Source: a virus
Strand: one strand, 5' to 3'
IMG/VR virus record: IMGVR_UViG_3300047388_000140
Coordinates: 1 to 48,008 of that record
Length of the DNA: 48,008 bases
Positions 1 through 48,008 of this stretch are shown piece by piece (within the stretch, counting starts at the first letter, position 1; each line of letters starts with the position of its first letter). The notes under the pieces are model-generated. The model was not told the DNA's origin. It made no database searches and saw only the letters and a list, made by a program, of their open reading frames with translations. Made by a program: the position numbers and the translations under genes.

Positions 1-81
1 TCGTAAAAAAATCGAGATTTAGTACTATCAGGCGGCGGGGTTTAAAGAATCCCGCCGTTTTGTTTTTGGGTGAATAATTTT
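1..81. repeat. Terminal direct repeat, left copy
   Basis: These 81 bases are identical to the last 81 bases of the window (47928-48008). This shows that the contig is circularly closed or terminally redundant, with a unique length of 47,927 bp. A length of exactly 81 could be an assembler k-mer overlap rather than a physical phage terminus. The repeat carries the last codons of the 47532 gene and an intrinsic terminator. Confidence 0.97.
33..67 (+). terminator. Intrinsic terminator
   Basis: A perfect 7-bp stem (33-39 CGGCGGG with 51-57 CCCGCCG), an 11-nt loop and a T-rich tail (58-67) form a classical Rho-independent terminator. On the circle it follows the gene ending at 47933, so it closes the portal/gpF transcript before the collagen-like gene. 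A palindromic-looking AGTACTAT element lies just upstream at 21-28. Confidence 0.85.
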
Positions 82-93
82 ACACTTGGACGC

Positions 94-1218
94 ATGAAGC
101 TGGTTCGATTGTTGATTTTCTTCGGCTTCGGGGTGGCCGCATACTCACAAGGAACACCCTACGATTGTTTTTCCTCTTTCGCTTTCACCGCAGTCTCTGC
201 ACAGACCGGACAGAGTAATTCGTCCTCGGTCGCTCCGTGCGTTGCCTGGCGCGTAACCTACACCACAACCGGATTTTCCAGCGTGACGGTCAAGTTCCAG
301 ACGTCGCCGGACAATGCCAACTGGAGCGACGTCACAAATACGATCTGCAGTAGCACGGTGCAACCTCCCTGCGTGACCGACGGCAGCAACCCGCTGGCCG
401 ATGGCGTAATGGGCAGTTCTAGCTTTCGCGCGTACGGGAAGTACGTGCGCGTCAACGTGACGGGCGCGACAGGAACCGGCACCGGGCAAGTAGTCGTCTA
501 CGGGTACAAGGGCACTAGCGCGAGTGCGAATACAGGAGGTGGCGGCGGCGGCAGCCCGGGGCCCGCAGGTCCAACCGGCCCAACAGGTCCAGCGGGCATC
601 GCCGGGGCGACGGGCCCACAAGGAATCGCCGGCCCCACTGGCCCCAGCGGACCCGCTGGCCAAGCAGGTGCTGTCGGACCGACCGGCCCCACCGGGCCTT
701 CTCCTGCCATCGGCGGATCGAGCGGTCAACTCCAGTACAATTCCAGCGGATCACTTGCGGGCCTTTCGGGGCCCGCGACCACAAACGTACTCGCCGCGGC
801 CGCTTCGCCCGTCGGCGTGCAGACGTTCTACATGGCGGTGGCCGGCGTGTCATGCGCAAAGTCGGTAATCGCTTTCTCTCTTGTGAATGCCGCGGCGCTC
901 ACACAGGAATCGGATCTGTTCATTATCCCGGCGAACTTCGCGTACACGTCGGCAACGGTTTTGAATGAGGGAACGCAATTCGCCGGCACGTTTCCAACGC
1001 TCACAGTCTCTCTCCAGCAACACGGAAATACCACTCTGCCTGATCTTGTCCCAACGTTTCCGCTAAAACAAGTCAATAATTTCTGGGTCGCTACGCTTGG
1101 CAATCCAAACCTGTCCTCCTACACGATGTCAGCCTTTTTCACTTCGACCACGAATAATCTATCGACCGGCAGCGCCGGTTCATTGACCGTCCGCGTGTGT
1201 GGATACGTGGAGCCATAA
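94..1218 (+). CDS. Secreted collagen-like fibre protein
   Basis: A 374-residue protein. The N-terminus is a Sec-type signal peptide: a basic start MKLVR, a hydrophobic core, then a small-residue site near AYSQG. Next come a beta-rich, Cys-containing region (about 25-140), a Gly-rich linker, a collagen-like Gly-X-Y stretch of about 50 residues ([10 protein letters not shown]-type), and a globular C-terminal domain. The motif [11 protein letters not shown] after the collagen part is typical of phage fibre and Acidobacteriota surface proteins. I prefer the ATG at 94 because it starts the signal peptide and has TTGGA just upstream; an in-frame GTG at 70 is possible. It is the first gene after the terminator and overlaps the next gene (TAATG). 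The role is inferred to be a fibre or adhesin. The signal peptide is odd for a virion protein. Confidence 0.8.
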
Positions 1219-3548
1219 TGCGCACTTTAATTCTCTTTTTACTTTCTGTTTTGTCTTCTCGCGCCGCGCTGACTGTGACGCTAACCAGTCTGACGGCGAA
1301 TAGCCCGAACTCGCTCTCTGCCACGATGACGGTTACCGGAGGATCGTTTGGATCTGTGCAGATTGCCTGCGGAACGACCAACGGCAGCGCCTACACGGTG
1401 TCCATCACGCCATGGGTCGACGCGAGTGTTTCGCCGCAAACGCTGATCATCGCTCAGTTGGCTCCGAGGACGACGTACTTCTGCATTGCCAATGCCGCGA
1501 TCTCGACGGGGGGTGGCGGCGGCACAACGGCGTCAGCACAGGCTACGACGGCGACTATGGATTCGCGCGGCAGCGTGCCGGTGAGCATCGGTCTCGGCGC
1601 GGGGTGCACCGAAGGCTACACCTGCAGCTACAACAATGCGAACTTTCCGACTAGCTATACGACCGGCGACAGCATGATTCCGATCTGTCTCACAAACGGA
1701 ACCTGCGTCATCAACGGGAATGATGGCACGGGCGTGTCCGGCGCATACAATTCCAATCTATTTTTTATGGGTATCAATTCCTCATTCGCCTTGACAAGCC
1801 TTAATCAGATGACGAGCTTTGGTGCAGCTAGCGCGGCATCTTGCACTCAGGCCGGATATACGTGGAAAGGAGCGTTTCCTCATGCCGAAGGAAATACACT
1901 CATCGCTGGCGTGTATTGCCAGAATGCGGACTGGAAGGATTTTTCTTTCATGCAGAGTGATGACGCCGCAGTAACGTGGTACAACCCGGCGCACAATTCA
2001 GGTTCCGCGAACGCGAACGGAGACGCACCGACTACTGGTGTTGCCGGATCCGTAGAAGTAAGCGGCCAGACAAATCTCGGAGTCTCCGCAGTTTGGGTGG
2101 AATGCATAGGCGCCAACGGATTCAAAGGCGGCGTCTGTGATAATCCTGTCGATGGCTTGGACGCCTATGCCTATTGGATCGCAGGCAAGGGAGCGTCCGG
2201 TTCGAACCTGGCATTCTTTCGCGTGTACAAGCGATCTAATTTCCAGGTCGCGGCAAACATCGAAGCGTATGTCGGATCTGCAACGACGCCAGACGTAAAC
2301 ACGGCGGCCAACTGGAGCACGACGATAGCAAGCGCGACCACCGTCATGAACTCGGCGGCTACTTCAGCAGCTTGTAGCGGGCCCTTCGTTCGATGGTTCA
2401 GCGATTTCAACAGGTATATCATTACGTGCGGGCTGAATATAGCCTCGGATACGAGCCAGCGGTTTAAATTTCTGCAATCGAGTTCTCTCCTTGGATGGTT
2501 AGCGGTCGCACCGACATACACTGAACCATCTCCTCCTCTTCCAAATAACGCTACTTGGACCAACAATCCGGAAGGATGGCAGCGCCAGTATATTGCGCCG
2601 CTTCCAACGTCCTACGCGCTAGATGCGAATGGAAAGTCCGCAACGGTGAAGTATGTCTACGGCGGGTCTTTTCTCCATACAAACAATAGCGACCAGGCAC
2701 ACAATCAGTATTCGCTTGCCTACACTCCGGTCACAATAGAGGCCATGCCGGTCACGAAGAACGCACAGCCGCGTTATACTTCGCAGCTTCGCTTATCATG
2801 GAATCACGAGCCCAACGCCTATTATGCGAAAGGTCTAGACAATTCTCTCTCGCAGGTATGGGACATGTATACTCACATCGGAAATACGATTTATCCGTTC
2901 AACTCAAGCGGAGGGATCAGCTTTTGGAATGTCCTAAGCCCTACCATCGGGTGTGCAATGACCTCTATCACGAATGCGGCGTTGACTGCCTCGGGGCTGT
3001 CTTTCAATAGTTCGAATACGACCTCAACCTGCAAGACATCCGTAAATAGTGGCATTACTGGAGATCCGACCTACACGATAATCGAGGTAATCAATAGTTC
3101 AGATCTCACGCGCTTTGAACCGCCATGGGCTGTCGGAGTCGCGACGACCGCGCATGATCTTTCAGCCGGGCTTATTCAGACTGGAGCCATGTACCTCAGC
3201 AATGACACTCCGTTCCAGATCTCGGCGAACAGCACGTTCACCGCTAATAATTACTATTGCATCGCGGCGACGCACGTCACCGGAGCCATGACGACGAGCA
3301 ATACGTTCATGCAGAAGACTCAAACGCGGTTGGCACCGGCAAGCTCAGGCGCGGGTACGCCGAACGTTACCAACGCGGTGACGTGGATCGGCGGTTCACC
3401 GGAAACAACGTCCGCACAGTTTCGCGGAAATATCGTATTTGTTGCATATCACCATGGCGTCGCGCTTACTCAAACGGAGATCGGATCGAACTGCGGATAC
3501 CTGAAAAAGAATCTGCTGGCGATTCGCGGCATAACGGTCACGCCGTGA
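1218..3548 (+). CDS. Large secreted adhesin/fibre-like protein with C-terminal LamG-like fold
   Basis: A 776-residue protein. The ATG at 1218 overlaps the previous stop (TAATG), with GTGGAG upstream. It begins with a signal peptide ([14 protein letters not shown] then RAA), followed by a fibronectin-III-like segment (about 20-110), a long Ser/Thr/Asn-rich middle with paired cysteines, and a C-terminal region (about 560-776) reading like a concanavalin A/LamG sandwich. It forms an operon with the collagen-like gene. It is probably a sugar-binding surface or fibre protein. No catalytic motif is visible. Function is inferred from composition and position only. Confidence 0.7.
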   Translation: MRTLILFLLSVLSSRAALTVTLTSLTANSPNSLSATMTVTGGSFGSVQIACGTTNGSAYTVSITPWVDASVSPQTLIIAQLAPRTTYFCIANAAISTGGGGGTTASAQATTATMDSRGSVPVSIGLGAGCTEGYTCSYNNANFPTSYTTGDSMIPICLTNGTCVINGNDGTGVSGAYNSNLFFMGINSSFALTSLNQMTSFGAASAASCTQAGYTWKGAFPHAEGNTLIAGVYCQNADWKDFSFMQSDDAAVTWYNPAHNSGSANANGDAPTTGVAGSVEVSGQTNLGVSAVWVECIGANGFKGGVCDNPVDGLDAYAYWIAGKGASGSNLAFFRVYKRSNFQVAANIEAYVGSATTPDVNTAANWSTTIASATTVMNSAATSAACSGPFVRWFSDFNRYIITCGLNIASDTSQRFKFLQSSSLLGWLAVAPTYTEPSPPLPNNATWTNNPEGWQRQYIAPLPTSYALDANGKSATVKYVYGGSFLHTNNSDQAHNQYSLAYTPVTIEAMPVTKNAQPRYTSQLRLSWNHEPNAYYAKGLDNSLSQVWDMYTHIGNTIYPFNSSGGISFWNVLSPTIGCAMTSITNAALTASGLSFNSSNTTSTCKTSVNSGITGDPTYTIIEVINSSDLTRFEPPWAVGVATTAHDLSAGLIQTGAMYLSNDTPFQISANSTFTANNYYCIAATHVTGAMTTSNTFMQKTQTRLAPASSGAGTPNVTNAVTWIGGSPETTSAQFRGNIVFVAYHHGVALTQTEIGSNCGYLKKNLLAIRGITVTP

Positions 3549-3802
3549 GAATTCGCCTGCTGGTGAAGGATGCGTTGCAGGACTGGCCGGCGCGACAGAA
3601 GGAACGTCTTCGCGTGAGGATGCTATACCGCAAGCAGTTCGCGCGAACGCTGAGAGATCAGGAAGCGCGCATCAAAGACCGTGGCTGCCAAATAGCTGCA
3701 CGATGCTGCCTTGATTCATATCCAGCGCCGGCCGCAGATACGGGCGCGCGTAGAATCCAGGCCAGTTCTGATGCTTGTAATCGTACGTCCATGAGCCTGT
3801 GA
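3545..3802 (+). CDS. Small basic protein, doubtful
   Basis: GTG at 3545 overlaps the previous stop (GTGA), a coupling pattern seen at many junctions in this genome. The first 45 codons give a plausible Arg/Lys-rich helical peptide (RIRLLVKDALQDW...). The second half runs antisense into the convergent gp10-like gene and reads as low-quality sequence. It may be a real short gene or just an open frame. No ribosome binding site is obvious. Confidence 0.3.
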   Translation: MRIRLLVKDALQDWPARQKERLRVRMLYRKQFARTLRDQEARIKDRGCQIAARCCLDSYPAPAADTGARRIQASSDACNRTSMSL

Positions 3803-4109
3803 ACGGGACGCCTTCCTGTGGCAGCGGGTACGGATAGGTTCCGCTGCCAATGATGCCAGTACCGAACTCAACGAAGCTCGCATGCGGCGACGTGTAGCTG
3901 ACGCTGCCGGTCACGCGCTGGCCTTTCCATTGCGTTTCGCGGCCGCCGGACGATACGAGCTCGCCGATGTCGACTGGAACAAGCTGCTGGCTGGCGCTTA
4001 GAACAAGTTCCGTCGCGCCGTCGACTGCGGCGATGATCCGCGGCACGATGATGGCTTCCAATCGCGCGAATGACCCAGCCTGGAATGTGACGTTAGCGCG
4101 GATGTTCAT
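3672..4109 (-). CDS. HK97 gp10-type head-tail/neck protein
   Basis: A 145-residue protein with the hallmarks of the HK97 gp10 family: VPVDIGEL in the middle (the usual VPVDTGxL), SYTSPHASFVEFGTG, and the C-terminal ARPYLRPALD. This family closes the connector or forms part of the neck between head and tail. It lies last in a four-gene minus-strand block and overlaps its upstream neighbour by 17 nt. In related phages it usually sits in the plus-strand connector cluster (here 8500-10060). Its inverted position is unusual. Confidence 0.85.
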   Translation of the reverse strand: MNIRANVTFQAGSFARLEAIIVPRIIAAVDGATELVLSASQQLVPVDIGELVSSGGRETQWKGQRVTGSVSYTSPHASFVEFGTGIIGSGTYPYPLPQEGVPFTGSWTYDYKHQNWPGFYARPYLRPALDMNQGSIVQLFGSHGL

Positions 4110-4266
4110 TGCGAGCCTTCATCCATCGCTTGTAAGTCTCTTCGACATCGATGTATAGCGGCGGTTCCAGTGTAATCCGCTTGCCTTCCTTGCTCGCCAT
4201 TTCCCGCAACTCGTCGAGCGCGGCAAGCAGATTATCGACAGTGAGCGGCTTGCCTTCGTCGGTCAT
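4093..4266 (-). CDS. Small hypothetical protein
   Basis: A 57-residue protein starting at ATG 4266, whose ATGA overlaps the stop of the upstream gene (4263). It is acidic-basic mixed and probably helical (VDNLLAALDELREMASKEG...). Translational coupling in the minus-strand block supports it as real. It overlaps the gp10-like gene downstream by 17 nt. No family recognised. An upstream in-frame extension to 4356 reads as shadow of the neighbouring gene. Confidence 0.65.
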   Translation of the reverse strand: MTDEGKPLTVDNLLAALDELREMASKEGKRITLEPPLYIDVEETYKRWMKARNEHPR

Positions 4267-4673
4267 GGTGTCCCCACATTCGGCGATATCGTCAGATTGC
4301 CCGTTGCCAGTTCCAGCGTCCCAGCCGGCGAACCACCCGTAAGCGTGAATTCGCACGGCATGCCGAAGACGCCTTGCGCACCGAGCGAGTCGGTGTCGGT
4401 CGGATCGATCGTCAGCGTCGCCAGGCCGAGCGCAGCATTCGTGTAGGTGATCCCCTGGATGACAGCCGGACTTCCGCCGAGCAAGGTAGACTTGTCGATC
4501 ACGAAGGATCCGTTCGACGCGTGGAAGTACATCACGCTGCCGGTAAGATTGAATGGCGTCACGCCGTCAGCCTGCAGCACGTCGACGTAATAAATCGCCG
4601 ACTTCGCGCGCACGATCGACATCCGGATAACGGTGGGCGTAACGGCGGCGGTAAGCGTCAGTGTTCCGCTCAC
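4263..4673 (-). CDS. BppU/tail-fibre-like beta protein
   Basis: A 136-residue protein, beta-rich, with the pattern of N-terminal domains of baseplate or upper fibre proteins (a polar residue run, YYVDVLQADGVTPFNLTGS, an alternating hydrophobic strand, then TLTIDPTDTDSL). No signal peptide. It overlaps its upstream neighbour by 4 nt and its downstream neighbour by 4 nt, so the block 4936 to 3672 is one operon. The baseplate role is inferred from pattern similarity and is uncertain. Confidence 0.6.
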   Translation of the reverse strand: MSGTLTLTAAVTPTVIRMSIVRAKSAIYYVDVLQADGVTPFNLTGSVMYFHASNGSFVIDKSTLLGGSPAVIQGITYTNAALGLATLTIDPTDTDSLGAQGVFGMPCEFTLTGGSPAGTLELATGNLTISPNVGTP

Positions 4674-4936
4674 TGGGGTAGCCCGGCGCGGCGCGCCATT
4701 ACCGCGATCTCAAATCCGCTCATCTTGGCATTCCCGAACTGATGGAAGTAGGTCGCCATGAAATCGCGCATGGCCGAGCATCCGGCGGCATACCCGCGCG
4801 TCTCAGACATTTCTTTCTTTGTAGACTCATATTCCCGGCGATGCGTGGCGCGACATTTCTTGCACCACTTCGGGTAACCGTCAGTGTCTAAAACGGCTTC
4901 GCATTTCGAGCAATTCGCGTCTTCCATGTACGGCAT
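4670..4936 (-). CDS. Zinc-ribbon protein, first gene of minus block
   Basis: An 88-residue protein. The ATG at 4936 has GGGGTG about 6 nt upstream; ATGs at 4957 and 4927 are alternatives. It carries CSKC and CKKC pairs spaced for one zinc ribbon in the first third, then a helical tail ending MARRAGLPQ. It is transcribed divergently from the head protease gene, with less than 80 nt between them. The function is unknown; a nucleic-acid or protein-binding role is plausible. Confidence 0.7.
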   Translation of the reverse strand: MPYMEDANCSKCEAVLDTDGYPKWCKKCRATHRREYESTKKEMSETRGYAAGCSAMRDFMATYFHQFGNAKMSGFEIAVMARRAGLPQ

Positions 4937-5014
4937 TATACACCCCAATTGAGTCAATTATTTAGTGTTCTGCTTGGTACGTTCGCAAGTGCCGCATTAT
5001 CATCATTTCCAGAA

Positions 5015-6157
5015 ATGGCAGAAATTGCAGCAACCGAAGTTGGCAAGCGCAACTCTTCCGAGGATCAATCCAAAATCCAGATGATGCACGACCACGCGGT
5101 CGCGCTGGGCGCGTCCTGCGGAGTGAGCGAGGCGCATGTTTCACGTGAAACAGCGCCATTAAAGCTCACCGAGTCCGCCGAGACAACCGAGGTTATCGTC
5201 CTGCAAGAATCCCGCGCCGACTACGAAATTAAGCTCATCGCTCCCGGCAAAGGTTCCAGCGCGTTCTATCCCGCCGAAGTCCTCAAGCGCGATGGCCCGA
5301 AAGTCTTCACCCCTGGCACCCACGTTTACCTCAACCATCCGACCGCAGCAGAAGAGGCTCAGCGGCCGGAGGGCGACGTTGCGAACCTTGCCGGGGTTCT
5401 GACGACCGCAGCGGTCTATCACGAGAATCACGCCAAAGGGCCTGGGCTATACGGGCGCATGAAGGTTTTTGCCGATCACGCGCAGATGGTTGAGGAGAAA
5501 GCGGCGCACGTCGGCATGAGTATCAGGGCGTCTGGCATCGCCGAAGCCGGCAAGACGAGCCACGGCGTGCCGGTTCTAAAGGAATTGACCGGAGCCGAAA
5601 GCGTTGATGTCGTCACGCGCGCCGGCGCCGGTGGAATGATTTTGACCGAGGCGGCGAAACCCGCCAATCCCAACACAGGAGGCGCAGCCGAAATGGATGC
5701 AGCCGAAGTAACGAAACTGGTAGAAGCGGCCGTTAAGGCGGCGCTCGCACCGGTGCTCGCACAGCAGGTACCTCTTACCGAGCGCGCCCTACGAGGGGAT
5801 GCCCGAGAAGCGGCAACGAAGATTCTAAAGGACGTAACCCTTCACGAAGCGGCCAAGTCCATGGTGATCGACACTGTTCTGCAGAACATTACGCAGAAGG
5901 ACGGAGCGCTCGACGAGGCGAAGTTCGCCGAAGCCGTAAACGCCGAAGTGAAGCGCGTCGGCGCGGTCATTGCGGCATCGACCGGCAGCGGGCGCGTCGT
6001 CGGCATGGGCGCGGCGCCGCTCGAGATCAAGCCCGAAGAGGCGGCCCGGCGCGCAGCACTCGCGAAGACCGACGAGGAAGAGGCTGTCCGAATCTTCGAA
6101 TCGCTCGGCCTGCCGAAGGACGCGGCCACATTCGCGGCGAAAGGGAGGGCGGCGTAA
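5015..6157 (+). CDS. Capsid maturation protease/scaffold protein
   Basis: A 380-residue protein (ATG 5015; an in-frame TTG at 4949 would add 22 residues). The first half resembles phage prohead proteases: IKLIAPGKGSSAFYPAEVL, the THVYLNHP block with H108, and VGMSIRASG with S159/S163 as candidate catalytic Ser, then ESVDVVTRAGAGGMIL. The second half is Ala/Glu-rich, helical, and scaffold-like. This fusion of protease and scaffold, directly before decoration and major capsid genes, fits a head assembly role. Start choice rests on position only, since no strong ribosome site is present. Confidence 0.8.
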   Translation: MAEIAATEVGKRNSSEDQSKIQMMHDHAVALGASCGVSEAHVSRETAPLKLTESAETTEVIVLQESRADYEIKLIAPGKGSSAFYPAEVLKRDGPKVFTPGTHVYLNHPTAAEEAQRPEGDVANLAGVLTTAAVYHENHAKGPGLYGRMKVFADHAQMVEEKAAHVGMSIRASGIAEAGKTSHGVPVLKELTGAESVDVVTRAGAGGMILTEAAKPANPNTGGAAEMDAAEVTKLVEAAVKAALAPVLAQQVPLTERALRGDAREAATKILKDVTLHEAAKSMVIDTVLQNITQKDGALDEAKFAEAVNAEVKRVGAVIAASTGSGRVVGMGAAPLEIKPEEAARRAALAKTDEEEAVRIFESLGLPKDAATFAAKGRAA

Positions 6158-6534
6158 TGTATCCGAAGACTTTCAAGCGGCGCGAATCGAAAGACCGCAT
6201 CGTCCATAACCCGAACGAGGAACAGCAGGCGATCGCGGACGGCTACGCGCTCTCGGATCCGCCAAAAGATCCCCCCGAGGGGCCCGGCGGCGACGCGGCG
6301 CAGGCAGCGGTTCAGGCGGCGCAGCCGCATACGGACCCGATCGACCCGCGCACCGGCAGCCGCAGCGAACATCCGAATGCGCCGGCGCCGGAAGTGCGGC
6401 CCGACAAAAAGCCGGAAGTCGCGAGGTTCCCCAAGACCTTTATCGACGAGGATGGGGAGATTCGAGTCGTCCGCAATGAGGCAGAAGAGACGGCAGCGCT
6501 CAAGGCTGGCTTTGTTCTTAAGGGGGACAAGTAA
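6157..6534 (+). CDS. Hypothetical head protein with duplicated motif
   Basis: A 125-residue protein whose ATG overlaps the protease stop (TAATG). The N-terminal and C-terminal segments are copies of one about 30-residue unit: YPKTF...IVHNPNEEQQAIADGYAL and FPKTFIDED...RNEAEETAALKAGFVL. A Pro/Ala-rich linker separates them. This is internal duplication of a small domain. The position between protease and decoration protein suggests a head or head-assembly role. Confidence 0.75.
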   Translation: MYPKTFKRRESKDRIVHNPNEEQQAIADGYALSDPPKDPPEGPGGDAAQAAVQAAQPHTDPIDPRTGSRSEHPNAPAPEVRPDKKPEVARFPKTFIDEDGEIRVVRNEAEETAALKAGFVLKGDK

Positions 6535-6938
6535 TGCGCAATCAGGTATATACAGGCACGAATGTATCTCGCCGATTCGCGCTCTGTCCGACGACGGTCC
6601 TGTCTGGCGACCCGGTTCTGATCGGCACGATTCCAGGCGTCGCGCTCGATGACTATCAGGCGAATACCGGAGGGACGACCTTTTTGTGCAACGGCTCTTT
6701 CACGCTGACGGTGATCGCGGCTACGGTGGTGTCTCCCATCACGGGATCGGCGGTCAACCCGGGAGACAAGATCTACGCGACGGGTACGCTCGACTCGACG
6801 ACCAATATCACGACCGGGCTGGTGCTCAGTAAGGCAACCGGTGGGACGCTGTTCGGCCATCTTGACCCGAGCGCATCCATTATCGCGAGCGCGACGACTT
6901 CCACCAGCGCAACGGTGGTTCTGGAGGCAGAAATCTAA
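6534..6938 (+). CDS. Capsid decoration/cement protein, DUF2190-like
   Basis: A 134-residue, beta-rich protein. The pattern LSGDPVLIGTIPGVA near the N-terminus, then a central strand-rich region with GDKIYATGTLDSTTN, and GTLFGHLD...VVLEAEI at the end, fits the DUF2190-type capsid stabilising proteins that bind at capsid threefold positions. It is joined to its neighbours by TAATG overlaps and immediately precedes the major capsid gene, as usual for this family. Confidence 0.75.
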   Translation: MRNQVYTGTNVSRRFALCPTTVLSGDPVLIGTIPGVALDDYQANTGGTTFLCNGSFTLTVIAATVVSPITGSAVNPGDKIYATGTLDSTTNITTGLVLSKATGGTLFGHLDPSASIIASATTSTSATVVLEAEI

Positions 6939-8260
6939 TGCTCGAATTTACAGCAGCAGGAACGTACACTCCCGACTCGCCCGCACTGGCTGGCTTCACC
7001 GCGGCGCGGCGAGATGCTGGCGTGCAGCATAAGCGGCGAGTGGTCGAAGCGGCGCGACTCTACGCCGACTGTCTCCAGGGAAATCTTGACCCGGTCTTCC
7101 TCAAGCAGGCCATGCGCCCCACGGACGAGACGCTCGTCGGCGTCCTGATTGAACGGTACCCGGGTCTTTACGCCGCAGGCGGCCGCATCATGGGATTGAA
7201 AGAAACCATGAGCGTGACCGACTACCAGGCGCTTTACGTCGATGTTCTCGACCGGATGTACTACGGCTACTACAGCGCGTACCCGATCGTGAACAAGTCG
7301 CTGGTGAAGATCCACACGCTACGCGACTTCCGCACCGTCAAGCGCTACCTGCAGGACGGTGTCGTCACTCCTCTGACTTCGATGGACGCCGCGGCACCAC
7401 CTCCGCAGCGCGCTCTGCTGCCGCCCGTTCCGCAGGACGGCGCCACGCAGCCCGCATCCGGTAGTTCGCCCGCGCTCACGTACTCGCCGCTTCTGTATCA
7501 GGCGATGACGAGCGTTAATTGGAGGGCCATGGTGAACGATGACCTTGGCATCTTCCAGGACCTGGCGAACCGGCTCGCCATCGCCGGCAACCGCGGGATC
7601 TCCAAGTTCATCACCGGGTTCTACATGGACGCGAACGGGCCGAACGCTTCGCTCTACACCACCGGCTACGGCAACAAGATCGTGACCGCCAACGGCGCGG
7701 CCAGCAATAACCCTCCGCTCAGCATCGCCGGATTGCAGGATGCTTTCAATATCTTGGCCGGCATGCGCGACTCGACCGGCGACCCGATTCTGATCACTGG
7801 CCGCGTGAAACTCTGGTACGGACCTAGCCTGCACGCGACGGCGAATAACCTCATGAACCAGCTCAATGTCTACCTCACGCAGGCGGGCGGCGTCGCTGGC
7901 TCCGCGCAGCCCGGCCAGTTCGTGAACACGAACAACTGGATTGTGCAGAATTTAGACCCGGTGATGGACCCTTACATCCCGATTGTCTGCACCACGTCCG
8001 GAAAGAAAAATACTTCCTGGGGTCTGACGGTCGATCCGAACAGCCAGAACCGGCCCAACACGGAAGTCGGATTCCTGAACGGCTTCGAGGTTCCGCAGAT
8101 CTTTACCAAGGTACCGAACACGCAGCGGATGGGCGGCGGCGTCGACCCGATGCTTGGCGACTTTTACACCATGGATAACGATATGAAGATCGTTACCGTC
8201 ATGGGTGGGACGCAAATCGACGGACGCTCGACCGTGGCAAGCGACGGCAGCGGGTCCTAA
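6938..8260 (+). CDS. Major capsid protein, Mu gpT-like/HK97 fold
   Basis: A 440-residue protein with recognisable major head subunit features: WRAMVNDDLGIFQDLANRLAI (the gpT-type NDDLGxF...R segment), a FYMDANGPN loop region, and a C-terminal PNTQRMGGGVDP segment. It sits between the decoration protein and a strong terminator, the typical place. An extended N-terminal helical region (1-140) may act as a delta-domain-like scaffold. The ATG overlaps the previous stop (TAATG). Its length is normal for the family. Confidence 0.85.
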   Translation: MLEFTAAGTYTPDSPALAGFTAARRDAGVQHKRRVVEAARLYADCLQGNLDPVFLKQAMRPTDETLVGVLIERYPGLYAAGGRIMGLKETMSVTDYQALYVDVLDRMYYGYYSAYPIVNKSLVKIHTLRDFRTVKRYLQDGVVTPLTSMDAAAPPPQRALLPPVPQDGATQPASGSSPALTYSPLLYQAMTSVNWRAMVNDDLGIFQDLANRLAIAGNRGISKFITGFYMDANGPNASLYTTGYGNKIVTANGAASNNPPLSIAGLQDAFNILAGMRDSTGDPILITGRVKLWYGPSLHATANNLMNQLNVYLTQAGGVAGSAQPGQFVNTNNWIVQNLDPVMDPYIPIVCTTSGKKNTSWGLTVDPNSQNRPNTEVGFLNGFEVPQIFTKVPNTQRMGGGVDPMLGDFYTMDNDMKIVTVMGGTQIDGRSTVASDGSGS

Positions 8261-8280
8261 AGCGATTGATTCTTCCTTTG

Positions 8281-8320
8281 GAGCCGCTTCGCTCGACAGG
8301 GGCGGGCGGCTCTTTTTTTT
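8281..8320 (+). terminator. Intrinsic terminator after major capsid gene
   Basis: GAGCCGC (8281-8287) pairs with GCGGCTC (8306-8312), followed directly by eight T residues (8313-8320). This is a textbook terminator just behind the capsid gene. It probably tunes the excess of capsid over downstream connector and tail transcripts. Confidence 0.9.
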
Positions 8321-8329
8321 GGAGGCAGC

Positions 8330-8503
8330 ATGACTTTATCGGTTCTGTTCTGGTTTCTGATGATAATCTCCCTGATCTTCGGCCTATGGAGAGACTATTT
8401 GCCCGGGCAGCCGTATCCGTTCAGGGCTGGCGTATGGAACGTTCTGCTGTTCGTGCTATTGGGAATTCTCGGATGGGCAGTATTTGGGGCAGCCATTAAG
8501 TGA
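8330..8503 (+). CDS. Small two-helix membrane protein
   Basis: A 57-residue protein with an ideal ribosome site (GGAGG at 8320-8324) before ATG 8330. There are two hydrophobic segments (about residues 3-18 and 36-54) separated by a short hydrophilic hairpin RDYLPGQPYPFR. The last codons overlap the next gene (GTGA). It resembles small holin-like or membrane accessory proteins. A holin role is possible but not shown. Confidence 0.75.
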   Translation: MTLSVLFWFLMIISLIFGLWRDYLPGQPYPFRAGVWNVLLFVLLGILGWAVFGAAIK

Positions 8504-8955
8504 GCTTTTCGTACCAATTCGGAGATAATCCGCAGATTGATTACGTTCGCCTGCTAATCAGCGACACGCAGGAGACGAACCATATCTTCGAGGACTCCGA
8601 GATCAATTCCGCTTACCAGATCAACGCGGCGCAGTTTCAAAGCTCGATGTTTTTCTCGCCGCCGACCGGGCGCAATCTTCCTTCGCAGCCGGTGGCGTAT
8701 CTGCGGTGCGCGGCGCTGCTTCTCGACGCGCTGGCCGCCAACAAATCGCGGCTGAGCTCGATCACGCAATTGCTCGATGTGAAGCTCTCGCCGAACGTCG
8801 CGGCGAAGTCGCTCCGTGATCAGGCACAGGCGTACCGGGATGTGGACGACAATTCAGGAGCATTCATGATCATTGAGCAGTGCCCGACCGTCTGGGCGTT
8901 CGTTGATCGTTTTTGGAACCAGATCCAACGTCAATCAGGCGGTGGGGGGTTTTGA
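8500..8955 (+). CDS. Head-tail connector/adaptor protein
   Basis: A 151-residue protein starting at GTG 8500 (GTGA overlap). It is mostly helical, with the start YQFGDNPQIDYVRLLISDT and a helical core AYLRCAALLLDALAANKS. This pattern (a short N-terminal turn, then IDxVRLLIxDT...FxDxEIxxAY) is characteristic of gp6-like head-tail adaptors. It lies first in the connector cluster after the capsid gene. Confidence 0.75.
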   Translation: MSFSYQFGDNPQIDYVRLLISDTQETNHIFEDSEINSAYQINAAQFQSSMFFSPPTGRNLPSQPVAYLRCAALLLDALAANKSRLSSITQLLDVKLSPNVAAKSLRDQAQAYRDVDDNSGAFMIIEQCPTVWAFVDRFWNQIQRQSGGGGF

Positions 8956-9185
8956 TATCGGATCCGGTAATGATTTCGATGGTGGGCGCGATCGCTACCG
9001 TCTTAGTTTCAGTCATCAACGCGGCGTTTTTATTCATGGGGCATGAGCGCGGCAAGCGGAATGAGCAGAATATTTCCGACCTGAAGGAGCAAACGAACGG
9101 GATTCAAGCGAAATTGGTAAGAGTGACCGGCGAAGCGGAATTCGCAAAGGGCGTTAAGTCGGAAGTCGACAGAGAGAAAGAATGA
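8952..9185 (+). CDS. Single-pass membrane protein
   Basis: A 77-residue protein starting at TTG 8952, overlapping the previous stop and preceded by GGTGGGGGG. One transmembrane helix (about residues 8-28, MVGAIATVLVSVINAAFLF) is followed by a charged coiled-coil tail. This topology is like XhlA-type lysis accessory proteins or spanin-like proteins. It sits inside the connector cluster. No family assigned. Confidence 0.65.
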   Translation: MISDPVMISMVGAIATVLVSVINAAFLFMGHERGKRNEQNISDLKEQTNGIQAKLVRVTGEAEFAKGVKSEVDREKE

Positions 9186-9592
9186 ACCAATCGCTCAGTT
9201 ACGAACTCGATGGAATCATGCCAGCCGTGATCGCTACGGGCCTGCTCGTCAGCCTGTTCACCGCGCAAGCTCCGTCTTCCGTGCTCGGCGGCACTGGCGC
9301 GCCGGACGGCACGTATGCGAACGTGCTCGGGCTCGTGAACATCGCGTGCACCGCGCCACCATACAACTTCTCGGATACGTCGATTCGCGCCGATGAGATG
9401 AAAGCTATTCCTGAGATCGCCGCCACTGGACCGCTCCACGTGCTGTTGGATGCGAATTATCCGCTGCTCAATGCAGGATGGCGTCAGGGATGGCGCTGCG
9501 TGATCGACGGGACGAACTACGATATTCTGGGCGTCGAATCCGATTCTCAATCCAAGATGACGCGCGTTTCTGTGCGCCTGGTGACAACGTGA
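9182..9592 (+). CDS. Head-tail joining protein candidate
   Basis: A 136-residue protein, ATG overlapping the previous stop (ATGA). Beta-rich, with a C-terminal segment GWRCVIDGTNYDILGVESDSQ that resembles the end of small head-tail joining proteins, which bind the connector and the tail terminator. The position between adaptor and tail terminator supports this. The assignment is positional and by pattern. Confidence 0.6.
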   Translation: MNQSLSYELDGIMPAVIATGLLVSLFTAQAPSSVLGGTGAPDGTYANVLGLVNIACTAPPYNFSDTSIRADEMKAIPEIAATGPLHVLLDANYPLLNAGWRQGWRCVIDGTNYDILGVESDSQSKMTRVSVRLVTT

Positions 9593-10060
9593 ATGGCGAG
9601 CTTAGCAGAGCGGATCAGGACGGCGGCGCTTACTTACAGCGTGACGGCGGGCAGCCCGGCTGTGACCACATTCCCGCTGTTGAACCTCCTGGGTTCTGGT
9701 TCTCCGGTGATATTCCGCTGGTTCGACACGACGCTGGTTCAGAAGGCGGCGTATCCTTCGGTCGTAATGCAGGAAGTGTCGAACGCGCCAAGCTATGTCT
9801 ATTGCGCGAGATTGAATACGAGCTTTTCGCGCTTTCAGTTCACGATATGGGGCGGGCAATACAGCGTTGGAGTGACGGCGGCCGATCAGGTTTCAGACGT
9901 GCTCTTGAGCTTCTTCGACCAATTAAACTTGGTGGGTATTTCAGGACTTTCGCAATACAACAACATCGTGCTGTCGAACCGGCGCGCGGTGTTTCCGATG
10001 ACGGATCAACCGGTTTATCAGCGCGTCATGGACGTGCGAATTTTCAGCAAGGACGAATAG
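9593..10060 (+). CDS. Tail terminator/completion protein
   Basis: A 155-residue protein starting directly after the previous stop (TGA-ATG). The pattern AAYPSVVMQEVSNAPSY...SRFQFTIWGGQYSVGVTAADQVSDVLL matches DUF3168-type tail completion proteins (short strand, then an Ala-rich helix AADxVxxxL). These proteins form the hexameric ring ending the tail tube. Followed by the tail tube gene as expected. Confidence 0.75.
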   Translation: MASLAERIRTAALTYSVTAGSPAVTTFPLLNLLGSGSPVIFRWFDTTLVQKAAYPSVVMQEVSNAPSYVYCARLNTSFSRFQFTIWGGQYSVGVTAADQVSDVLLSFFDQLNLVGISGLSQYNNIVLSNRRAVFPMTDQPVYQRVMDVRIFSKDE

Positions 10061-10071
10061 GAGAATAAACG

Positions 10072-10527
10072 ATGGCTTGCACTTCCACTTTTGGCGCGCA
10101 ACTCGGCACTCAGGGGACGCTGATTCAAGCACTCATTGGGAGTCCGGCAGCGTATGCCACTATCGCCAATGCTTACGACTTCACCCTGCCAACGAAGGCC
10201 AACACGGTCGAGACGACCAACTTTTGCGACGCCTGGATCCGGCGTTTTCCGACACTGTTGGACATGGGTAACATCACGTTCAAGGTATATTTTATTCCGC
10301 TGGAGCCGACGCATAATAACACTACGGCCAGCACCACAACCGGCCTTCGCTACCTGATGATCAACAAGGTCCTTACGACTTTCAAGATTGTCTACCCGGA
10401 CGGCTCGAACACTTCGGACAGCTTCCCGGCTTATGTGACTGATGTCAGCATCGATGGCAAAGTCGGCGACGTGTTTCACGGCAGTATCCAGCTTTCCAAT
10501 AACGGCGCGCCGACGGTGATTGCGTAA
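10072..10527 (+). CDS. Major tail tube protein
   Basis: A 151-residue protein with a good ribosome site (TAGGAG overlapping the previous stop). Beta-rich, with TKANTVETTNFCDAWIRR (the typical xxVETTNF/DxTxF tail tube motif), a MGNITFKVYFIP strand and the closing GKVGDVFHGSIQLSNNG. This is the expected pattern for lambda gpV/Pvc-like tube subunits. Located right before the tail chaperones and tape measure. Confidence 0.8.
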   Translation: MACTSTFGAQLGTQGTLIQALIGSPAAYATIANAYDFTLPTKANTVETTNFCDAWIRRFPTLLDMGNITFKVYFIPLEPTHNNTTASTTTGLRYLMINKVLTTFKIVYPDGSNTSDSFPAYVTDVSIDGKVGDVFHGSIQLSNNGAPTVIA

Positions 10528-10937
10528 TGCCAGAATTGACACCAGTACCGCCCGCGTTCCCAATCGTCGAGATCATGGGGCGCAAGCTCGTTTGCAAGTT
10601 CGACTTCCTCGCGAAGTACCAAATGTCGGTACTCGGCATCCGGACGGCTGACTTCCGCGCCTTCAGCCGTCCGGAAAAGCCGGAAGATATGGACCCGAGG
10701 GCGATGGCGCTTGCCATGAAACTGTTCTCCTGCGCGGTCGCTTCCAACTTCATCGACAAGGACAACCCTGGCGCGCCGGCCGCGATCCCTTCTCCGGAAT
10801 ACTGGGCAGCCGTTATACCAGACGAGAAGTGGAGCGAGGTTTGCTCGGCCACTATGCAGGCGATGCTAAAAGTAGCCCCGCCGACAGCGGCCCCAGCGTC
10901 GGCGGATCAGACAGGGGCGCAAGCGCCATTGAACTGA
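10527..10937 (+). CDS. Tail assembly chaperone, upstream part (gpG-like)
   Basis: A 136-residue protein overlapping the tube gene (TAATG). It is mixed alpha/beta: MGRKLVCKFDFLAKYQM, then an acidic, helix-rich segment. It occupies the gpG position between tube and tape measure. Its 3' end overlaps the next open frame in the -1 register. A slip at the A run 10868-10871 (codons CTA AAA) would give a gpG-GpT-like 251-residue fusion. Confidence 0.7.
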   Translation: MPELTPVPPAFPIVEIMGRKLVCKFDFLAKYQMSVLGIRTADFRAFSRPEKPEDMDPRAMALAMKLFSCAVASNFIDKDNPGAPAAIPSPEYWAAVIPDEKWSEVCSATMQAMLKVAPPTAAPASADQTGAQAPLN

Positions 10938-11281
10938 CAACCGACGAATGGCTCAATATTTGGGCCTTCGGCGTGTCGCCGTACGGTCTGGGGCTGACAG
11001 AATGGAGGCTTTGGACGATGACGCCACGCGAATACATCGCTCTCAAAATGGTGTGGGCAGGAAAGGAAGCCAGCTTCCACAATGCCCACTTCCGACCTGC
11101 CGACGACGTTCCCTTCCTTCCCGAAGACTTCATAAATCCCAATGCGCGCGTAGAACGTAAGGCTGCCGCGCTGCGTGAGAAGGCTGATGTCATGATGGAA
11201 AGATCCAGGCTGGATATGATGCGCAAGGGCGACGGCGATGGAGTGCCGCTTATGTTCCGCGAAATTGGTAAGGTGAACTGA
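10829..11281 (+). CDS. Tail assembly chaperone, downstream part (gpGT-like, by -1 frameshift)
   Basis: Open in the -1 frame relative to 10527-10937. The conserved-looking part starts near 10930: DEWLNIWAFGVSPYGLGL, then TPREYIALKMVWAGKEAS, the signature of the second half of tape-measure chaperones. No good start codon lies close to that part; the first in-frame GTG (10829) has no ribosome site. It is therefore most likely made as a fusion with the upstream protein. At CTA AAA G the tRNA-Lys can slip from 10869-10871 to 10868-10870 with full pairing. Frameshifting is inferred, not shown. Confidence 0.65.
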   Translation: MERGLLGHYAGDAKSSPADSGPSVGGSDRGASAIELTTDEWLNIWAFGVSPYGLGLTEWRLWTMTPREYIALKMVWAGKEASFHNAHFRPADDVPFLPEDFINPNARVERKAAALREKADVMMERSRLDMMRKGDGDGVPLMFREIGKVN

Positions 11282-11282
11282 C

Positions 11283-14150
11283 ATGGCCGAAGGCGACGTC
11301 GTAATCGGTTCCGCATCAGTCCAGATCGTCGGCGATTACTCCGGGCTTGAGAAGTCATTTCAGGAATCGCAGGATCTCGCCCAATCTGCTGGGCAACAAA
11401 TTGGCAGTGCTTTAGAATCGGGTGCGGTCGGTGCAAACGCTCTGACTTCGGCGATCTTCGGGACTGCCGACGCCATGACTGGCGTCATCAAGCCGACGGA
11501 GGATGCCGAAGCGCGGCTTCAGGCACTCCTACAAACCGGAATGTCTGCTGCCGAGGCGTTCGCCGCGCTTCAGGCGCAGACCGCGCAGGTCGCGACTTCT
11601 GAAGAGAATCTTGGTACAGCATCCAATCAGGCGGCGACCGGAGTACAGGCTGTCGGAGCCGCGGCAGCTGGCGCGGCGCCACCGCTGAACGATGCCGCAC
11701 AAGCCTCGAATTCCTTGCTCGATTCTCTGCTGGGGTTCGCCGCAACGGTCGTTACGGCTGCCGCAATCCAGAGAATCGGCGAAGAATCTCTTCAGGCGTA
11801 CGGCCGTCTTCAGCAGTTGACTACTAGCTTGGATCTGATGGGTGCGGGCGCTGCAGGTGCGGCAGAAAAGGTAGACGAACTAAAGAATCTCTCCATTCAA
11901 CTCGCTGTGCCATTTGAGAATCTCGCTCACCAGGCGCAGGCGTTGTCTGCTCAATTTGGAACGGGCGACGGGCTCAATGCAATTCTAATCGCGGCCGGCA
12001 ATTCGGCAGCGGCGACCGGCAAGAGCTTCGATGCGGCTTCAGCATCGATTGAACGTATCGGCGTAACCGGCGCGGTGTCGGCGCGGCAGCTTTTCGCACT
12101 GGGTCTTTCCTGGCAGGACATGGCCGATTCGATGGGCGTATCCATCGCTGACGCGCAAGCAAAATTGAAGAAGGGCGGCCAGGATGCGCAGCAGGATGTC
12201 GCCGACGTAATCGACGCGATCAACGCGAAGTTTGGCGATGCAGCAGAACGGCAAGCGCAGAACACTCTTGGCGTATGGACGAATTTAAAGAACCAGGCAG
12301 AGTTCATCTTTCAGGAAATCGGTTCTAATTTCGCTGGTATTGTCGATGTTTTCTCCGGCGCAATGAAGGTCATAGCATCCGGCCTGATTGCGATCATCGG
12401 CGGCGTTCAGTTGGTCACCGTCGAAGTGATCGGCATGACCAGGGAAGCCATCGAAGGGATAAAGGGGCTCGGCACAGTCGCACTCGCAGTGATGAAGGGA
12501 GATCTTACCGGCGCTGCCATTGCCGCTGCGAACGCATACGCGAGCGTTAAAACGGCTTCTGAATATACGGATCAATCGATTCAGGATCACGCCAAGAAAA
12601 CGGCGGATCAGCTTACCGCGATTTGGTCTGATTCAGCAAAGAAAATCTCTGCAACGTTCACGCCGACCGGTAGCGGCGGCGAAGACCCGGTACTGAAAGC
12701 CACGCGCGATAAGGTCAAAGGTTTCAAGGATCTCACTGATCAACTCTCTGTGTGGATCGCGATGGAGAAGCTAGAAATCGCGGCGCAGCAGGAAGTCGTT
12801 AACGCAACAGCGAAGTGGAACGAGGCTACCGGACAACTCATTACCACGCATGATTTATTGACGATTCGATTGCAAGCCGCACGGGATAAGCTAGCCGATT
12901 TCTATGGCGGACTGAAGGATGTATTTGGAGCGTCTCAGGGATGGGTTGACGGTCCATTGCCAAACCTGCTGGCTGGCGTGAAAGAACTCATTCCGCTTAT
13001 GGGAGATCTGGCGCAGGCGACGACCGAAGCAGCACAGGCCGCGCTCGATACGAGCCCTTACGCGAAATTGGAAGCGGCGTTAGAATCGCTCGGGATAAAG
13101 GGTCAGCAGTATTACAAAGATCTCGCCGATAAGGCCGACGCAGCGTATCAGGTTGTCCTCGATTCCGGCGTCGCGACGTACGAGGAACTGGCGCAGGCGG
13201 CATTGACGGCAGCGGCGGCCGAAATTCGCGCGGCGCTGGAAGTCGGCACAATTACCCGCGATGAGGCCGATAAAACTCTAAAGCAGATTCAGGACGATTT
13301 AGATAAGCTCGACGCCAGCCATGCAGGATCAGTTCAGGCGCGCGGGCGTCGTGAGCGGACGCTGGGAGAGGATATCCAGGCCATCAATAAGAAGACGTTC
13401 GATTCACTAGAGCGCGGACTGGCCGACAGCGTCGTGAACCTGAAAGGCTTCGGCGATCTCTGGAAAACGCTCTGGCAAGGTTTGGCGAAAGACCTTCTCA
13501 ATATCATGTTCAAGGTGCTGCTGGACCCGCTAGAGAAGGCAATCGGTAAAGTAATTGGCAGCATACCAGGGCTTGGCGGCGCAGCGCCAGGAGGCGGTAA
13601 TGCGCCGAGCGTCCCTGGAGTTCCAGGAGGATCGCCCAGCGGCGCTGCTGGCGCTGTCGGTTCCAGCCTGACCGGCGTTCTGACTAGCGTGTTCACCGGG
13701 CTCACGGCGGCATCCAGTATCTTCGGTAATTTCCAGGCGGCGCAGTCTGAAACCACGCTCAACGCCATTGAGGAAAGCACGCGCTATCTGAAAATCGGGC
13801 TGGTGACGCAGGGTGATTCGCTGCTGAACGATTCGCATATGATCCGGAATACTCTTTCGGATATCGCGAAATGGAACGGCGACGTCCTCCAGACCTACTT
13901 GCAGAACATCAACATCGACCTCGACAAACTGACGAACATGGGCGGAATCCATTCGTCGGCAGTGCAATCCCAGGTAAGCACGTTCAGCACAAATAAAGCG
14001 GTGGTCGCCGATCAGAGCACAAACGTCAACGTCACCATCGATACGGTCGCGTCCGACGTCACCGATACTAAGGTGCGCGACGTCTTCAATCGCGGAATCC
14101 GCATGAGCAAATTGGCGGGCGCGTTCCCGGCTGGACGGTTCCCGCAGTGA
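11283..14150 (+). CDS. Tape measure protein
   Basis: A 955-residue protein, the longest in the genome, directly behind the chaperones. It is Ala/Gln/Asp-rich and mostly helical, with a coiled-coil N-terminal half, a membrane-type segment near residues 355-385 (VIASGLIAIIGGVQLVTVEV region), more coiled coil, a Gly/Pro-rich stretch (about 760-795) and a hydrophobic helix before the C-terminus. These are the normal features of a tape measure, whose length sets tail length; about 955 residues suggests a tail near 140 nm by the usual rule. ATG 11283 has AAGGTGA upstream. Confidence 0.9.
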   Translation: MAEGDVVIGSASVQIVGDYSGLEKSFQESQDLAQSAGQQIGSALESGAVGANALTSAIFGTADAMTGVIKPTEDAEARLQALLQTGMSAAEAFAALQAQTAQVATSEENLGTASNQAATGVQAVGAAAAGAAPPLNDAAQASNSLLDSLLGFAATVVTAAAIQRIGEESLQAYGRLQQLTTSLDLMGAGAAGAAEKVDELKNLSIQLAVPFENLAHQAQALSAQFGTGDGLNAILIAAGNSAAATGKSFDAASASIERIGVTGAVSARQLFALGLSWQDMADSMGVSIADAQAKLKKGGQDAQQDVADVIDAINAKFGDAAERQAQNTLGVWTNLKNQAEFIFQEIGSNFAGIVDVFSGAMKVIASGLIAIIGGVQLVTVEVIGMTREAIEGIKGLGTVALAVMKGDLTGAAIAAANAYASVKTASEYTDQSIQDHAKKTADQLTAIWSDSAKKISATFTPTGSGGEDPVLKATRDKVKGFKDLTDQLSVWIAMEKLEIAAQQEVVNATAKWNEATGQLITTHDLLTIRLQAARDKLADFYGGLKDVFGASQGWVDGPLPNLLAGVKELIPLMGDLAQATTEAAQAALDTSPYAKLEAALESLGIKGQQYYKDLADKADAAYQVVLDSGVATYEELAQAALTAAAAEIRAALEVGTITRDEADKTLKQIQDDLDKLDASHAGSVQARGRRERTLGEDIQAINKKTFDSLERGLADSVVNLKGFGDLWKTLWQGLAKDLLNIMFKVLLDPLEKAIGKVIGSIPGLGGAAPGGGNAPSVPGVPGGSPSGAAGAVGSSLTGVLTSVFTGLTAASSIFGNFQAAQSETTLNAIEESTRYLKIGLVTQGDSLLNDSHMIRNTLSDIAKWNGDVLQTYLQNINIDLDKLTNMGGIHSSAVQSQVSTFSTNKAVVADQSTNVNVTIDTVASDVTDTKVRDVFNRGIRMSKLAGAFPAGRFPQ

Positions 14151-16753
14151 CGTACGATCCTGTTTCAACAATTGAGGCAGTACTGCGACTGGGTGACGTC
14201 GGAAGCTGCACGATGACGAGCGGTTCTACCGCAATCTTCGACGCATCCGGCAGGCTCAATTTCACAGCGGCGGATATCGGACAGCCGATCTGGGTGATTG
14301 GTGCCGAGCATCCGATAGCTTCCGGTGCGGAAAATGGAATGCTTCGGACTGTGATCGTTGCAGTCACCGATTCGACTCACGCGACCACGCAGGAACCGGC
14401 AGACGAAACGACCGGCGATATCTCCAGCAATACCACGATATTTCGCCAGCGCGGCTGGCCGCTTATTGCTTCGGGAAATGTGCAGTTCTCTCTGACTTCG
14501 CACGACGTCGCATCATTCACCTTTCTCGATGAATTGCCGAAGCCTGTAATCGGGCAGCCGGTTCTGTTTCGCATTCACGGCGATGATACTTTCGGCGGCA
14601 CGATTGACAATATCGTAGGTTCGAACGTGCCCGGCTCGCCGCTCGGACAATGGGCGATTGATTGCGTCTCCTGGGATAGTCTTTCTTATAAACGCACGAC
14701 GGGTGAACCTACGTTTTCAAGCGGCAGTCCGGCTGTTTCTAATCCGCAGAATGGTCTGTTTACGAACATGACCGTTGCGGAGATCATGCGGTTTCTCATC
14801 GTTAACGCACTTGGATCCGAAGGGCTAGACTTTGTGGGCGCGGTTGACGGGCCGGTGATTCCAACGTTCACGGCTTCGTATGCGCAATGCGGCGATGCAT
14901 TCGACCAACTGGTGAAATCTGGAAGCGACACGACAACGTTTCTTCATTGGTTCACAGACACAAATAAGAAAATATGGCTGGCTGATCAAACCACATTCAC
15001 GGCTCCGTGGGATATCGACGGAAGCAATTGCGACGGCAGTCTGCTCGCCGCAGTTCAGTGCACATGGGATCGTTCAGAGTTCATCGACCGCGCGATTGTC
15101 CGGCTCAGCAATGAAATCTCCGACCCGGTCACGCAATCGTTCGTCGGCGACAGTTCGACCAAAACTTTCCAGATGGCGAACCCAGTCGCCAGCACACCCA
15201 CGATCACGGAGAACGGCACGCCTGTTTCGGTCGGAGTTCTCGGCATCAATACCGGAAGCGCCTGGTATTGGAATCAGGGATCTACCGCCATCACTCAGGA
15301 CCCGGCGGGCGCACCGCTTTCGCCATCTGTCACGCTGGCGGTTACCGCGCCGCTATTCGTTCAGGGCATCGTAGCGTCGGCGAATGCCGCAGCGCAGGAA
15401 GAACGGCAGGAGGTCGAGAGCGGAACTGGGCTATATGAGGCGGTAATTCAGCAGGACAACCCGGCGACGGCGACCGACGGCGAAACTCTGGCAGCGGCCA
15501 TCGCTGGGCAGTACGGCGTCATTCCGAAGCGGATTCAGATCAAGACCTACCGGCCCGGGCTGAAGATCGGCCAGAACATCAGCGTCACGCTTTCCATATT
15601 CGGTCTCTCCGCGGCGCCGTTCTGCATTTCCGATGTCGAGATTACGACCGATGACAATGTAATCCTGTACACGGTGACCATGGTCGGTTCACCGCTCATC
15701 AATTGGGACTACCGGGCAACGCTGGCCACGCTGCGACCGGGGACCGGTGGAAACGGTATCGGCGGCGGCCAACCCGGCCCGCAGATGTACTGGCGTACGA
15801 TCGATATCAACGACACGACGCCAGGCACGAATATCGCGCCAAACCTGACGAACCAGGGCACCGGCCGCGGCATAAAGATCACCGGGGTATTGCGCAAGGC
15901 CATCTCAGCAGATCTTGTTGTGCGGGTAAACTCTGGCGATGCGGTGCTCGGCACGCTTACTATTCCGGCAGCCACACCGATCAAGACGAAGGTTGAAACC
16001 GCGATTACCGATCAGAACCTCGTCAGCGGCGCCACGATGACATGGGACATCACGGGCGGCGACAGCCAGCAGGACAAGAATGGCGTCGCGACCGTTACCG
16101 TGCAGTGGGGCGTCGTGACGCAGGTTCAGGTCATGGGGCAGTGGATGGGCCCGTATAGTCCGTCAGCCGACTACAAGCAGGGCGATGCGGTTTCCTTCGA
16201 CGGATCAAGCTGGATAAGCCTACAGGACGCCAATAGCGGCAACCAGCCGGACACGTCGCCCGCGTTCTGGGATATCGTCGCTCTCCGCGGCAGCCCGGGC
16301 ATCGGCGTGCCGGCCGGCGGAACTACCGGGCAGGTGCTCGGCAAGCTATCGAATACCGATTACGATGATGGCTGGATAGACGTCGCCGCGGCGCTGCCGC
16401 TCACCACAAAGGGGGATCTGCTCACGTACGGGCCTGCTGGCTCGCCTGTCGTCAACCAGCCTGTAAGATTCCCTGTCGGCAGCAACGGGAAGGTCCTGAC
16501 GGCGGACAGCGCACAGCCTGACGGCATTGTTTGGGACTTGGCGACAATTGAAACGGAGTCTGAGGGGATTCCGATCGGCACGCGGCCAATTCTGAACTTT
16601 ATCGCTGGCACAGGAATCACGATCACCATTACCGACGATCCGGGGAATAATCGCGTGAATATCACCATTTCTGCTACGCTTAGTCCTTCGGGCGGATCGT
16701 CTGGCCTTTGGACGCTGTTAGGCTTCGGGCCGGTGGTTGGAGGAATAAGTTAA
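14147..16753 (+). CDS. Tail hub/tip protein with fibre-like C-terminus
   Basis: An 868-residue protein starting at GTG 14147 (GTGA overlap). Residues about 100-600 resemble baseplate-hub/tail-tip proteins: FSLTSHDVASFTFLDELP, then IGQPVLFRIHGDDTFGGTIDNI and a later IKTYRPGLKIGQNISVTL. The C-terminal third has a carbohydrate-binding-like stretch (SADYKQGDAVSFDGSSWIS) and repeats typical of fibres (PAGGTTGQVLGKLSNTDYDD). It probably joins the tail tip to host-binding fibres. Assignment by pattern and position after the tape measure. Confidence 0.7.
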   Translation: MTYDPVSTIEAVLRLGDVGSCTMTSGSTAIFDASGRLNFTAADIGQPIWVIGAEHPIASGAENGMLRTVIVAVTDSTHATTQEPADETTGDISSNTTIFRQRGWPLIASGNVQFSLTSHDVASFTFLDELPKPVIGQPVLFRIHGDDTFGGTIDNIVGSNVPGSPLGQWAIDCVSWDSLSYKRTTGEPTFSSGSPAVSNPQNGLFTNMTVAEIMRFLIVNALGSEGLDFVGAVDGPVIPTFTASYAQCGDAFDQLVKSGSDTTTFLHWFTDTNKKIWLADQTTFTAPWDIDGSNCDGSLLAAVQCTWDRSEFIDRAIVRLSNEISDPVTQSFVGDSSTKTFQMANPVASTPTITENGTPVSVGVLGINTGSAWYWNQGSTAITQDPAGAPLSPSVTLAVTAPLFVQGIVASANAAAQEERQEVESGTGLYEAVIQQDNPATATDGETLAAAIAGQYGVIPKRIQIKTYRPGLKIGQNISVTLSIFGLSAAPFCISDVEITTDDNVILYTVTMVGSPLINWDYRATLATLRPGTGGNGIGGGQPGPQMYWRTIDINDTTPGTNIAPNLTNQGTGRGIKITGVLRKAISADLVVRVNSGDAVLGTLTIPAATPIKTKVETAITDQNLVSGATMTWDITGGDSQQDKNGVATVTVQWGVVTQVQVMGQWMGPYSPSADYKQGDAVSFDGSSWISLQDANSGNQPDTSPAFWDIVALRGSPGIGVPAGGTTGQVLGKLSNTDYDDGWIDVAAALPLTTKGDLLTYGPAGSPVVNQPVRFPVGSNGKVLTADSAQPDGIVWDLATIETESEGIPIGTRPILNFIAGTGITITITDDPGNNRVNITISATLSPSGGSSGLWTLLGFGPVVGGIS

Positions 16754-16754
16754 A

Positions 16755-17882
16755 GTGGCATTCCCGACGGGATGGAATCGACAATGCGCGCTGGTGATTC
16801 AGCATGGGCAGGTTTCTGCCAATGCGACCGCATTTCCCGTGCTGATTACCAACGATTCCGGATGCCTACCGGCTGAGATGGTTACGCTTGGCGGTGGCAA
16901 TGCGGCCCAGTCCAACGGCGGCGATATCCGATTCTCTTCCGACGCAGGCGGATCCGCGCAGCTTCCATGCGAGATTGTCATCTGGACGCAGAACGCTACG
17001 GCGTCTCTGGCTGTGGCTGAGATCTGGGTACCGGTTACGATTTCAAGTAGTGTCGATACAACGATTTACGTTTGGTATAACGCGGGCGGCGGCCAGACTC
17101 AACCTGGCGCCGGGACGACGTTCGGATCTCAGGCGGTCTGGGATTCCAACTATCTCACTGTCCTGCATCTAGCAGACGGCGCGACGCTCGGCCTGACGGA
17201 TTCGACCTCGCACGCGAACACGGCGACGAATAACGGATCGTCTACCGCGGTCGCCGGAAAGATCGATGGCGGCGTCGGGCTTGTCCGGAACTCGCAATTC
17301 CTCACGGCTCCATTTGTTTCTGGAATGGATGCGTCCTCAGTCACTTTCAGCGCGTGGTTTAAATCCAGTCTCACCGGCACGCTGCAGGATATTATCCGGC
17401 GCGATGACGGCGGATCCAATCGCAATTTCGCATTGCGCATCGACACGGCGAATAAAGTCAGCTTCTTTGTGATCTTCGGCGGCAATCCTGGCGTGGGATC
17501 TTCCGGCACGGTGACGGACGGACTTTGGCATTACGTGGCCGGCATCTTGGGGTTCTCTGCCTCAACGACGCTGATAACGCTGGTGCTTGATGGCGCATCG
17601 CAGGGCACGACCACGGCAGCCGGGCCGCAGCCGACTACGACGGAAATCCTCTACTTGGGGCAGTTCTCCGGCGGCGGAGAAGGGCTCACGGGTTCAATGG
17701 ACGAGATTCGCTACTCGTCCACCAATCGGGCCGTCAGTTGGACCGTCACCGAATACAATAATCAGAACGCGCCCGGGTCTTTCATTCTGGCTGGCACTCC
17801 CCAGGCGCCGGGCGGCGGCGGCACGGTATTTGGCAATGCGCTGTACGGCGGGATTAACCCGCTCCAAGGATTCTTCTCATGA
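16755..17882 (+). CDS. DUF2341 plus LamG-like tail fibre protein
   Basis: A 375-residue protein from GTG 16755. The N-terminal half matches the DUF2341 pattern (FPVLITNDSG..., DIRFSSDAGG, PCEIVIW, AEIWVPVTISSS, DTTIYVWYNAG). The second half reads as a LamG/concanavalin-like sandwich (SVTFSAWFKSS, NFALRIDTANKVSFFV, GLWHYVAGI, TGSMDEIRYSS). This two-domain layout is known in secreted and phage proteins that bind glycans. Located in the tail-tip region, so a receptor-binding role is likely. Confidence 0.8.
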   Translation: MAFPTGWNRQCALVIQHGQVSANATAFPVLITNDSGCLPAEMVTLGGGNAAQSNGGDIRFSSDAGGSAQLPCEIVIWTQNATASLAVAEIWVPVTISSSVDTTIYVWYNAGGGQTQPGAGTTFGSQAVWDSNYLTVLHLADGATLGLTDSTSHANTATNNGSSTAVAGKIDGGVGLVRNSQFLTAPFVSGMDASSVTFSAWFKSSLTGTLQDIIRRDDGGSNRNFALRIDTANKVSFFVIFGGNPGVGSSGTVTDGLWHYVAGILGFSASTTLITLVLDGASQGTTTAAGPQPTTTEILYLGQFSGGGEGLTGSMDEIRYSSTNRAVSWTVTEYNNQNAPGSFILAGTPQAPGGGGTVFGNALYGGINPLQGFFS

Positions 17883-18682
17883 GCAAACATCTCGGCGATT
17901 ATGACGCAGGCACACTAGTCTACGGCAAGTTCTCGACCTACCAGCCGTCGACCGGCGCGACGTTCACGCTGGCAGGTTCGCCGGCAATCGCGGTCTACAA
18001 GGACGCCAGCACCACAGAAAGCACCAGCGGCGTTAGCCTGACGACCAACTTTGACTCGCGGACAGGCCTGAATCACGTCGCGATCGATACAAGCTCGGAC
18101 GGCACGTTCTATTCAGCAGGCTCATTCTTCGACGCCGTGCTGACGGCTGGCAGCGTCGACGCCGTGAGCGTGGCTGGATCGGCCATCGCATCGTTTACCA
18201 TTCGCAAGGACTCCGCGCTCAAGCCAGCGACGGCCGGCCGCACGCTGGTAGTCGATAGTTCAGGGCTGGCCGATGCGACGACGGTCAAGCTGGGCCCGTC
18301 GGGCAGCGGCAGCGCTCAGACAGCGCGCGACATCGGCGCCAGCGTTCTATTGAGCAGCGGCACTGGGTCGGGACAGGTGAGCCTATCGAGCGGTCGGCCG
18401 GCGATTCAGTCGAACACCGTGAAGAATGTCGCGCTCAGTAATTTCGAGTTCGTCATGCTGAACGCGGCGACGAACGTTCCGCAGACCGGGCTCACGGTCG
18501 CAGCGTCGCGCAGCATCGACGGCGCCGCGGTCGCATCATGCGCCAACTCCGTCACTGAGGTTTCGAATGGAATCTATAAGATCGACCTTGCTTCATCCGA
18601 CCTCAACGGCAATGTGATCACGCTGCGATTCACGGCGACCGGTGCACAGGATCGGCTGATCACCGTCGTCACGACGCCGTAA
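17879..18682 (+). CDS. Tail fibre/baseplate protein
   Basis: A 267-residue protein, ATG overlapping the previous stop (ATGA), with AAGGA upstream. It has the pattern of a widespread phage fibre family: DYDAGTLVYGKFSTYQPSTG, then FTLAGSPAIAVYKD, SGVSLTTNFDSRTGLNHVAI, and a central beta helix-like region with repeated Gly/Ser. The last 90 residues form another BppU-like domain (FEFVMLNAATNVPQTGLTV). Structural tail role is likely. Confidence 0.75.
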   Translation: MSKHLGDYDAGTLVYGKFSTYQPSTGATFTLAGSPAIAVYKDASTTESTSGVSLTTNFDSRTGLNHVAIDTSSDGTFYSAGSFFDAVLTAGSVDAVSVAGSAIASFTIRKDSALKPATAGRTLVVDSSGLADATTVKLGPSGSGSAQTARDIGASVLLSSGTGSGQVSLSSGRPAIQSNTVKNVALSNFEFVMLNAATNVPQTGLTVAASRSIDGAAVASCANSVTEVSNGIYKIDLASSDLNGNVITLRFTATGAQDRLITVVTTP

Positions 18683-19626
18683 TGCCCATTGCCTACAGCC
18701 AGCACAAGATTGTCAACAGCACGCTCCGGGCTGACACGGCGGCTCACTTCGTCGAAGACCTCGAGCCGCAACTGATCATCGCCGGATGGGTGCGCGACCG
18801 GCTCCTAACGGATGGATATGTCTACGTGCTGACGTCGCCGGACCCGGGCGCGTATCAGGCGAAAATGCTTGTACAGCAAGACCTCGCGTATCGCATCGAT
18901 CATCCCAGCGTTCCGCTTTACAACTTCCGCGGCCCGGTGATTCAGTTCATGAATATGGCCGAGTCGGTCATCAGCTTTCAATATCAGATCCTTTCGAACG
19001 CGCACTACGCTGGATTTCAGACCGTCATCGGAAAGGCTCAGATCTTTATTTCTGTGCCCGGGCAGGCGGGCGACGGCTGGAGTGCATTCGCAGGCGGTAT
19101 CCCGGCGCTTCCGGTGAGCTCCGGTGATTGCGTCGCAGGGCTGACGCCACTGACAATCACGGATATGTGGTGGTCTTGCGGTGGCGCTCAGTGGGGGTTT
19201 GACTTCCGCACGCAGGCAACCTGCTATGCCTGCATGTGCTACTACGAAAATGGCGTGATCGTCGTTGCGCCGGACAATAACAGCATCAGCCCGGACAGCG
19301 GGTACCTGACGCTGTTCCCCCTGGCCGATTTCAACAATCCATTTGGCACGGATCAGATTGCGTGGCCAGCAATCACCTACTCGGCGCACACTGTCCTGAA
19401 TATCGATGCGTTCCTCGGCTGGAACTGGAACATTCGCGGCCAACTCTGGGACGCTTTTCTTCAGACGGCGGCGACGACGCTTGATCAGGTGCAGACGTTC
19501 ACCGATCAGGATTCGGGCGGCAACACTTTTGAGGTCGAGTGCATCACGTGGCACTCTCAATTCTATTCGTCTCTCCAATTGATCACCGACGTTATCGCGA
19601 TCAGCGTCGGCAATCAGAGTTACTAA
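18682..19626 (+). CDS. Hypothetical tail structural protein
   Basis: A 314-residue protein, TAATG overlap with the previous gene. No signal peptide. It is rich in aromatic residues and Cys in the middle (MWWSCGGAQWGFDFR, CYACMCYYENGV), with mixed alpha/beta pattern. I do not recognise a family. The position inside the tail operon, between fibre-like genes, suggests a virion component or assembly factor. Confidence 0.7.
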   Translation: MPIAYSQHKIVNSTLRADTAAHFVEDLEPQLIIAGWVRDRLLTDGYVYVLTSPDPGAYQAKMLVQQDLAYRIDHPSVPLYNFRGPVIQFMNMAESVISFQYQILSNAHYAGFQTVIGKAQIFISVPGQAGDGWSAFAGGIPALPVSSGDCVAGLTPLTITDMWWSCGGAQWGFDFRTQATCYACMCYYENGVIVVAPDNNSISPDSGYLTLFPLADFNNPFGTDQIAWPAITYSAHTVLNIDAFLGWNWNIRGQLWDAFLQTAATTLDQVQTFTDQDSGGNTFEVECITWHSQFYSSLQLITDVIAISVGNQSY

Positions 19627-19627
19627 A

Positions 19628-20998
19628 ATGCTCATCGATGCGATGGATATAAAACACAGCGGCCGGGCGACATCAACGGTGGTCGTCGGGCCGAGCCAAG
19701 AGCGGTTTATTGTGGACTGGACGAACCTCCTCTTGTCGGCTGGATGGACATTGGTCGAGGGTCTTCACGCTCAAGGGACACTGACCTATCCTCTCGGATT
19801 TCCGATCACGGACGGCGTGACGGTCCTGCCTAAAACGGTCATCGGGTGCAGCGCACCGCCCGGAATCCTCACGATCGCAGGGCAGCAATATTCGTTTTAC
19901 GATCCGTTCAAACAGATTCCAGGCAGCACCACGGCTTGCATTTTCGTCGAGGAAGGCTTGGACAATGCCGGATCGCTTGCAAATCTCGTCGCCGCGGTGA
20001 ACTTGTCCGGCGTTTGGTTTGCCGTTGGCACGCATATCAGCGGCGTGAACTATCGGATTGATTTCACGGCGACGATCACCGGCCCGCTTCTGAACGAGGA
20101 AACACTTTCCGGCAACGCTGTGACCGGTTCGACCCAGACATGGGGCGGCGGATATCGCCTGCAGTCGTCCAGCTCCAGCAATTCAGCCGTATATCGGTGT
20201 GCCACGTATGCCGCGAACCGCAACGGCGCGGGCGATGATTACCTTAATGGAGATATCGTTTTTGAGTTCACGATCAACGGAGACACCATCGTCTATCAGC
20301 TTCTGAACGACGTGCAGGGCACGCTCGGCGACATGGGCGCGCTGGGCGTCGGACCCGTGCCGCAATACACAATCGTCGCGAATCCATTCGGGTTCTGCGT
20401 CTTCGACCTACCGCACAACCCCACTTCGCACATCTTCCGGCTGATTTCGCTGTTCGCCATGGCGCCATACTTCCCAGTCGCCGGCGAGGTTCCCGCGGGC
20501 GAAGTGTTCGTGCCAGCATATGCGGTCTTCGTTCTAGGTCCGAACACCGTCGGCGGGTCGCCGGCGTGGAACTTTCAGGGACCATCGACGATGAGCTTGG
20601 ACGCGCCACCATTTCAGCGCGTCGACAAGAATCCCGCGGCGCGCGCTCTCGGCTACCAGTCTCTCTCGCTGCCGCTTCTCACCGTCTACGGCGTCCCGAT
20701 GTTTTACGGGCCGTACGTTCAGTTCGGCTCGGGCAGCACAAACACAGATCCGGCGTGGGTCGTGGGAAAACTGTGGGATTGCGCCATTGTGACAGATTAC
20801 GTTGCGACCGGTGCCGGGCTTGATGGGAAGGACTTTCTCGCAATCGGCGGATCCGACGGCAGCGGACCGCAGGTAGTGGGCACGTTCCTAATGGACGCGG
20901 GCACCACTGGCGTCTATGCTGCGCTCGGCCAGAGTGCCCGCTGTGCGTCCGCGCCAGGCAATCCCGGCACGGTCGCCTACTTCAACACTGCACGTTAG
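19628..20998 (+). CDS. Hypothetical tail structural protein
   Basis: A 456-residue protein, last gene of the plus-strand structural run. Beta-rich, Gly/Thr/Ser-rich, no signal peptide, with some similarity of style to its upstream neighbour (both start with short segments about a domain such as VVVGPSQERFIVDW). Its stop overlaps the stop of the convergent gene (20995). Function unknown; the position suggests a tail-tip or virion surface protein. Confidence 0.7.
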   Translation: MLIDAMDIKHSGRATSTVVVGPSQERFIVDWTNLLLSAGWTLVEGLHAQGTLTYPLGFPITDGVTVLPKTVIGCSAPPGILTIAGQQYSFYDPFKQIPGSTTACIFVEEGLDNAGSLANLVAAVNLSGVWFAVGTHISGVNYRIDFTATITGPLLNEETLSGNAVTGSTQTWGGGYRLQSSSSSNSAVYRCATYAANRNGAGDDYLNGDIVFEFTINGDTIVYQLLNDVQGTLGDMGALGVGPVPQYTIVANPFGFCVFDLPHNPTSHIFRLISLFAMAPYFPVAGEVPAGEVFVPAYAVFVLGPNTVGGSPAWNFQGPSTMSLDAPPFQRVDKNPAARALGYQSLSLPLLTVYGVPMFYGPYVQFGSGSTNTDPAWVVGKLWDCAIVTDYVATGAGLDGKDFLAIGGSDGSGPQVVGTFLMDAGTTGVYAALGQSARCASAPGNPGTVAYFNTAR

Positions 20999-21387
20999 AG
21001 CGGGATCGAGCTCGACCCGGGATCAGGCGGCGGCGTGAAGCCGATCAAATCCCGCACGGTCGGACCTTCGCTGACGACAATGTGAGTGGCCGGCGGCGGC
21101 AAGGGCGGACCGGGAATCTGAAATGGTATGACCACTGGAGGGAGCTCGACACCGGTATCGCTCTGCGTCGCTACCGTGACATTTACGGGCGCTACAGTGC
21201 CCACAGGCGGCGCAATGCCTACCCGGGAAACTACAATATACTGGTTGGCCTGACCCGGCATTTTCGCCACGTAGGCGAGCGTCGGATCAGAGATTGAAAG
21301 TGTTCCGGAAGCGGCCCGCGTGGTTCCATTGTCGTCCTCGGGAAGCAGTCGGAAAAGAGCAACTTGACCTACTGGAATTTGCGTCAT
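20995..21387 (-). CDS. Hypothetical protein with Pro-rich C-terminus
   Basis: A 130-residue protein starting at ATG 21387. A beta-type N-terminal domain (VGQVALFRLLPEDDNG, then LSISDPTLAYV, IVVSRVGIAP) is followed by a Pro-rich tail (PPLPPPATH). It resembles an Ig-like single domain. There is no Shine-Dalgarno; instead a TACTAT hexamer lies 6 nt before the ATG, so leaderless transcription is likely. A long in-frame extension to 21555 is not credible, since it crosses that element. Confidence 0.65.
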   Translation of the reverse strand: MTQIPVGQVALFRLLPEDDNGTTRAASGTLSISDPTLAYVAKMPGQANQYIVVSRVGIAPPVGTVAPVNVTVATQSDTGVELPPVVIPFQIPGPPLPPPATHIVVSEGPTVRDLIGFTPPPDPGSSSIPL

Positions 21388-21392
21388 GAAGG

Positions 21393-21421
21393 AATAGTAC
21401 CATTGAACACGTGGTACTATT
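21393..21421. promoter_or_regulatory. Inverted repeat, probable operator/promoter of the 21387 gene
   Basis: Perfect 10-bp arms AATAGTACCA (21393-21402) and TGGTACTATT (21412-21421) with a 9-nt loop. On the minus strand the proximal arm contains TACTAT at 21399-21394, ending 6 nt before ATG 21387, where a -10 element for a leaderless mRNA should be. The distal arm covers the -35 region, which otherwise has no consensus. Related AGTACTAT/AATAGTACC elements occur at 21-28, 24144-24153 and 24172-24180. Confidence 0.6.
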
Positions 21422-21457
21422 GAAATCAATTGAGAATCCTGAGTTCCTGAATCGGTG

Positions 21458-21491
21458 AATGGGCCGGGGTGACTTCCGGCCCATTTTATTT
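21458..21491 (+). terminator. Intrinsic terminator for the plus-strand tail operon
   Basis: Perfect 10-bp stem AATGGGCCGG (21458-21467) with CCGGCCCATT (21476-21485), 8-nt loop, then TTATTT. The T tract lies on the plus strand, so it ends transcripts coming from the structural operon after they pass antisense through the 20995-21387 gene. Confidence 0.85.
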
Positions 21492-21503
21492 CGCGGGCGC
21501 ACT

Positions 21504-22514
21504 TTATTGCGGTACGAATAAACAATCTAGATGCACAACAGGGATTACGACCCATTTGTTGCCCATGTCTTTGTAGTCGGTAAATGGGAAGCCAGTCTGT
21601 GGATTGAGCTTACCGAATCTGCATCCACTTCCAGTTACGGATGCCTTGAAAACCAGCCAGACATCAAGAGCCTCTTGGGTGGTGCCTCCTCTGCTAGCCA
21701 CTGTGACCGCAGGGTTTTCAATGTCCCACCCGAGTCCATACTGGTGCGTCTCAGCGTAAGACAGAACACCCCATGATGGCAAAGCATAGCCCAACCCGCC
21801 TTCATTGAACCGGTTGTCAGCCCATCCACCATTGGGCAGTGACCCTGTAAGCACGCGCGGGATAATGTTGTGCGCGGTCCCTCCATGCAGAGCGAAATTG
21901 TACAACATGACTCGCATCATGTGGACAGATACTGCCTTGCCGTACCTCGAATATCCCGGTTGACCATTTTGGTCCCAGTGTCGGGTGTCGACGGGAGTAT
22001 CGAGAGGGCCAGTGAATGTGTTAGGCATCAGCTTGACAAACGGAGACGGATTGCCGTTGTAATCATAATCTGACACCTTGAGCCGGTTGAACCACGTCAC
22101 AGTTGGTAAGTTGTCGGCAACACGGCTACCCTGCATTGTGGTGTCTATGATCCCGGAAAAGTTTGCGTTTCTGTACGCGAAGTCTGGCGTACATGCCTCG
22201 GTTCCGGCTGCGTTCAGGACTGTTGTCATGGTGATTGAGCTTTGGTATGAGCCTACAGGCCGCGCCACCGAATCAAAGAACTGGTGAGTGTGCCAGTCAG
22301 TTCCAGCACGCATTTGCGTATATACGTCAATTTGTTTTCCAGGGAGCGGAGTTTCAGCGAAGGGGTAGGTCGATGATTTCCGGATGGCGCAGTACGAGTG
22401 ATACATGGTAGCCCATGGCAGCACGTTAATGCCTTCTACAGGCTGAGGTGGCTGAGCCGTCGCCGAGAACAGACAGAGCAGATAACAAGCAAAGAGTAAT
22501 CGTGTGGTTTTCAT
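21504..22514 (-). CDS. Secreted hypothetical protein
   Basis: A 336-residue protein with a clear signal peptide (MKTTRLLFACYLLCLFSATA then Q). AAAGGA lies upstream of ATG 22514. The mature part has Cys pairs, a THQF segment, and many Asn/Gly/Tyr residues; I do not recognise a family. It is downstream of another secreted gene (22539) on the same strand, and both are out of step with the plus-strand structural genes, as expected for accessory (moron-like) genes. An enzymatic function cannot be excluded, since no endolysin was otherwise found. Confidence 0.75.
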   Translation of the reverse strand: MKTTRLLFACYLLCLFSATAQPPQPVEGINVLPWATMYHSYCAIRKSSTYPFAETPLPGKQIDVYTQMRAGTDWHTHQFFDSVARPVGSYQSSITMTTVLNAAGTEACTPDFAYRNANFSGIIDTTMQGSRVADNLPTVTWFNRLKVSDYDYNGNPSPFVKLMPNTFTGPLDTPVDTRHWDQNGQPGYSRYGKAVSVHMMRVMLYNFALHGGTAHNIIPRVLTGSLPNGGWADNRFNEGGLGYALPSWGVLSYAETHQYGLGWDIENPAVTVASRGGTTQEALDVWLVFKASVTGSGCRFGKLNPQTGFPFTDYKDMGNKWVVIPVVHLDCLFVPQ

Positions 22515-22538
22515 ATAATGGGTTCCTTTCGTTCTGAT

Positions 22539-24080
22539 TTAGTAAGGTGCCGGTCCCTGATATCCATCTGAGCCGATAACCCAATAGACCAGAGCACCCA
22601 TATAATTGTCCTCGTTCATTGGACCGTCCGTAATGCCGGGGAAATTGGGATTGAAGATCTGCGGGCCGATGTAGAACTGAGCCGATATCATTCCGGACAG
22701 GTACTCTCCGTATGTTTGAGGAGCGGTACTGTACCAGATTTGGCCAGTCCATTCAAGATACCCGGTGGCGTCAGTCATGCCTAAGTAGCAGGCTCCATAG
22801 TTGTCCCCGTTTACGGGATCTAGGATTGCTTGCTGAATCCCCTGATATTGGTGACCGTTGTCTGGCCCACAGATTGTGTGGACATAGGGAGTCCCTGCGG
22901 ATGGAGCGTTAGCGGGAACAGTGGCAATCCGAGTCACCCAGACCTGCGAGTTAGGTTTAGCGTATCGAATCCGGAATGTGATAGGATCACCGCCATGATA
23001 AACGCGCAACGCCATGGTATTCAGGTCTTCGCCAGCCTGTGATAAGGTGATTCTTGACATATTCAACTCCCCAGGGTTCAATGTTGCTGGGGATTCTTTT
23101 ACGTATCCGATGATTTGATCTTGCATAGGTATCGTCCAGTTTCCTAAAGTGTAGGCCGGGTTAAACTGGCCGGCTAGGTTAGAGCTTAGCCCCAGCATTG
23201 TCTTTGATCCGCTGAATGCTGGCATGAATGTTACAGTGAAAGTGTAATTTTGCGTGTTCGCACCAACTACAATACGGGAAGTCTGCGCGGTATTGACGCT
23301 GCATTGTGAATTGGATTTGGTTCCTGCGGATCCGATGGTGACGCCAGTTCCCCAATCCGTGCCAGCGTCGTTGAGTAAATAGACTGTGTTGCTAGGCGGC
23401 TTGAACCAGATGCCGCAAGCGTTCGCGTATCCTCCATTCGGGCTGAAGATTAGCCAGCTTGTGGCGATGTCGGACGCGCCTGCTGTGGAAGTTGACCCAA
23501 AGGTAAAGGTGCCTGACGATCCGCTGCCGCCGCCGGCTGGGCTGACGAGGAAGGTAGATGGATAGTTCGCCGTGCTGGTGCCCCAAGTCCCAAGATTATA
23601 TGGCGTCGGATTATATTGCCCAGCGACGTTCGATGACAGGCCGAGCATCGTCTTTGGACCGTAGAATCCGGGCTTGAACGTCACGATCGCGGAAAACACG
23701 TACGTATTTCCGATAGCAGTTTTGTAAGCAGTCGACGCGGACACGGAGCACTGATTGTTACTCAATACGCCGCTGCCGCCAAGCGTTGACGAAGCGCTCC
23801 AAAGATTGCCCGCATCGTTGAGAATCTGGATTCCATTTTCCGCGACAACGAATCTGATCCCGCACCCGTTGACGTAAGACGTTCCGTCCACGCTGAAAAT
23901 AAGCCAGGACGTCGCGACGTCCTGCGCGCCAGAGCTGTCTGTCGCGGCAATCTGGAATTGTTGGCTTGTCGCTGCCCCGCCAGGTGCTGGGCTTTGCAAG
24001 GTAGTCACAGGAAGCGCGGCGAAACCCTGAACGGCCAGCAGGCAGAGCAGAGTGAAAAGTAGCACTATTGGTTTTCTCAT
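22539..24080 (-). CDS. Secreted tandem-domain protein of Acidobacteriota style
   Basis: A 513-residue protein starting at ATG 24080 (a longer frame to 24116 crosses the promoter). It has a signal peptide (MRKPIVLLFTLLCLLAVQG). Two tandem copies of an about 115-residue domain follow (about 40-155 and 190-305), each with ATSWLIFS, LNDAG, SNxQCSV and KTMLGLSSNxAGQxNP. A separate C-terminal domain (about 320-513) follows. This repeated domain is, to my knowledge, typical of extracellular Acidobacteriota proteins, so it points to the host. It is probably host-derived and may act on the cell surface. Confidence 0.8.
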   Translation of the reverse strand: MRKPIVLLFTLLCLLAVQGFAALPVTTLQSPAPGGAATSQQFQIAATDSSGAQDVATSWLIFSVDGTSYVNGCGIRFVVAENGIQILNDAGNLWSASSTLGGSGVLSNNQCSVSASTAYKTAIGNTYVFSAIVTFKPGFYGPKTMLGLSSNVAGQYNPTPYNLGTWGTSTANYPSTFLVSPAGGGSGSSGTFTFGSTSTAGASDIATSWLIFSPNGGYANACGIWFKPPSNTVYLLNDAGTDWGTGVTIGSAGTKSNSQCSVNTAQTSRIVVGANTQNYTFTVTFMPAFSGSKTMLGLSSNLAGQFNPAYTLGNWTIPMQDQIIGYVKESPATLNPGELNMSRITLSQAGEDLNTMALRVYHGGDPITFRIRYAKPNSQVWVTRIATVPANAPSAGTPYVHTICGPDNGHQYQGIQQAILDPVNGDNYGACYLGMTDATGYLEWTGQIWYSTAPQTYGEYLSGMISAQFYIGPQIFNPNFPGITDGPMNEDNYMGALVYWVIGSDGYQGPAPY

Positions 24081-24087
24081 TGTCCCA

Positions 24088-24116
24088 ATAGTATCCATGT
24101 GGCGGATAATTGGCAA
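24088..24116 (-). promoter_or_regulatory. Promoter of the 24080 secreted-protein operon
   Basis: On the minus strand TTGCCA (24116-24111), a 17-nt spacer and TACTAT (24093-24088) form a good sigma-70-type promoter. The -10 ends 7 nt before ATG 24080, so the transcript should start at or next to the start codon. The region GGATACTATT is shared in part with the promoters at 37432 and 47486. Confidence 0.65.
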
Positions 24117-24143
24117 TGATTATTTGCTGAATGTAAAGCCTCG

Positions 24144-24180
24144 ATAGTACTATGCTTCAGCGCGCCGCTGGAATAGTACC
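24144..24180. promoter_or_regulatory. Paired AGTACTAT-type elements in divergent spacer
   Basis: A perfect palindrome ATAGTACTAT (24144-24153) and AATAGTACC (24172-24180) lie in the spacer between the divergent genes at 24080 and 24241. The same words form the inverted repeat at 21393-21421. They may be operator sites for a phage regulator or alternate -10 elements. A TATTAT at 24192-24197 could be the -10 for the plus-strand gene. Confidence 0.45.
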
Positions 24181-24240
24181 GCGATAAAGGGTATTATTTA
24201 GTTCAGAGTCGGAGGCAGCCAATGGACCGCGACGGTGGCG

Positions 24241-24507
24241 ATGATTGAGGCGAACGGTCCGAATCAGGATCCAACCGGCTGGGTCCACATCTTCGCTGGC
24301 GGCGTGCTGGCAGCCGCGGCAAAGTGGGCGTGGGATCGACTCACCCGCACCCAGCGGCCGGCACGCACGGAACATTCCAATGCTTTCCTACTGGCCGAAG
24401 TGCGGCAGCTTAGGGATTCGGTAGACGGCGTAGCTGGGTCAGTCCAGGGGCTGGAGGATCGGGTAATACGGCTGGAGCAGCGTCGTCCTTCCAACTCCGC
24501 AGATTGA
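24241..24507 (+). CDS. Small membrane protein with coiled-coil tail, holin-like candidate
   Basis: An 88-residue protein. One hydrophobic segment (residues about 16-30, HIFAGGVLAAAAKWAW) is followed by a basic patch and a long coiled coil (LLAEVRQLRDSVDGVAGSV...). ATG 24241 overlaps the stop of an 8-codon upstream frame (24222-24248) that has the good GGAGG site, so coupling is likely; GTG 24235 is an alternative. Its 3' end overlaps the convergent gene by 98 nt. A lysis accessory role is possible, not shown. Confidence 0.6.
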   Translation: MIEANGPNQDPTGWVHIFAGGVLAAAAKWAWDRLTRTQRPARTEHSNAFLLAEVRQLRDSVDGVAGSVQGLEDRVIRLEQRRPSNSAD

Positions 24508-25147
24508 CCAGGAAGCCGACGCAGATACAGACCTGGGCCAGCAGCGCGACGTCTGTCGCAATGCGCCAAAGGTCTTCAGAGCCTTTCCATTCAGAGAATC
24601 TCCAGAGCGCGCCGTGCTTCGTCGTTGAGGCCAGCGCGGCGGCCGAGATCAGCCAAAAGCCCCAGAACTCGCCGTGGTCTGCAATCCGGTGCTCTGTGTA
24701 GACCGGGCGCACCGCACGAAGCCAGCACCAGGCGGCAAGGAAGCCGGCGGCCAACCACATCAGAACGAACTGCCGGATTAGCATGACGTTCTGATACCAA
24801 TTGTCCCCGGGCCATATCCAGAAGATCCAAACCGGAATCAATCCGACGATCGCAGCGAAGACCAGCAGCGCGCCGCGTTCCTCGATGAATGTCCGGCGCC
24901 GAAGGAAAGCGAAGAATTCAATCGAGGCGTCGACTGTCAGTGCGAGAATAACGGCGTAGGTCGGAACCTGCAGGAAGTATTTCCAGCTTTCGTCGTCCGG
25001 ATATGCCGGCGCAAGGTTCATCGCGCCTGAGACGAACATCAGCACGCCGAATCTCACCAGATACCCGATATCGCGATGCAGCAAAACGATGACTATCGCC
25101 AATTGCATGAGCCCCAGAATCACGCGCAGCAGATGAAACTCGAACAT
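24410..25147 (-). CDS. Multi-pass membrane protein
   Basis: About 245 residues from ATG 25147 (ATG 25207 would add 20 hydrophobic residues). It shows about seven hydrophobic segments, for example LRVILGLMQLAIVIVLL, FGVLMFVSGAMNL, VPTYAVILALTV, ALLVFAAIVGLIPVWIFW and VALLAQVCICVGFLV, with Trp-rich loops. No family recognised. It lies between the holin-like gene and the glycosyltransferase-sulfotransferase on the opposite strand. The style is like integral membrane proteins of Acidobacteriota. Possible roles are superinfection exclusion or membrane modification. Confidence 0.65.
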   Translation of the reverse strand: MFEFHLLRVILGLMQLAIVIVLLHRDIGYLVRFGVLMFVSGAMNLAPAYPDDESWKYFLQVPTYAVILALTVDASIEFFAFLRRRTFIEERGALLVFAAIVGLIPVWIFWIWPGDNWYQNVMLIRQFVLMWLAAGFLAAWCWLRAVRPVYTEHRIADHGEFWGFWLISAAALASTTKHGALWRFSEWKGSEDLWRIATDVALLAQVCICVGFLVNLRSWKDDAAPAVLPDPPAPGLTQLRRLPNP

Positions 25148-25295
25148 GCCTAAGCGTAACACGTGGAAAAAGAGTAGAATATTACGTGTCCCTGCGAGGG
25201 TCGCCATCACATCTTGGGCTGGTTTCTCCCAAAGTTTCCAGAGCTGAGAAGGGTCGGACGATCCTGCAGGGGCCTTAAAACTTTGGGAGGGCTCT

Positions 25296-26633
25296 TTGGA
25301 AAATCTAAGCGTAGTTTTCTGCACGACTTGCAAAGGCCGCGCGCACCACGTGAAGCAAACGCTGCCGCAAAACCTCGCAGACAATCCCGATGCGCGGTTC
25401 GTTCTTCTCAACTACAACAGCGGCGACGATCTAGTTTCTTACATCACTGAACATCACAGAGCCGATATCGATTCTGGCCGGCTGGCATTCTACTCGACCT
25501 ACGAGCCTGAACGCTTCCAGATGGCTCACGCTAAGAACATGGCGCACCGGCTCGGCATCCTCGAGGGCGCCGATATCCTGGTGAACCTCGACGCTGATAA
25601 CTTCGCCGGCCGCGGCTTCGCGAAATACCTACAGGACGAGTTCGCGGCGGCGGCGTATTGTGGGCGTGAATACTTCATGTGGGCCAAAATGGTCAAGGGC
25701 GAGCTCGCCCGCGGCATCAACGGGCGCATGGCCGTGACCCGCAACGCCTTCCTGATGGCCGGCGGATACGACGAGAAGTACAACACGTGGGGACCGGACG
25801 ATGAGGACTTCAAGGTCCGACTTCGCATGCTCGGGATCGAAGACGCCGAAATTGATCCGCGCTATCTGGACGCGGTAAAGCACACTGACAGGGCACGCTT
25901 CAGGGAGTATCCAGAGGTGGCAGGCGTTGCGTACGGCGAGCGCGCCGCTTGCAGCCCGGCGAATCCTATTGCCAACTTCGGCAAGGTCGGGCTTGGCACG
26001 GTCTGCCGCAACAAGGCAGGGAAGCAGCGCGTTATCGGGCCGATCCCAACGAGGATTTTTGGGATTGGGATGCACAAGACCGGCACTACGTCGCTCGATA
26101 AGGCGTTCGGCGTGATCGGCATCAACTCTCACCACTGGGGCACGGCGAACTGGGCGCGCGACGTCTGGCAGCAGGTAACAATGGATGGCCGATCCGCACT
26201 GGTCGACCGGCATTATGCGTTCTGCGATCTACCGTTCACGATTTTGTTCAGAGAATTGGACGAGGCCTATCCCGGCTCCAAGTTCATTCTGACGGTGCGG
26301 CCAGAGGAAGCCTGGCTGCGCAGCGTTGAACGGCACTGGGACGCGGCAACAAATCCGCATCGGCAATTCTGGGACATCGCGCCCTTCACACACAAGATGC
26401 ACCAGCTTGTCTACGGCTGCAAGAACCCGGACCGCGCGACGTTCGCGGCGCGATATCACCGGCACAATGCGGAAGTCTGGGAGTACTTCAAAGACCGGCC
26501 GAACGATCTACTCACGCACCACCTGGGCGACGGATGGGGCAAGCTGTGCTGGTTCCTCGACCGGCCCGCGCCGACGGTTCCATACCCGCACGAATTGCAA
26601 ACAAAGGCGTACGCGCCTGACTTTCAAATATAG
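25296..26633 (+). CDS. Glycosyltransferase (GT-A) fused to a sulfotransferase
   Basis: A 445-residue two-domain enzyme, TTG 25296 with GGGAGGG just upstream. Residues 1-235 are a GT-A (GT2/galactosyltransferase-like) fold: start SVVFCTTCKGR, DAD at 99-101 for metal and nucleotide-sugar, and GPDDEDF at 166-172 as the acceptor-side acid motif. Residues about 253-445 are a PAPS-dependent sulfotransferase: 5'-phosphosulfate loop FGIGMHKTGTTSLDKAF (K261, T264, S266) and the 3'-phosphate motif ILTVRPEEAWLRSVE (R335, S343). One chain could add a sugar and sulfate it. Lone sulfotransferases are rare in phages. It may act on the secreted fibres encoded nearby, or on host glycans. Confidence 0.85.
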   Translation: MENLSVVFCTTCKGRAHHVKQTLPQNLADNPDARFVLLNYNSGDDLVSYITEHHRADIDSGRLAFYSTYEPERFQMAHAKNMAHRLGILEGADILVNLDADNFAGRGFAKYLQDEFAAAAYCGREYFMWAKMVKGELARGINGRMAVTRNAFLMAGGYDEKYNTWGPDDEDFKVRLRMLGIEDAEIDPRYLDAVKHTDRARFREYPEVAGVAYGERAACSPANPIANFGKVGLGTVCRNKAGKQRVIGPIPTRIFGIGMHKTGTTSLDKAFGVIGINSHHWGTANWARDVWQQVTMDGRSALVDRHYAFCDLPFTILFRELDEAYPGSKFILTVRPEEAWLRSVERHWDAATNPHRQFWDIAPFTHKMHQLVYGCKNPDRATFAARYHRHNAEVWEYFKDRPNDLLTHHLGDGWGKLCWFLDRPAPTVPYPHELQTKAYAPDFQI

Positions 26634-26641
26634 GAGAAAAC

Positions 26642-26752
26642 ATGACGAGACAATTTATAGCTCACCGCAAACGGAAAAAGAGGTTGAAGAAGCTTATGCC
26701 CGCGCCGGTTCAGGAGCCGGTCGCACCCGTCGAGAAGGGCGGCGACGGATGA
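26642..26752 (+). CDS. Small basic peptide
   Basis: 36 residues with a strong ribosome site (TAGGAGAAAAC before ATG 26642). A Lys/Arg-rich start (AHRKRKKRLKKLMP) is followed by a Pro/Val-rich tail. Its stop overlaps the start of the next gene (ATGA at 26749), which suggests coupling. Function unknown; possibly a nucleic-acid-binding or leader peptide. Confidence 0.55.
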   Translation: MTRQFIAHRKRKKRLKKLMPAPVQEPVAPVEKGGDG

Positions 26753-27669
26753 AGGCGCTTATCCTCATCGCTCTGGCATGGTGCGCGCACGGTCAAACGT
26801 GCGCGTACACTACCGGAAAGTTTCCCGTGGGTCAAATCACCGTCTACCGTAATGGCGCGATCACACGGCAAGGAACGGATTTCACCTTCAAAGTGATCGC
26901 GGGCGCGCCAGTGATCACTCCCATTAACTGGGCGCCGGGCGATCAGTTCTCGACGGTGTTCTCAATCCAGATTCCGCTCACCGCAGGCACGATCTCCTAC
27001 ACCAGCTTTCGGATCTGGCAGGAGAATTGGACCTGTCCGGGGACTGCGCCGCCTTCGAACGTTAAGACGATCTCAGTAGACTCGGGAACCATCACGGCCG
27101 GCGTGGAGCTCGTCTCTACTGGGCCGAATATGGAAATCCCCATCATGACCAATATCCCGGGCGAACGGCGATTCGATATGGTCACCGTCTGTACGACCGT
27201 TCGATTCCTGGGACAGACGCGGGTTCAGATGTCAATCGGCCGGGCGGGGACGAACCATACCGAATTAACCGGCGTGATGGTTCCGCTTGCCAATGCCAGC
27301 GACAATTCTAACTGCTGGACGGCTCGACCTGCAGTCCCGCAATTCAGCGGGCCGTATGATCTCGTTGCCTATGTCGAGGTCTTCTCTCAAGACGCGAATA
27401 ACAATGAGATTCCCGGAATCATCAATTCTCTGTCAGGCGGCCAGCTAACGTGGGAGATTGCCTATTTTCCGGGCAATATCGGCGCGCTCGCAGTGACAGG
27501 GAAGGCGCTCGGATCTCCCGTGCTCGAATGTTCTGGGTCGGGTTCTCATGTGGACCCATTGACGGGCAAGACGTATACCTTTGATTGTGCTGGGCTGCTT
27601 TGGGCTAAGCTACCCAATACATCAATTGTAGGAACCTCAATGATCCCGACCGCGGGCACTTGGAAATAA
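26749..27669 (+). CDS. Secreted hypothetical protein
   Basis: A 306-residue protein with a signal peptide (MKALILIALAWCAHGQ) and ATGA coupling to the 36-residue frame. The mature N-terminus (PVGQITVYRNGAITRQGTDF...) resembles a small beta domain seen in phage and Acidobacteriota fibre proteins. The rest is beta-rich with scattered Cys. It is one of five Sec-signal proteins in this genome. Function is unknown; its place behind the glycosyltransferase-sulfotransferase makes it a candidate substrate. Confidence 0.75.
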   Translation: MKALILIALAWCAHGQTCAYTTGKFPVGQITVYRNGAITRQGTDFTFKVIAGAPVITPINWAPGDQFSTVFSIQIPLTAGTISYTSFRIWQENWTCPGTAPPSNVKTISVDSGTITAGVELVSTGPNMEIPIMTNIPGERRFDMVTVCTTVRFLGQTRVQMSIGRAGTNHTELTGVMVPLANASDNSNCWTARPAVPQFSGPYDLVAYVEVFSQDANNNEIPGIINSLSGGQLTWEIAYFPGNIGALAVTGKALGSPVLECSGSGSHVDPLTGKTYTFDCAGLLWAKLPNTSIVGTSMIPTAGTWK

Positions 27670-27680
27670 AAGGAGGATTT

Positions 27681-27818
27681 ATGAAAATGATGACGTGCGC
27701 AACGTGCAAAACTGAACACGAAAAGGGCGAGCGATGTCCCAATCAGCCAGACAATTACGTGCCGCGAAAGGTGCGCGAGGCAATGCGGATTGTCTATGAA
27801 TGGGCTAAAAATAAATAG
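27681..27818 (+). CDS. Small zinc-type protein
   Basis: 45 residues, strong ribosome site AGGAGG before ATG 27681. It has CATC near the N-terminus and a further Cys (ERCPNQP), enough for a small zinc knuckle, then a helical C-terminus. Last gene before the early promoter. Function unknown. Confidence 0.6.
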   Translation: MKMMTCATCKTEHEKGERCPNQPDNYVPRKVREAMRIVYEWAKNK

Positions 27819-27828
27819 AAAAGAATCC

Positions 27829-27857
27829 TTGACGCGGATAGCTAACTGATATATAGT
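27829..27857 (+). promoter_or_regulatory. Strong early promoter
   Basis: TTGACG (27829-27834), a 17-nt spacer and TATAGT (27852-27857) are near-consensus sigma-70 elements. The -10 ends 6 nt before ATG 27864, so the predicted start site is at the A of the ATG, which has no ribosome site upstream. A leaderless transcript is therefore expected. It drives the replication/recombination operon. Confidence 0.85.
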
Positions 27858-27862
27858 TAGCT
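27840..27862. promoter_or_regulatory. Operator overlapping the early -10
   Basis: Perfect inverted repeat AGCTAACT (27840-27847) / AGTTAGCT (27855-27862) with a 7-nt centre. It covers the -10 hexamer, so a bound dimer would block RNA polymerase. Candidate binders are the ribbon-helix-helix protein at 28160 or a host factor. Confidence 0.7.
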
Positions 27863-27863
27863 C

Positions 27864-28163
27864 ATGGAACACACAATTAAGTACGCAGAAACGAAACAGG
27901 GCGCACGATTCGAACGGCAGATTAGGCAGGCGTCATCTCTGTTGATGATCGGGGCGACCGTAAAATCTGGAAACGTAATCGGTACAGTGGTTCGCACAGG
28001 AGGCCGCGGTCCCGCTTCGATTCTTCGTACATCCGACGGCCAGGAGTACGAGATCATGCTAGGTCAATCTGCCGAATATCTCATTGGCGCTGAGGCCAAT
28101 TTGGCCAATTCTCTTCGTGAGTCTGCGATTCGTTCTGCGGTCATTGATTTGGAGGCGCTGTGA
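27864..28163 (+). CDS. First gene of early operon, hypothetical
   Basis: A 99-residue protein. Start ATG 27864 lies 6 nt after the -10. A helical N-terminus (YAETKQGARFERQIRQASSLL) is followed by a small beta section (GATVKSGNVIGTVVRTGG...) and a C-terminal helix. No family recognised. First-gene position suggests an early host-takeover or regulatory role. It is coupled to the next gene (GTGA). Confidence 0.75.
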   Translation: MEHTIKYAETKQGARFERQIRQASSLLMIGATVKSGNVIGTVVRTGGRGPASILRTSDGQEYEIMLGQSAEYLIGAEANLANSLRESAIRSAVIDLEAL

Positions 28164-28324
28164 AGCAGAAGAAAGACCAGCCGACGATTCTTGTGGCGGT
28201 TAAGCTGCCCGTCGACCTCAACCGCGCGGTGCACAAGCGATGCCTCCGAGATGGCATCATGAAGCGGTTCTTCATCGAACTGGCTATCCGCAAATTTCTG
28301 GAGGCATCCGATGTCCGCGCCTGA
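28160..28324 (+). CDS. Ribbon-helix-helix DNA-binding protein
   Basis: 54 residues, GTG 28160 with GGAGG upstream. The segment ILVAVKLPVDLNRAVHKRC followed by an amphipathic helix and IRKFLEAS fits an Arc/CopG-type ribbon-helix-helix fold: strand VAVKLP, then two helices. It is a candidate autorepressor for the inverted repeat at 27840-27862. The function is inferred. Confidence 0.65.
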   Translation: MKQKKDQPTILVAVKLPVDLNRAVHKRCLRDGIMKRFFIELAIRKFLEASDVRA

Positions 28325-28544
28325 ATCTCTTCCTGGCAATCCTACGGACGCAGGTCCGGACACTCGCAACAACGAACCGCCGCCCGCGTGGGACGATCTG
28401 ATGATGTTCGCCGAAGAGGAAAGCTGCTTCGCGCGTCGTCGGCATCGCGCCAATACCAAAGAAGGTCGCCGCTTTCTCGTCGAGGCTATTGACCGCGCGG
28501 AGGCGTTTCTTGCAGCAGCAAAGGAGGCGCTCGGTGCAGCATGA
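28311..28544 (+). CDS. Small hypothetical early protein
   Basis: A 77-residue protein with GGAGG before ATG 28311. Pro-rich N-terminus, then a helical C-terminal half (EGRRFLVEAIDRAEAFLAAAKEAL). Overlaps both neighbours by a few codons, as is typical of this operon. No family recognised. Confidence 0.65.
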   Translation: MSAPESLPGNPTDAGPDTRNNEPPPAWDDLMMFAEEESCFARRRHRANTKEGRRFLVEAIDRAEAFLAAAKEALGAA

Positions 28545-28707
28545 TAGCCAATGGCAGCAGTTTATCTCGCGCATGGCCGATATTGAGGAACAGGAAAATC
28601 GGCGGCGCAGACATGAGCACATCGGGCGCAAGCTATGGCTTGTGATCTGGACAGCGACGACTACCGCAGCGCTCGGTCTACTCATGAAATACATGGGGTG
28701 GCTATGA
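28534..28707 (+). CDS. Small tail-anchored membrane protein
   Basis: 57 residues from GTG 28534, with GGAGG 7 nt upstream. A charged helical N-terminus (ISRMADIEEQENRRRRHEHIG) is followed by one C-terminal transmembrane helix (LWLVIWTATTTAALGLLM). Its stop overlaps the next start (ATGA). Possible early membrane-associated factor; no family known. Confidence 0.6.
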   Translation: MQHDSQWQQFISRMADIEEQENRRRRHEHIGRKLWLVIWTATTTAALGLLMKYMGWL

Positions 28708-28982
28708 ACGGCTACGAAATGATCGGGCGGCAGAAGAAAGCCGACGCGCTATTCGCAACGCTTCGCGAGGCCAAGATCACGCTCGAACAAGCGCGTCTCG
28801 CCAGTGACGAAGATTGGGAGATGGCGGCGGCGGCTGCCCGCGTCAATCCGCCGAGCCCGGCAACAGTGAAGGTCGTCTTGGCGCTCTTGGAAAGGGCAGA
28901 GAAAGACGAAGAACGGAAGGCAGAGCAACGTTGGGAAGAGTCTCAAGAGTACGGGGCGAACCGATGCCCACGGAGGGAATAA
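28704..28982 (+). CDS. Small helical early protein
   Basis: A 92-residue protein, ATG 28704 coupled to the previous stop. Nearly all helical (KADALFATLREAKITLEQARLAS, VKVVLALLERAEKDEERK). No motif recognised. Part of the early operon. Confidence 0.65.
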   Translation: MNGYEMIGRQKKADALFATLREAKITLEQARLASDEDWEMAAAAARVNPPSPATVKVVLALLERAEKDEERKAEQRWEESQEYGANRCPRRE

Positions 28983-28984
28983 CT

Positions 28985-29263
28985 ATGCAGGCATTTTGGC
29001 TCACATTCACCGACGGTTCTCAGGCGTGCTGCGAGGGCGAATCCGCGTATCACGCTAAGAAAATCGCCGAACATTTCACCAAAAAGACCGTAGCTGGCGG
29101 CCAGTACGAGAACATCTCGGCGCAGAAACTTCCCTACCCTGCCAGTCCTGTTATCTGGCAGTTTGAGGACCCGATTAACGGAAAGTGTCCAACGTTTTGC
29201 CATAGCCCAAGAAAGTGCGTTGGTGGTGGATGCTGTCCGCAGTCATATTCTTGCACGGAGTGA
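28985..29263 (+). CDS. Cys-rich small early protein
   Basis: A 92-residue protein from ATG 28985 with GGAGG upstream. Beta strand QAFWLTFTDGSQACCEGES, helix AYHAKKIAEHFTKKT, then a Cys-rich tail (CPTFCHSPRKCVGGGCC) that may bind zinc. This pattern occurs in small early phage proteins near recombination genes. Function unknown. Confidence 0.7.
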   Translation: MQAFWLTFTDGSQACCEGESAYHAKKIAEHFTKKTVAGGQYENISAQKLPYPASPVIWQFEDPINGKCPTFCHSPRKCVGGGCCPQSYSCTE

Positions 29264-29268
29264 ACCTT

Positions 29269-29514
29269 ATGAAAAAGATTGATCCTACCGAACGCGCGCT
29301 GGACGCATACTTCCAGCTTGACACCGACCAGCGGGCGACGTTTGCGCTCGCTCTCAAGCACGTGGCGCGGTTCGCCGAGCAGATCGGACAGAGCGCGGCG
29401 CCGGCGCCTAAGCGCGGCCGCCCGGCCGGCAGCAAGAATCGCAAGGCTGACACGCCGAGCGCACAAGAGCTCGATCTGCGCCACAATAACGGCGCGGCTG
29501 CGGAGGGATTGTGA
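29269..29514 (+). CDS. Small protein with AT-hook-like motif
   Basis: 81 residues from ATG 29269 (GGAG about 8 nt upstream). A helical N-terminus (ERALDAYFQLDTDQRATFA...) and the basic KRGRPAGSKNRK segment, which looks like an AT-hook (GRP core). Placed directly before the ERF gene (GTG overlap), so a DNA-binding helper for recombination or replication is plausible. Confidence 0.65.
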   Translation: MKKIDPTERALDAYFQLDTDQRATFALALKHVARFAEQIGQSAAPAPKRGRPAGSKNRKADTPSAQELDLRHNNGAAAEGL

Positions 29515-30242
29515 CGCACGATCTTACCGTCCAGCAGCCGCGCGAGGTCGCCACGCAGCCAACCGTCATCGAGGTTATTCAGGCGCTGGCCGTCGATGAG
29601 CGCGTGAACGTCGAGAAGCTGGCCGCGCTCATGGGGCTGCAGGAGCGGGCTGAAGCACGCGAGGCTGAACGGCAGTTCAACATCGACCTTGCGGCAGCGA
29701 TGGCGGAAATGCCGACGATACGCAAGAATGCGGTCAAGGACATGGGCACGAAGGGATCGATTCCGTACGCCAACTACGAACAGCTCGACCGTATCATCAG
29801 GCCGATCGAGCAGAAATACGGATTCTGCCGAGTGTTCAGTACCGCACCGCTTGACAAGCCAGGCACGCTCATGACGCTGAAGCTGCTGCACAAGGGCGGC
29901 CACGCGATCACATCGACGCGCTACCAACCACCGGACCCGGGCCCGGGCCGCAACGAGACGCAGGCCATCGGCAGCGCGGACAGCTACGCGCGGCGATACC
30001 TGACGCTGGCAATCTGGAATATCGTCACAGTCGGCGCGGACGACGACGGCGTGCGTGCGAGCGCAATCACTCAGGACCAAGCCGACGACATCAACTCGCT
30101 GATCAGCGAGATCGGCATGACGGCAGCCGGTCGAGCTTCGTTCTTCGCGCTGGCCGATGTGAACTCAGTTGAAGAGATCCCGCAGCGCAGGTACCGCGAC
30201 ATCATGCAGGCGCTGCAGAGTAAGAGGGCGGCAAAGAAATGA
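29511..30242 (+). CDS. erf: ERF-family single-strand annealing protein
   Basis: A 243-residue protein, GTG 29511 overlapping the previous stop. It has the ERF family features: KGSIPYANYEQLDRIIRPIEQKYGF near the middle, the LLHKGGHAITS strand, and the closing AIGSADSYARRYLTLAIWNI before DDDG. ERF proteins anneal single strands during phage recombination. It stands three genes before a YqaJ exonuclease, making a Red-like pair with it. Length is normal for the family. Confidence 0.9.
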   Translation: MTHDLTVQQPREVATQPTVIEVIQALAVDERVNVEKLAALMGLQERAEAREAERQFNIDLAAAMAEMPTIRKNAVKDMGTKGSIPYANYEQLDRIIRPIEQKYGFCRVFSTAPLDKPGTLMTLKLLHKGGHAITSTRYQPPDPGPGRNETQAIGSADSYARRYLTLAIWNIVTVGADDDGVRASAITQDQADDINSLISEIGMTAAGRASFFALADVNSVEEIPQRRYRDIMQALQSKRAAKK

Positions 30243-30679
30243 ATATATATATTTCCTCATCGTGGAAACGGCGAGAAGATGTTAGGGCTCTCGCTGGACT
30301 GTTGCGGACATTCGGACATGAGGTGTATGATTTCACCGACCCGAAGTGCCGCAACACACCTGAGATCCCTCCAGAACGATTTCCTGTAACTTGGGATCCC
30401 GAAATTGGGGAATACTCGGACTACATATCCAGCGTCCCAGAGTGGCGTGAGGCTGTTGAATGTAATCGATCTGCGCTAGATCGCTGTGACGTAGTTGTGT
30501 TGTTATTACCCTGCGGCAACGATGCTCACGCAGACTGGGCGTATGCTGTCGGGCGTGGCAAACGGTCCTGCGTTGTCGGCGCACCTCCGAGCGGAGAACG
30601 TACGCCTACCCATCTTTGGGCAGACATCCTGCTTGACCGTACGGTCGAAGTGCCCCATTGGATTGCGGGGATTAAATGA
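30239..30679 (+). CDS. Nucleoside 2-deoxyribosyltransferase-like protein
   Basis: A 146-residue protein, ATG overlapping the ERF stop (ATGA). The pattern is of the nucleoside 2-deoxyribosyltransferase/TIR-like fold: IYISSSWKRREDV at the start, EVYDFTDP, then VVLLLPCGNDAHADWAYAVGRGK. Such enzymes swap bases on deoxyribonucleosides, and related phage proteins feed or modify nucleotide pools. The N-terminus is AT-rich. Enzyme activity is inferred from fold only. Confidence 0.65.
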   Translation: MNIYISSSWKRREDVRALAGLLRTFGHEVYDFTDPKCRNTPEIPPERFPVTWDPEIGEYSDYISSVPEWREAVECNRSALDRCDVVVLLLPCGNDAHADWAYAVGRGKRSCVVGAPPSGERTPTHLWADILLDRTVEVPHWIAGIK

Positions 30680-31404
30680 TTATCCACAACGTCGAGCAAG
30701 GCTCGCAGGAATGGCACGCGCTGCGCTGCGGCGTCCCGACGGCGTCGGAGTTCAGCAAGATCCTCACGCCGAAGGAAATGAAGCTCAGCGCGCAGGCGCC
30801 GGCGTATATGTACCGGCTTCTAGGCGAGTGGATGACCGGCCACGCGCAACAGACGATCGAGACCGATTACATGCAGATCGGCAAGGAACTGGAAGACCGC
30901 GCGGTTAAGGCGTATTGCTTCCAGGCCGAGTGCAAGGTCGAGCAAATCGGATTCGTGACGACGGACTGCGGGCGGTTCGGTTGCTCGCCGGATCGCTTCG
31001 TTATCGGCGCGCCGGGCGGCGTCGAAATCAAGACGCACCCGCAGGCTATCGGTGTTCACGTCGAAGCGATGATCAAGCGCTCGATGCCGGATGCCTACAA
31101 AGCGCAGGTTCAGGGCTGTCTTTGGATCTGCGAGCGCGAGTACTGGGATCTCGTTTCGTACACCGAAGAATTGCCGACGGTAATTGTGCGAGTCGGGCGC
31201 GATGAGAAATACATTACGGCATTGCGCGCCGGACTTGAAGCATTCGCCGACACCATGGCCGAACTGCGGCTCAAGCTCATGAACGAGTACGGACCATTCG
31301 AGCGAAAATCCGCGCCGGCGGACGATCCATACAACGGCATGGGAGTATCGGACGAAGACCTCGACGTCTTGATCAATCAGGGCGCGATTAGACCGCAATC
31401 ATAA
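30676..31404 (+). CDS. YqaJ/lambda-type exonuclease
   Basis: A 242-residue nuclease, ATG overlapping the previous stop. It starts HNVEQGSQEWHALRCGVPTASEF, the YqaJ family signature. Catalytic residues visible: D106 in SPDRF, E117 and K119 in VEIKT, Q134/Q136 in the following helix. It degrades one strand of double-stranded DNA to give substrate to the annealing protein (ERF at 29511). Length fits the family. Confidence 0.92.
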   Translation: MIIHNVEQGSQEWHALRCGVPTASEFSKILTPKEMKLSAQAPAYMYRLLGEWMTGHAQQTIETDYMQIGKELEDRAVKAYCFQAECKVEQIGFVTTDCGRFGCSPDRFVIGAPGGVEIKTHPQAIGVHVEAMIKRSMPDAYKAQVQGCLWICEREYWDLVSYTEELPTVIVRVGRDEKYITALRAGLEAFADTMAELRLKLMNEYGPFERKSAPADDPYNGMGVSDEDLDVLINQGAIRPQS

Positions 31405-31585
31405 AGTTATATGCCCGGAAGAGCGATGGTGTCTGCTATCTCAACTCTCACCTTAGCGACGACTCCGGGCGCCAGTTTCCCGCTGGTTCTGGCAGGGTAA
31501 GGAGAAACCAATGGCTTTCACACGCAGCCCGGAGGCCAGATGCTTTCCAGCGGGATTGAATGTATCACTCACAAAGGAAGAACGA

Positions 31586-31942
31586 ATGGCCAAGACAAAG
31601 AAGGTTGCCGAGTATCTGAAGTATTCATTTTCAGAAGAAGAAACGCGCGACAACGCAAAGAAGCTGGCGCGCAAGAACCAAGAACTCACTGAGCTTGAAT
31701 TGAAAAAGAAACAATTGGCCGCTGATATCAAGGCGGAAACCGACGCCGCGACAGCCGACGCCGCTAGGCTCGCTCGATGGGTAAACGATGAATACGATTT
31801 TCGCATGGTCGAATGCGAGATCGTGTACGATAGCCCGACCGCAGGCCGAAAGACAACCTACCGCATCGACACCGGAGAAATCGTTAAGGAAGAAAAGATG
31901 TCCTCCGATGAATCGCAGCAGGTCATTCAGTTTCAGGGGTAG
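31586..31942 (+). CDS. Helical early protein with coiled coil
   Basis: A 118-residue protein from ATG 31586 (AAAGGAAGAACG upstream); a second start at 31511 also has a strong GGAG site and would add 25 residues. The middle is a coiled coil (AKKLARKNQELTELELKKKQL); the end is beta (CEIVYDSPTAGRKTTYR, then IDTGEIV). The pattern matches small phage proteins found between exonuclease and replication genes. Function unknown. Confidence 0.7.
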   Translation: MAKTKKVAEYLKYSFSEEETRDNAKKLARKNQELTELELKKKQLAADIKAETDAATADAARLARWVNDEYDFRMVECEIVYDSPTAGRKTTYRIDTGEIVKEEKMSSDESQQVIQFQG

Positions 31943-31945
31943 CCC

Positions 31946-32452
31946 ATGACGCCTGAATGGTTGGCTCAAAACGAACTTTGCCAGCATGGAGAGCGCAGGA
32001 AGTTCTGCGCTCTCTGCGTTAAACTGGCGCCGATTTCCCACGGTAAGGATTGCTGTTGCTCTGGTTGTGTTCAAGATCGTTCCATCGAATGGCCCGAGCA
32101 CATGATCGAGGCCGAATGCACCAAATTGCTCGAACAGGACGGCTGGCGCGCGCTGCGCACGGACCCGGTGAGCGATCGAGGCAAGGGTAAAGGCTTCGGA
32201 GAATTAGGTATGGCCGATCACCTGTATTTGAGGTACAACTCGCTCGATAGCGGCGGAGTCGTGCGGGATCAGGTGCTTTGGATCGAGTTCAAATCCGCCA
32301 AGGGCAAGCCCGCGAAACATCAAATCGAATGGCACACGAAAGAGCGGGCGCGCGGTGCGCTTACCTGGATCGCTGGCGTTGACTTTCCGCCTTCCATCCA
32401 GGGATTCGTAATGAAGTACAGGCAAAGCGGATTGAATCGAGGTCGAGTGTGA
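31946..32452 (+). CDS. VRR-NUC-type nuclease
   Basis: A 168-residue protein. An N-terminal Cys/His cluster (C12, H14, C21, C24 and the CCCSGC run at 36-41) suggests zinc binding. It is followed by a PD-(D/E)xK core of the VRR-NUC type: E55/E57, GMADHLYLR with D91, WIEFKSAKGK with E114 and K116, then the helix HQIEWH. Such phage nucleases are probable Holliday junction or flap nucleases. It fits the recombination operon. Confidence 0.8.
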   Translation: MTPEWLAQNELCQHGERRKFCALCVKLAPISHGKDCCCSGCVQDRSIEWPEHMIEAECTKLLEQDGWRALRTDPVSDRGKGKGFGELGMADHLYLRYNSLDSGGVVRDQVLWIEFKSAKGKPAKHQIEWHTKERARGALTWIAGVDFPPSIQGFVMKYRQSGLNRGRV

Positions 32453-32721
32453 TTGAACATAACGGCAGACTGATGGAAACATTCGAAGAGATCGAGGCGC
32501 GCCGCGATGTTCTCGATTGGTGGAAATCTGATTGCGGCTGGGGCCGAACGACTCCAGTTATGGACCCTGATCCTCCAAAGTCTGAGCAACCGGGTATATT
32601 CAAAAAGCACACAGAAGTAGGACCTTCAGCCAGCCAAAAGCGCGACCGGCCGCACTCCAATTCATACGGGCTCAACAGCAAGGGCCGGAAATCGCATCAC
32701 AAGCCGGAGCCTGTCGCGTGA
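32449..32721 (+). CDS. Small hypothetical protein
   Basis: 90 residues from GTG 32449, overlapping the previous stop (GTGA). It has a helical N-terminus (METFEEIEARRDVLDWW) and a Lys/His/Ser-rich basic tail. No family recognised. Coupled to both neighbours. Confidence 0.6.
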   Translation: MIEHNGRLMETFEEIEARRDVLDWWKSDCGWGRTTPVMDPDPPKSEQPGIFKKHTEVGPSASQKRDRPHSNSYGLNSKGRKSHHKPEPVA

Positions 32722-32876
32722 ACCGTGTACAATCGAGGCTAGACAGGTCGCCGGAATCGGCGTATTATGTCTTTGGTGTCGCTGTCGGGCTTGCAACCTG
32801 GACACCACGGACCGGCGGATCCCGGTGGGTGGACTCACCTCCACCCATCCCGCCATGCCTCGGTGAGGGGGCTTAA
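32718..32876 (+). CDS. Small hypothetical protein, uncertain
   Basis: 52 codons from GTG 32718, whose GTGA overlaps the stop of the previous gene as elsewhere in this operon; the frame ends 2 nt before the next start. A short hydrophobic stretch (YYVFGVAVGLATW) and a Pro-rich tail. The same DNA can fold into a 10-bp hairpin (32824-32833 with 32840-32849), so the region may be regulatory instead. Confidence 0.4.
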   Translation: MNRVQSRLDRSPESAYYVFGVAVGLATWTPRTGGSRWVDSPPPIPPCLGEGA

Positions 32877-32878
32877 AA

Positions 32879-33697
32879 TTGCCGACTAGATTGGTTCGAG
32901 AAGGCATCAACAGCAGTTCACGTATCAACAGATTGTCCTTCGGTGCCGAGCTTTTATACCGCAGATTGATGCTCGTAGCCGACGATTACGGACGGTTTCA
33001 CGCTTCCCCGGCCACAATTCGAGGCGCTTGCTGGCCACTTTGCCCTGAAAAGGTCACAGAGAAGCAGGTCGGATCATGGCTTTCCGAGTGTTATCAAGGG
33101 GAAAAACCGTTGCTTTCAGAGTACATGGTGGACGGTGCTAGGTATCTGATAATCAATGACTTTGGACAGCAAATCAGGACCCGATCAAAGTACCCTGAAC
33201 CTGATAGCAATCTGAAAGCAGATTGTTCGCAGCCTGCGAGTTCTAGACGTAGTCGTATTTCGGAGGCGAAGGCGGAGACGCAGGCGAATGCGGAGCCGAC
33301 GAGTGTGCGCGCGGCGATACCCGCTCTCAGAAAACCAAACGCCGACGACCTGAACGGCCAGACCTCTCCGAACTTCGAAGCGTGGTTTGCGCTCTGGGCT
33401 GGCGTCCGCGGCAACGCGCACCGCGCCGGCGCCTGCCAGGCGTATATCTCAACCGTGCTGCTCACTCGCGAAGCCGACGCGATGGCGTGCACCGGTTCGT
33501 ACATAGCAGGACCGGGCGCGGACCCGGCGCATGGCTACCGCCCGGATAACTTCCTTTTCGAGATGGCGCGCGATGGCTTCCAGACGCGCTGGCCAGCGGC
33601 TGCGAACGGACACAAGAAACTCAGCGCGACAGAACGCGCATTGCAAAAAGCACGAGAGGAGGACGCGAGAAATGGTGTCGATTACACGCGCGACTGA
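32879..33697 (+). CDS. Replication initiation/organiser protein
   Basis: A 272-residue protein from TTG 32879 with GAGGGGG upstream. The N-terminal domain (SSRINRLSFGAELLYRRLMLVADDYGRF...ATIRGACWPL) is a winged-helix of the phage replisome-organiser type; SEYMVDGARYLIINDFGQQ closes it. A low-complexity linker (about 115-150) follows, then a C-terminal helical region that may load helicase. It probably recruits host helicase/primase, since no phage polymerase or helicase was found. The origin may lie within or near this gene. Confidence 0.75.
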   Translation: MPTRLVREGINSSSRINRLSFGAELLYRRLMLVADDYGRFHASPATIRGACWPLCPEKVTEKQVGSWLSECYQGEKPLLSEYMVDGARYLIINDFGQQIRTRSKYPEPDSNLKADCSQPASSRRSRISEAKAETQANAEPTSVRAAIPALRKPNADDLNGQTSPNFEAWFALWAGVRGNAHRAGACQAYISTVLLTREADAMACTGSYIAGPGADPAHGYRPDNFLFEMARDGFQTRWPAAANGHKKLSATERALQKAREEDARNGVDYTRD

Positions 33698-34175
33698 ATT
33701 GGTTTCCAAACTGTCGCGAACCCGTAAATACCCAGAGACCGAAGATGGCGTGCAGAGTCTGGCGCGCGGTCTTCAACAGGCATCGGAGGCGACAAAGATA
33801 GGCGCGGGCCGTATCATCGACCGATGCGCTGTGACGAGCGAATGGTGCCCAACCGATGCGGAACTCCTTACCATCGGCCGAGATCTCGCGCGAGAAGATG
33901 CAGTGGCGGCCGGGACGTTCGACTCGACTCAATCCGCAGCGAATTCTTTTCGCGAGCCACATTCGCCACGGTGCCCAATCTGTGATAGCACTGGGTTCGA
34001 AATCATCTGGACGCTTCACACGCGCACGCCAAACGGAAGCTGGAAGTACGCCAAGCGCGAGAACATTAGCGCAGACGCGGCCCGCGCAATCGAGACGAGC
34101 ACCATCTGGCCGAACGACACACAACGGATCTACAGCGGCGCGAGACCGTGCTCACATCCGGGGGTAGCCCAGTGA
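33672..34175 (+). CDS. Zinc-binding replication accessory protein
   Basis: A 167-residue protein from ATG 33672, inside the 3' end of the previous gene, with GGAGG upstream. Helical N-terminal part, then CPICDSTGFEIIWT, with another Cys (PCSH) at the end, enough for one zinc site. The order, directly behind the replication organiser, is that of a helicase loader or inhibitor-like protein. No firm family. Confidence 0.65.
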   Translation: MVSITRATELVSKLSRTRKYPETEDGVQSLARGLQQASEATKIGAGRIIDRCAVTSEWCPTDAELLTIGRDLAREDAVAAGTFDSTQSAANSFREPHSPRCPICDSTGFEIIWTLHTRTPNGSWKYAKRENISADAARAIETSTIWPNDTQRIYSGARPCSHPGVAQ

Positions 34176-34348
34176 ATAGCTACGAACGAAAGCAACTCAT
34201 GGCGGCGGCGAATACGATCATGAAAGCTCGCGTCCGCGTGAAGGACGCCGATGAAATCGAGCGGCGCAACGCGATCGAGCGCGAATGGGAAGAGCGCGAA
34301 TACCAAGCGGCATTGGCTGCGGCGAAAGCTCCGGGAGGGGAACGATGA
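34172..34348 (+). CDS. Small charged helical protein
   Basis: 58 residues from GTG 34172 (GTGA overlap). Almost entirely a charged helix (RVKDADEIERRNAIEREWEER). Coupled at both ends. Function unknown. Confidence 0.6.
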   Translation: MNSYERKQLMAAANTIMKARVRVKDADEIERRNAIEREWEEREYQAALAAAKAPGGER

Positions 34349-34494
34349 TTTACGACATTCGAGCGGTCGCTAAATGGCCGAAATGGGAGGACTGCCGCTG
34401 TAAGGATTGCGGCGAACTCGTGCCCGCTGGTTACGGTCACTATTGCGACCGTCCGGCCGAGAAACCGAAAGCGCCGGGAGGGCAGAATGGATGA
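34345..34494 (+). CDS. Small zinc-ribbon protein
   Basis: 49 residues from ATG 34345, overlapping the previous stop, with GGGAGGGG upstream. CRCKDCGELV and GHYCDRP carry Cys residues for a small zinc site. Probably a small regulatory or host-targeting protein. Confidence 0.6.
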   Translation: MIYDIRAVAKWPKWEDCRCKDCGELVPAGYGHYCDRPAEKPKAPGGQNG

Positions 34495-35194
34495 GACAAT
34501 GAGCGACTTTGAGACGGTGCGGGCGTTATTCGAGGCAGTGGAAACTTGCCATATCTGCAAGGGGACGCTGTCGCTGGATTACCTTGAGCCAGTTCACTGC
34601 GAGAACTGCTCTCGGGATTGCGAGGAGCACGAGGAACCCGCCTGCGAACCGATTCAGGTCAAGTTCCAGCGAGCCCTCGCAGCCCTCAACCGCCTGGAGA
34701 AGTTCTCCGCTGCTCACGAGATCGCCGCCGACGCGAGGGCGAAGCGGATTGCGGAGTTGGAGAGGGAGAACGCCGAACTGCGATTATCGGTACCGCTTCG
34801 AGAGGAGGACATAATCGCGGAGAACGCAAAATTGAGGGACGAGCGCGACGAACTGAAGTACCGGCTTCAGGCATGGAACGACGTGCACGCCGAGCCCGGA
34901 GAGGAAGTTGCCGAATCCGGCCAAGCCCCGCCGACTCACGCGATGGCGGAAGCGGGGCAGAAAGCGACGGTCAAGTACGAAGGCATCTTGTTTGCGGGCG
35001 GGTGTGAGTACAAAAAGGCATTACTGGCAAGGCATCACATCGCTTGGCCATCGCCGGAGTCAGCCGATAAGTTTGTCCGGGATGTTCTTGCCGAACCGTG
35101 CCATTGCGATGCACTCCGCACCCGCGCCGAGGCCGCCGAGAAGGCGCTGGCGGGCCACGAAGCGGCAACCTCTGCCGCGCGGCGCAGCCAGTGA
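34487..35194 (+). CDS. Zinc-finger/coiled-coil protein
   Basis: A 235-residue protein, ATG 34487 with GGAGGG upstream. The N-terminus has CHICKG, CENCSRDC and further Cys/His residues for zinc; the middle is a long coiled coil (IAELERENAELRL... and AENAKLRDERDELKYRL); the end is helical. No enzyme motif. It may be a scaffold or host-interacting protein. Confidence 0.65.
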   Translation: MDETMSDFETVRALFEAVETCHICKGTLSLDYLEPVHCENCSRDCEEHEEPACEPIQVKFQRALAALNRLEKFSAAHEIAADARAKRIAELERENAELRLSVPLREEDIIAENAKLRDERDELKYRLQAWNDVHAEPGEEVAESGQAPPTHAMAEAGQKATVKYEGILFAGGCEYKKALLARHHIAWPSPESADKFVRDVLAEPCHCDALRTRAEAAEKALAGHEAATSAARRSQ

Positions 35195-35198
35195 AGAA

Positions 35199-35681
35199 GT
35201 GAGCAATTTCAATTTTGGGTATAATAACTGCGCTCATTTGGTCCTCTGGCGAAACGGATATAGCTCTCATCACGGCCGCCAGATGCGGGTATGCGCTTTC
35301 TGCGGAAAGCAATTCGTAGACGAACCGAAGGTAATTCGTGACAGATTACGCATCATTGCGGCGATATCCCCGCACTTCCTTGCAGGCCATACATACAGGC
35401 GGATACACAGGGAGACCCGGTTCTCGATGGTGACGATCAGCAAATATTTTAAATTCCTGCGCAGCCAAATGACCATCATCTTCAGAGAAATTAGAGTCAC
35501 GGATCTAGACGTGAGCGGCGCTCGCTGCCACCTGTGCGGAGGAGATGCGACAAAGCACGTAAGCAGGCGATCAGTGCTTACGGGAAACGTTTACGGAGAC
35601 GCGATGTGCACTAGATGTTCAGTCGCATGGGAACTGTCGGGTCGACGTAGCGAAGGTCTGAGCGGGCCGAATGGCAGTTAA
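35199..35681 (+). CDS. Transcription regulator with transposase-like zinc ribbon
   Basis: A 160-residue protein from GTG 35199 (an internal ATG at 35284 would cut off the zinc motif). Residues 11-40 (C11, H13, then WRNGYSSHHGRQMRVCAFCGKQF with C32 and C35) resemble the N-terminal zinc ribbon of IS1/InsA-type proteins. A helix-turn-helix follows (about 62-88, GHTYRRIHRETRFSMVTISK). A second zinc site is made by C100, C103, C127 and C130. It is the last gene before the terminase promoter region, so a switch to late expression is a reasonable guess. Confidence 0.6.
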   Translation: MSNFNFGYNNCAHLVLWRNGYSSHHGRQMRVCAFCGKQFVDEPKVIRDRLRIIAAISPHFLAGHTYRRIHRETRFSMVTISKYFKFLRSQMTIIFREIRVTDLDVSGARCHLCGGDATKHVSRRSVLTGNVYGDAMCTRCSVAWELSGRRSEGLSGPNGS

Positions 35682-35799
35682 AAGCTAATTGTTTTTGCTC
35701 GCTACCTGTCCGTCCGCTCGCAACGCCAGTTTAATCAGCATTTGCGTTTATGTCAACTTCCGTACAATAATTGCTAAAGTAGTTCGCGAAAAGTAAAAT

Positions 35800-36123
35800 A
35801 TGCCAGCAGGTTCAAAGCCCGGTGAACGCAGAGGCGGCCGTCAAAAAGGAACTCCCAATAAAATCACTTCCAACGTTCGTGAATTGCTGGATAAGCTGGA
35901 ATGCAATCCGCTTGAAGGTTTGGCACGAATCGCCAATGATGAGAATAACCCCATCGAAATCAGAACCCGCGCATATTCCGAACTCGCCCAGTACGTTTCT
36001 CCCAAGCTCCGCGCAATGGAACTCACCGGCGCCGGCGGCGGCGCAATCGAGGTAAATGTCTCAGCTATTGAACTGTTCAAGAGCCGAGTTTCTCGCATCG
36101 CTGAGCAAAAGCGAGCAGGATGA
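35800..36123 (+). CDS. terS: Terminase small subunit
   Basis: A 107-residue protein. The N-terminus PGERRGGRQKGTPNK is the common start of small terminase proteins, followed by helical parts. It overlaps the large subunit by 68 nt, the usual pair. It would recognise packaging DNA. The 118 bp upstream hold only a weak promoter candidate (TTTGCG, 16 nt, TACAAT at 35763-35768). Confidence 0.75.
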   Translation: MPAGSKPGERRGGRQKGTPNKITSNVRELLDKLECNPLEGLARIANDENNPIEIRTRAYSELAQYVSPKLRAMELTGAGGGAIEVNVSAIELFKSRVSRIAEQKRAG

Positions 36124-37423
36124 ACTCTACGCGACGCTGTCGAACGAGGACGCGCACGCGCTGCTCTACGACTGGCGCGGCATGTGGGCTCGGCCAAAGC
36201 AGCTCATGCCGGGTACACCAGGCGCGTACGATTCCCGCAGCGATTGGCGTTACTGGCTGGTAAAGGCCGGCCGCGGATTTGGCAAGACTCGCACCGGCGC
36301 CGAGACTGCCCGCGAAGCTGCAGAGCATTACGCGCGAATCCATCTGGTGGGCCCGACGGTTTCCGACGTGCGCGATGTCATGGTGGAGGGCGAATCGGGA
36401 CTGCTCAGTGTCTTTCCGCCACACCAGCGGCCCACGTATGAACCTTCCAAGCGGCTGATCACATTCCACACCGGCGCGATCGCTTACACGTTCTCGGCCG
36501 ATGAACCCGAACGACTCCGCGGCCCGCAGTGCGAGTTTGCCTGGTGCGACGAAATAGCAGCTTGGCGCTATCCGGAAGCGTGGGACCAACTCTGCTTCGG
36601 CCTGCGGCTCGGCCCGGACCCGCGGGCAGTGGTCACCAGCACGCCGAAGCCATTACCGCTTGTGCGCGAGCTCGTCAAGCATCCGGCGACGGTCGTGACC
36701 AGCGGATCAACGTACGAGAACCGATCGAACCTCGCGCCCGGGTGGTTTAGCGACATCATCAAAAAGTACGAGGGCACGCGCACTGGCCGGCAGGAGCTCG
36801 AGGGAGAACTGCTGGAAGACTTCCCGGGCGCGCTGTGGACCCGGGCGATGATCGAGACGGCGCGTATCCGGCCCGATGAGGTTCACTGGGACATGATCGC
36901 GCGGATCGTGGTCGCGATTGACCCGGCAGTATCCGCAAACGAGGACAGCGACGAAACCGGCATCATCACGGCTGCACTGACTCGTAGTGAGCACATTCTA
37001 ATACTCGATGACGATTCATGTAAGGAATCTCCGCTCGGTTGGGCCCGGCGGGCTGTCTCGCGCTACAAGCTCCGCCGCGCCGACCGGATAGTAGCCGAAG
37101 TTAACAACGGCGGCGACCTAGTAGCGGCGAATCTGTACACTGTGGCGCCGGAGGTCCCGTTCCGTGCAGTGCGAGCGTCGCGCGGGAAAGCAGTCCGCGC
37201 CGAGCCGGTCGCCGCGCTCTACGAGCAAGGGCGCGTGCACCACGTCGGCACGTTCAGCACGTTGGAAGATCAATTGTGCGAGTTCGTGCCGGGAATCACC
37301 AACAAGTCGCCGGATCGCATGGACGCGCTAGTGTGGGCAGTTACGGAACTGGTAGTCGATCCGGAAATGCAGGAACTCGCGTTAATGCGTGAGCGCGACT
37401 GGTACCAGATTTCTCCCATTTAA
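36056..37423 (+). CDS. terL: Terminase large subunit
   Basis: A 455-residue ATPase/nuclease. ATG 36056 with GAGG upstream. Walker A AGRGFGKTR at 71-79 (K77, T78), Walker B FAWCDE at 161-166 (D165, E166), the STPKP coupling motif at 195-199, and an RNase H-type nuclease with D289 (AIDPAVS), E348 (IVAEVN) and D423 (RMDALVWAV). It pumps DNA into the procapsid and cuts it. No intein or insertion is visible here, unlike gpF. Confidence 0.95.
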   Translation: MSQLLNCSRAEFLASLSKSEQDELYATLSNEDAHALLYDWRGMWARPKQLMPGTPGAYDSRSDWRYWLVKAGRGFGKTRTGAETAREAAEHYARIHLVGPTVSDVRDVMVEGESGLLSVFPPHQRPTYEPSKRLITFHTGAIAYTFSADEPERLRGPQCEFAWCDEIAAWRYPEAWDQLCFGLRLGPDPRAVVTSTPKPLPLVRELVKHPATVVTSGSTYENRSNLAPGWFSDIIKKYEGTRTGRQELEGELLEDFPGALWTRAMIETARIRPDEVHWDMIARIVVAIDPAVSANEDSDETGIITAALTRSEHILILDDDSCKESPLGWARRAVSRYKLRRADRIVAEVNNGGDLVAANLYTVAPEVPFRAVRASRGKAVRAEPVAALYEQGRVHHVGTFSTLEDQLCEFVPGITNKSPDRMDALVWAVTELVVDPEMQELALMRERDWYQISPI

Positions 37424-37431
37424 AATAATCC

Positions 37432-37460
37432 TTGCAATTCTCGTCCGCGTGGCGGATACT
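37432..37460 (+). promoter_or_regulatory. Promoter for the zinc-protein/sugar-cassette operon
   Basis: TTGCAA (37432-37437), 17 nt, GATACT (37455-37460). The whole region is strikingly similar to the promoter at 47486-47514: both read TTGCA, then TCxGTCCGC, then GGATACT. Predicted start near 37467. Placed directly after the terminase gene. Confidence 0.7.
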
Positions 37461-37480
37461 TGTCTTGTCCGACTCCTAAA

Positions 37481-37521
37481 CCCGCTGCTGGCAGATCTCG
37501 GCGGAGGTGGTCAGCAGCGGG
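37481..37521. promoter_or_regulatory. Long inverted repeat in leader
   Basis: Perfect 10-bp arms CCCGCTGCTG (37481-37490) and CAGCAGCGGG (37512-37521) with a 21-nt loop. It sits between the promoter at 37432 and the ATG at 37536, so it is transcribed. No T tract follows, so it is not a simple terminator. It may protect the mRNA or block translation start. Confidence 0.6.
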
Positions 37522-37535
37522 CTTTAAAGGTGAAT

Positions 37536-37655
37536 ATGAAACTTCTATTTCCAATCGCGTTTGGCCTGATCGTGTTCTACTGCTTTGCGTGGCCACAATT
37601 CCAGGCTGCGCAGAACCACGTCGCGCGGCTCGTCACTGTTGCGGTGTCGCGATAA
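37536..37655 (+). CDS. Tiny single-pass membrane protein
   Basis: 39 residues, AAAGGTG before ATG 37536. One transmembrane helix (KLLFPIAFGLIVFYCFAW) and a short tail. Its stop overlaps the next start (TAATG). A longer in-frame extension to 37389 reads through the promoter and terminase end and is rejected. Function unknown. Confidence 0.6.
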   Translation: MKLLFPIAFGLIVFYCFAWPQFQAAQNHVARLVTVAVSR

Positions 37656-37813
37656 TGGGGATCACCGTCAACAAGTGCGTCAAGTGCGGTCACGAATGGC
37701 CGCAGTCCGGCAAGGTTCCACCGCGGCGCTGTCCGGCGCCAGGCTGCCGTACGGTGAAATGGGACGGAATCTTGAAAGACATTTTCCCGACAAAAAAGAA
37801 GGCGGCGAAATGA
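37655..37813 (+). CDS. Small zinc-ribbon protein
   Basis: 52 residues. CVKCGHEWP and CPAPGC form a four-Cys zinc ribbon, followed by a basic end (PTKKKAAK). Coupled on both sides (TAATG, ATGA). Function unknown. Confidence 0.65.
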   Translation: MGITVNKCVKCGHEWPQSGKVPPRRCPAPGCRTVKWDGILKDIFPTKKKAAK

Positions 37814-37929
37814 TCGAGAGAATCCTGCAGTCCTGGTGCCGGCGCTTCCACAAGCGCATCACGACGCCGTTTCGCGGCCAGTACGAATGCCTTTCTTGCC
37901 TGCGAACTTATCCAGCGGGGTACCGATGA
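37810..37929 (+). CDS. Tiny Cys-containing protein
   Basis: 39 residues from ATG 37810 (ATGA overlap). Basic helix, then ECLSCLRTYP with a CxxC. Together with the previous gene it forms a run of small zinc proteins before the sugar cassette. Confidence 0.55.
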   Translation: MIERILQSWCRRFHKRITTPFRGQYECLSCLRTYPAGYR

Positions 37930-38096
37930 CGGAAGATGAGAAGCAGAAATATTTCGAAGAGGGATACGACCAATGCTACCGAGAGGTAATCTCGGAGATC
38001 GAGACATGGAAGCATCCAGACACGAAATCACTAATCATGTGGCTGTCTAAAACTTTCAAATCGTCCCATGCGCGCATGATGGGGCGTCAACGATGA
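37926..38096 (+). CDS. Small hypothetical protein
   Basis: 56 residues, ATG 37926 overlapping the previous stop. Helical and charged (DEKQKYFEEGYDQCYREVISE). Coupled to the first glycosyltransferase (ATGA at 38093). No family recognised. Confidence 0.55.
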   Translation: MTEDEKQKYFEEGYDQCYREVISEIETWKHPDTKSLIMWLSKTFKSSHARMMGRQR

Positions 38097-38740
38097 GCGC
38101 GCCGACGGTCGCAGCCGTGATGTTGGTGAACGGCAGAGAATCTATGGTCAAACGCGCGCTGGCCAGCTATCACGCACAGACCTACCCGAACAAGCGATTG
38201 GTCGAGCTCGTCAACACTGGCAAGCCAATCGGAACGCTGCGCAATGAGGCGAACGCGCACGCAAAGCCAGGCGAGATCATCGCGCATTTCGACTCTGACG
38301 ATTGGTCCCACCCGAACCGCATCGCCGAGCAGGTCGCGCTACTGCAGTCATCTGGCGCGGAGTGCGTCGGCTACAACGAGATGCTGTTCTGGTGTCTGTC
38401 ATTCGATCAGACTATCTGTAAAGATCAGGCGTGGATCTACCGCGCAGCCGTCCCAAACTACGCAGTTGGCACTAGCATGGCGTACTGGCGCGAAACGTGG
38501 GAGCGCAACCCGTTTCCAGACCGGTCGGAAGGCTGCGACGATCTGGACTGGTTCAATCGCGGCGTGAAGATTGTCAGTGTTCCAGGCAACGGACCGCTGA
38601 ATTGGGAGAATAGTGACATCCCGCGCATGATTGCCAGCATCCACGGCGGCAACACCTGCGCGAAGATCGACGCGAAACAGCGAGAGTGGCAGCGCGTGCC
38701 GCAGTGGGATGCGTACTGCCGCGAGGCGATGAAGCTATGA
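38093..38740 (+). CDS. Glycosyltransferase family 2-like
   Basis: A 215-residue GT-A enzyme. It starts PTVAAVMLVNGRESMVKRAL, with SYHAQTYPNKRLVELV, GTLRNEANA, and the metal motif HFDSDDW (DSDD at 67-70). GCDDLDWF later is a candidate for the acid/acceptor motif. Short for GT2, cytoplasmic, without a membrane helix. First sugar enzyme of the cassette; coupled by ATGA overlaps. Confidence 0.8.
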   Translation: MSAPTVAAVMLVNGRESMVKRALASYHAQTYPNKRLVELVNTGKPIGTLRNEANAHAKPGEIIAHFDSDDWSHPNRIAEQVALLQSSGAECVGYNEMLFWCLSFDQTICKDQAWIYRAAVPNYAVGTSMAYWRETWERNPFPDRSEGCDDLDWFNRGVKIVSVPGNGPLNWENSDIPRMIASIHGGNTCAKIDAKQREWQRVPQWDAYCREAMKL

Positions 38741-38952
38741 TTATTCGCTGGGTTGAATCCGATTATCACCTGTGGAAGATAAGGTTCGTCGGAACTCTAT
38801 ACCAAGATGGGGCGAGAGATTCGCGGCTCGTGTTCGTGATAGCGGAAAGCGCAGAAGAGGCCATTTCTGCGATTAAAAATATACACGATGAATCGGCGGG
38901 AGTGACAGCCATAAAGCAAGTTGGGACCTGCATCTACGGGGAGGAATCTTGA
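38737..38952 (+). CDS. Small hypothetical protein
   Basis: 71 residues, ATG 38737 overlapping the previous stop (ATGA). Beta-alpha-beta pattern (WKIRFVGTLYQDG, LVFVIAESAEEAISAIKNI). It lies between two glycosyltransferases. Function unknown. Confidence 0.6.
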   Translation: MIIRWVESDYHLWKIRFVGTLYQDGARDSRLVFVIAESAEEAISAIKNIHDESAGVTAIKQVGTCIYGEES

Positions 38953-39737
38953 GCGTCTGGTTTTGTATTCCATCAATCAGGCCGAACGGTGGCACAATCC
39001 CAAAATGGAGAGCCATGGGTTACCAGGTCGCCTGTCTGCGCCAGGGCGAGCCGATCGACTGCGAGGTGCAGATCCCGACCGGCGAGTACCGCGGCTGGGC
39101 ACCGAGCGTGAACATTCTCGCGAAGTTCGTCGTCGAGCATGACTCAACGGCAGAATGGATCGTGACGGGCGGCGATGATTATGAGCCGGATATGTCGCGC
39201 ACGCCTGAACTTATTGCGGCAGAATGCGCAATGTACTTTGGGGCGCTTCATGTAGTCAGGATCGATAGGCAGATACTCCGCGCGGCTTTAGCAGACGCAT
39301 TCATCCATGTCGGGATGGGGACCTACGGAGTCATGCAGCCGACGGGCGACCGCTGGGGCGACACGCCGGCCACGCGCAAACAGTACGGCGAGAATCGCGG
39401 CGCGTACCTGGACCGCATCGCCGGCAGCCCGTGGATGGGTCGCGAGTGGGTGAAGCGTGCGTTTCATGGTCGCGGCCCGATGTGGCCTGAGTTTTTCCAC
39501 ATGTACGCCGATGAACACCTGAAGGAATGCGCTGAGAAGTTGGGCGTCTACTGGCCGCGGCGAGACATCGTTCAGTTACACCAGCACTGGGGACGGCAGC
39601 CGGGAGAAGAATTCGGACGTCTTGAAGATTGCCCCGAGTTCCTTCATCAGGTCAACACTCCTCAGCACTGGCATGAATCGCAGGCGCTATTCAATAAGCT
39701 CAAGGCCGGCGGATTTGCGGAAGCGGAAGGCTGGTAG
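38949..39737 (+). CDS. Glycosyltransferase-like protein
   Basis: A 262-residue protein from TTG 38949 (overlapping the previous stop). WFCIPSIRPNGGTIPKW, then NILAKFVVEHDSTAEW and VTGGDDYEPD (GGDD at 74-77, the DxD position). The C-terminal half has many Trp/His residues and resembles phage GT-A enzymes of unknown sugar specificity. Part of the sugar cassette. Confidence 0.7.
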   Translation: MSVWFCIPSIRPNGGTIPKWRAMGYQVACLRQGEPIDCEVQIPTGEYRGWAPSVNILAKFVVEHDSTAEWIVTGGDDYEPDMSRTPELIAAECAMYFGALHVVRIDRQILRAALADAFIHVGMGTYGVMQPTGDRWGDTPATRKQYGENRGAYLDRIAGSPWMGREWVKRAFHGRGPMWPEFFHMYADEHLKECAEKLGVYWPRRDIVQLHQHWGRQPGEEFGRLEDCPEFLHQVNTPQHWHESQALFNKLKAGGFAEAEGW

Positions 39738-40520
39738 ATGAAGCGACTCTATATCACCTTCTCAGGCGCGGCGTACGACGAGACGACATCCCGCATCGTC
39801 GAGTTCGCGCCGCGCTTCGGGGCAGATGAAGTTCTCGTGTATGATGACTCCTGGCTTATGGATCAGGAATTCTACCGGCTGAATAAGTGGCTATGGACGT
39901 ACCCGGACACGACCGACCCGAAGCGTGCGCCGCGCGGCTTCGGCTGGTTCTGCTGGAAGCCGTTTATCATCCTCGACGCGCTGAACCGTTGCGCAGACGG
40001 CGACATCGTGCTGTTCACCGATGCCGACACTTTCCCGATTCGCGAATTCTCGATGCTGTACGACGAGTGCGCGCGGATCGGCGGCACGATGCTGTTCAAT
40101 GCGTATGGGTGCGATCATGCGAACTGGTGCAAGGAAGACTGCCATATTGTGATGGGCGATTGGGACAGCGGTCGCGGACACAAGCCGCATGGCGTCGCGC
40201 GGTTCATGCTGTTTCAGAAGGGCCCGTGGATTGTGCAACAATTCCTGATGGAATGGCTGACTTACGCAGTTAACCCACTAGCGACGACGTTCGAACGCAG
40301 CGTGTTGCCTTGTAGTGAGCCGGATCTACACGAGCATCGCACCGAACAGGCCATCATGACCAACCTCGCGTACAAGTACGGCCACAAGCTGTATCGTGAA
40401 GCGTGCCAGTTCGGCGCGACGCAGCCGGAAGACCAGGAGCTTTATCCGCAACTGTTCCAGCAGGTCGGATGTTCGCACCATGTCAAATCGTTGGCTGGCT
40501 CGAGGTTTAGGAACGTATGA
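39738..40520 (+). CDS. Glycosyltransferase, phage type
   Basis: A 260-residue protein starting right behind the previous stop. [38 protein letters not shown], and [14 protein letters not shown] (DAD at 95-97) match a phage GT-A family related to GT8/GT32-like enzymes. [16 protein letters not shown] near residue 195-210 is the usual late motif. No transmembrane segment. Confidence 0.8.
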
Positions 40521-40981
40521 GTAGATCAGCAAAAGGACATCACGGCTTCATTACGACGCATGGGATGCGCCGCACTGCGGAGTATCGCGTTTGGTGTCAT
40601 GCCAAAGGGAGATGTGAAAATCCAAAAGATCAAGCGTTCGCGAAATACGGAGGCAGGGGAATATCCATGTGCGACCGATGGCGCGACAGCTTCGAGGCAT
40701 TCTTCGAGGATATGGGGTTTCGTCCTGAAGGCATGACGCTGGAGCGAAAGGACAACGACGGTCCGTATTCGCCCGATAACTGCCGATGGGCGACACGCAG
40801 GGATCAAGCCAACAATCGCCGTTCAAGCCGCATTATCGAAGTCAATGGCGTAGCGATGACTGCTATGCAGTGGTCGCGAGAGACTGGAGTTCACGAATCG
40901 TTGATTCGCGCGCGGATTGACAAGTTGGGATGGACGGCACAAGACGCTGTCTATCGTAAAGTTGGGCTCCAATATGCCTGA
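40517..40981 (+). CDS. HNH-type (homing) endonuclease
   Basis: A 154-residue protein. TPEYR-like start ([15 protein letters not shown]), [18 protein letters not shown], and [19 protein letters not shown] (residues 75-92), the HNH-like core of a common free-standing phage nuclease family; the first His is replaced by Arg, as is usual there. The C-terminus has a DNA-binding helix region. It lies between sugar genes with ATGA couplings at both ends. Mobile-element nuclease role likely. Confidence 0.8.
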
Positions 40982-41576
40982 GAAGTACAGCCAGAACAAC
41001 GAAGAAGAACACATCCTAAGGATATGCGGCGGCATCCAGATCGGTCGATTTCTAGACCTTGGAAGTTACAACCCGAAGCTATTCAGCAACACGCGTGCGC
41101 TGTACGAGCGCGGCTGGTCGGGCGTGATGGTGGAAGCGTCGCCGGGCCCGTTTATGGATCTGCTGATCGAGTATGGCCAGTCTGAACGCATCGAACTGAT
41201 CTGCGCTGCCGTCGCGCACGGGCGCGGACTGCTGCGCTTCAATCACAGCGAGGCAGGCGTCGGCACGTCGAATGAGTCGCATTACCAGAAGTGGCGCGAC
41301 AAGGCGGATTTCAGCGGGCAATTCTGGGCAGCGTCGATCTTGCTGGGCGACATCACGCATCAGTTTGGCCGAGACTTCGATTTCATCAACATTGACGTCG
41401 AGGGTGGTTCGGCTGCATTATTCATGCACGCGCTGCGCGACCATCGCATGCGCCCGAAGTGCTGGTGCGTCGAGCACGACGGCCGGCAGGAGCAGTTGAC
41501 GCAGCAGGCAATCATGCAGGGCTACTGTCTGGAGCATATGAACGGTGAGAACGTGATCTTCGCGAGGCAGTCATGA
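40974..41576 (+). CDS. FkbM-like methyltransferase
   Basis: A 200-residue SAM enzyme from ATG 40974, overlapping the nuclease gene's end. [17 protein letters not shown] (motif I), [14 protein letters not shown] (motif II), and [11 protein letters not shown] (D141, E143, G144), the FkbM DxEG motif. FkbM enzymes O-methylate sugars. Together with the glycosyltransferases it suggests methylated sugars. Confidence 0.8.
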
Positions 41577-41767
41577 AATTGAGCGTCACAAGTTACATGT
41601 ACGAACCGCCAGCACTATCGATAACGCCAGAAACAGAATACGAATCGGCTATGTTGCGCCGCTACTGGGAATCGGCACAGCTCGGTAAAGGCAAAGCGGA
41701 TTTACCTTCTGCCGATGGGTTTTCGTATACGATCAAGTTCTCCGAGAAAGATAAAGGTCCGAAGTAA
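41573..41767 (+). CDS. Small hypothetical protein
   Basis: 64 residues, ATG overlapping the previous stop (ATGA) and stop overlapping the next ATG. No signal peptide; a Tyr-rich N-terminus (SYMYEPPALSITPETEYE). Coupled between the two methyltransferases. Function unknown. Confidence 0.6.
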   Translation: MKLSVTSYMYEPPALSITPETEYESAMLRRYWESAQLGKGKADLPSADGFSYTIKFSEKDKGPK

Positions 41768-42417
41768 TGGCAAATGACGCAGAGAAGGCTGCAGTCGGTC
41801 GAGTAATGCGAACGATCACGAGCCCATGTGTGGTCGAGCTCGGCGCGCGCACCGGAGAGGACGAGCCGTGGATCCGCGGCGTCTGCCACGAAGATCCGTG
41901 TTACGTGATGGTCGAGCCGGACATGCAGAACGCGCAGTTGATCCTCGACCATCCGCGCGGCATCGATCGCAATCGACGTCTGATCCTTGGCGCGGTGGCC
42001 GAATATGACGGAGAAGCCCAGTTCCACGTAAGCTGGAATCCTGCCGACGGTTCGCGCACATCCGGATCGATTCGGCAGCCGACAGGCCATCTCGCATATT
42101 ACCCGAACACGGAATTCATCGGCGTGAACATCGTGCCGTGCTGGAAGCTAGACACGATCTTCAACAAAGAATGGCTCACGAAGATTGATCTGCTCTGGGT
42201 CGATATCCAGGGCGCAGAGCGCGACATGATAGCGGGTGGATGGGGAGCATTGGCGCGCACGCGGTTTCTGTTCATCGAGGTCGAGAGCTCAGAACTCTAC
42301 GCGGGCCAGGCGCTGCGCGACGAGCTTATCGCAATCCTGGGCAGTTGGGAAATCGCGGCTGACCTGGGGCAGAACATGCTGTTTCACAATCCGCACATGA
42401 TCGAGGGCCGGATATGA
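41767..42417 (+). CDS. FkbM-like methyltransferase
   Basis: A 216-residue SAM enzyme. CVVELGARTGEDEPW (motif I), CYVMVEPDMQNAQ (motif II), and IDLLWVDIQGAERDMI (D146, Q148, G149), the FkbM acidic motif with Gln in place of Glu. Paired with the methyltransferase at 40974. Likely sugar O-methylation. Confidence 0.8.
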   Translation: MANDAEKAAVGRVMRTITSPCVVELGARTGEDEPWIRGVCHEDPCYVMVEPDMQNAQLILDHPRGIDRNRRLILGAVAEYDGEAQFHVSWNPADGSRTSGSIRQPTGHLAYYPNTEFIGVNIVPCWKLDTIFNKEWLTKIDLLWVDIQGAERDMIAGGWGALARTRFLFIEVESSELYAGQALRDELIAILGSWEIAADLGQNMLFHNPHMIEGRI

Positions 42418-42785
42418 AGGAATTCGTTTGGGAGTTCAGTTGTCCAAAGGGATGGGAAGTGATCGGCAGATGGGGCGACGGATTCCAGGTCCGGCAAAAG
42501 AACGGCGGATTGCGGCTGCTGATCGATTGCGAATTCAAGTCGGACGGAAAGCCGTGGTTGCACGTCAGTTACTCCCGTAAGGACTGGACTCCCAGTCACG
42601 CTGATACGGTAATGGTGAAGGCGGACTTCATCGGCGAGCGATATGCTTACGCAGTGATGCCGCCGAGTTCCGTTTATGTCAGCATCCATCAGCACTGCCT
42701 GCATTTATGGGCGTGCATGGAAGGCGACGGGCGCATATTGCCAGAGTTCAGTGCGGAAGTCGAGAACGTTGGCAGGTCGATATGA
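42414..42785 (+). CDS. Hypothetical protein in sugar cassette
   Basis: A 123-residue protein from ATG 42414 (ATGA overlap). Beta-rich with many Trp residues (VWEFSCPKGWEVIGRWGD, LLIDCEFKSDGKPWLH). No motif recognised. Coupled to the last glycosyltransferase. Confidence 0.6.
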   Translation: MKEFVWEFSCPKGWEVIGRWGDGFQVRQKNGGLRLLIDCEFKSDGKPWLHVSYSRKDWTPSHADTVMVKADFIGERYAYAVMPPSSVYVSIHQHCLHLWACMEGDGRILPEFSAEVENVGRSI

Positions 42786-43657
42786 AGATCGTCGCTATCA
42801 TGCCGGTGCGAAATGAAGACTGGGTGATCGGTCTGTCGGCACGCGCAATTCTGAAGTGGGTCGATGAACTGGTGATTCTTGACCACTGTTCGACGGATCA
42901 GACTCGTGAAATAGCTTGCGAGATCATGTCCGAGTTTCCAGACCAGATCACCGATTTGATGGATACAGACCCTATTTGGAAAGAGATGGCGCACAGGCAG
43001 CGGCTGCTTTCGATGGCTCGGGACCAAGGCGCAACACACATCGTCACCATCGACGCCGACGAGGTCGTATCGGCGAATCTCGTCCCGCACATGCGCGACA
43101 TCGTAGCGGACATTCCGCCCGGCTTCATCTTGCAGCTTCCTTGGATCACCTGCCGAGATTCGATTCATCAGCAGCATCGGAGCGGGCTCTGGGCCGAACA
43201 GCACGCGAGCGCGGCGTTTGTCGATCAGGATCTCTACTTTTGGGCACAGCGCAACGGATATGACTTTCATCAGCGGGCGCCGATGGGCCGTCCAGAGAAA
43301 CCGTTCAAGCCGATCTCGCACGTCGGCGGCGGAATTCTACACTTGCAGTACTCCAGCCGTCGCCGACTGCTCGCTAAGCAGGCGCTGTACAAAATGACCG
43401 AGGTAATCCGCTGGCCGGGGCGCGATACGCTGGAGACGATCAACGGGCGCTACAATTGGTCGGTATACGGCGACCCGAAGCGCCAGCAGACGTTTGATCT
43501 GTCGCCGGTGCCGCCCGAATGGTGGGCCGGTTATGCAGACCTCATGCAGTACTTGAACGTTGACGCCGAGCCTTGGCAGGAAGCGGAATGTCGTAAGCTG
43601 ATCGAGTTCTTTGGGGCTGAGAAATTCGCAGGTCTGGACCTCTTCGGCGTCGTGTAA
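42782..43657 (+). CDS. Glycosyltransferase family 2
   Basis: A 291-residue GT2 enzyme from ATG 42782. IVAIMPVRNEDWVIGLSARA, WVDELVILDHCSTDQT, and THIVTIDADE (DAD at 91-93). A clear GT-A fold without a membrane helix. It is the last gene of the cassette; the following promoter restarts transcription for the portal. Confidence 0.85.
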   Translation: MKIVAIMPVRNEDWVIGLSARAILKWVDELVILDHCSTDQTREIACEIMSEFPDQITDLMDTDPIWKEMAHRQRLLSMARDQGATHIVTIDADEVVSANLVPHMRDIVADIPPGFILQLPWITCRDSIHQQHRSGLWAEQHASAAFVDQDLYFWAQRNGYDFHQRAPMGRPEKPFKPISHVGGGILHLQYSSRRRLLAKQALYKMTEVIRWPGRDTLETINGRYNWSVYGDPKRQQTFDLSPVPPEWWAGYADLMQYLNVDAEPWQEAECRKLIEFFGAEKFAGLDLFGVV

Positions 43658-43686
43658 GTGACAATCCCCACGTTTCGAAGTAGAAT
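43658..43686 (+). promoter_or_regulatory. Promoter of the portal gene
   Basis: GTGACA (43658-43663), 17 nt, TAGAAT (43681-43686): each hexamer is one base off consensus. The -10 ends 6 nt before ATG 43693, the same geometry as the early promoter at 27829, so a leaderless transcript is expected. The -35 begins right after the stop of the previous gene. Confidence 0.75.
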
Positions 43687-43692
43687 TGCGGC

Positions 43693-45645
43693 ATGAGACG
43701 CCGCGTAATGAATTGGCTCGCCAGCGCTTACCGCGCACTTCAGCCCACACGAACATACCAGGAAGAATACCGCGCAACATCGCAGGCGCTGGCCGAATCG
43801 CAGGCGCGCGAGGATCGCTATCGCGCCGACTACATCGAGCGGGCTGCCGAACTGATCGAGGCGCGGCAGATGGCCGGCGCTGGCCCGTGGCTGGTAGCCG
43901 AAGCGCGCGGCCAGGTCAACACACCAGGTGCCACGCTGCGCGAGGCAACGCCGCTTGATAGCCAAGGCGCGTACGGCGATATCGAACTCGCGCTGCAGAA
44001 CGTCGAATGGCGTCGACAGGTCAATTTGTCATGGCTTGAGTTCTCGCGATGGGGAATCCAGCAGATCATTCTGATTTCGCGGCTCTACTACCTCAAGAAC
44101 CCCATTTGCCGGCGCCTTATCGACGTCTGTGCGGCGTACGTATTCGCCCGCGGCGTGGAGGTGACGACGAACGACGACGCAGCGAACGACACGCTGAAAG
44201 AGTTCTTTGAGCGGAATAAGACCGTACTAGGACAGAACGCGCTCGTCGCGCACGAAAGGAGCAAGGACACTGACGGGAATCTATTCTTTGTCTTCTTCGC
44301 CGACAAGACGGATAAGGGCCTGACGTCGATCCGCACGATCGACGCAACGGAGATTGCGGATATCGTATGCGACCCGGACGACGCGGATACGCCGTGGTAC
44401 TACATGCGGCAGTGGGATCAACGGAATTTCGACCCGAACACCGGCATTACCGATATGGTCTGCGAGAAGGCTTGGTATCCCGCACTCGGCTATGAGCCGG
44501 CCAACGGCCCGAAGACGATCAACACGATTCCGGTCATGTGGGACAAGCCGGTCCTACACCGGAAGACTGGCGCGGTCGCGAAATGGCACTTCGGCTGCCC
44601 GCGGATCTACCCGATGCTGGACTGGGCGCGGGAGGCAAGGCGGTTTCTTGAGGCGTGCGCCAGCGTCCGACAGAGCCTTTCTCAGTTTGCGCTGACTCTC
44701 ACCACGAAGGGCGGCCAGCAGGCGCTGGAAGGCGTCAAGGCGCAGATGTCCACCACTGTCGGGCCGACGGCTCAGATCTGGGACCAGAACCCGCCAGCCG
44801 GTCGCGGTTCGACCTTCGCCAGTGGGCCGGGCACGAAGCTCGAAGCATTCAAAACCAGCGGCGCGGGCTTCAGTCCGGAGGACGTGCGCCAGTACAAGCT
44901 TATGTGCTGCATGGTGAAGGGCGTGCCGGAAACGTTTCTGGCCGATGTCAGTACCGGCAATCTGGCTACGGCGACCAGCTTGGACCGACCGACGGAGACG
45001 ATGTTCCTCGAGCTCCAGGAAAGCTGGCGCGAGGATCTGGCGACAATCGCGAAGTACGTTCTGCAAGTCAGCCAGGGTGCACCGTCCGGCGCGTTGCGCG
45101 AAACAATCCGGAAACAGCGCGAGGGCGTCCAATTCCGGATTATTGAATGTGTTCGTAAGTTCAACAAAAATACGGGGAAATGGTTTTACGAAGCGATGAA
45201 GCCGTCTACCGAAAGCGGCGATATCGAGATTCAGGTCAACTTCCCCAACATCCGAGAGGGCGACATCCCGGCATTGGTGCAGGCGACGGTCGAGGCCATG
45301 ACGCTCGGCAACAAGTTCGGGCAGGTAGCAGGCATCGACGAGAAGACTGGAGTCAAGCAACTGTTCGACCTCCTGGGCGTAGAAGACGGCGACGTGATCG
45401 CCGAAGAGATGTACCCGGACGGCACGTACACCAATGATCGCCAGGCGCAGAAAGACGCACAGGCGGAAGTGGACGCCAAGATTGCAAGCGCGATGCCGCA
45501 ACCGTCCGCGCCGGGCGGAAAGCAGACACCGGTCAAAAAGATCGAGGCAGCATCGCAGCGGCTGGCCCGCGCGTTACGCCTGCTGGAGCGAAATGGACAT
45601 AGCAGAGAAGCTGAAGACGTTGAATCCGCTGGACCTGTTCGATGA
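43693..45645 (+). CDS. Portal protein
   Basis: A 650-residue protein. The first 60 residues are a basic helical tail. The core has FSRWGIQQIILISRLYYLKNPICRR and ARGVEVTT, then the long mid-domain with DATEIADIVCDPDDADTP and KPVLHRKTG, and a late stem/crown region (LARALRLLERNG end). This pattern and size fit a large portal family of the DUF935/Mu-like type. It forms the dodecameric DNA gate. It overlaps the small gene at 45593. Confidence 0.85.
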   Translation: MRRRVMNWLASAYRALQPTRTYQEEYRATSQALAESQAREDRYRADYIERAAELIEARQMAGAGPWLVAEARGQVNTPGATLREATPLDSQGAYGDIELALQNVEWRRQVNLSWLEFSRWGIQQIILISRLYYLKNPICRRLIDVCAAYVFARGVEVTTNDDAANDTLKEFFERNKTVLGQNALVAHERSKDTDGNLFFVFFADKTDKGLTSIRTIDATEIADIVCDPDDADTPWYYMRQWDQRNFDPNTGITDMVCEKAWYPALGYEPANGPKTINTIPVMWDKPVLHRKTGAVAKWHFGCPRIYPMLDWAREARRFLEACASVRQSLSQFALTLTTKGGQQALEGVKAQMSTTVGPTAQIWDQNPPAGRGSTFASGPGTKLEAFKTSGAGFSPEDVRQYKLMCCMVKGVPETFLADVSTGNLATATSLDRPTETMFLELQESWREDLATIAKYVLQVSQGAPSGALRETIRKQREGVQFRIIECVRKFNKNTGKWFYEAMKPSTESGDIEIQVNFPNIREGDIPALVQATVEAMTLGNKFGQVAGIDEKTGVKQLFDLLGVEDGDVIAEEMYPDGTYTNDRQAQKDAQAEVDAKIASAMPQPSAPGGKQTPVKKIEAASQRLARALRLLERNGHSREAEDVESAGPVR

Positions 45646-45808
45646 AGATTTGTGCTGCGGACGCGCCCTGTCGAAAGCGCTGAGTTCTGGTTCACTGAAG
45701 CAGAAATCCGAATGGACGCACGACCGTTGCGGCTGTCGCTGGCAGGCGCGGCAGATGTCGGACGGTTCGCGGCATTGGCACCCTATCGTGGAAGTGTGGA
45801 TTTTATGA
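45593..45808 (+). CDS. Small Cys/His protein between portal and gpF
   Basis: 71 residues from ATG 45593 (GGAG 5 nt upstream), overlapping the end of the portal gene. DLCCGRALS and RCGCRW with RHWH could bind a metal. Its stop overlaps the gpF start (ATGA at 45805), which supports both. Function unknown. Confidence 0.6.
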   Translation: MDIAEKLKTLNPLDLFDEDLCCGRALSKALSSGSLKQKSEWTHDRCGCRWQARQMSDGSRHWHPIVEVWIL

Positions 45809-47484
45809 ACTGGAGCAACTGCGTCACGCCTGATTCTGATATGAAGTTTCAGCCATTGATTGAAGCTGCGGACTATCTTTCCGCTTGCATCGAAGCTTCT
45901 ACGAATGGCGGTAAAGGGCTGAAGCATCCAAACCACGCGCGCTACGTCGCACCGGCGCGGCGAAAGATCGAGCGCGTTCTGCGGCATTACTTCCACCGGC
46001 AGGAATCGGCGCTGCTGGCTGAGATCAAGCCGAAGATCGAGGCTTCGAATGCGAACCAAAGCGAACCGATACGAACTTTCCGCGAGGCGTCCAGCGGTGG
46101 CACGCTTTACGCTCACACCATCCTACCGACTAGCATCGCGCCGCTGCGCTTCCCGGTGACTGCCATCGAAACTGAAGAGTTCAACGATGCGATCCGCGAA
46201 GCCATCAAGGGCGCGGCTGCTGGTCTGTCGGCTGGAACCATTGCCGTCGACGATGCCGTTTCCCGCTGGCTGCGCGATAACTCCCTGACGCGCTTGACTG
46301 GCGACTTCTCGACGACAAGCGTCAACCGGCTGCGCGATGCGGTAGCCGACGCCTGGGACCAGGGCGGCAGCTTCGACCAGATAGTGAAAGCGATTCAGGA
46401 CACGTTCGCCGACTTCAGCGATCGGCGCGCGGGCGTGATTGCTCAGACCGAGGTAAACGACGCCTACAACCGCGGACGCATGTACACCGCAGTTCAGGCC
46501 GGATTCGACCAGAAAGCATGGGACCCTGACGGCGAGGCTTGCGCAGTCTGCATGGAGAACGTGGACGCGGGGTTCATCGGGATTGACGACGAGTTCCCCA
46601 GCGGCGACCTCGCGCCGACGGCGCATCCTAACTGCTTTTTGGCGGGTACCGTGATCTCAGCGGGCGGAATTACTGGCTCGTCGATCAGAGAGTACGAAGG
46701 GGAAGTGGTCATCCTTCGAATTACCAACATGAATGATACCGCCGTCACTCCCAATCACCCCATACTCACGCGGGGCGGATGGCGGGCGGCCGGATCGCTT
46801 CAGGTTGGTGACTACATTGCGCAGTGTATCGCTCCATCGAAAGCTGCCATCTTGCTCGACCCAAACGACCACTACATCGAAGCCCGCATCGAGCAGATAC
46901 CGGATTCGCTTTTCATGGCGGGCGGCATGTCTGCCGAAGGCGTGCCAGTTTCCTCCGAAGCATTCCACGGCGATATCGGCTCCAATGGAAAAGTCGATAT
47001 TGTACGGACCGCAGGATCTTTCCCGCGTAGTTGGACTGATGGAGTCGAGAACGGCGAATACAACAGTCTCGGCCTTAGACATAGCAAGCGGGTTGCGTTC
47101 CTTGAACAATGCGCGTTTTTGGAGATGCTCGAAGCTCTGAGTCTTTCCTCTGACGGCATCATGGGCACTGGCAACTTGCGCACAACGGGATTCGGCGGTC
47201 ATTGCGGAAGCTCTCACTACACCGGCCGCGCTTCGGCTGCGCTGATGGAGTCCGAGTGCTCGCCATTGACCGAGAATGAAGCTACGCGTAATTCCGGTCC
47301 TTTGGGAGATTTTCAAAAGGCTCTCTCCTGCCTCGTGCGATTGGTGAAGATCACGAGCATTGAAGTCAGGAGCTTTTCTGGGCATGTTTACAACCTCGAA
47401 ACGAAGGATGGCATCTATTTCGCCAACTCCATTATAACCCATAATTGCGATTGCTCAATCGATTTCCAGAAGGGTGTGGAATAG
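45805..47484 (+). CDS. Minor head protein, Mu gpF-like, intein-containing precursor
   Basis: A 559-residue precursor from ATG 45805 (an earlier in-frame GTG at 45652 runs inside the previous gene). Extein residues 1-276 are a helical gpF/SPP1 gp7-type domain (TAIETEEFNDAIREAIKGAA, GVIAQTEVNDAYNRGR, DGEACAVCMENVDAG). The conserved AHPNCxC end motif is split: AHPN, then a 271-residue intein (277-547), then CDCSIDFQKGVE. After splicing the protein would have 288 residues, a normal gpF length. It binds the portal and helps head assembly or DNA ejection. Confidence 0.88.
   Translation: MNWSNCVTPDSDMKFQPLIEAADYLSACIEASTNGGKGLKHPNHARYVAPARRKIERVLRHYFHRQESALLAEIKPKIEASNANQSEPIRTFREASSGGTLYAHTILPTSIAPLRFPVTAIETEEFNDAIREAIKGAAAGLSAGTIAVDDAVSRWLRDNSLTRLTGDFSTTSVNRLRDAVADAWDQGGSFDQIVKAIQDTFADFSDRRAGVIAQTEVNDAYNRGRMYTAVQAGFDQKAWDPDGEACAVCMENVDAGFIGIDDEFPSGDLAPTAHPNCFLAGTVISAGGITGSSIREYEGEVVILRITNMNDTAVTPNHPILTRGGWRAAGSLQVGDYIAQCIAPSKAAILLDPNDHYIEARIEQIPDSLFMAGGMSAEGVPVSSEAFHGDIGSNGKVDIVRTAGSFPRSWTDGVENGEYNSLGLRHSKRVAFLEQCAFLEMLEALSLSSDGIMGTGNLRTTGFGGHCGSSHYTGRASAALMESECSPLTENEATRNSGPLGDFQKALSCLVRLVKITSIEVRSFSGHVYNLETKDGIYFANSIITHNCDCSIDFQKGVE
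46633..47445 (+). other. Intein inside gpF (271 residues)
   Basis: Class 1-type splicing blocks are visible. Block A: Cys1 in CFLAGTVISAGG after AHPN. Block B: T39 and H42 in TAVTPNHPILTRGGW, followed by SLQVGDYI. Blocks F/G: GHVYNLETKDGIYFANSIIT, then H270 and N271, followed by Cys+1 of the extein. The about 130 residues between B and F are larger than needed for splicing but contain no LAGLIDADG or HNH motif on the sense strand. Instead the antisense strand carries a nuclease gene. Splicing should be active, as Cys1, TxxH, terminal HN and Cys+1 are all present. Confidence 0.93.
46657..47385 (-). CDS. Antisense HTH-Vsr-like homing endonuclease within the intein
   Basis: A 242-residue protein encoded on the strand opposite to the intein. 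Start ATG 47385 has GAGG 8 nt upstream and lies behind a TTGAGC-N16-TATAAT promoter (47458-47431); an earlier ATG at 47442 precedes that promoter. Residues 8-53 form a helix-turn-helix (ESLLKISQRTGITRSFILGQ, then LGLHQRSRSA). Residues about 105-220 are a Vsr-like PD-(D/E)xK nuclease: E106, GPYNIDFS with D131, IAVECFGGNWH with E141 and H148, GRHAARHEKRIRYLLDAG, and VVVVWVE with W175. This is like the Vsr-related EDxHD homing nucleases known near introns and split inteins. It reads codon-for-codon in reverse register to the intein. All core residues are intact, so it is not a chance frame. Confidence 0.87.
   Translation of the reverse strand: MPRKAPDFNARDLHQSHEAGESLLKISQRTGITRSFILGQWRALGLHQRSRSAAGVVRASAMTAESRCAQVASAHDAVRGKTQSFEHLQKRALFKERNPLAMSKAETVVFAVLDSISPTTRERSCGPYNIDFSIGADIAVECFGGNWHAFGRHAARHEKRIRYLLDAGFDVVVVWVEQDGSFRWSDTLRNVVTNLKRSGRPPSAPREYGVIGSDGGIIHVGNSKDDHFPFVLSDRRASNSAR
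47431..47458 (-). promoter_or_regulatory. Antisense promoter of the intein-borne nuclease
   Basis: On the minus strand TTGAGC (47458-47453), a 16-nt spacer and a perfect TATAAT (47436-47431). Predicted start near 47424, giving a leader of about 40 nt before ATG 47385. The -10 is the complement of the codons for Ile-Ile in the intein's NSIITHN end, and the -35 lies in the gpF extein (CDCSI codons). The promoter is therefore complete only when the intein sits at this site. Confidence 0.75.
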
Positions 47485-47485
47485 T

Positions 47486-47514
47486 TTGCATTATCCGTCC
47501 GCATCGTGGATACT
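47486..47514 (+). promoter_or_regulatory. Promoter upstream of the 47532 gene
   Basis: TTGCAT (47486-47491), 17 nt, GATACT (47509-47514), just behind the gpF stop. The element is nearly the same as that at 37432-37460 (TTGCA, TCCGTCCGC, GGATACT). Predicted start near 47521, and a GAGGAG ribosome site precedes ATG 47532. Confidence 0.7.
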
Positions 47515-47531
47515 GTACCAGAGGAGACAAT

Positions 47532-47933
47532 ATGGTCCGACGATCCCCAGACGGTAGTTTAAGCTGGTTCCAAAAGGGAGCCGGAAAGATCACGGTCACG
47601 CCTGCGCAGAGCGAGGCTTACAGCGCGGCGGCCGCGACAGAAGACCTGCAATTGAACGCAGACATCACCAACAGCAGCGCCGAAGATCTGTATTTGGATG
47701 CACTGGCCAACGCGCAGGAAAACGTCGACGCCAGCCGGCCGATCGATGCCATTCCAGTGAAGCCGCTGTTTATCTCGGTGGCCGATCCGGTGATTGACCG
47801 ATCCGGCAACGTGACCGCTGGAAAGTCAGTGAAAACTACGTGGCCGGATCCTCTTCCGGAGCTCGTTCGGAAGAAGGTGTGGAAAAGCGGCGCGACGTCT
47901 CCGACGCTGGAAGACATCATCGTAAAGTCGTAA
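47532..47933 (+). CDS. Hypothetical structural protein
   Basis: A 133-residue protein from ATG 47532 with GAGGAG upstream. Basic N-terminus (VRRSPDGSLSWFQKGAGKI), then a helix-rich middle, and a beta end (KPLFISVADPVIDRSGNV). Its last codon and stop fall in the terminal repeat and the intrinsic terminator follows. Location between gpF and the fibre genes on the circle suggests a virion component. No family recognised. Confidence 0.7.
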   Translation: MVRRSPDGSLSWFQKGAGKITVTPAQSEAYSAAAATEDLQLNADITNSSAEDLYLDALANAQENVDASRPIDAIPVKPLFISVADPVIDRSGNVTAGKSVKTTWPDPLPELVRKKVWKSGATSPTLEDIIVKS

Positions 47934-48008
47934 AAAAATCGAGATTTAGTACTATCAGGCGGCGGGGTTTAAAGAATCCCGCCGTTTTGTTTTTGGGTGA
48001 ATAATTTT
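47928..48008. repeat. Terminal direct repeat, right copy
   Basis: Exact copy of bases 1-81. It contains the stop of the 47532 gene and the intrinsic terminator (here 47960-47994). See the left copy. Confidence 0.97.
47960..47994 (+). terminator. Intrinsic terminator (right copy)
   Basis: Same hairpin and T tract as at 33-67, here directly after the stop at 47933. It closes the transcript of portal, gpF and the 47532 gene. Confidence 0.85.

What the first reader, a model, noticed from the sequence alone, without database searches (positions are those of the whole stretch)
46633..47445. Intein whose homing endonuclease is encoded on the opposite strand of the same DNA
Seen: the sense strand reads a full set of intein splicing motifs (Cys1, TxxH, terminal HN, Cys+1) without any sense-strand nuclease. 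The minus strand of the same 0.8 kb reads a helix-turn-helix plus a complete Vsr-like nuclease core (PYNIDFS, IAVECFGGNWH, VVVVWVE). Known: homing endonucleases in inteins are normally inserted in frame between blocks B and F; Vsr-like (EDxHD) nucleases are known beside introns and split inteins. Inferred: here one DNA segment does both jobs on its two strands. The nuclease would be made independently of splicing and of late gpF expression, yet would be inherited with the intein. I do not know a described case.
Basis: partly seen in the sequence, partly recalled or inferred. Interest (0 to 1): 0.97.

Follow-up and report, generated by a model that had tools for sequence, protein, structure and literature searches.

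The report
Intein with nuclease on opposite strand
A self-splicing protein insert (intein) in a phage head gene carries, on the opposite strand of the same DNA, the gene for a DNA-cutting enzyme of the homing-endonuclease type, and the same two-strand arrangement, kept by natural selection, occurs in phages and prophages of many bacterial groups.

Summary
Window 46633-47445 (+) is an intein in a MuF/gpF-like minor head gene; 47385-46657 (-) encodes a 242-residue HTH + EDxHD/Vsr-like nuclease in the codon-aligned antisense frame. It is not a chance ORF: about 125 phage records and seven bacterial genomes hold homologues, and the roughly 40 loci parsed show an intact intein opposite a nuclease ORF. 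Between the N-terminal splicing blocks and block F, substitutions pile up at sense position 1 (the antisense wobble base); in the splicing blocks and exteins, at sense position 3. So one strand conserves the splicing ends, the other the nuclease. The family profile matches the I-Bth0305I catalytic domain (E=3e-7), as does the predicted structure; the sense product there is predicted disordered. The nuclease start codon is the complement of the block-F His codon, with a Shine-Dalgarno beside it. Exact empty sites and extein/intein discordance support mobility. Free-standing relatives abut an uninterrupted MuF gene in Acinetobacter phages, and an unrelated LAGLIDADG-like protein lies antisense in another Gordonia phage intein. 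Splicing, expression and cleavage are untested. A relevant 2025 preprint could not be read, so priority is open.

The parts
45652..47484 (+). MuF/gpF-like minor head protein gene interrupted by the intein (N-extein 45652-46632, C-extein 47446-47484); directly follows the portal gene 43693-45645
   Evidence: Pfam Phage_Mu_F 1.4e-7, PHROG head morphogenesis; portal phrog_10963 1.6e-55
46633..47445 (+). Intein, 271 aa, Cys1 ... His-Asn / Cys+1; inserted before the Cys of the HPN-C motif
   Evidence: Pfam Intein_splicing 4.8e-8; PDB phmmer Mtu RecA intein 1.9e-4; AlphaFold HINT halves, Foldseek top Mtu RecA intein 2imz prob 1.00
46747..46767 (+). Intein block B, TPNHPIL
   Evidence: alignment A4, T39, N41, H42 and T46 invariant
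47380..47400 (+). Intein block F, GHVYNLE; its His codon CAT (47383-47385) is the complement of the nuclease start codon
47422..47445 (+). Intein block G, ANSIITHN; its Ile-Ile codons ATT ATA are the complement of TATAAT
46657..47385 (-). Antisense CDS, 242 aa, HTH + EDxHD/Vsr-like nuclease, codon-aligned with the intein frame and wholly inside it
47257..47358 (-). N-terminal helix-turn-helix (residues 10-43)
   Evidence: helices H10-18, H23-30, H34-43 in the model; HTH_7/HTH_23/HTH_38/HTH_58 families in homologues
46795..47076 (-). Nuclease core (residues 104-197): E106, Y128-N129-x-D131, V140-E141, GGNWH(148), R156/R160
   Evidence: invariant or nearly invariant columns in A1/A3; alignment to 3r3p and 3hrl; alpha-beta-beta-beta-alpha-beta in the model
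47393..47397 (-). Shine-Dalgarno-like GAGGT, 7 nt before the ATG, opposite the Asn-Leu codons AAC CTC of block F
47431..47458 (-). Candidate sigma-70-type promoter: -35 TTGAGC (47458-47453, in the C-extein), 16 nt, -10 TATAAT (47436-47431, in the intein)
   Evidence: 10 of 12 matches; 1 found, 0.7 expected per shuffle; shuffle p 0.02

Best explanation
This is a mobile intein whose homing endonuclease is encoded on the opposite strand of the DNA that encodes the intein. The + strand gives the gpF precursor; the two intein ends fold as a HINT splicing domain and the middle is a probably disordered linker. The - strand gives a separate 242-residue protein with an N-terminal HTH and a C-terminal EDxHD/Vsr-like nuclease, translated from an ATG that is the complement of the block-F His codon and a Shine-Dalgarno opposite its Asn-Leu codons. 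The nuclease most likely cuts inteinless gpF alleles, and repair from the intein-bearing copy inserts the whole element, so both genes spread together. Shown here: both reading frames, their homology, selection on the antisense protein in the middle and on the sense protein at the ends, exact empty sites of homologues, and extein/intein discordance. Inferred: splicing, antisense expression, cleavage of the empty site.
For: Selection: in 22 pairs, core substitutions at sense positions 1/2/3 = 1147/357/707, against 1065/739/2537 in exteins, 196/77/272 in N blocks and 61/35/130 in C blocks. In seven independent clades core pos1:pos3 = 519:318, p=4e-12. Homology: 3r3p E=2.7e-7, 3hrl 8e-7, Foldseek I-Bth0305I and Vsr. 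Sense middle not confidently folded. Spread: 124 phage records by tblastn at E<=1, seven bacterial genomes, one further case in a sample of 399 Pseudomonadota genomes. Start codon: block-F His is CAT in 24 of 27 against 11.8 expected; Shine-Dalgarno of 4+ nt in 27 of 30 against 18.8 expected by synonymous recoding. Exact empty sites: joined exteins 98.6% identical and uninterrupted in E. coli phage KMB35, 100% in Gordonia Jabberwocky and Geodirt. Mobility: Snoke vs SGPC exteins 29% different, intein core 5%. Free-standing Acinetobacter homologue has 12 stops in its complementary frame, embedded ones none.
Against: No experiment: splicing, the antisense transcript and cleavage are all untested. 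The promoter match is modest and is absent in Gordonia phages. The catalytic-type His of GGNWH is absent in many members. Two of 31 elements (L053, L054) have lost the block-F start codon. The start and Shine-Dalgarno signals are partly forced by the conserved HVYNL motif. The window's own lineage has only distant relatives (L006, L007).
Confidence: 0.85

Rival explanations
1. The antisense frame is only a mirror of a conserved sense intein: an open frame by codon bias, with similarity between homologues reflecting the intein.
For: The codon-aligned antisense frame is often open in GC-rich DNA (window alone 10^-1.4; the Pseudomonas locus L010 is open antisense for over 1000 codons). The C-terminal tail of the antisense protein (EYxVIRG) is indeed just the complement of block B TPNHP.
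Against: Core substitutions concentrate at sense position 1, the antisense wobble base, in all seven clades. Antisense identity exceeds sense identity, e.g. 0.75 vs 0.45 for L010/L029. The profile hits nuclease structures. A free-standing homologue exists without any intein.
Confidence: 0.02
2. The antisense nuclease is real but its main job is to exclude competing phages (cutting the inteinless gpF gene of co-infecting phages), with homing a side effect.
For: Nearly identical empty alleles circulate in phages of the same host, so targets are present in co-infections. Nuclease-driven competition between phages is known for other homing endonucleases (own knowledge).
Against: Extein/intein discordance and precise codon-boundary insertion show that the element itself moves. 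The two functions are not exclusive.
Confidence: 0.1
3. Collaborative or passive arrangement: the nuclease gene invaded an already resident mini-intein by landing on its antisense strand and does not itself target the intein site (it may cut elsewhere or be decaying).
For: In Acinetobacter P1068, IME285 and BUCT629 the nuclease is free-standing, convergent with an uninterrupted MuF gene, suggesting an ancestral free-standing stage. The catalytic-type His is variable.
Against: The nuclease lies inside the intein, start at block F and stop near Cys1, in nearly all 40 elements. Purifying selection is strong. The same architecture occurs at different insertion sites in one host gene (BEU35 vs Snoke).
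Confidence: 0.08

Closest known systems
Canonical homing inteins with in-frame LAGLIDADG or HNH endonuclease between blocks B and F (PI-SceI, PI-PfuI)
   Same: HINT splicing domain, class-1-type motifs, a nuclease occupying the B-F interval at DNA level, sporadic distribution with exact empty sites
   Different: Here the nuclease is read from the complementary strand as a separate protein, not as a domain of the excised intein; no sense-strand nuclease exists
EDxHD/Vsr-like homing endonucleases (I-Bth0305I; Dassa et al. 2009, cited in PMC12350094)
   Same: Catalytic core homologous by profile and fold (3r3p), with N-terminal DNA-binding elements
   Different: Known members sit in introns or as separate genes beside split inteins; here the gene lies antisense inside a contiguous intein reading frame
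ShiLan insertion and other hidden out-of-frame HNH endonucleases in actinophage methylases (PMC11855218)
   Same: A homing endonuclease gene fully overlaps an open host-frame insertion
   Different: Same strand in another frame, HNH family, and the host-frame product has no splicing domain
Antisense homing-endonuclease genes in nuclear rDNA group I introns (own knowledge)
   Same: Homing endonuclease gene on the strand opposite the host gene inside a self-splicing element
   Different: An intron is RNA and needs no open frame; an intein must keep a protein reading frame on the opposite strand, so both strands are under protein-level constraint
Gosselin, Arsenault and Gogarten 2025, bioRxiv 10.1101/2025.01.02.630785, actinobacteriophage inteins with non-canonical architecture
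   Same: Title and its citation in PMC11855218 indicate overlapping frames in actinophage inteins
   Different: Text not held; whether it includes antisense nucleases is unknown

Membership tests
Intein (HINT protein-splicing domain) | Nucleophile Cys/Ser at position 1, block B TxxH, block F, terminal Asn and nucleophile +1 | tested here: met
   C1, T39, N41, H42, V252, N271 invariant in 17 inteins; Cys+1 at 47446
Intein (HINT protein-splicing domain) | HINT fold | tested here: met
   AlphaFold pLDDT about 90 in both ends; Foldseek 2imz Mtu RecA intein prob 1.00
Intein (HINT protein-splicing domain) | Insertion at a precise codon boundary with empty alleles | tested here: met
   Uninterrupted exteins 98.6-100% identical for homologues; 825-nt exact difference for Lennon. 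No empty allele of the window's own gene was sought
Intein (HINT protein-splicing domain) | Splices in vivo or in vitro | not testable with these tools
   needs expression
EDxHD/Vsr-like homing endonuclease | Homologous catalytic domain | tested here: met
   3r3p E=2.7e-7, 3hrl 8.3e-7; Foldseek 3r3p prob 1.00, Vsr 1cw0 prob 0.99
EDxHD/Vsr-like homing endonuclease | Conserved acidic residues (helix Glu, strand Asp) | tested here: met
   E106, D131 and E141 invariant in 20 sequences
EDxHD/Vsr-like homing endonuclease | Conserved catalytic-type His | tested here: inconclusive
   H148 present in the window and the GGNWH subgroup, absent in Jerseyvirus, Vibrio and others
EDxHD/Vsr-like homing endonuclease | Cleaves DNA at the insertion site | not testable with these tools
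   needs biochemistry
Canonical homing intein | Endonuclease translated in frame within the intein | tested here: not met
   No nuclease in the sense frame; sense residues 127-232 not confidently folded; nuclease on the minus strand
Hidden out-of-frame endonuclease insertion (ShiLan type) | Same-strand alternative frame, no splicing domain | tested here: not met
   Opposite strand, codon-aligned frame; splicing domain present

The most novel reading that the evidence does not exclude
A general, convergently evolved class of two-strand mobile elements: inteins that keep splicing information on one strand and a homing endonuclease gene on the other, with block F serving also as ribosome-binding site and start codon of the nuclease and block G in some lineages as its promoter -10 box. 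Two unrelated nuclease families (EDxHD/Vsr and LAGLIDADG-like) have adopted it, even at one and the same gene site.
Probability: 0.6. Interest if true: 0.95.

Novelty: new variant of a known kind. Interest (0 to 1): 0.9.

Why it matters
It would be a clear case of fully overlapping antisense protein-coding genes with both products under demonstrable selection, conserved across several bacterial phyla and their phages. It also separates nuclease expression from host-gene expression in an intein, which in-frame homing endonucleases cannot do, and explains why some phage head-gene inteins look like large inteins without an endonuclease. The alleles with and without the element in cultured E. coli and Gordonia phages make both strands' functions directly testable.

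Tried and rejected
Single-sequence searches of the window protein: no PDB hit and only a weak MTES_1575 hit; the signal needed the family profile. Alignment A1 could not seed a collection scan. Chance ORF/mirror hypothesis: rejected by codon-position and identity tests. The absence of TTA/CTA/TCA codons in the core (1 of 1396 Leu/Ser codons against 262 of 1915 in exteins) was not used as independent proof because loci were found through the antisense protein and an ORF is stop-free by definition. The conserved antisense tail YxVIRGxG was discarded as evidence because it is the complement of block B. Acinetobacter P1068 was first taken for a degenerate intein; its MuF gene proved uninterrupted and the nuclease free-standing. 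The promoter consensus is treated as suggestive only. Two intein loci picked as possible counter-examples because their antisense had no tblastn hit proved to carry an EDxHD nuclease (L070) and a LAGLIDADG-like protein (L069) on the antisense strand. A viral-contig scan with the LAGLIDADG-like protein found nothing. Literature: nine searches found no description; preprint 10.1101/2025.01.02.630785 and Dassa 2009 full text are not held.

Full report
WHAT IS THERE. The window is a whole IMG/VR virus record of 48,008 bases. Its portal gene (43693-45645, phrog_10963 1.6e-55) is followed by a MuF/gpF-like minor head gene at 45652-47484 (Phage_Mu_F 1.4e-7). That gene is interrupted by an intein at 46633-47445: Cys1, block B TPNHPIL, block F GHVYNLE, terminal THN and Cys+1, with Pfam Intein_splicing at 4.8e-8 and intein_Cterm above its cut-off. 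No sense-strand endonuclease was detected. On the minus strand an ORF runs from 47442 to 46657. Its codons are the exact reverse complements of the sense codons, so antisense position 3 is sense position 1.

THE ANTISENSE PROTEIN IS A NUCLEASE. Alone it gives only a weak REase_MTES_1575 match (0.006). With homologues the picture is clear: invariant Y128, D131, E141, R160 and nearly invariant E106 in 17 diverse members; E106, Y128, N129, D131, V140, E141 invariant in a second set of 20. The profile matches the catalytic domain of the homing endonuclease I-Bth0305I (3r3p, 2.7e-7), a second endonuclease-like protein (3hrl, 8.3e-7) and several HTH structures. Fourteen of 17 members hit MTES_1575 and 12 hit HTH_7. 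The AlphaFold model (mean pLDDT 83.8) has N-terminal HTH helices and an alpha-beta-beta-beta-alpha-beta core; its best PDB matches are I-Bth0305I (prob 1.00) and Vsr (prob 0.99). The sense intein model has confident HINT halves matching the Mtu RecA intein, and pLDDT below 50 for residues 127-232, which lie opposite the nuclease.

IT IS WIDESPREAD AND IN THE SAME PLACE. tblastn of the antisense protein finds 124 phage records at E<=1 (128 at E<=10), mostly Salmonella jerseyviruses, also Gordonia, Pseudomonas, Klebsiella, Escherichia, Vibrio, Edwardsiella, Haemophilus, Cronobacter, Mycobacterium and others. A genome scan adds loci in Lamprocystis, a Firmicutes MAG, Rubellimicrobium, a Gemmatimonadales MAG, Scytonema, a Solirubrobacterales MAG and Chromatium. 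A sample of 399 Pseudomonadota genomes gave one further independent case (L065). In 40 parsed elements the intein frame is intact and the antisense frame is free of stops from near block F to a few codons inside Cys1 (one exception, L053, has a stop a few codons past block F). A few annotators have called the antisense ORF 'hypothetical protein' (Salmonella phage PK1).

WHICH STRAND IS SELECTED. This is the decisive test. In 22 pairs of relatives, substitutions between the N-terminal blocks and block F fall at sense codon positions 1/2/3 as 1147/357/707. In the N-terminal blocks they fall as 196/77/272, in the C-terminal blocks as 61/35/130 and in the exteins as 1065/739/2537. The core is therefore conserved as an antisense protein, the ends and exteins as sense proteins. 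Antisense amino-acid identity exceeds sense identity in the core (for example 0.75 vs 0.45 for two Pseudomonas-type elements, 0.74 vs 0.51 for Snoke vs vB_St_LL_sp9). Pairs in the total overlap phylogenetically; taking one pair from each of seven independent clades leaves 519 changes at position 1 and 318 at position 3 (p=4e-12), against 91:125 and 35:62 in the N and C blocks.

SIGNALS FOR EXPRESSION. The start codon of the nuclease is the complement of the block-F His codon. That codon is CAT (antisense ATG) in 24 of 27 elements where it is His, against 11.8 expected from other His codons of the same genes; three use CAC (antisense GTG), and one element has Gln CAA (antisense TTG). Opposite Asn-Leu of the same motif lies a Shine-Dalgarno-like GAGG/GGAG/AAGG; four or more matching bases occur in 27 of 30 elements against 18.8 expected under synonymous recoding (p about 1e-4). 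In the window a sigma-70-like site, TTGAGC-16-TATAAT, spans the intein/C-extein junction 45 nt before the ATG. A perfect TATAAT is found in 9 of 29 elements, in several from the Ile codon ATA in block G; Gordonia elements lack it. The promoter is suggestive only.

MOBILITY. Joining the exteins of Snoke or of Fosterous finds uninterrupted, 98.6% and 100% identical proteins in E. coli phage KMB35 and Gordonia phages Jabberwocky, Ailee and Geodirt. Exteins and inteins have different histories: Snoke and SGPC differ by 29% in extein DNA but about 5% in the intein core, whereas Fosterous and Angelicage differ by 3% in the extein but 12.6% in the core; Sedona has a Vividuovirus extein with a Sampson-type intein (sequences). 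BEU35 carries its element at another site of the same host gene as Snoke. This is the pattern expected of homing.

FREE-STANDING RELATIVES. In Acinetobacter phages P1068, IME285 and BUCT629 a homologue is present; in P1068 and BUCT629, which were read, it lies next to, and convergent with, an uninterrupted MuF gene. Freed from the intein, it uses TTA, CTA and TCA codons, giving 12 stops in the complementary frame. This supports an origin from a free-standing endonuclease aimed at the MuF gene that later merged with an intein; the order of events is inference.

A SECOND FAMILY IN THE SAME LAYOUT. Gordonia phages Lennon, Sitar, Nordenberg, Thing3, SchottB and Barsten have a different intein at the Vividuovirus site. 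Its codon-aligned antisense frame encodes a 196-residue LAGLIDADG-like protein. Stand-alone relatives are annotated endonucleases of cyanophage PP (2e-6) and Caulobacter phages (8e-6); I-MsoI matches at the motif (0.0013); Pfam LAGLIDADG_3 is only 0.26, so the family call is moderate. Lennon and Barsten differ more in sense (72.1% identity) than in antisense (92.3%) over the same stretch of about 590 bases. Exactly 825 bases are missing at that place in empty relatives.

LITERATURE. Full-text searches found in-frame homing inteins, EDxHD nucleases in introns (PMC12350094) and same-strand out-of-frame HNH insertions without splicing domains (PMC11855218), but no antisense endonuclease inside an intein. 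One preprint on actinophage inteins with non-canonical architecture (10.1101/2025.01.02.630785, cited in PMC11855218) is not held and may anticipate part of this for Gordonia phages.

VERDICT. The observation and the interpretation stand. The architecture and the selection on both strands are shown by sequence evidence. Splicing, antisense expression and homing cleavage remain to be tested. The parts are known; the two-strand arrangement is a new variant, possibly a class of its own.

Noticed in passing
L069 2372-3196 (+) and 2483-3073 (-), Gordonia phage Lennon: A different intein at the same MuF site carries an antisense LAGLIDADG-like protein; antisense identity to Barsten is 92.3% against 72.1% for the sense reading of the same DNA.
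   Followed up: partly
L016 2315-3208 (+) and 3202-3978 (-), Acinetobacter phage P1068: Free-standing homologue of the antisense nuclease, convergent with and overlapping by 7 bases an uninterrupted MuF gene; candidate ancestral state.
   Followed up: yes
L017, Escherichia phage BEU35, versus L003, phage Snoke: Same kind of element at two different insertion points of one and the same head gene; each phage is empty at the other's site.
   Followed up: partly
L037 Sedona, L008 Fosterous, L018 Vivi2, L069 Lennon: Near-identical Gordonia MuF genes carry three different inteins at one site, or none (Geodirt, Jabberwocky), a natural set of alleles for homing tests.
   Followed up: partly
L053 and L054 (Gemmatimonadales MAG, Scytonema MAG): Block-F His is replaced by Tyr (TAC), removing the usual nuclease start codon; L053 also has an antisense stop just after it. 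Start site there unknown, possibly decaying.
   Followed up: no
L003 2992-3621, Snoke annotation: The record's intein mat_peptide (630 nt) disagrees with its own note of a 273-residue intein and with the 816-nt intein found here.
   Followed up: no
window 42707-43657 (+): A weakly GtrB/glycosyltransferase-like gene (2.4e-4) sits just before the portal gene.
   Followed up: no
window 47957-47987 (+): Strong terminator-like hairpin (14 pairs, T-rich tail) close to the right end of the record, after the small ORF that follows gpF.
   Followed up: no
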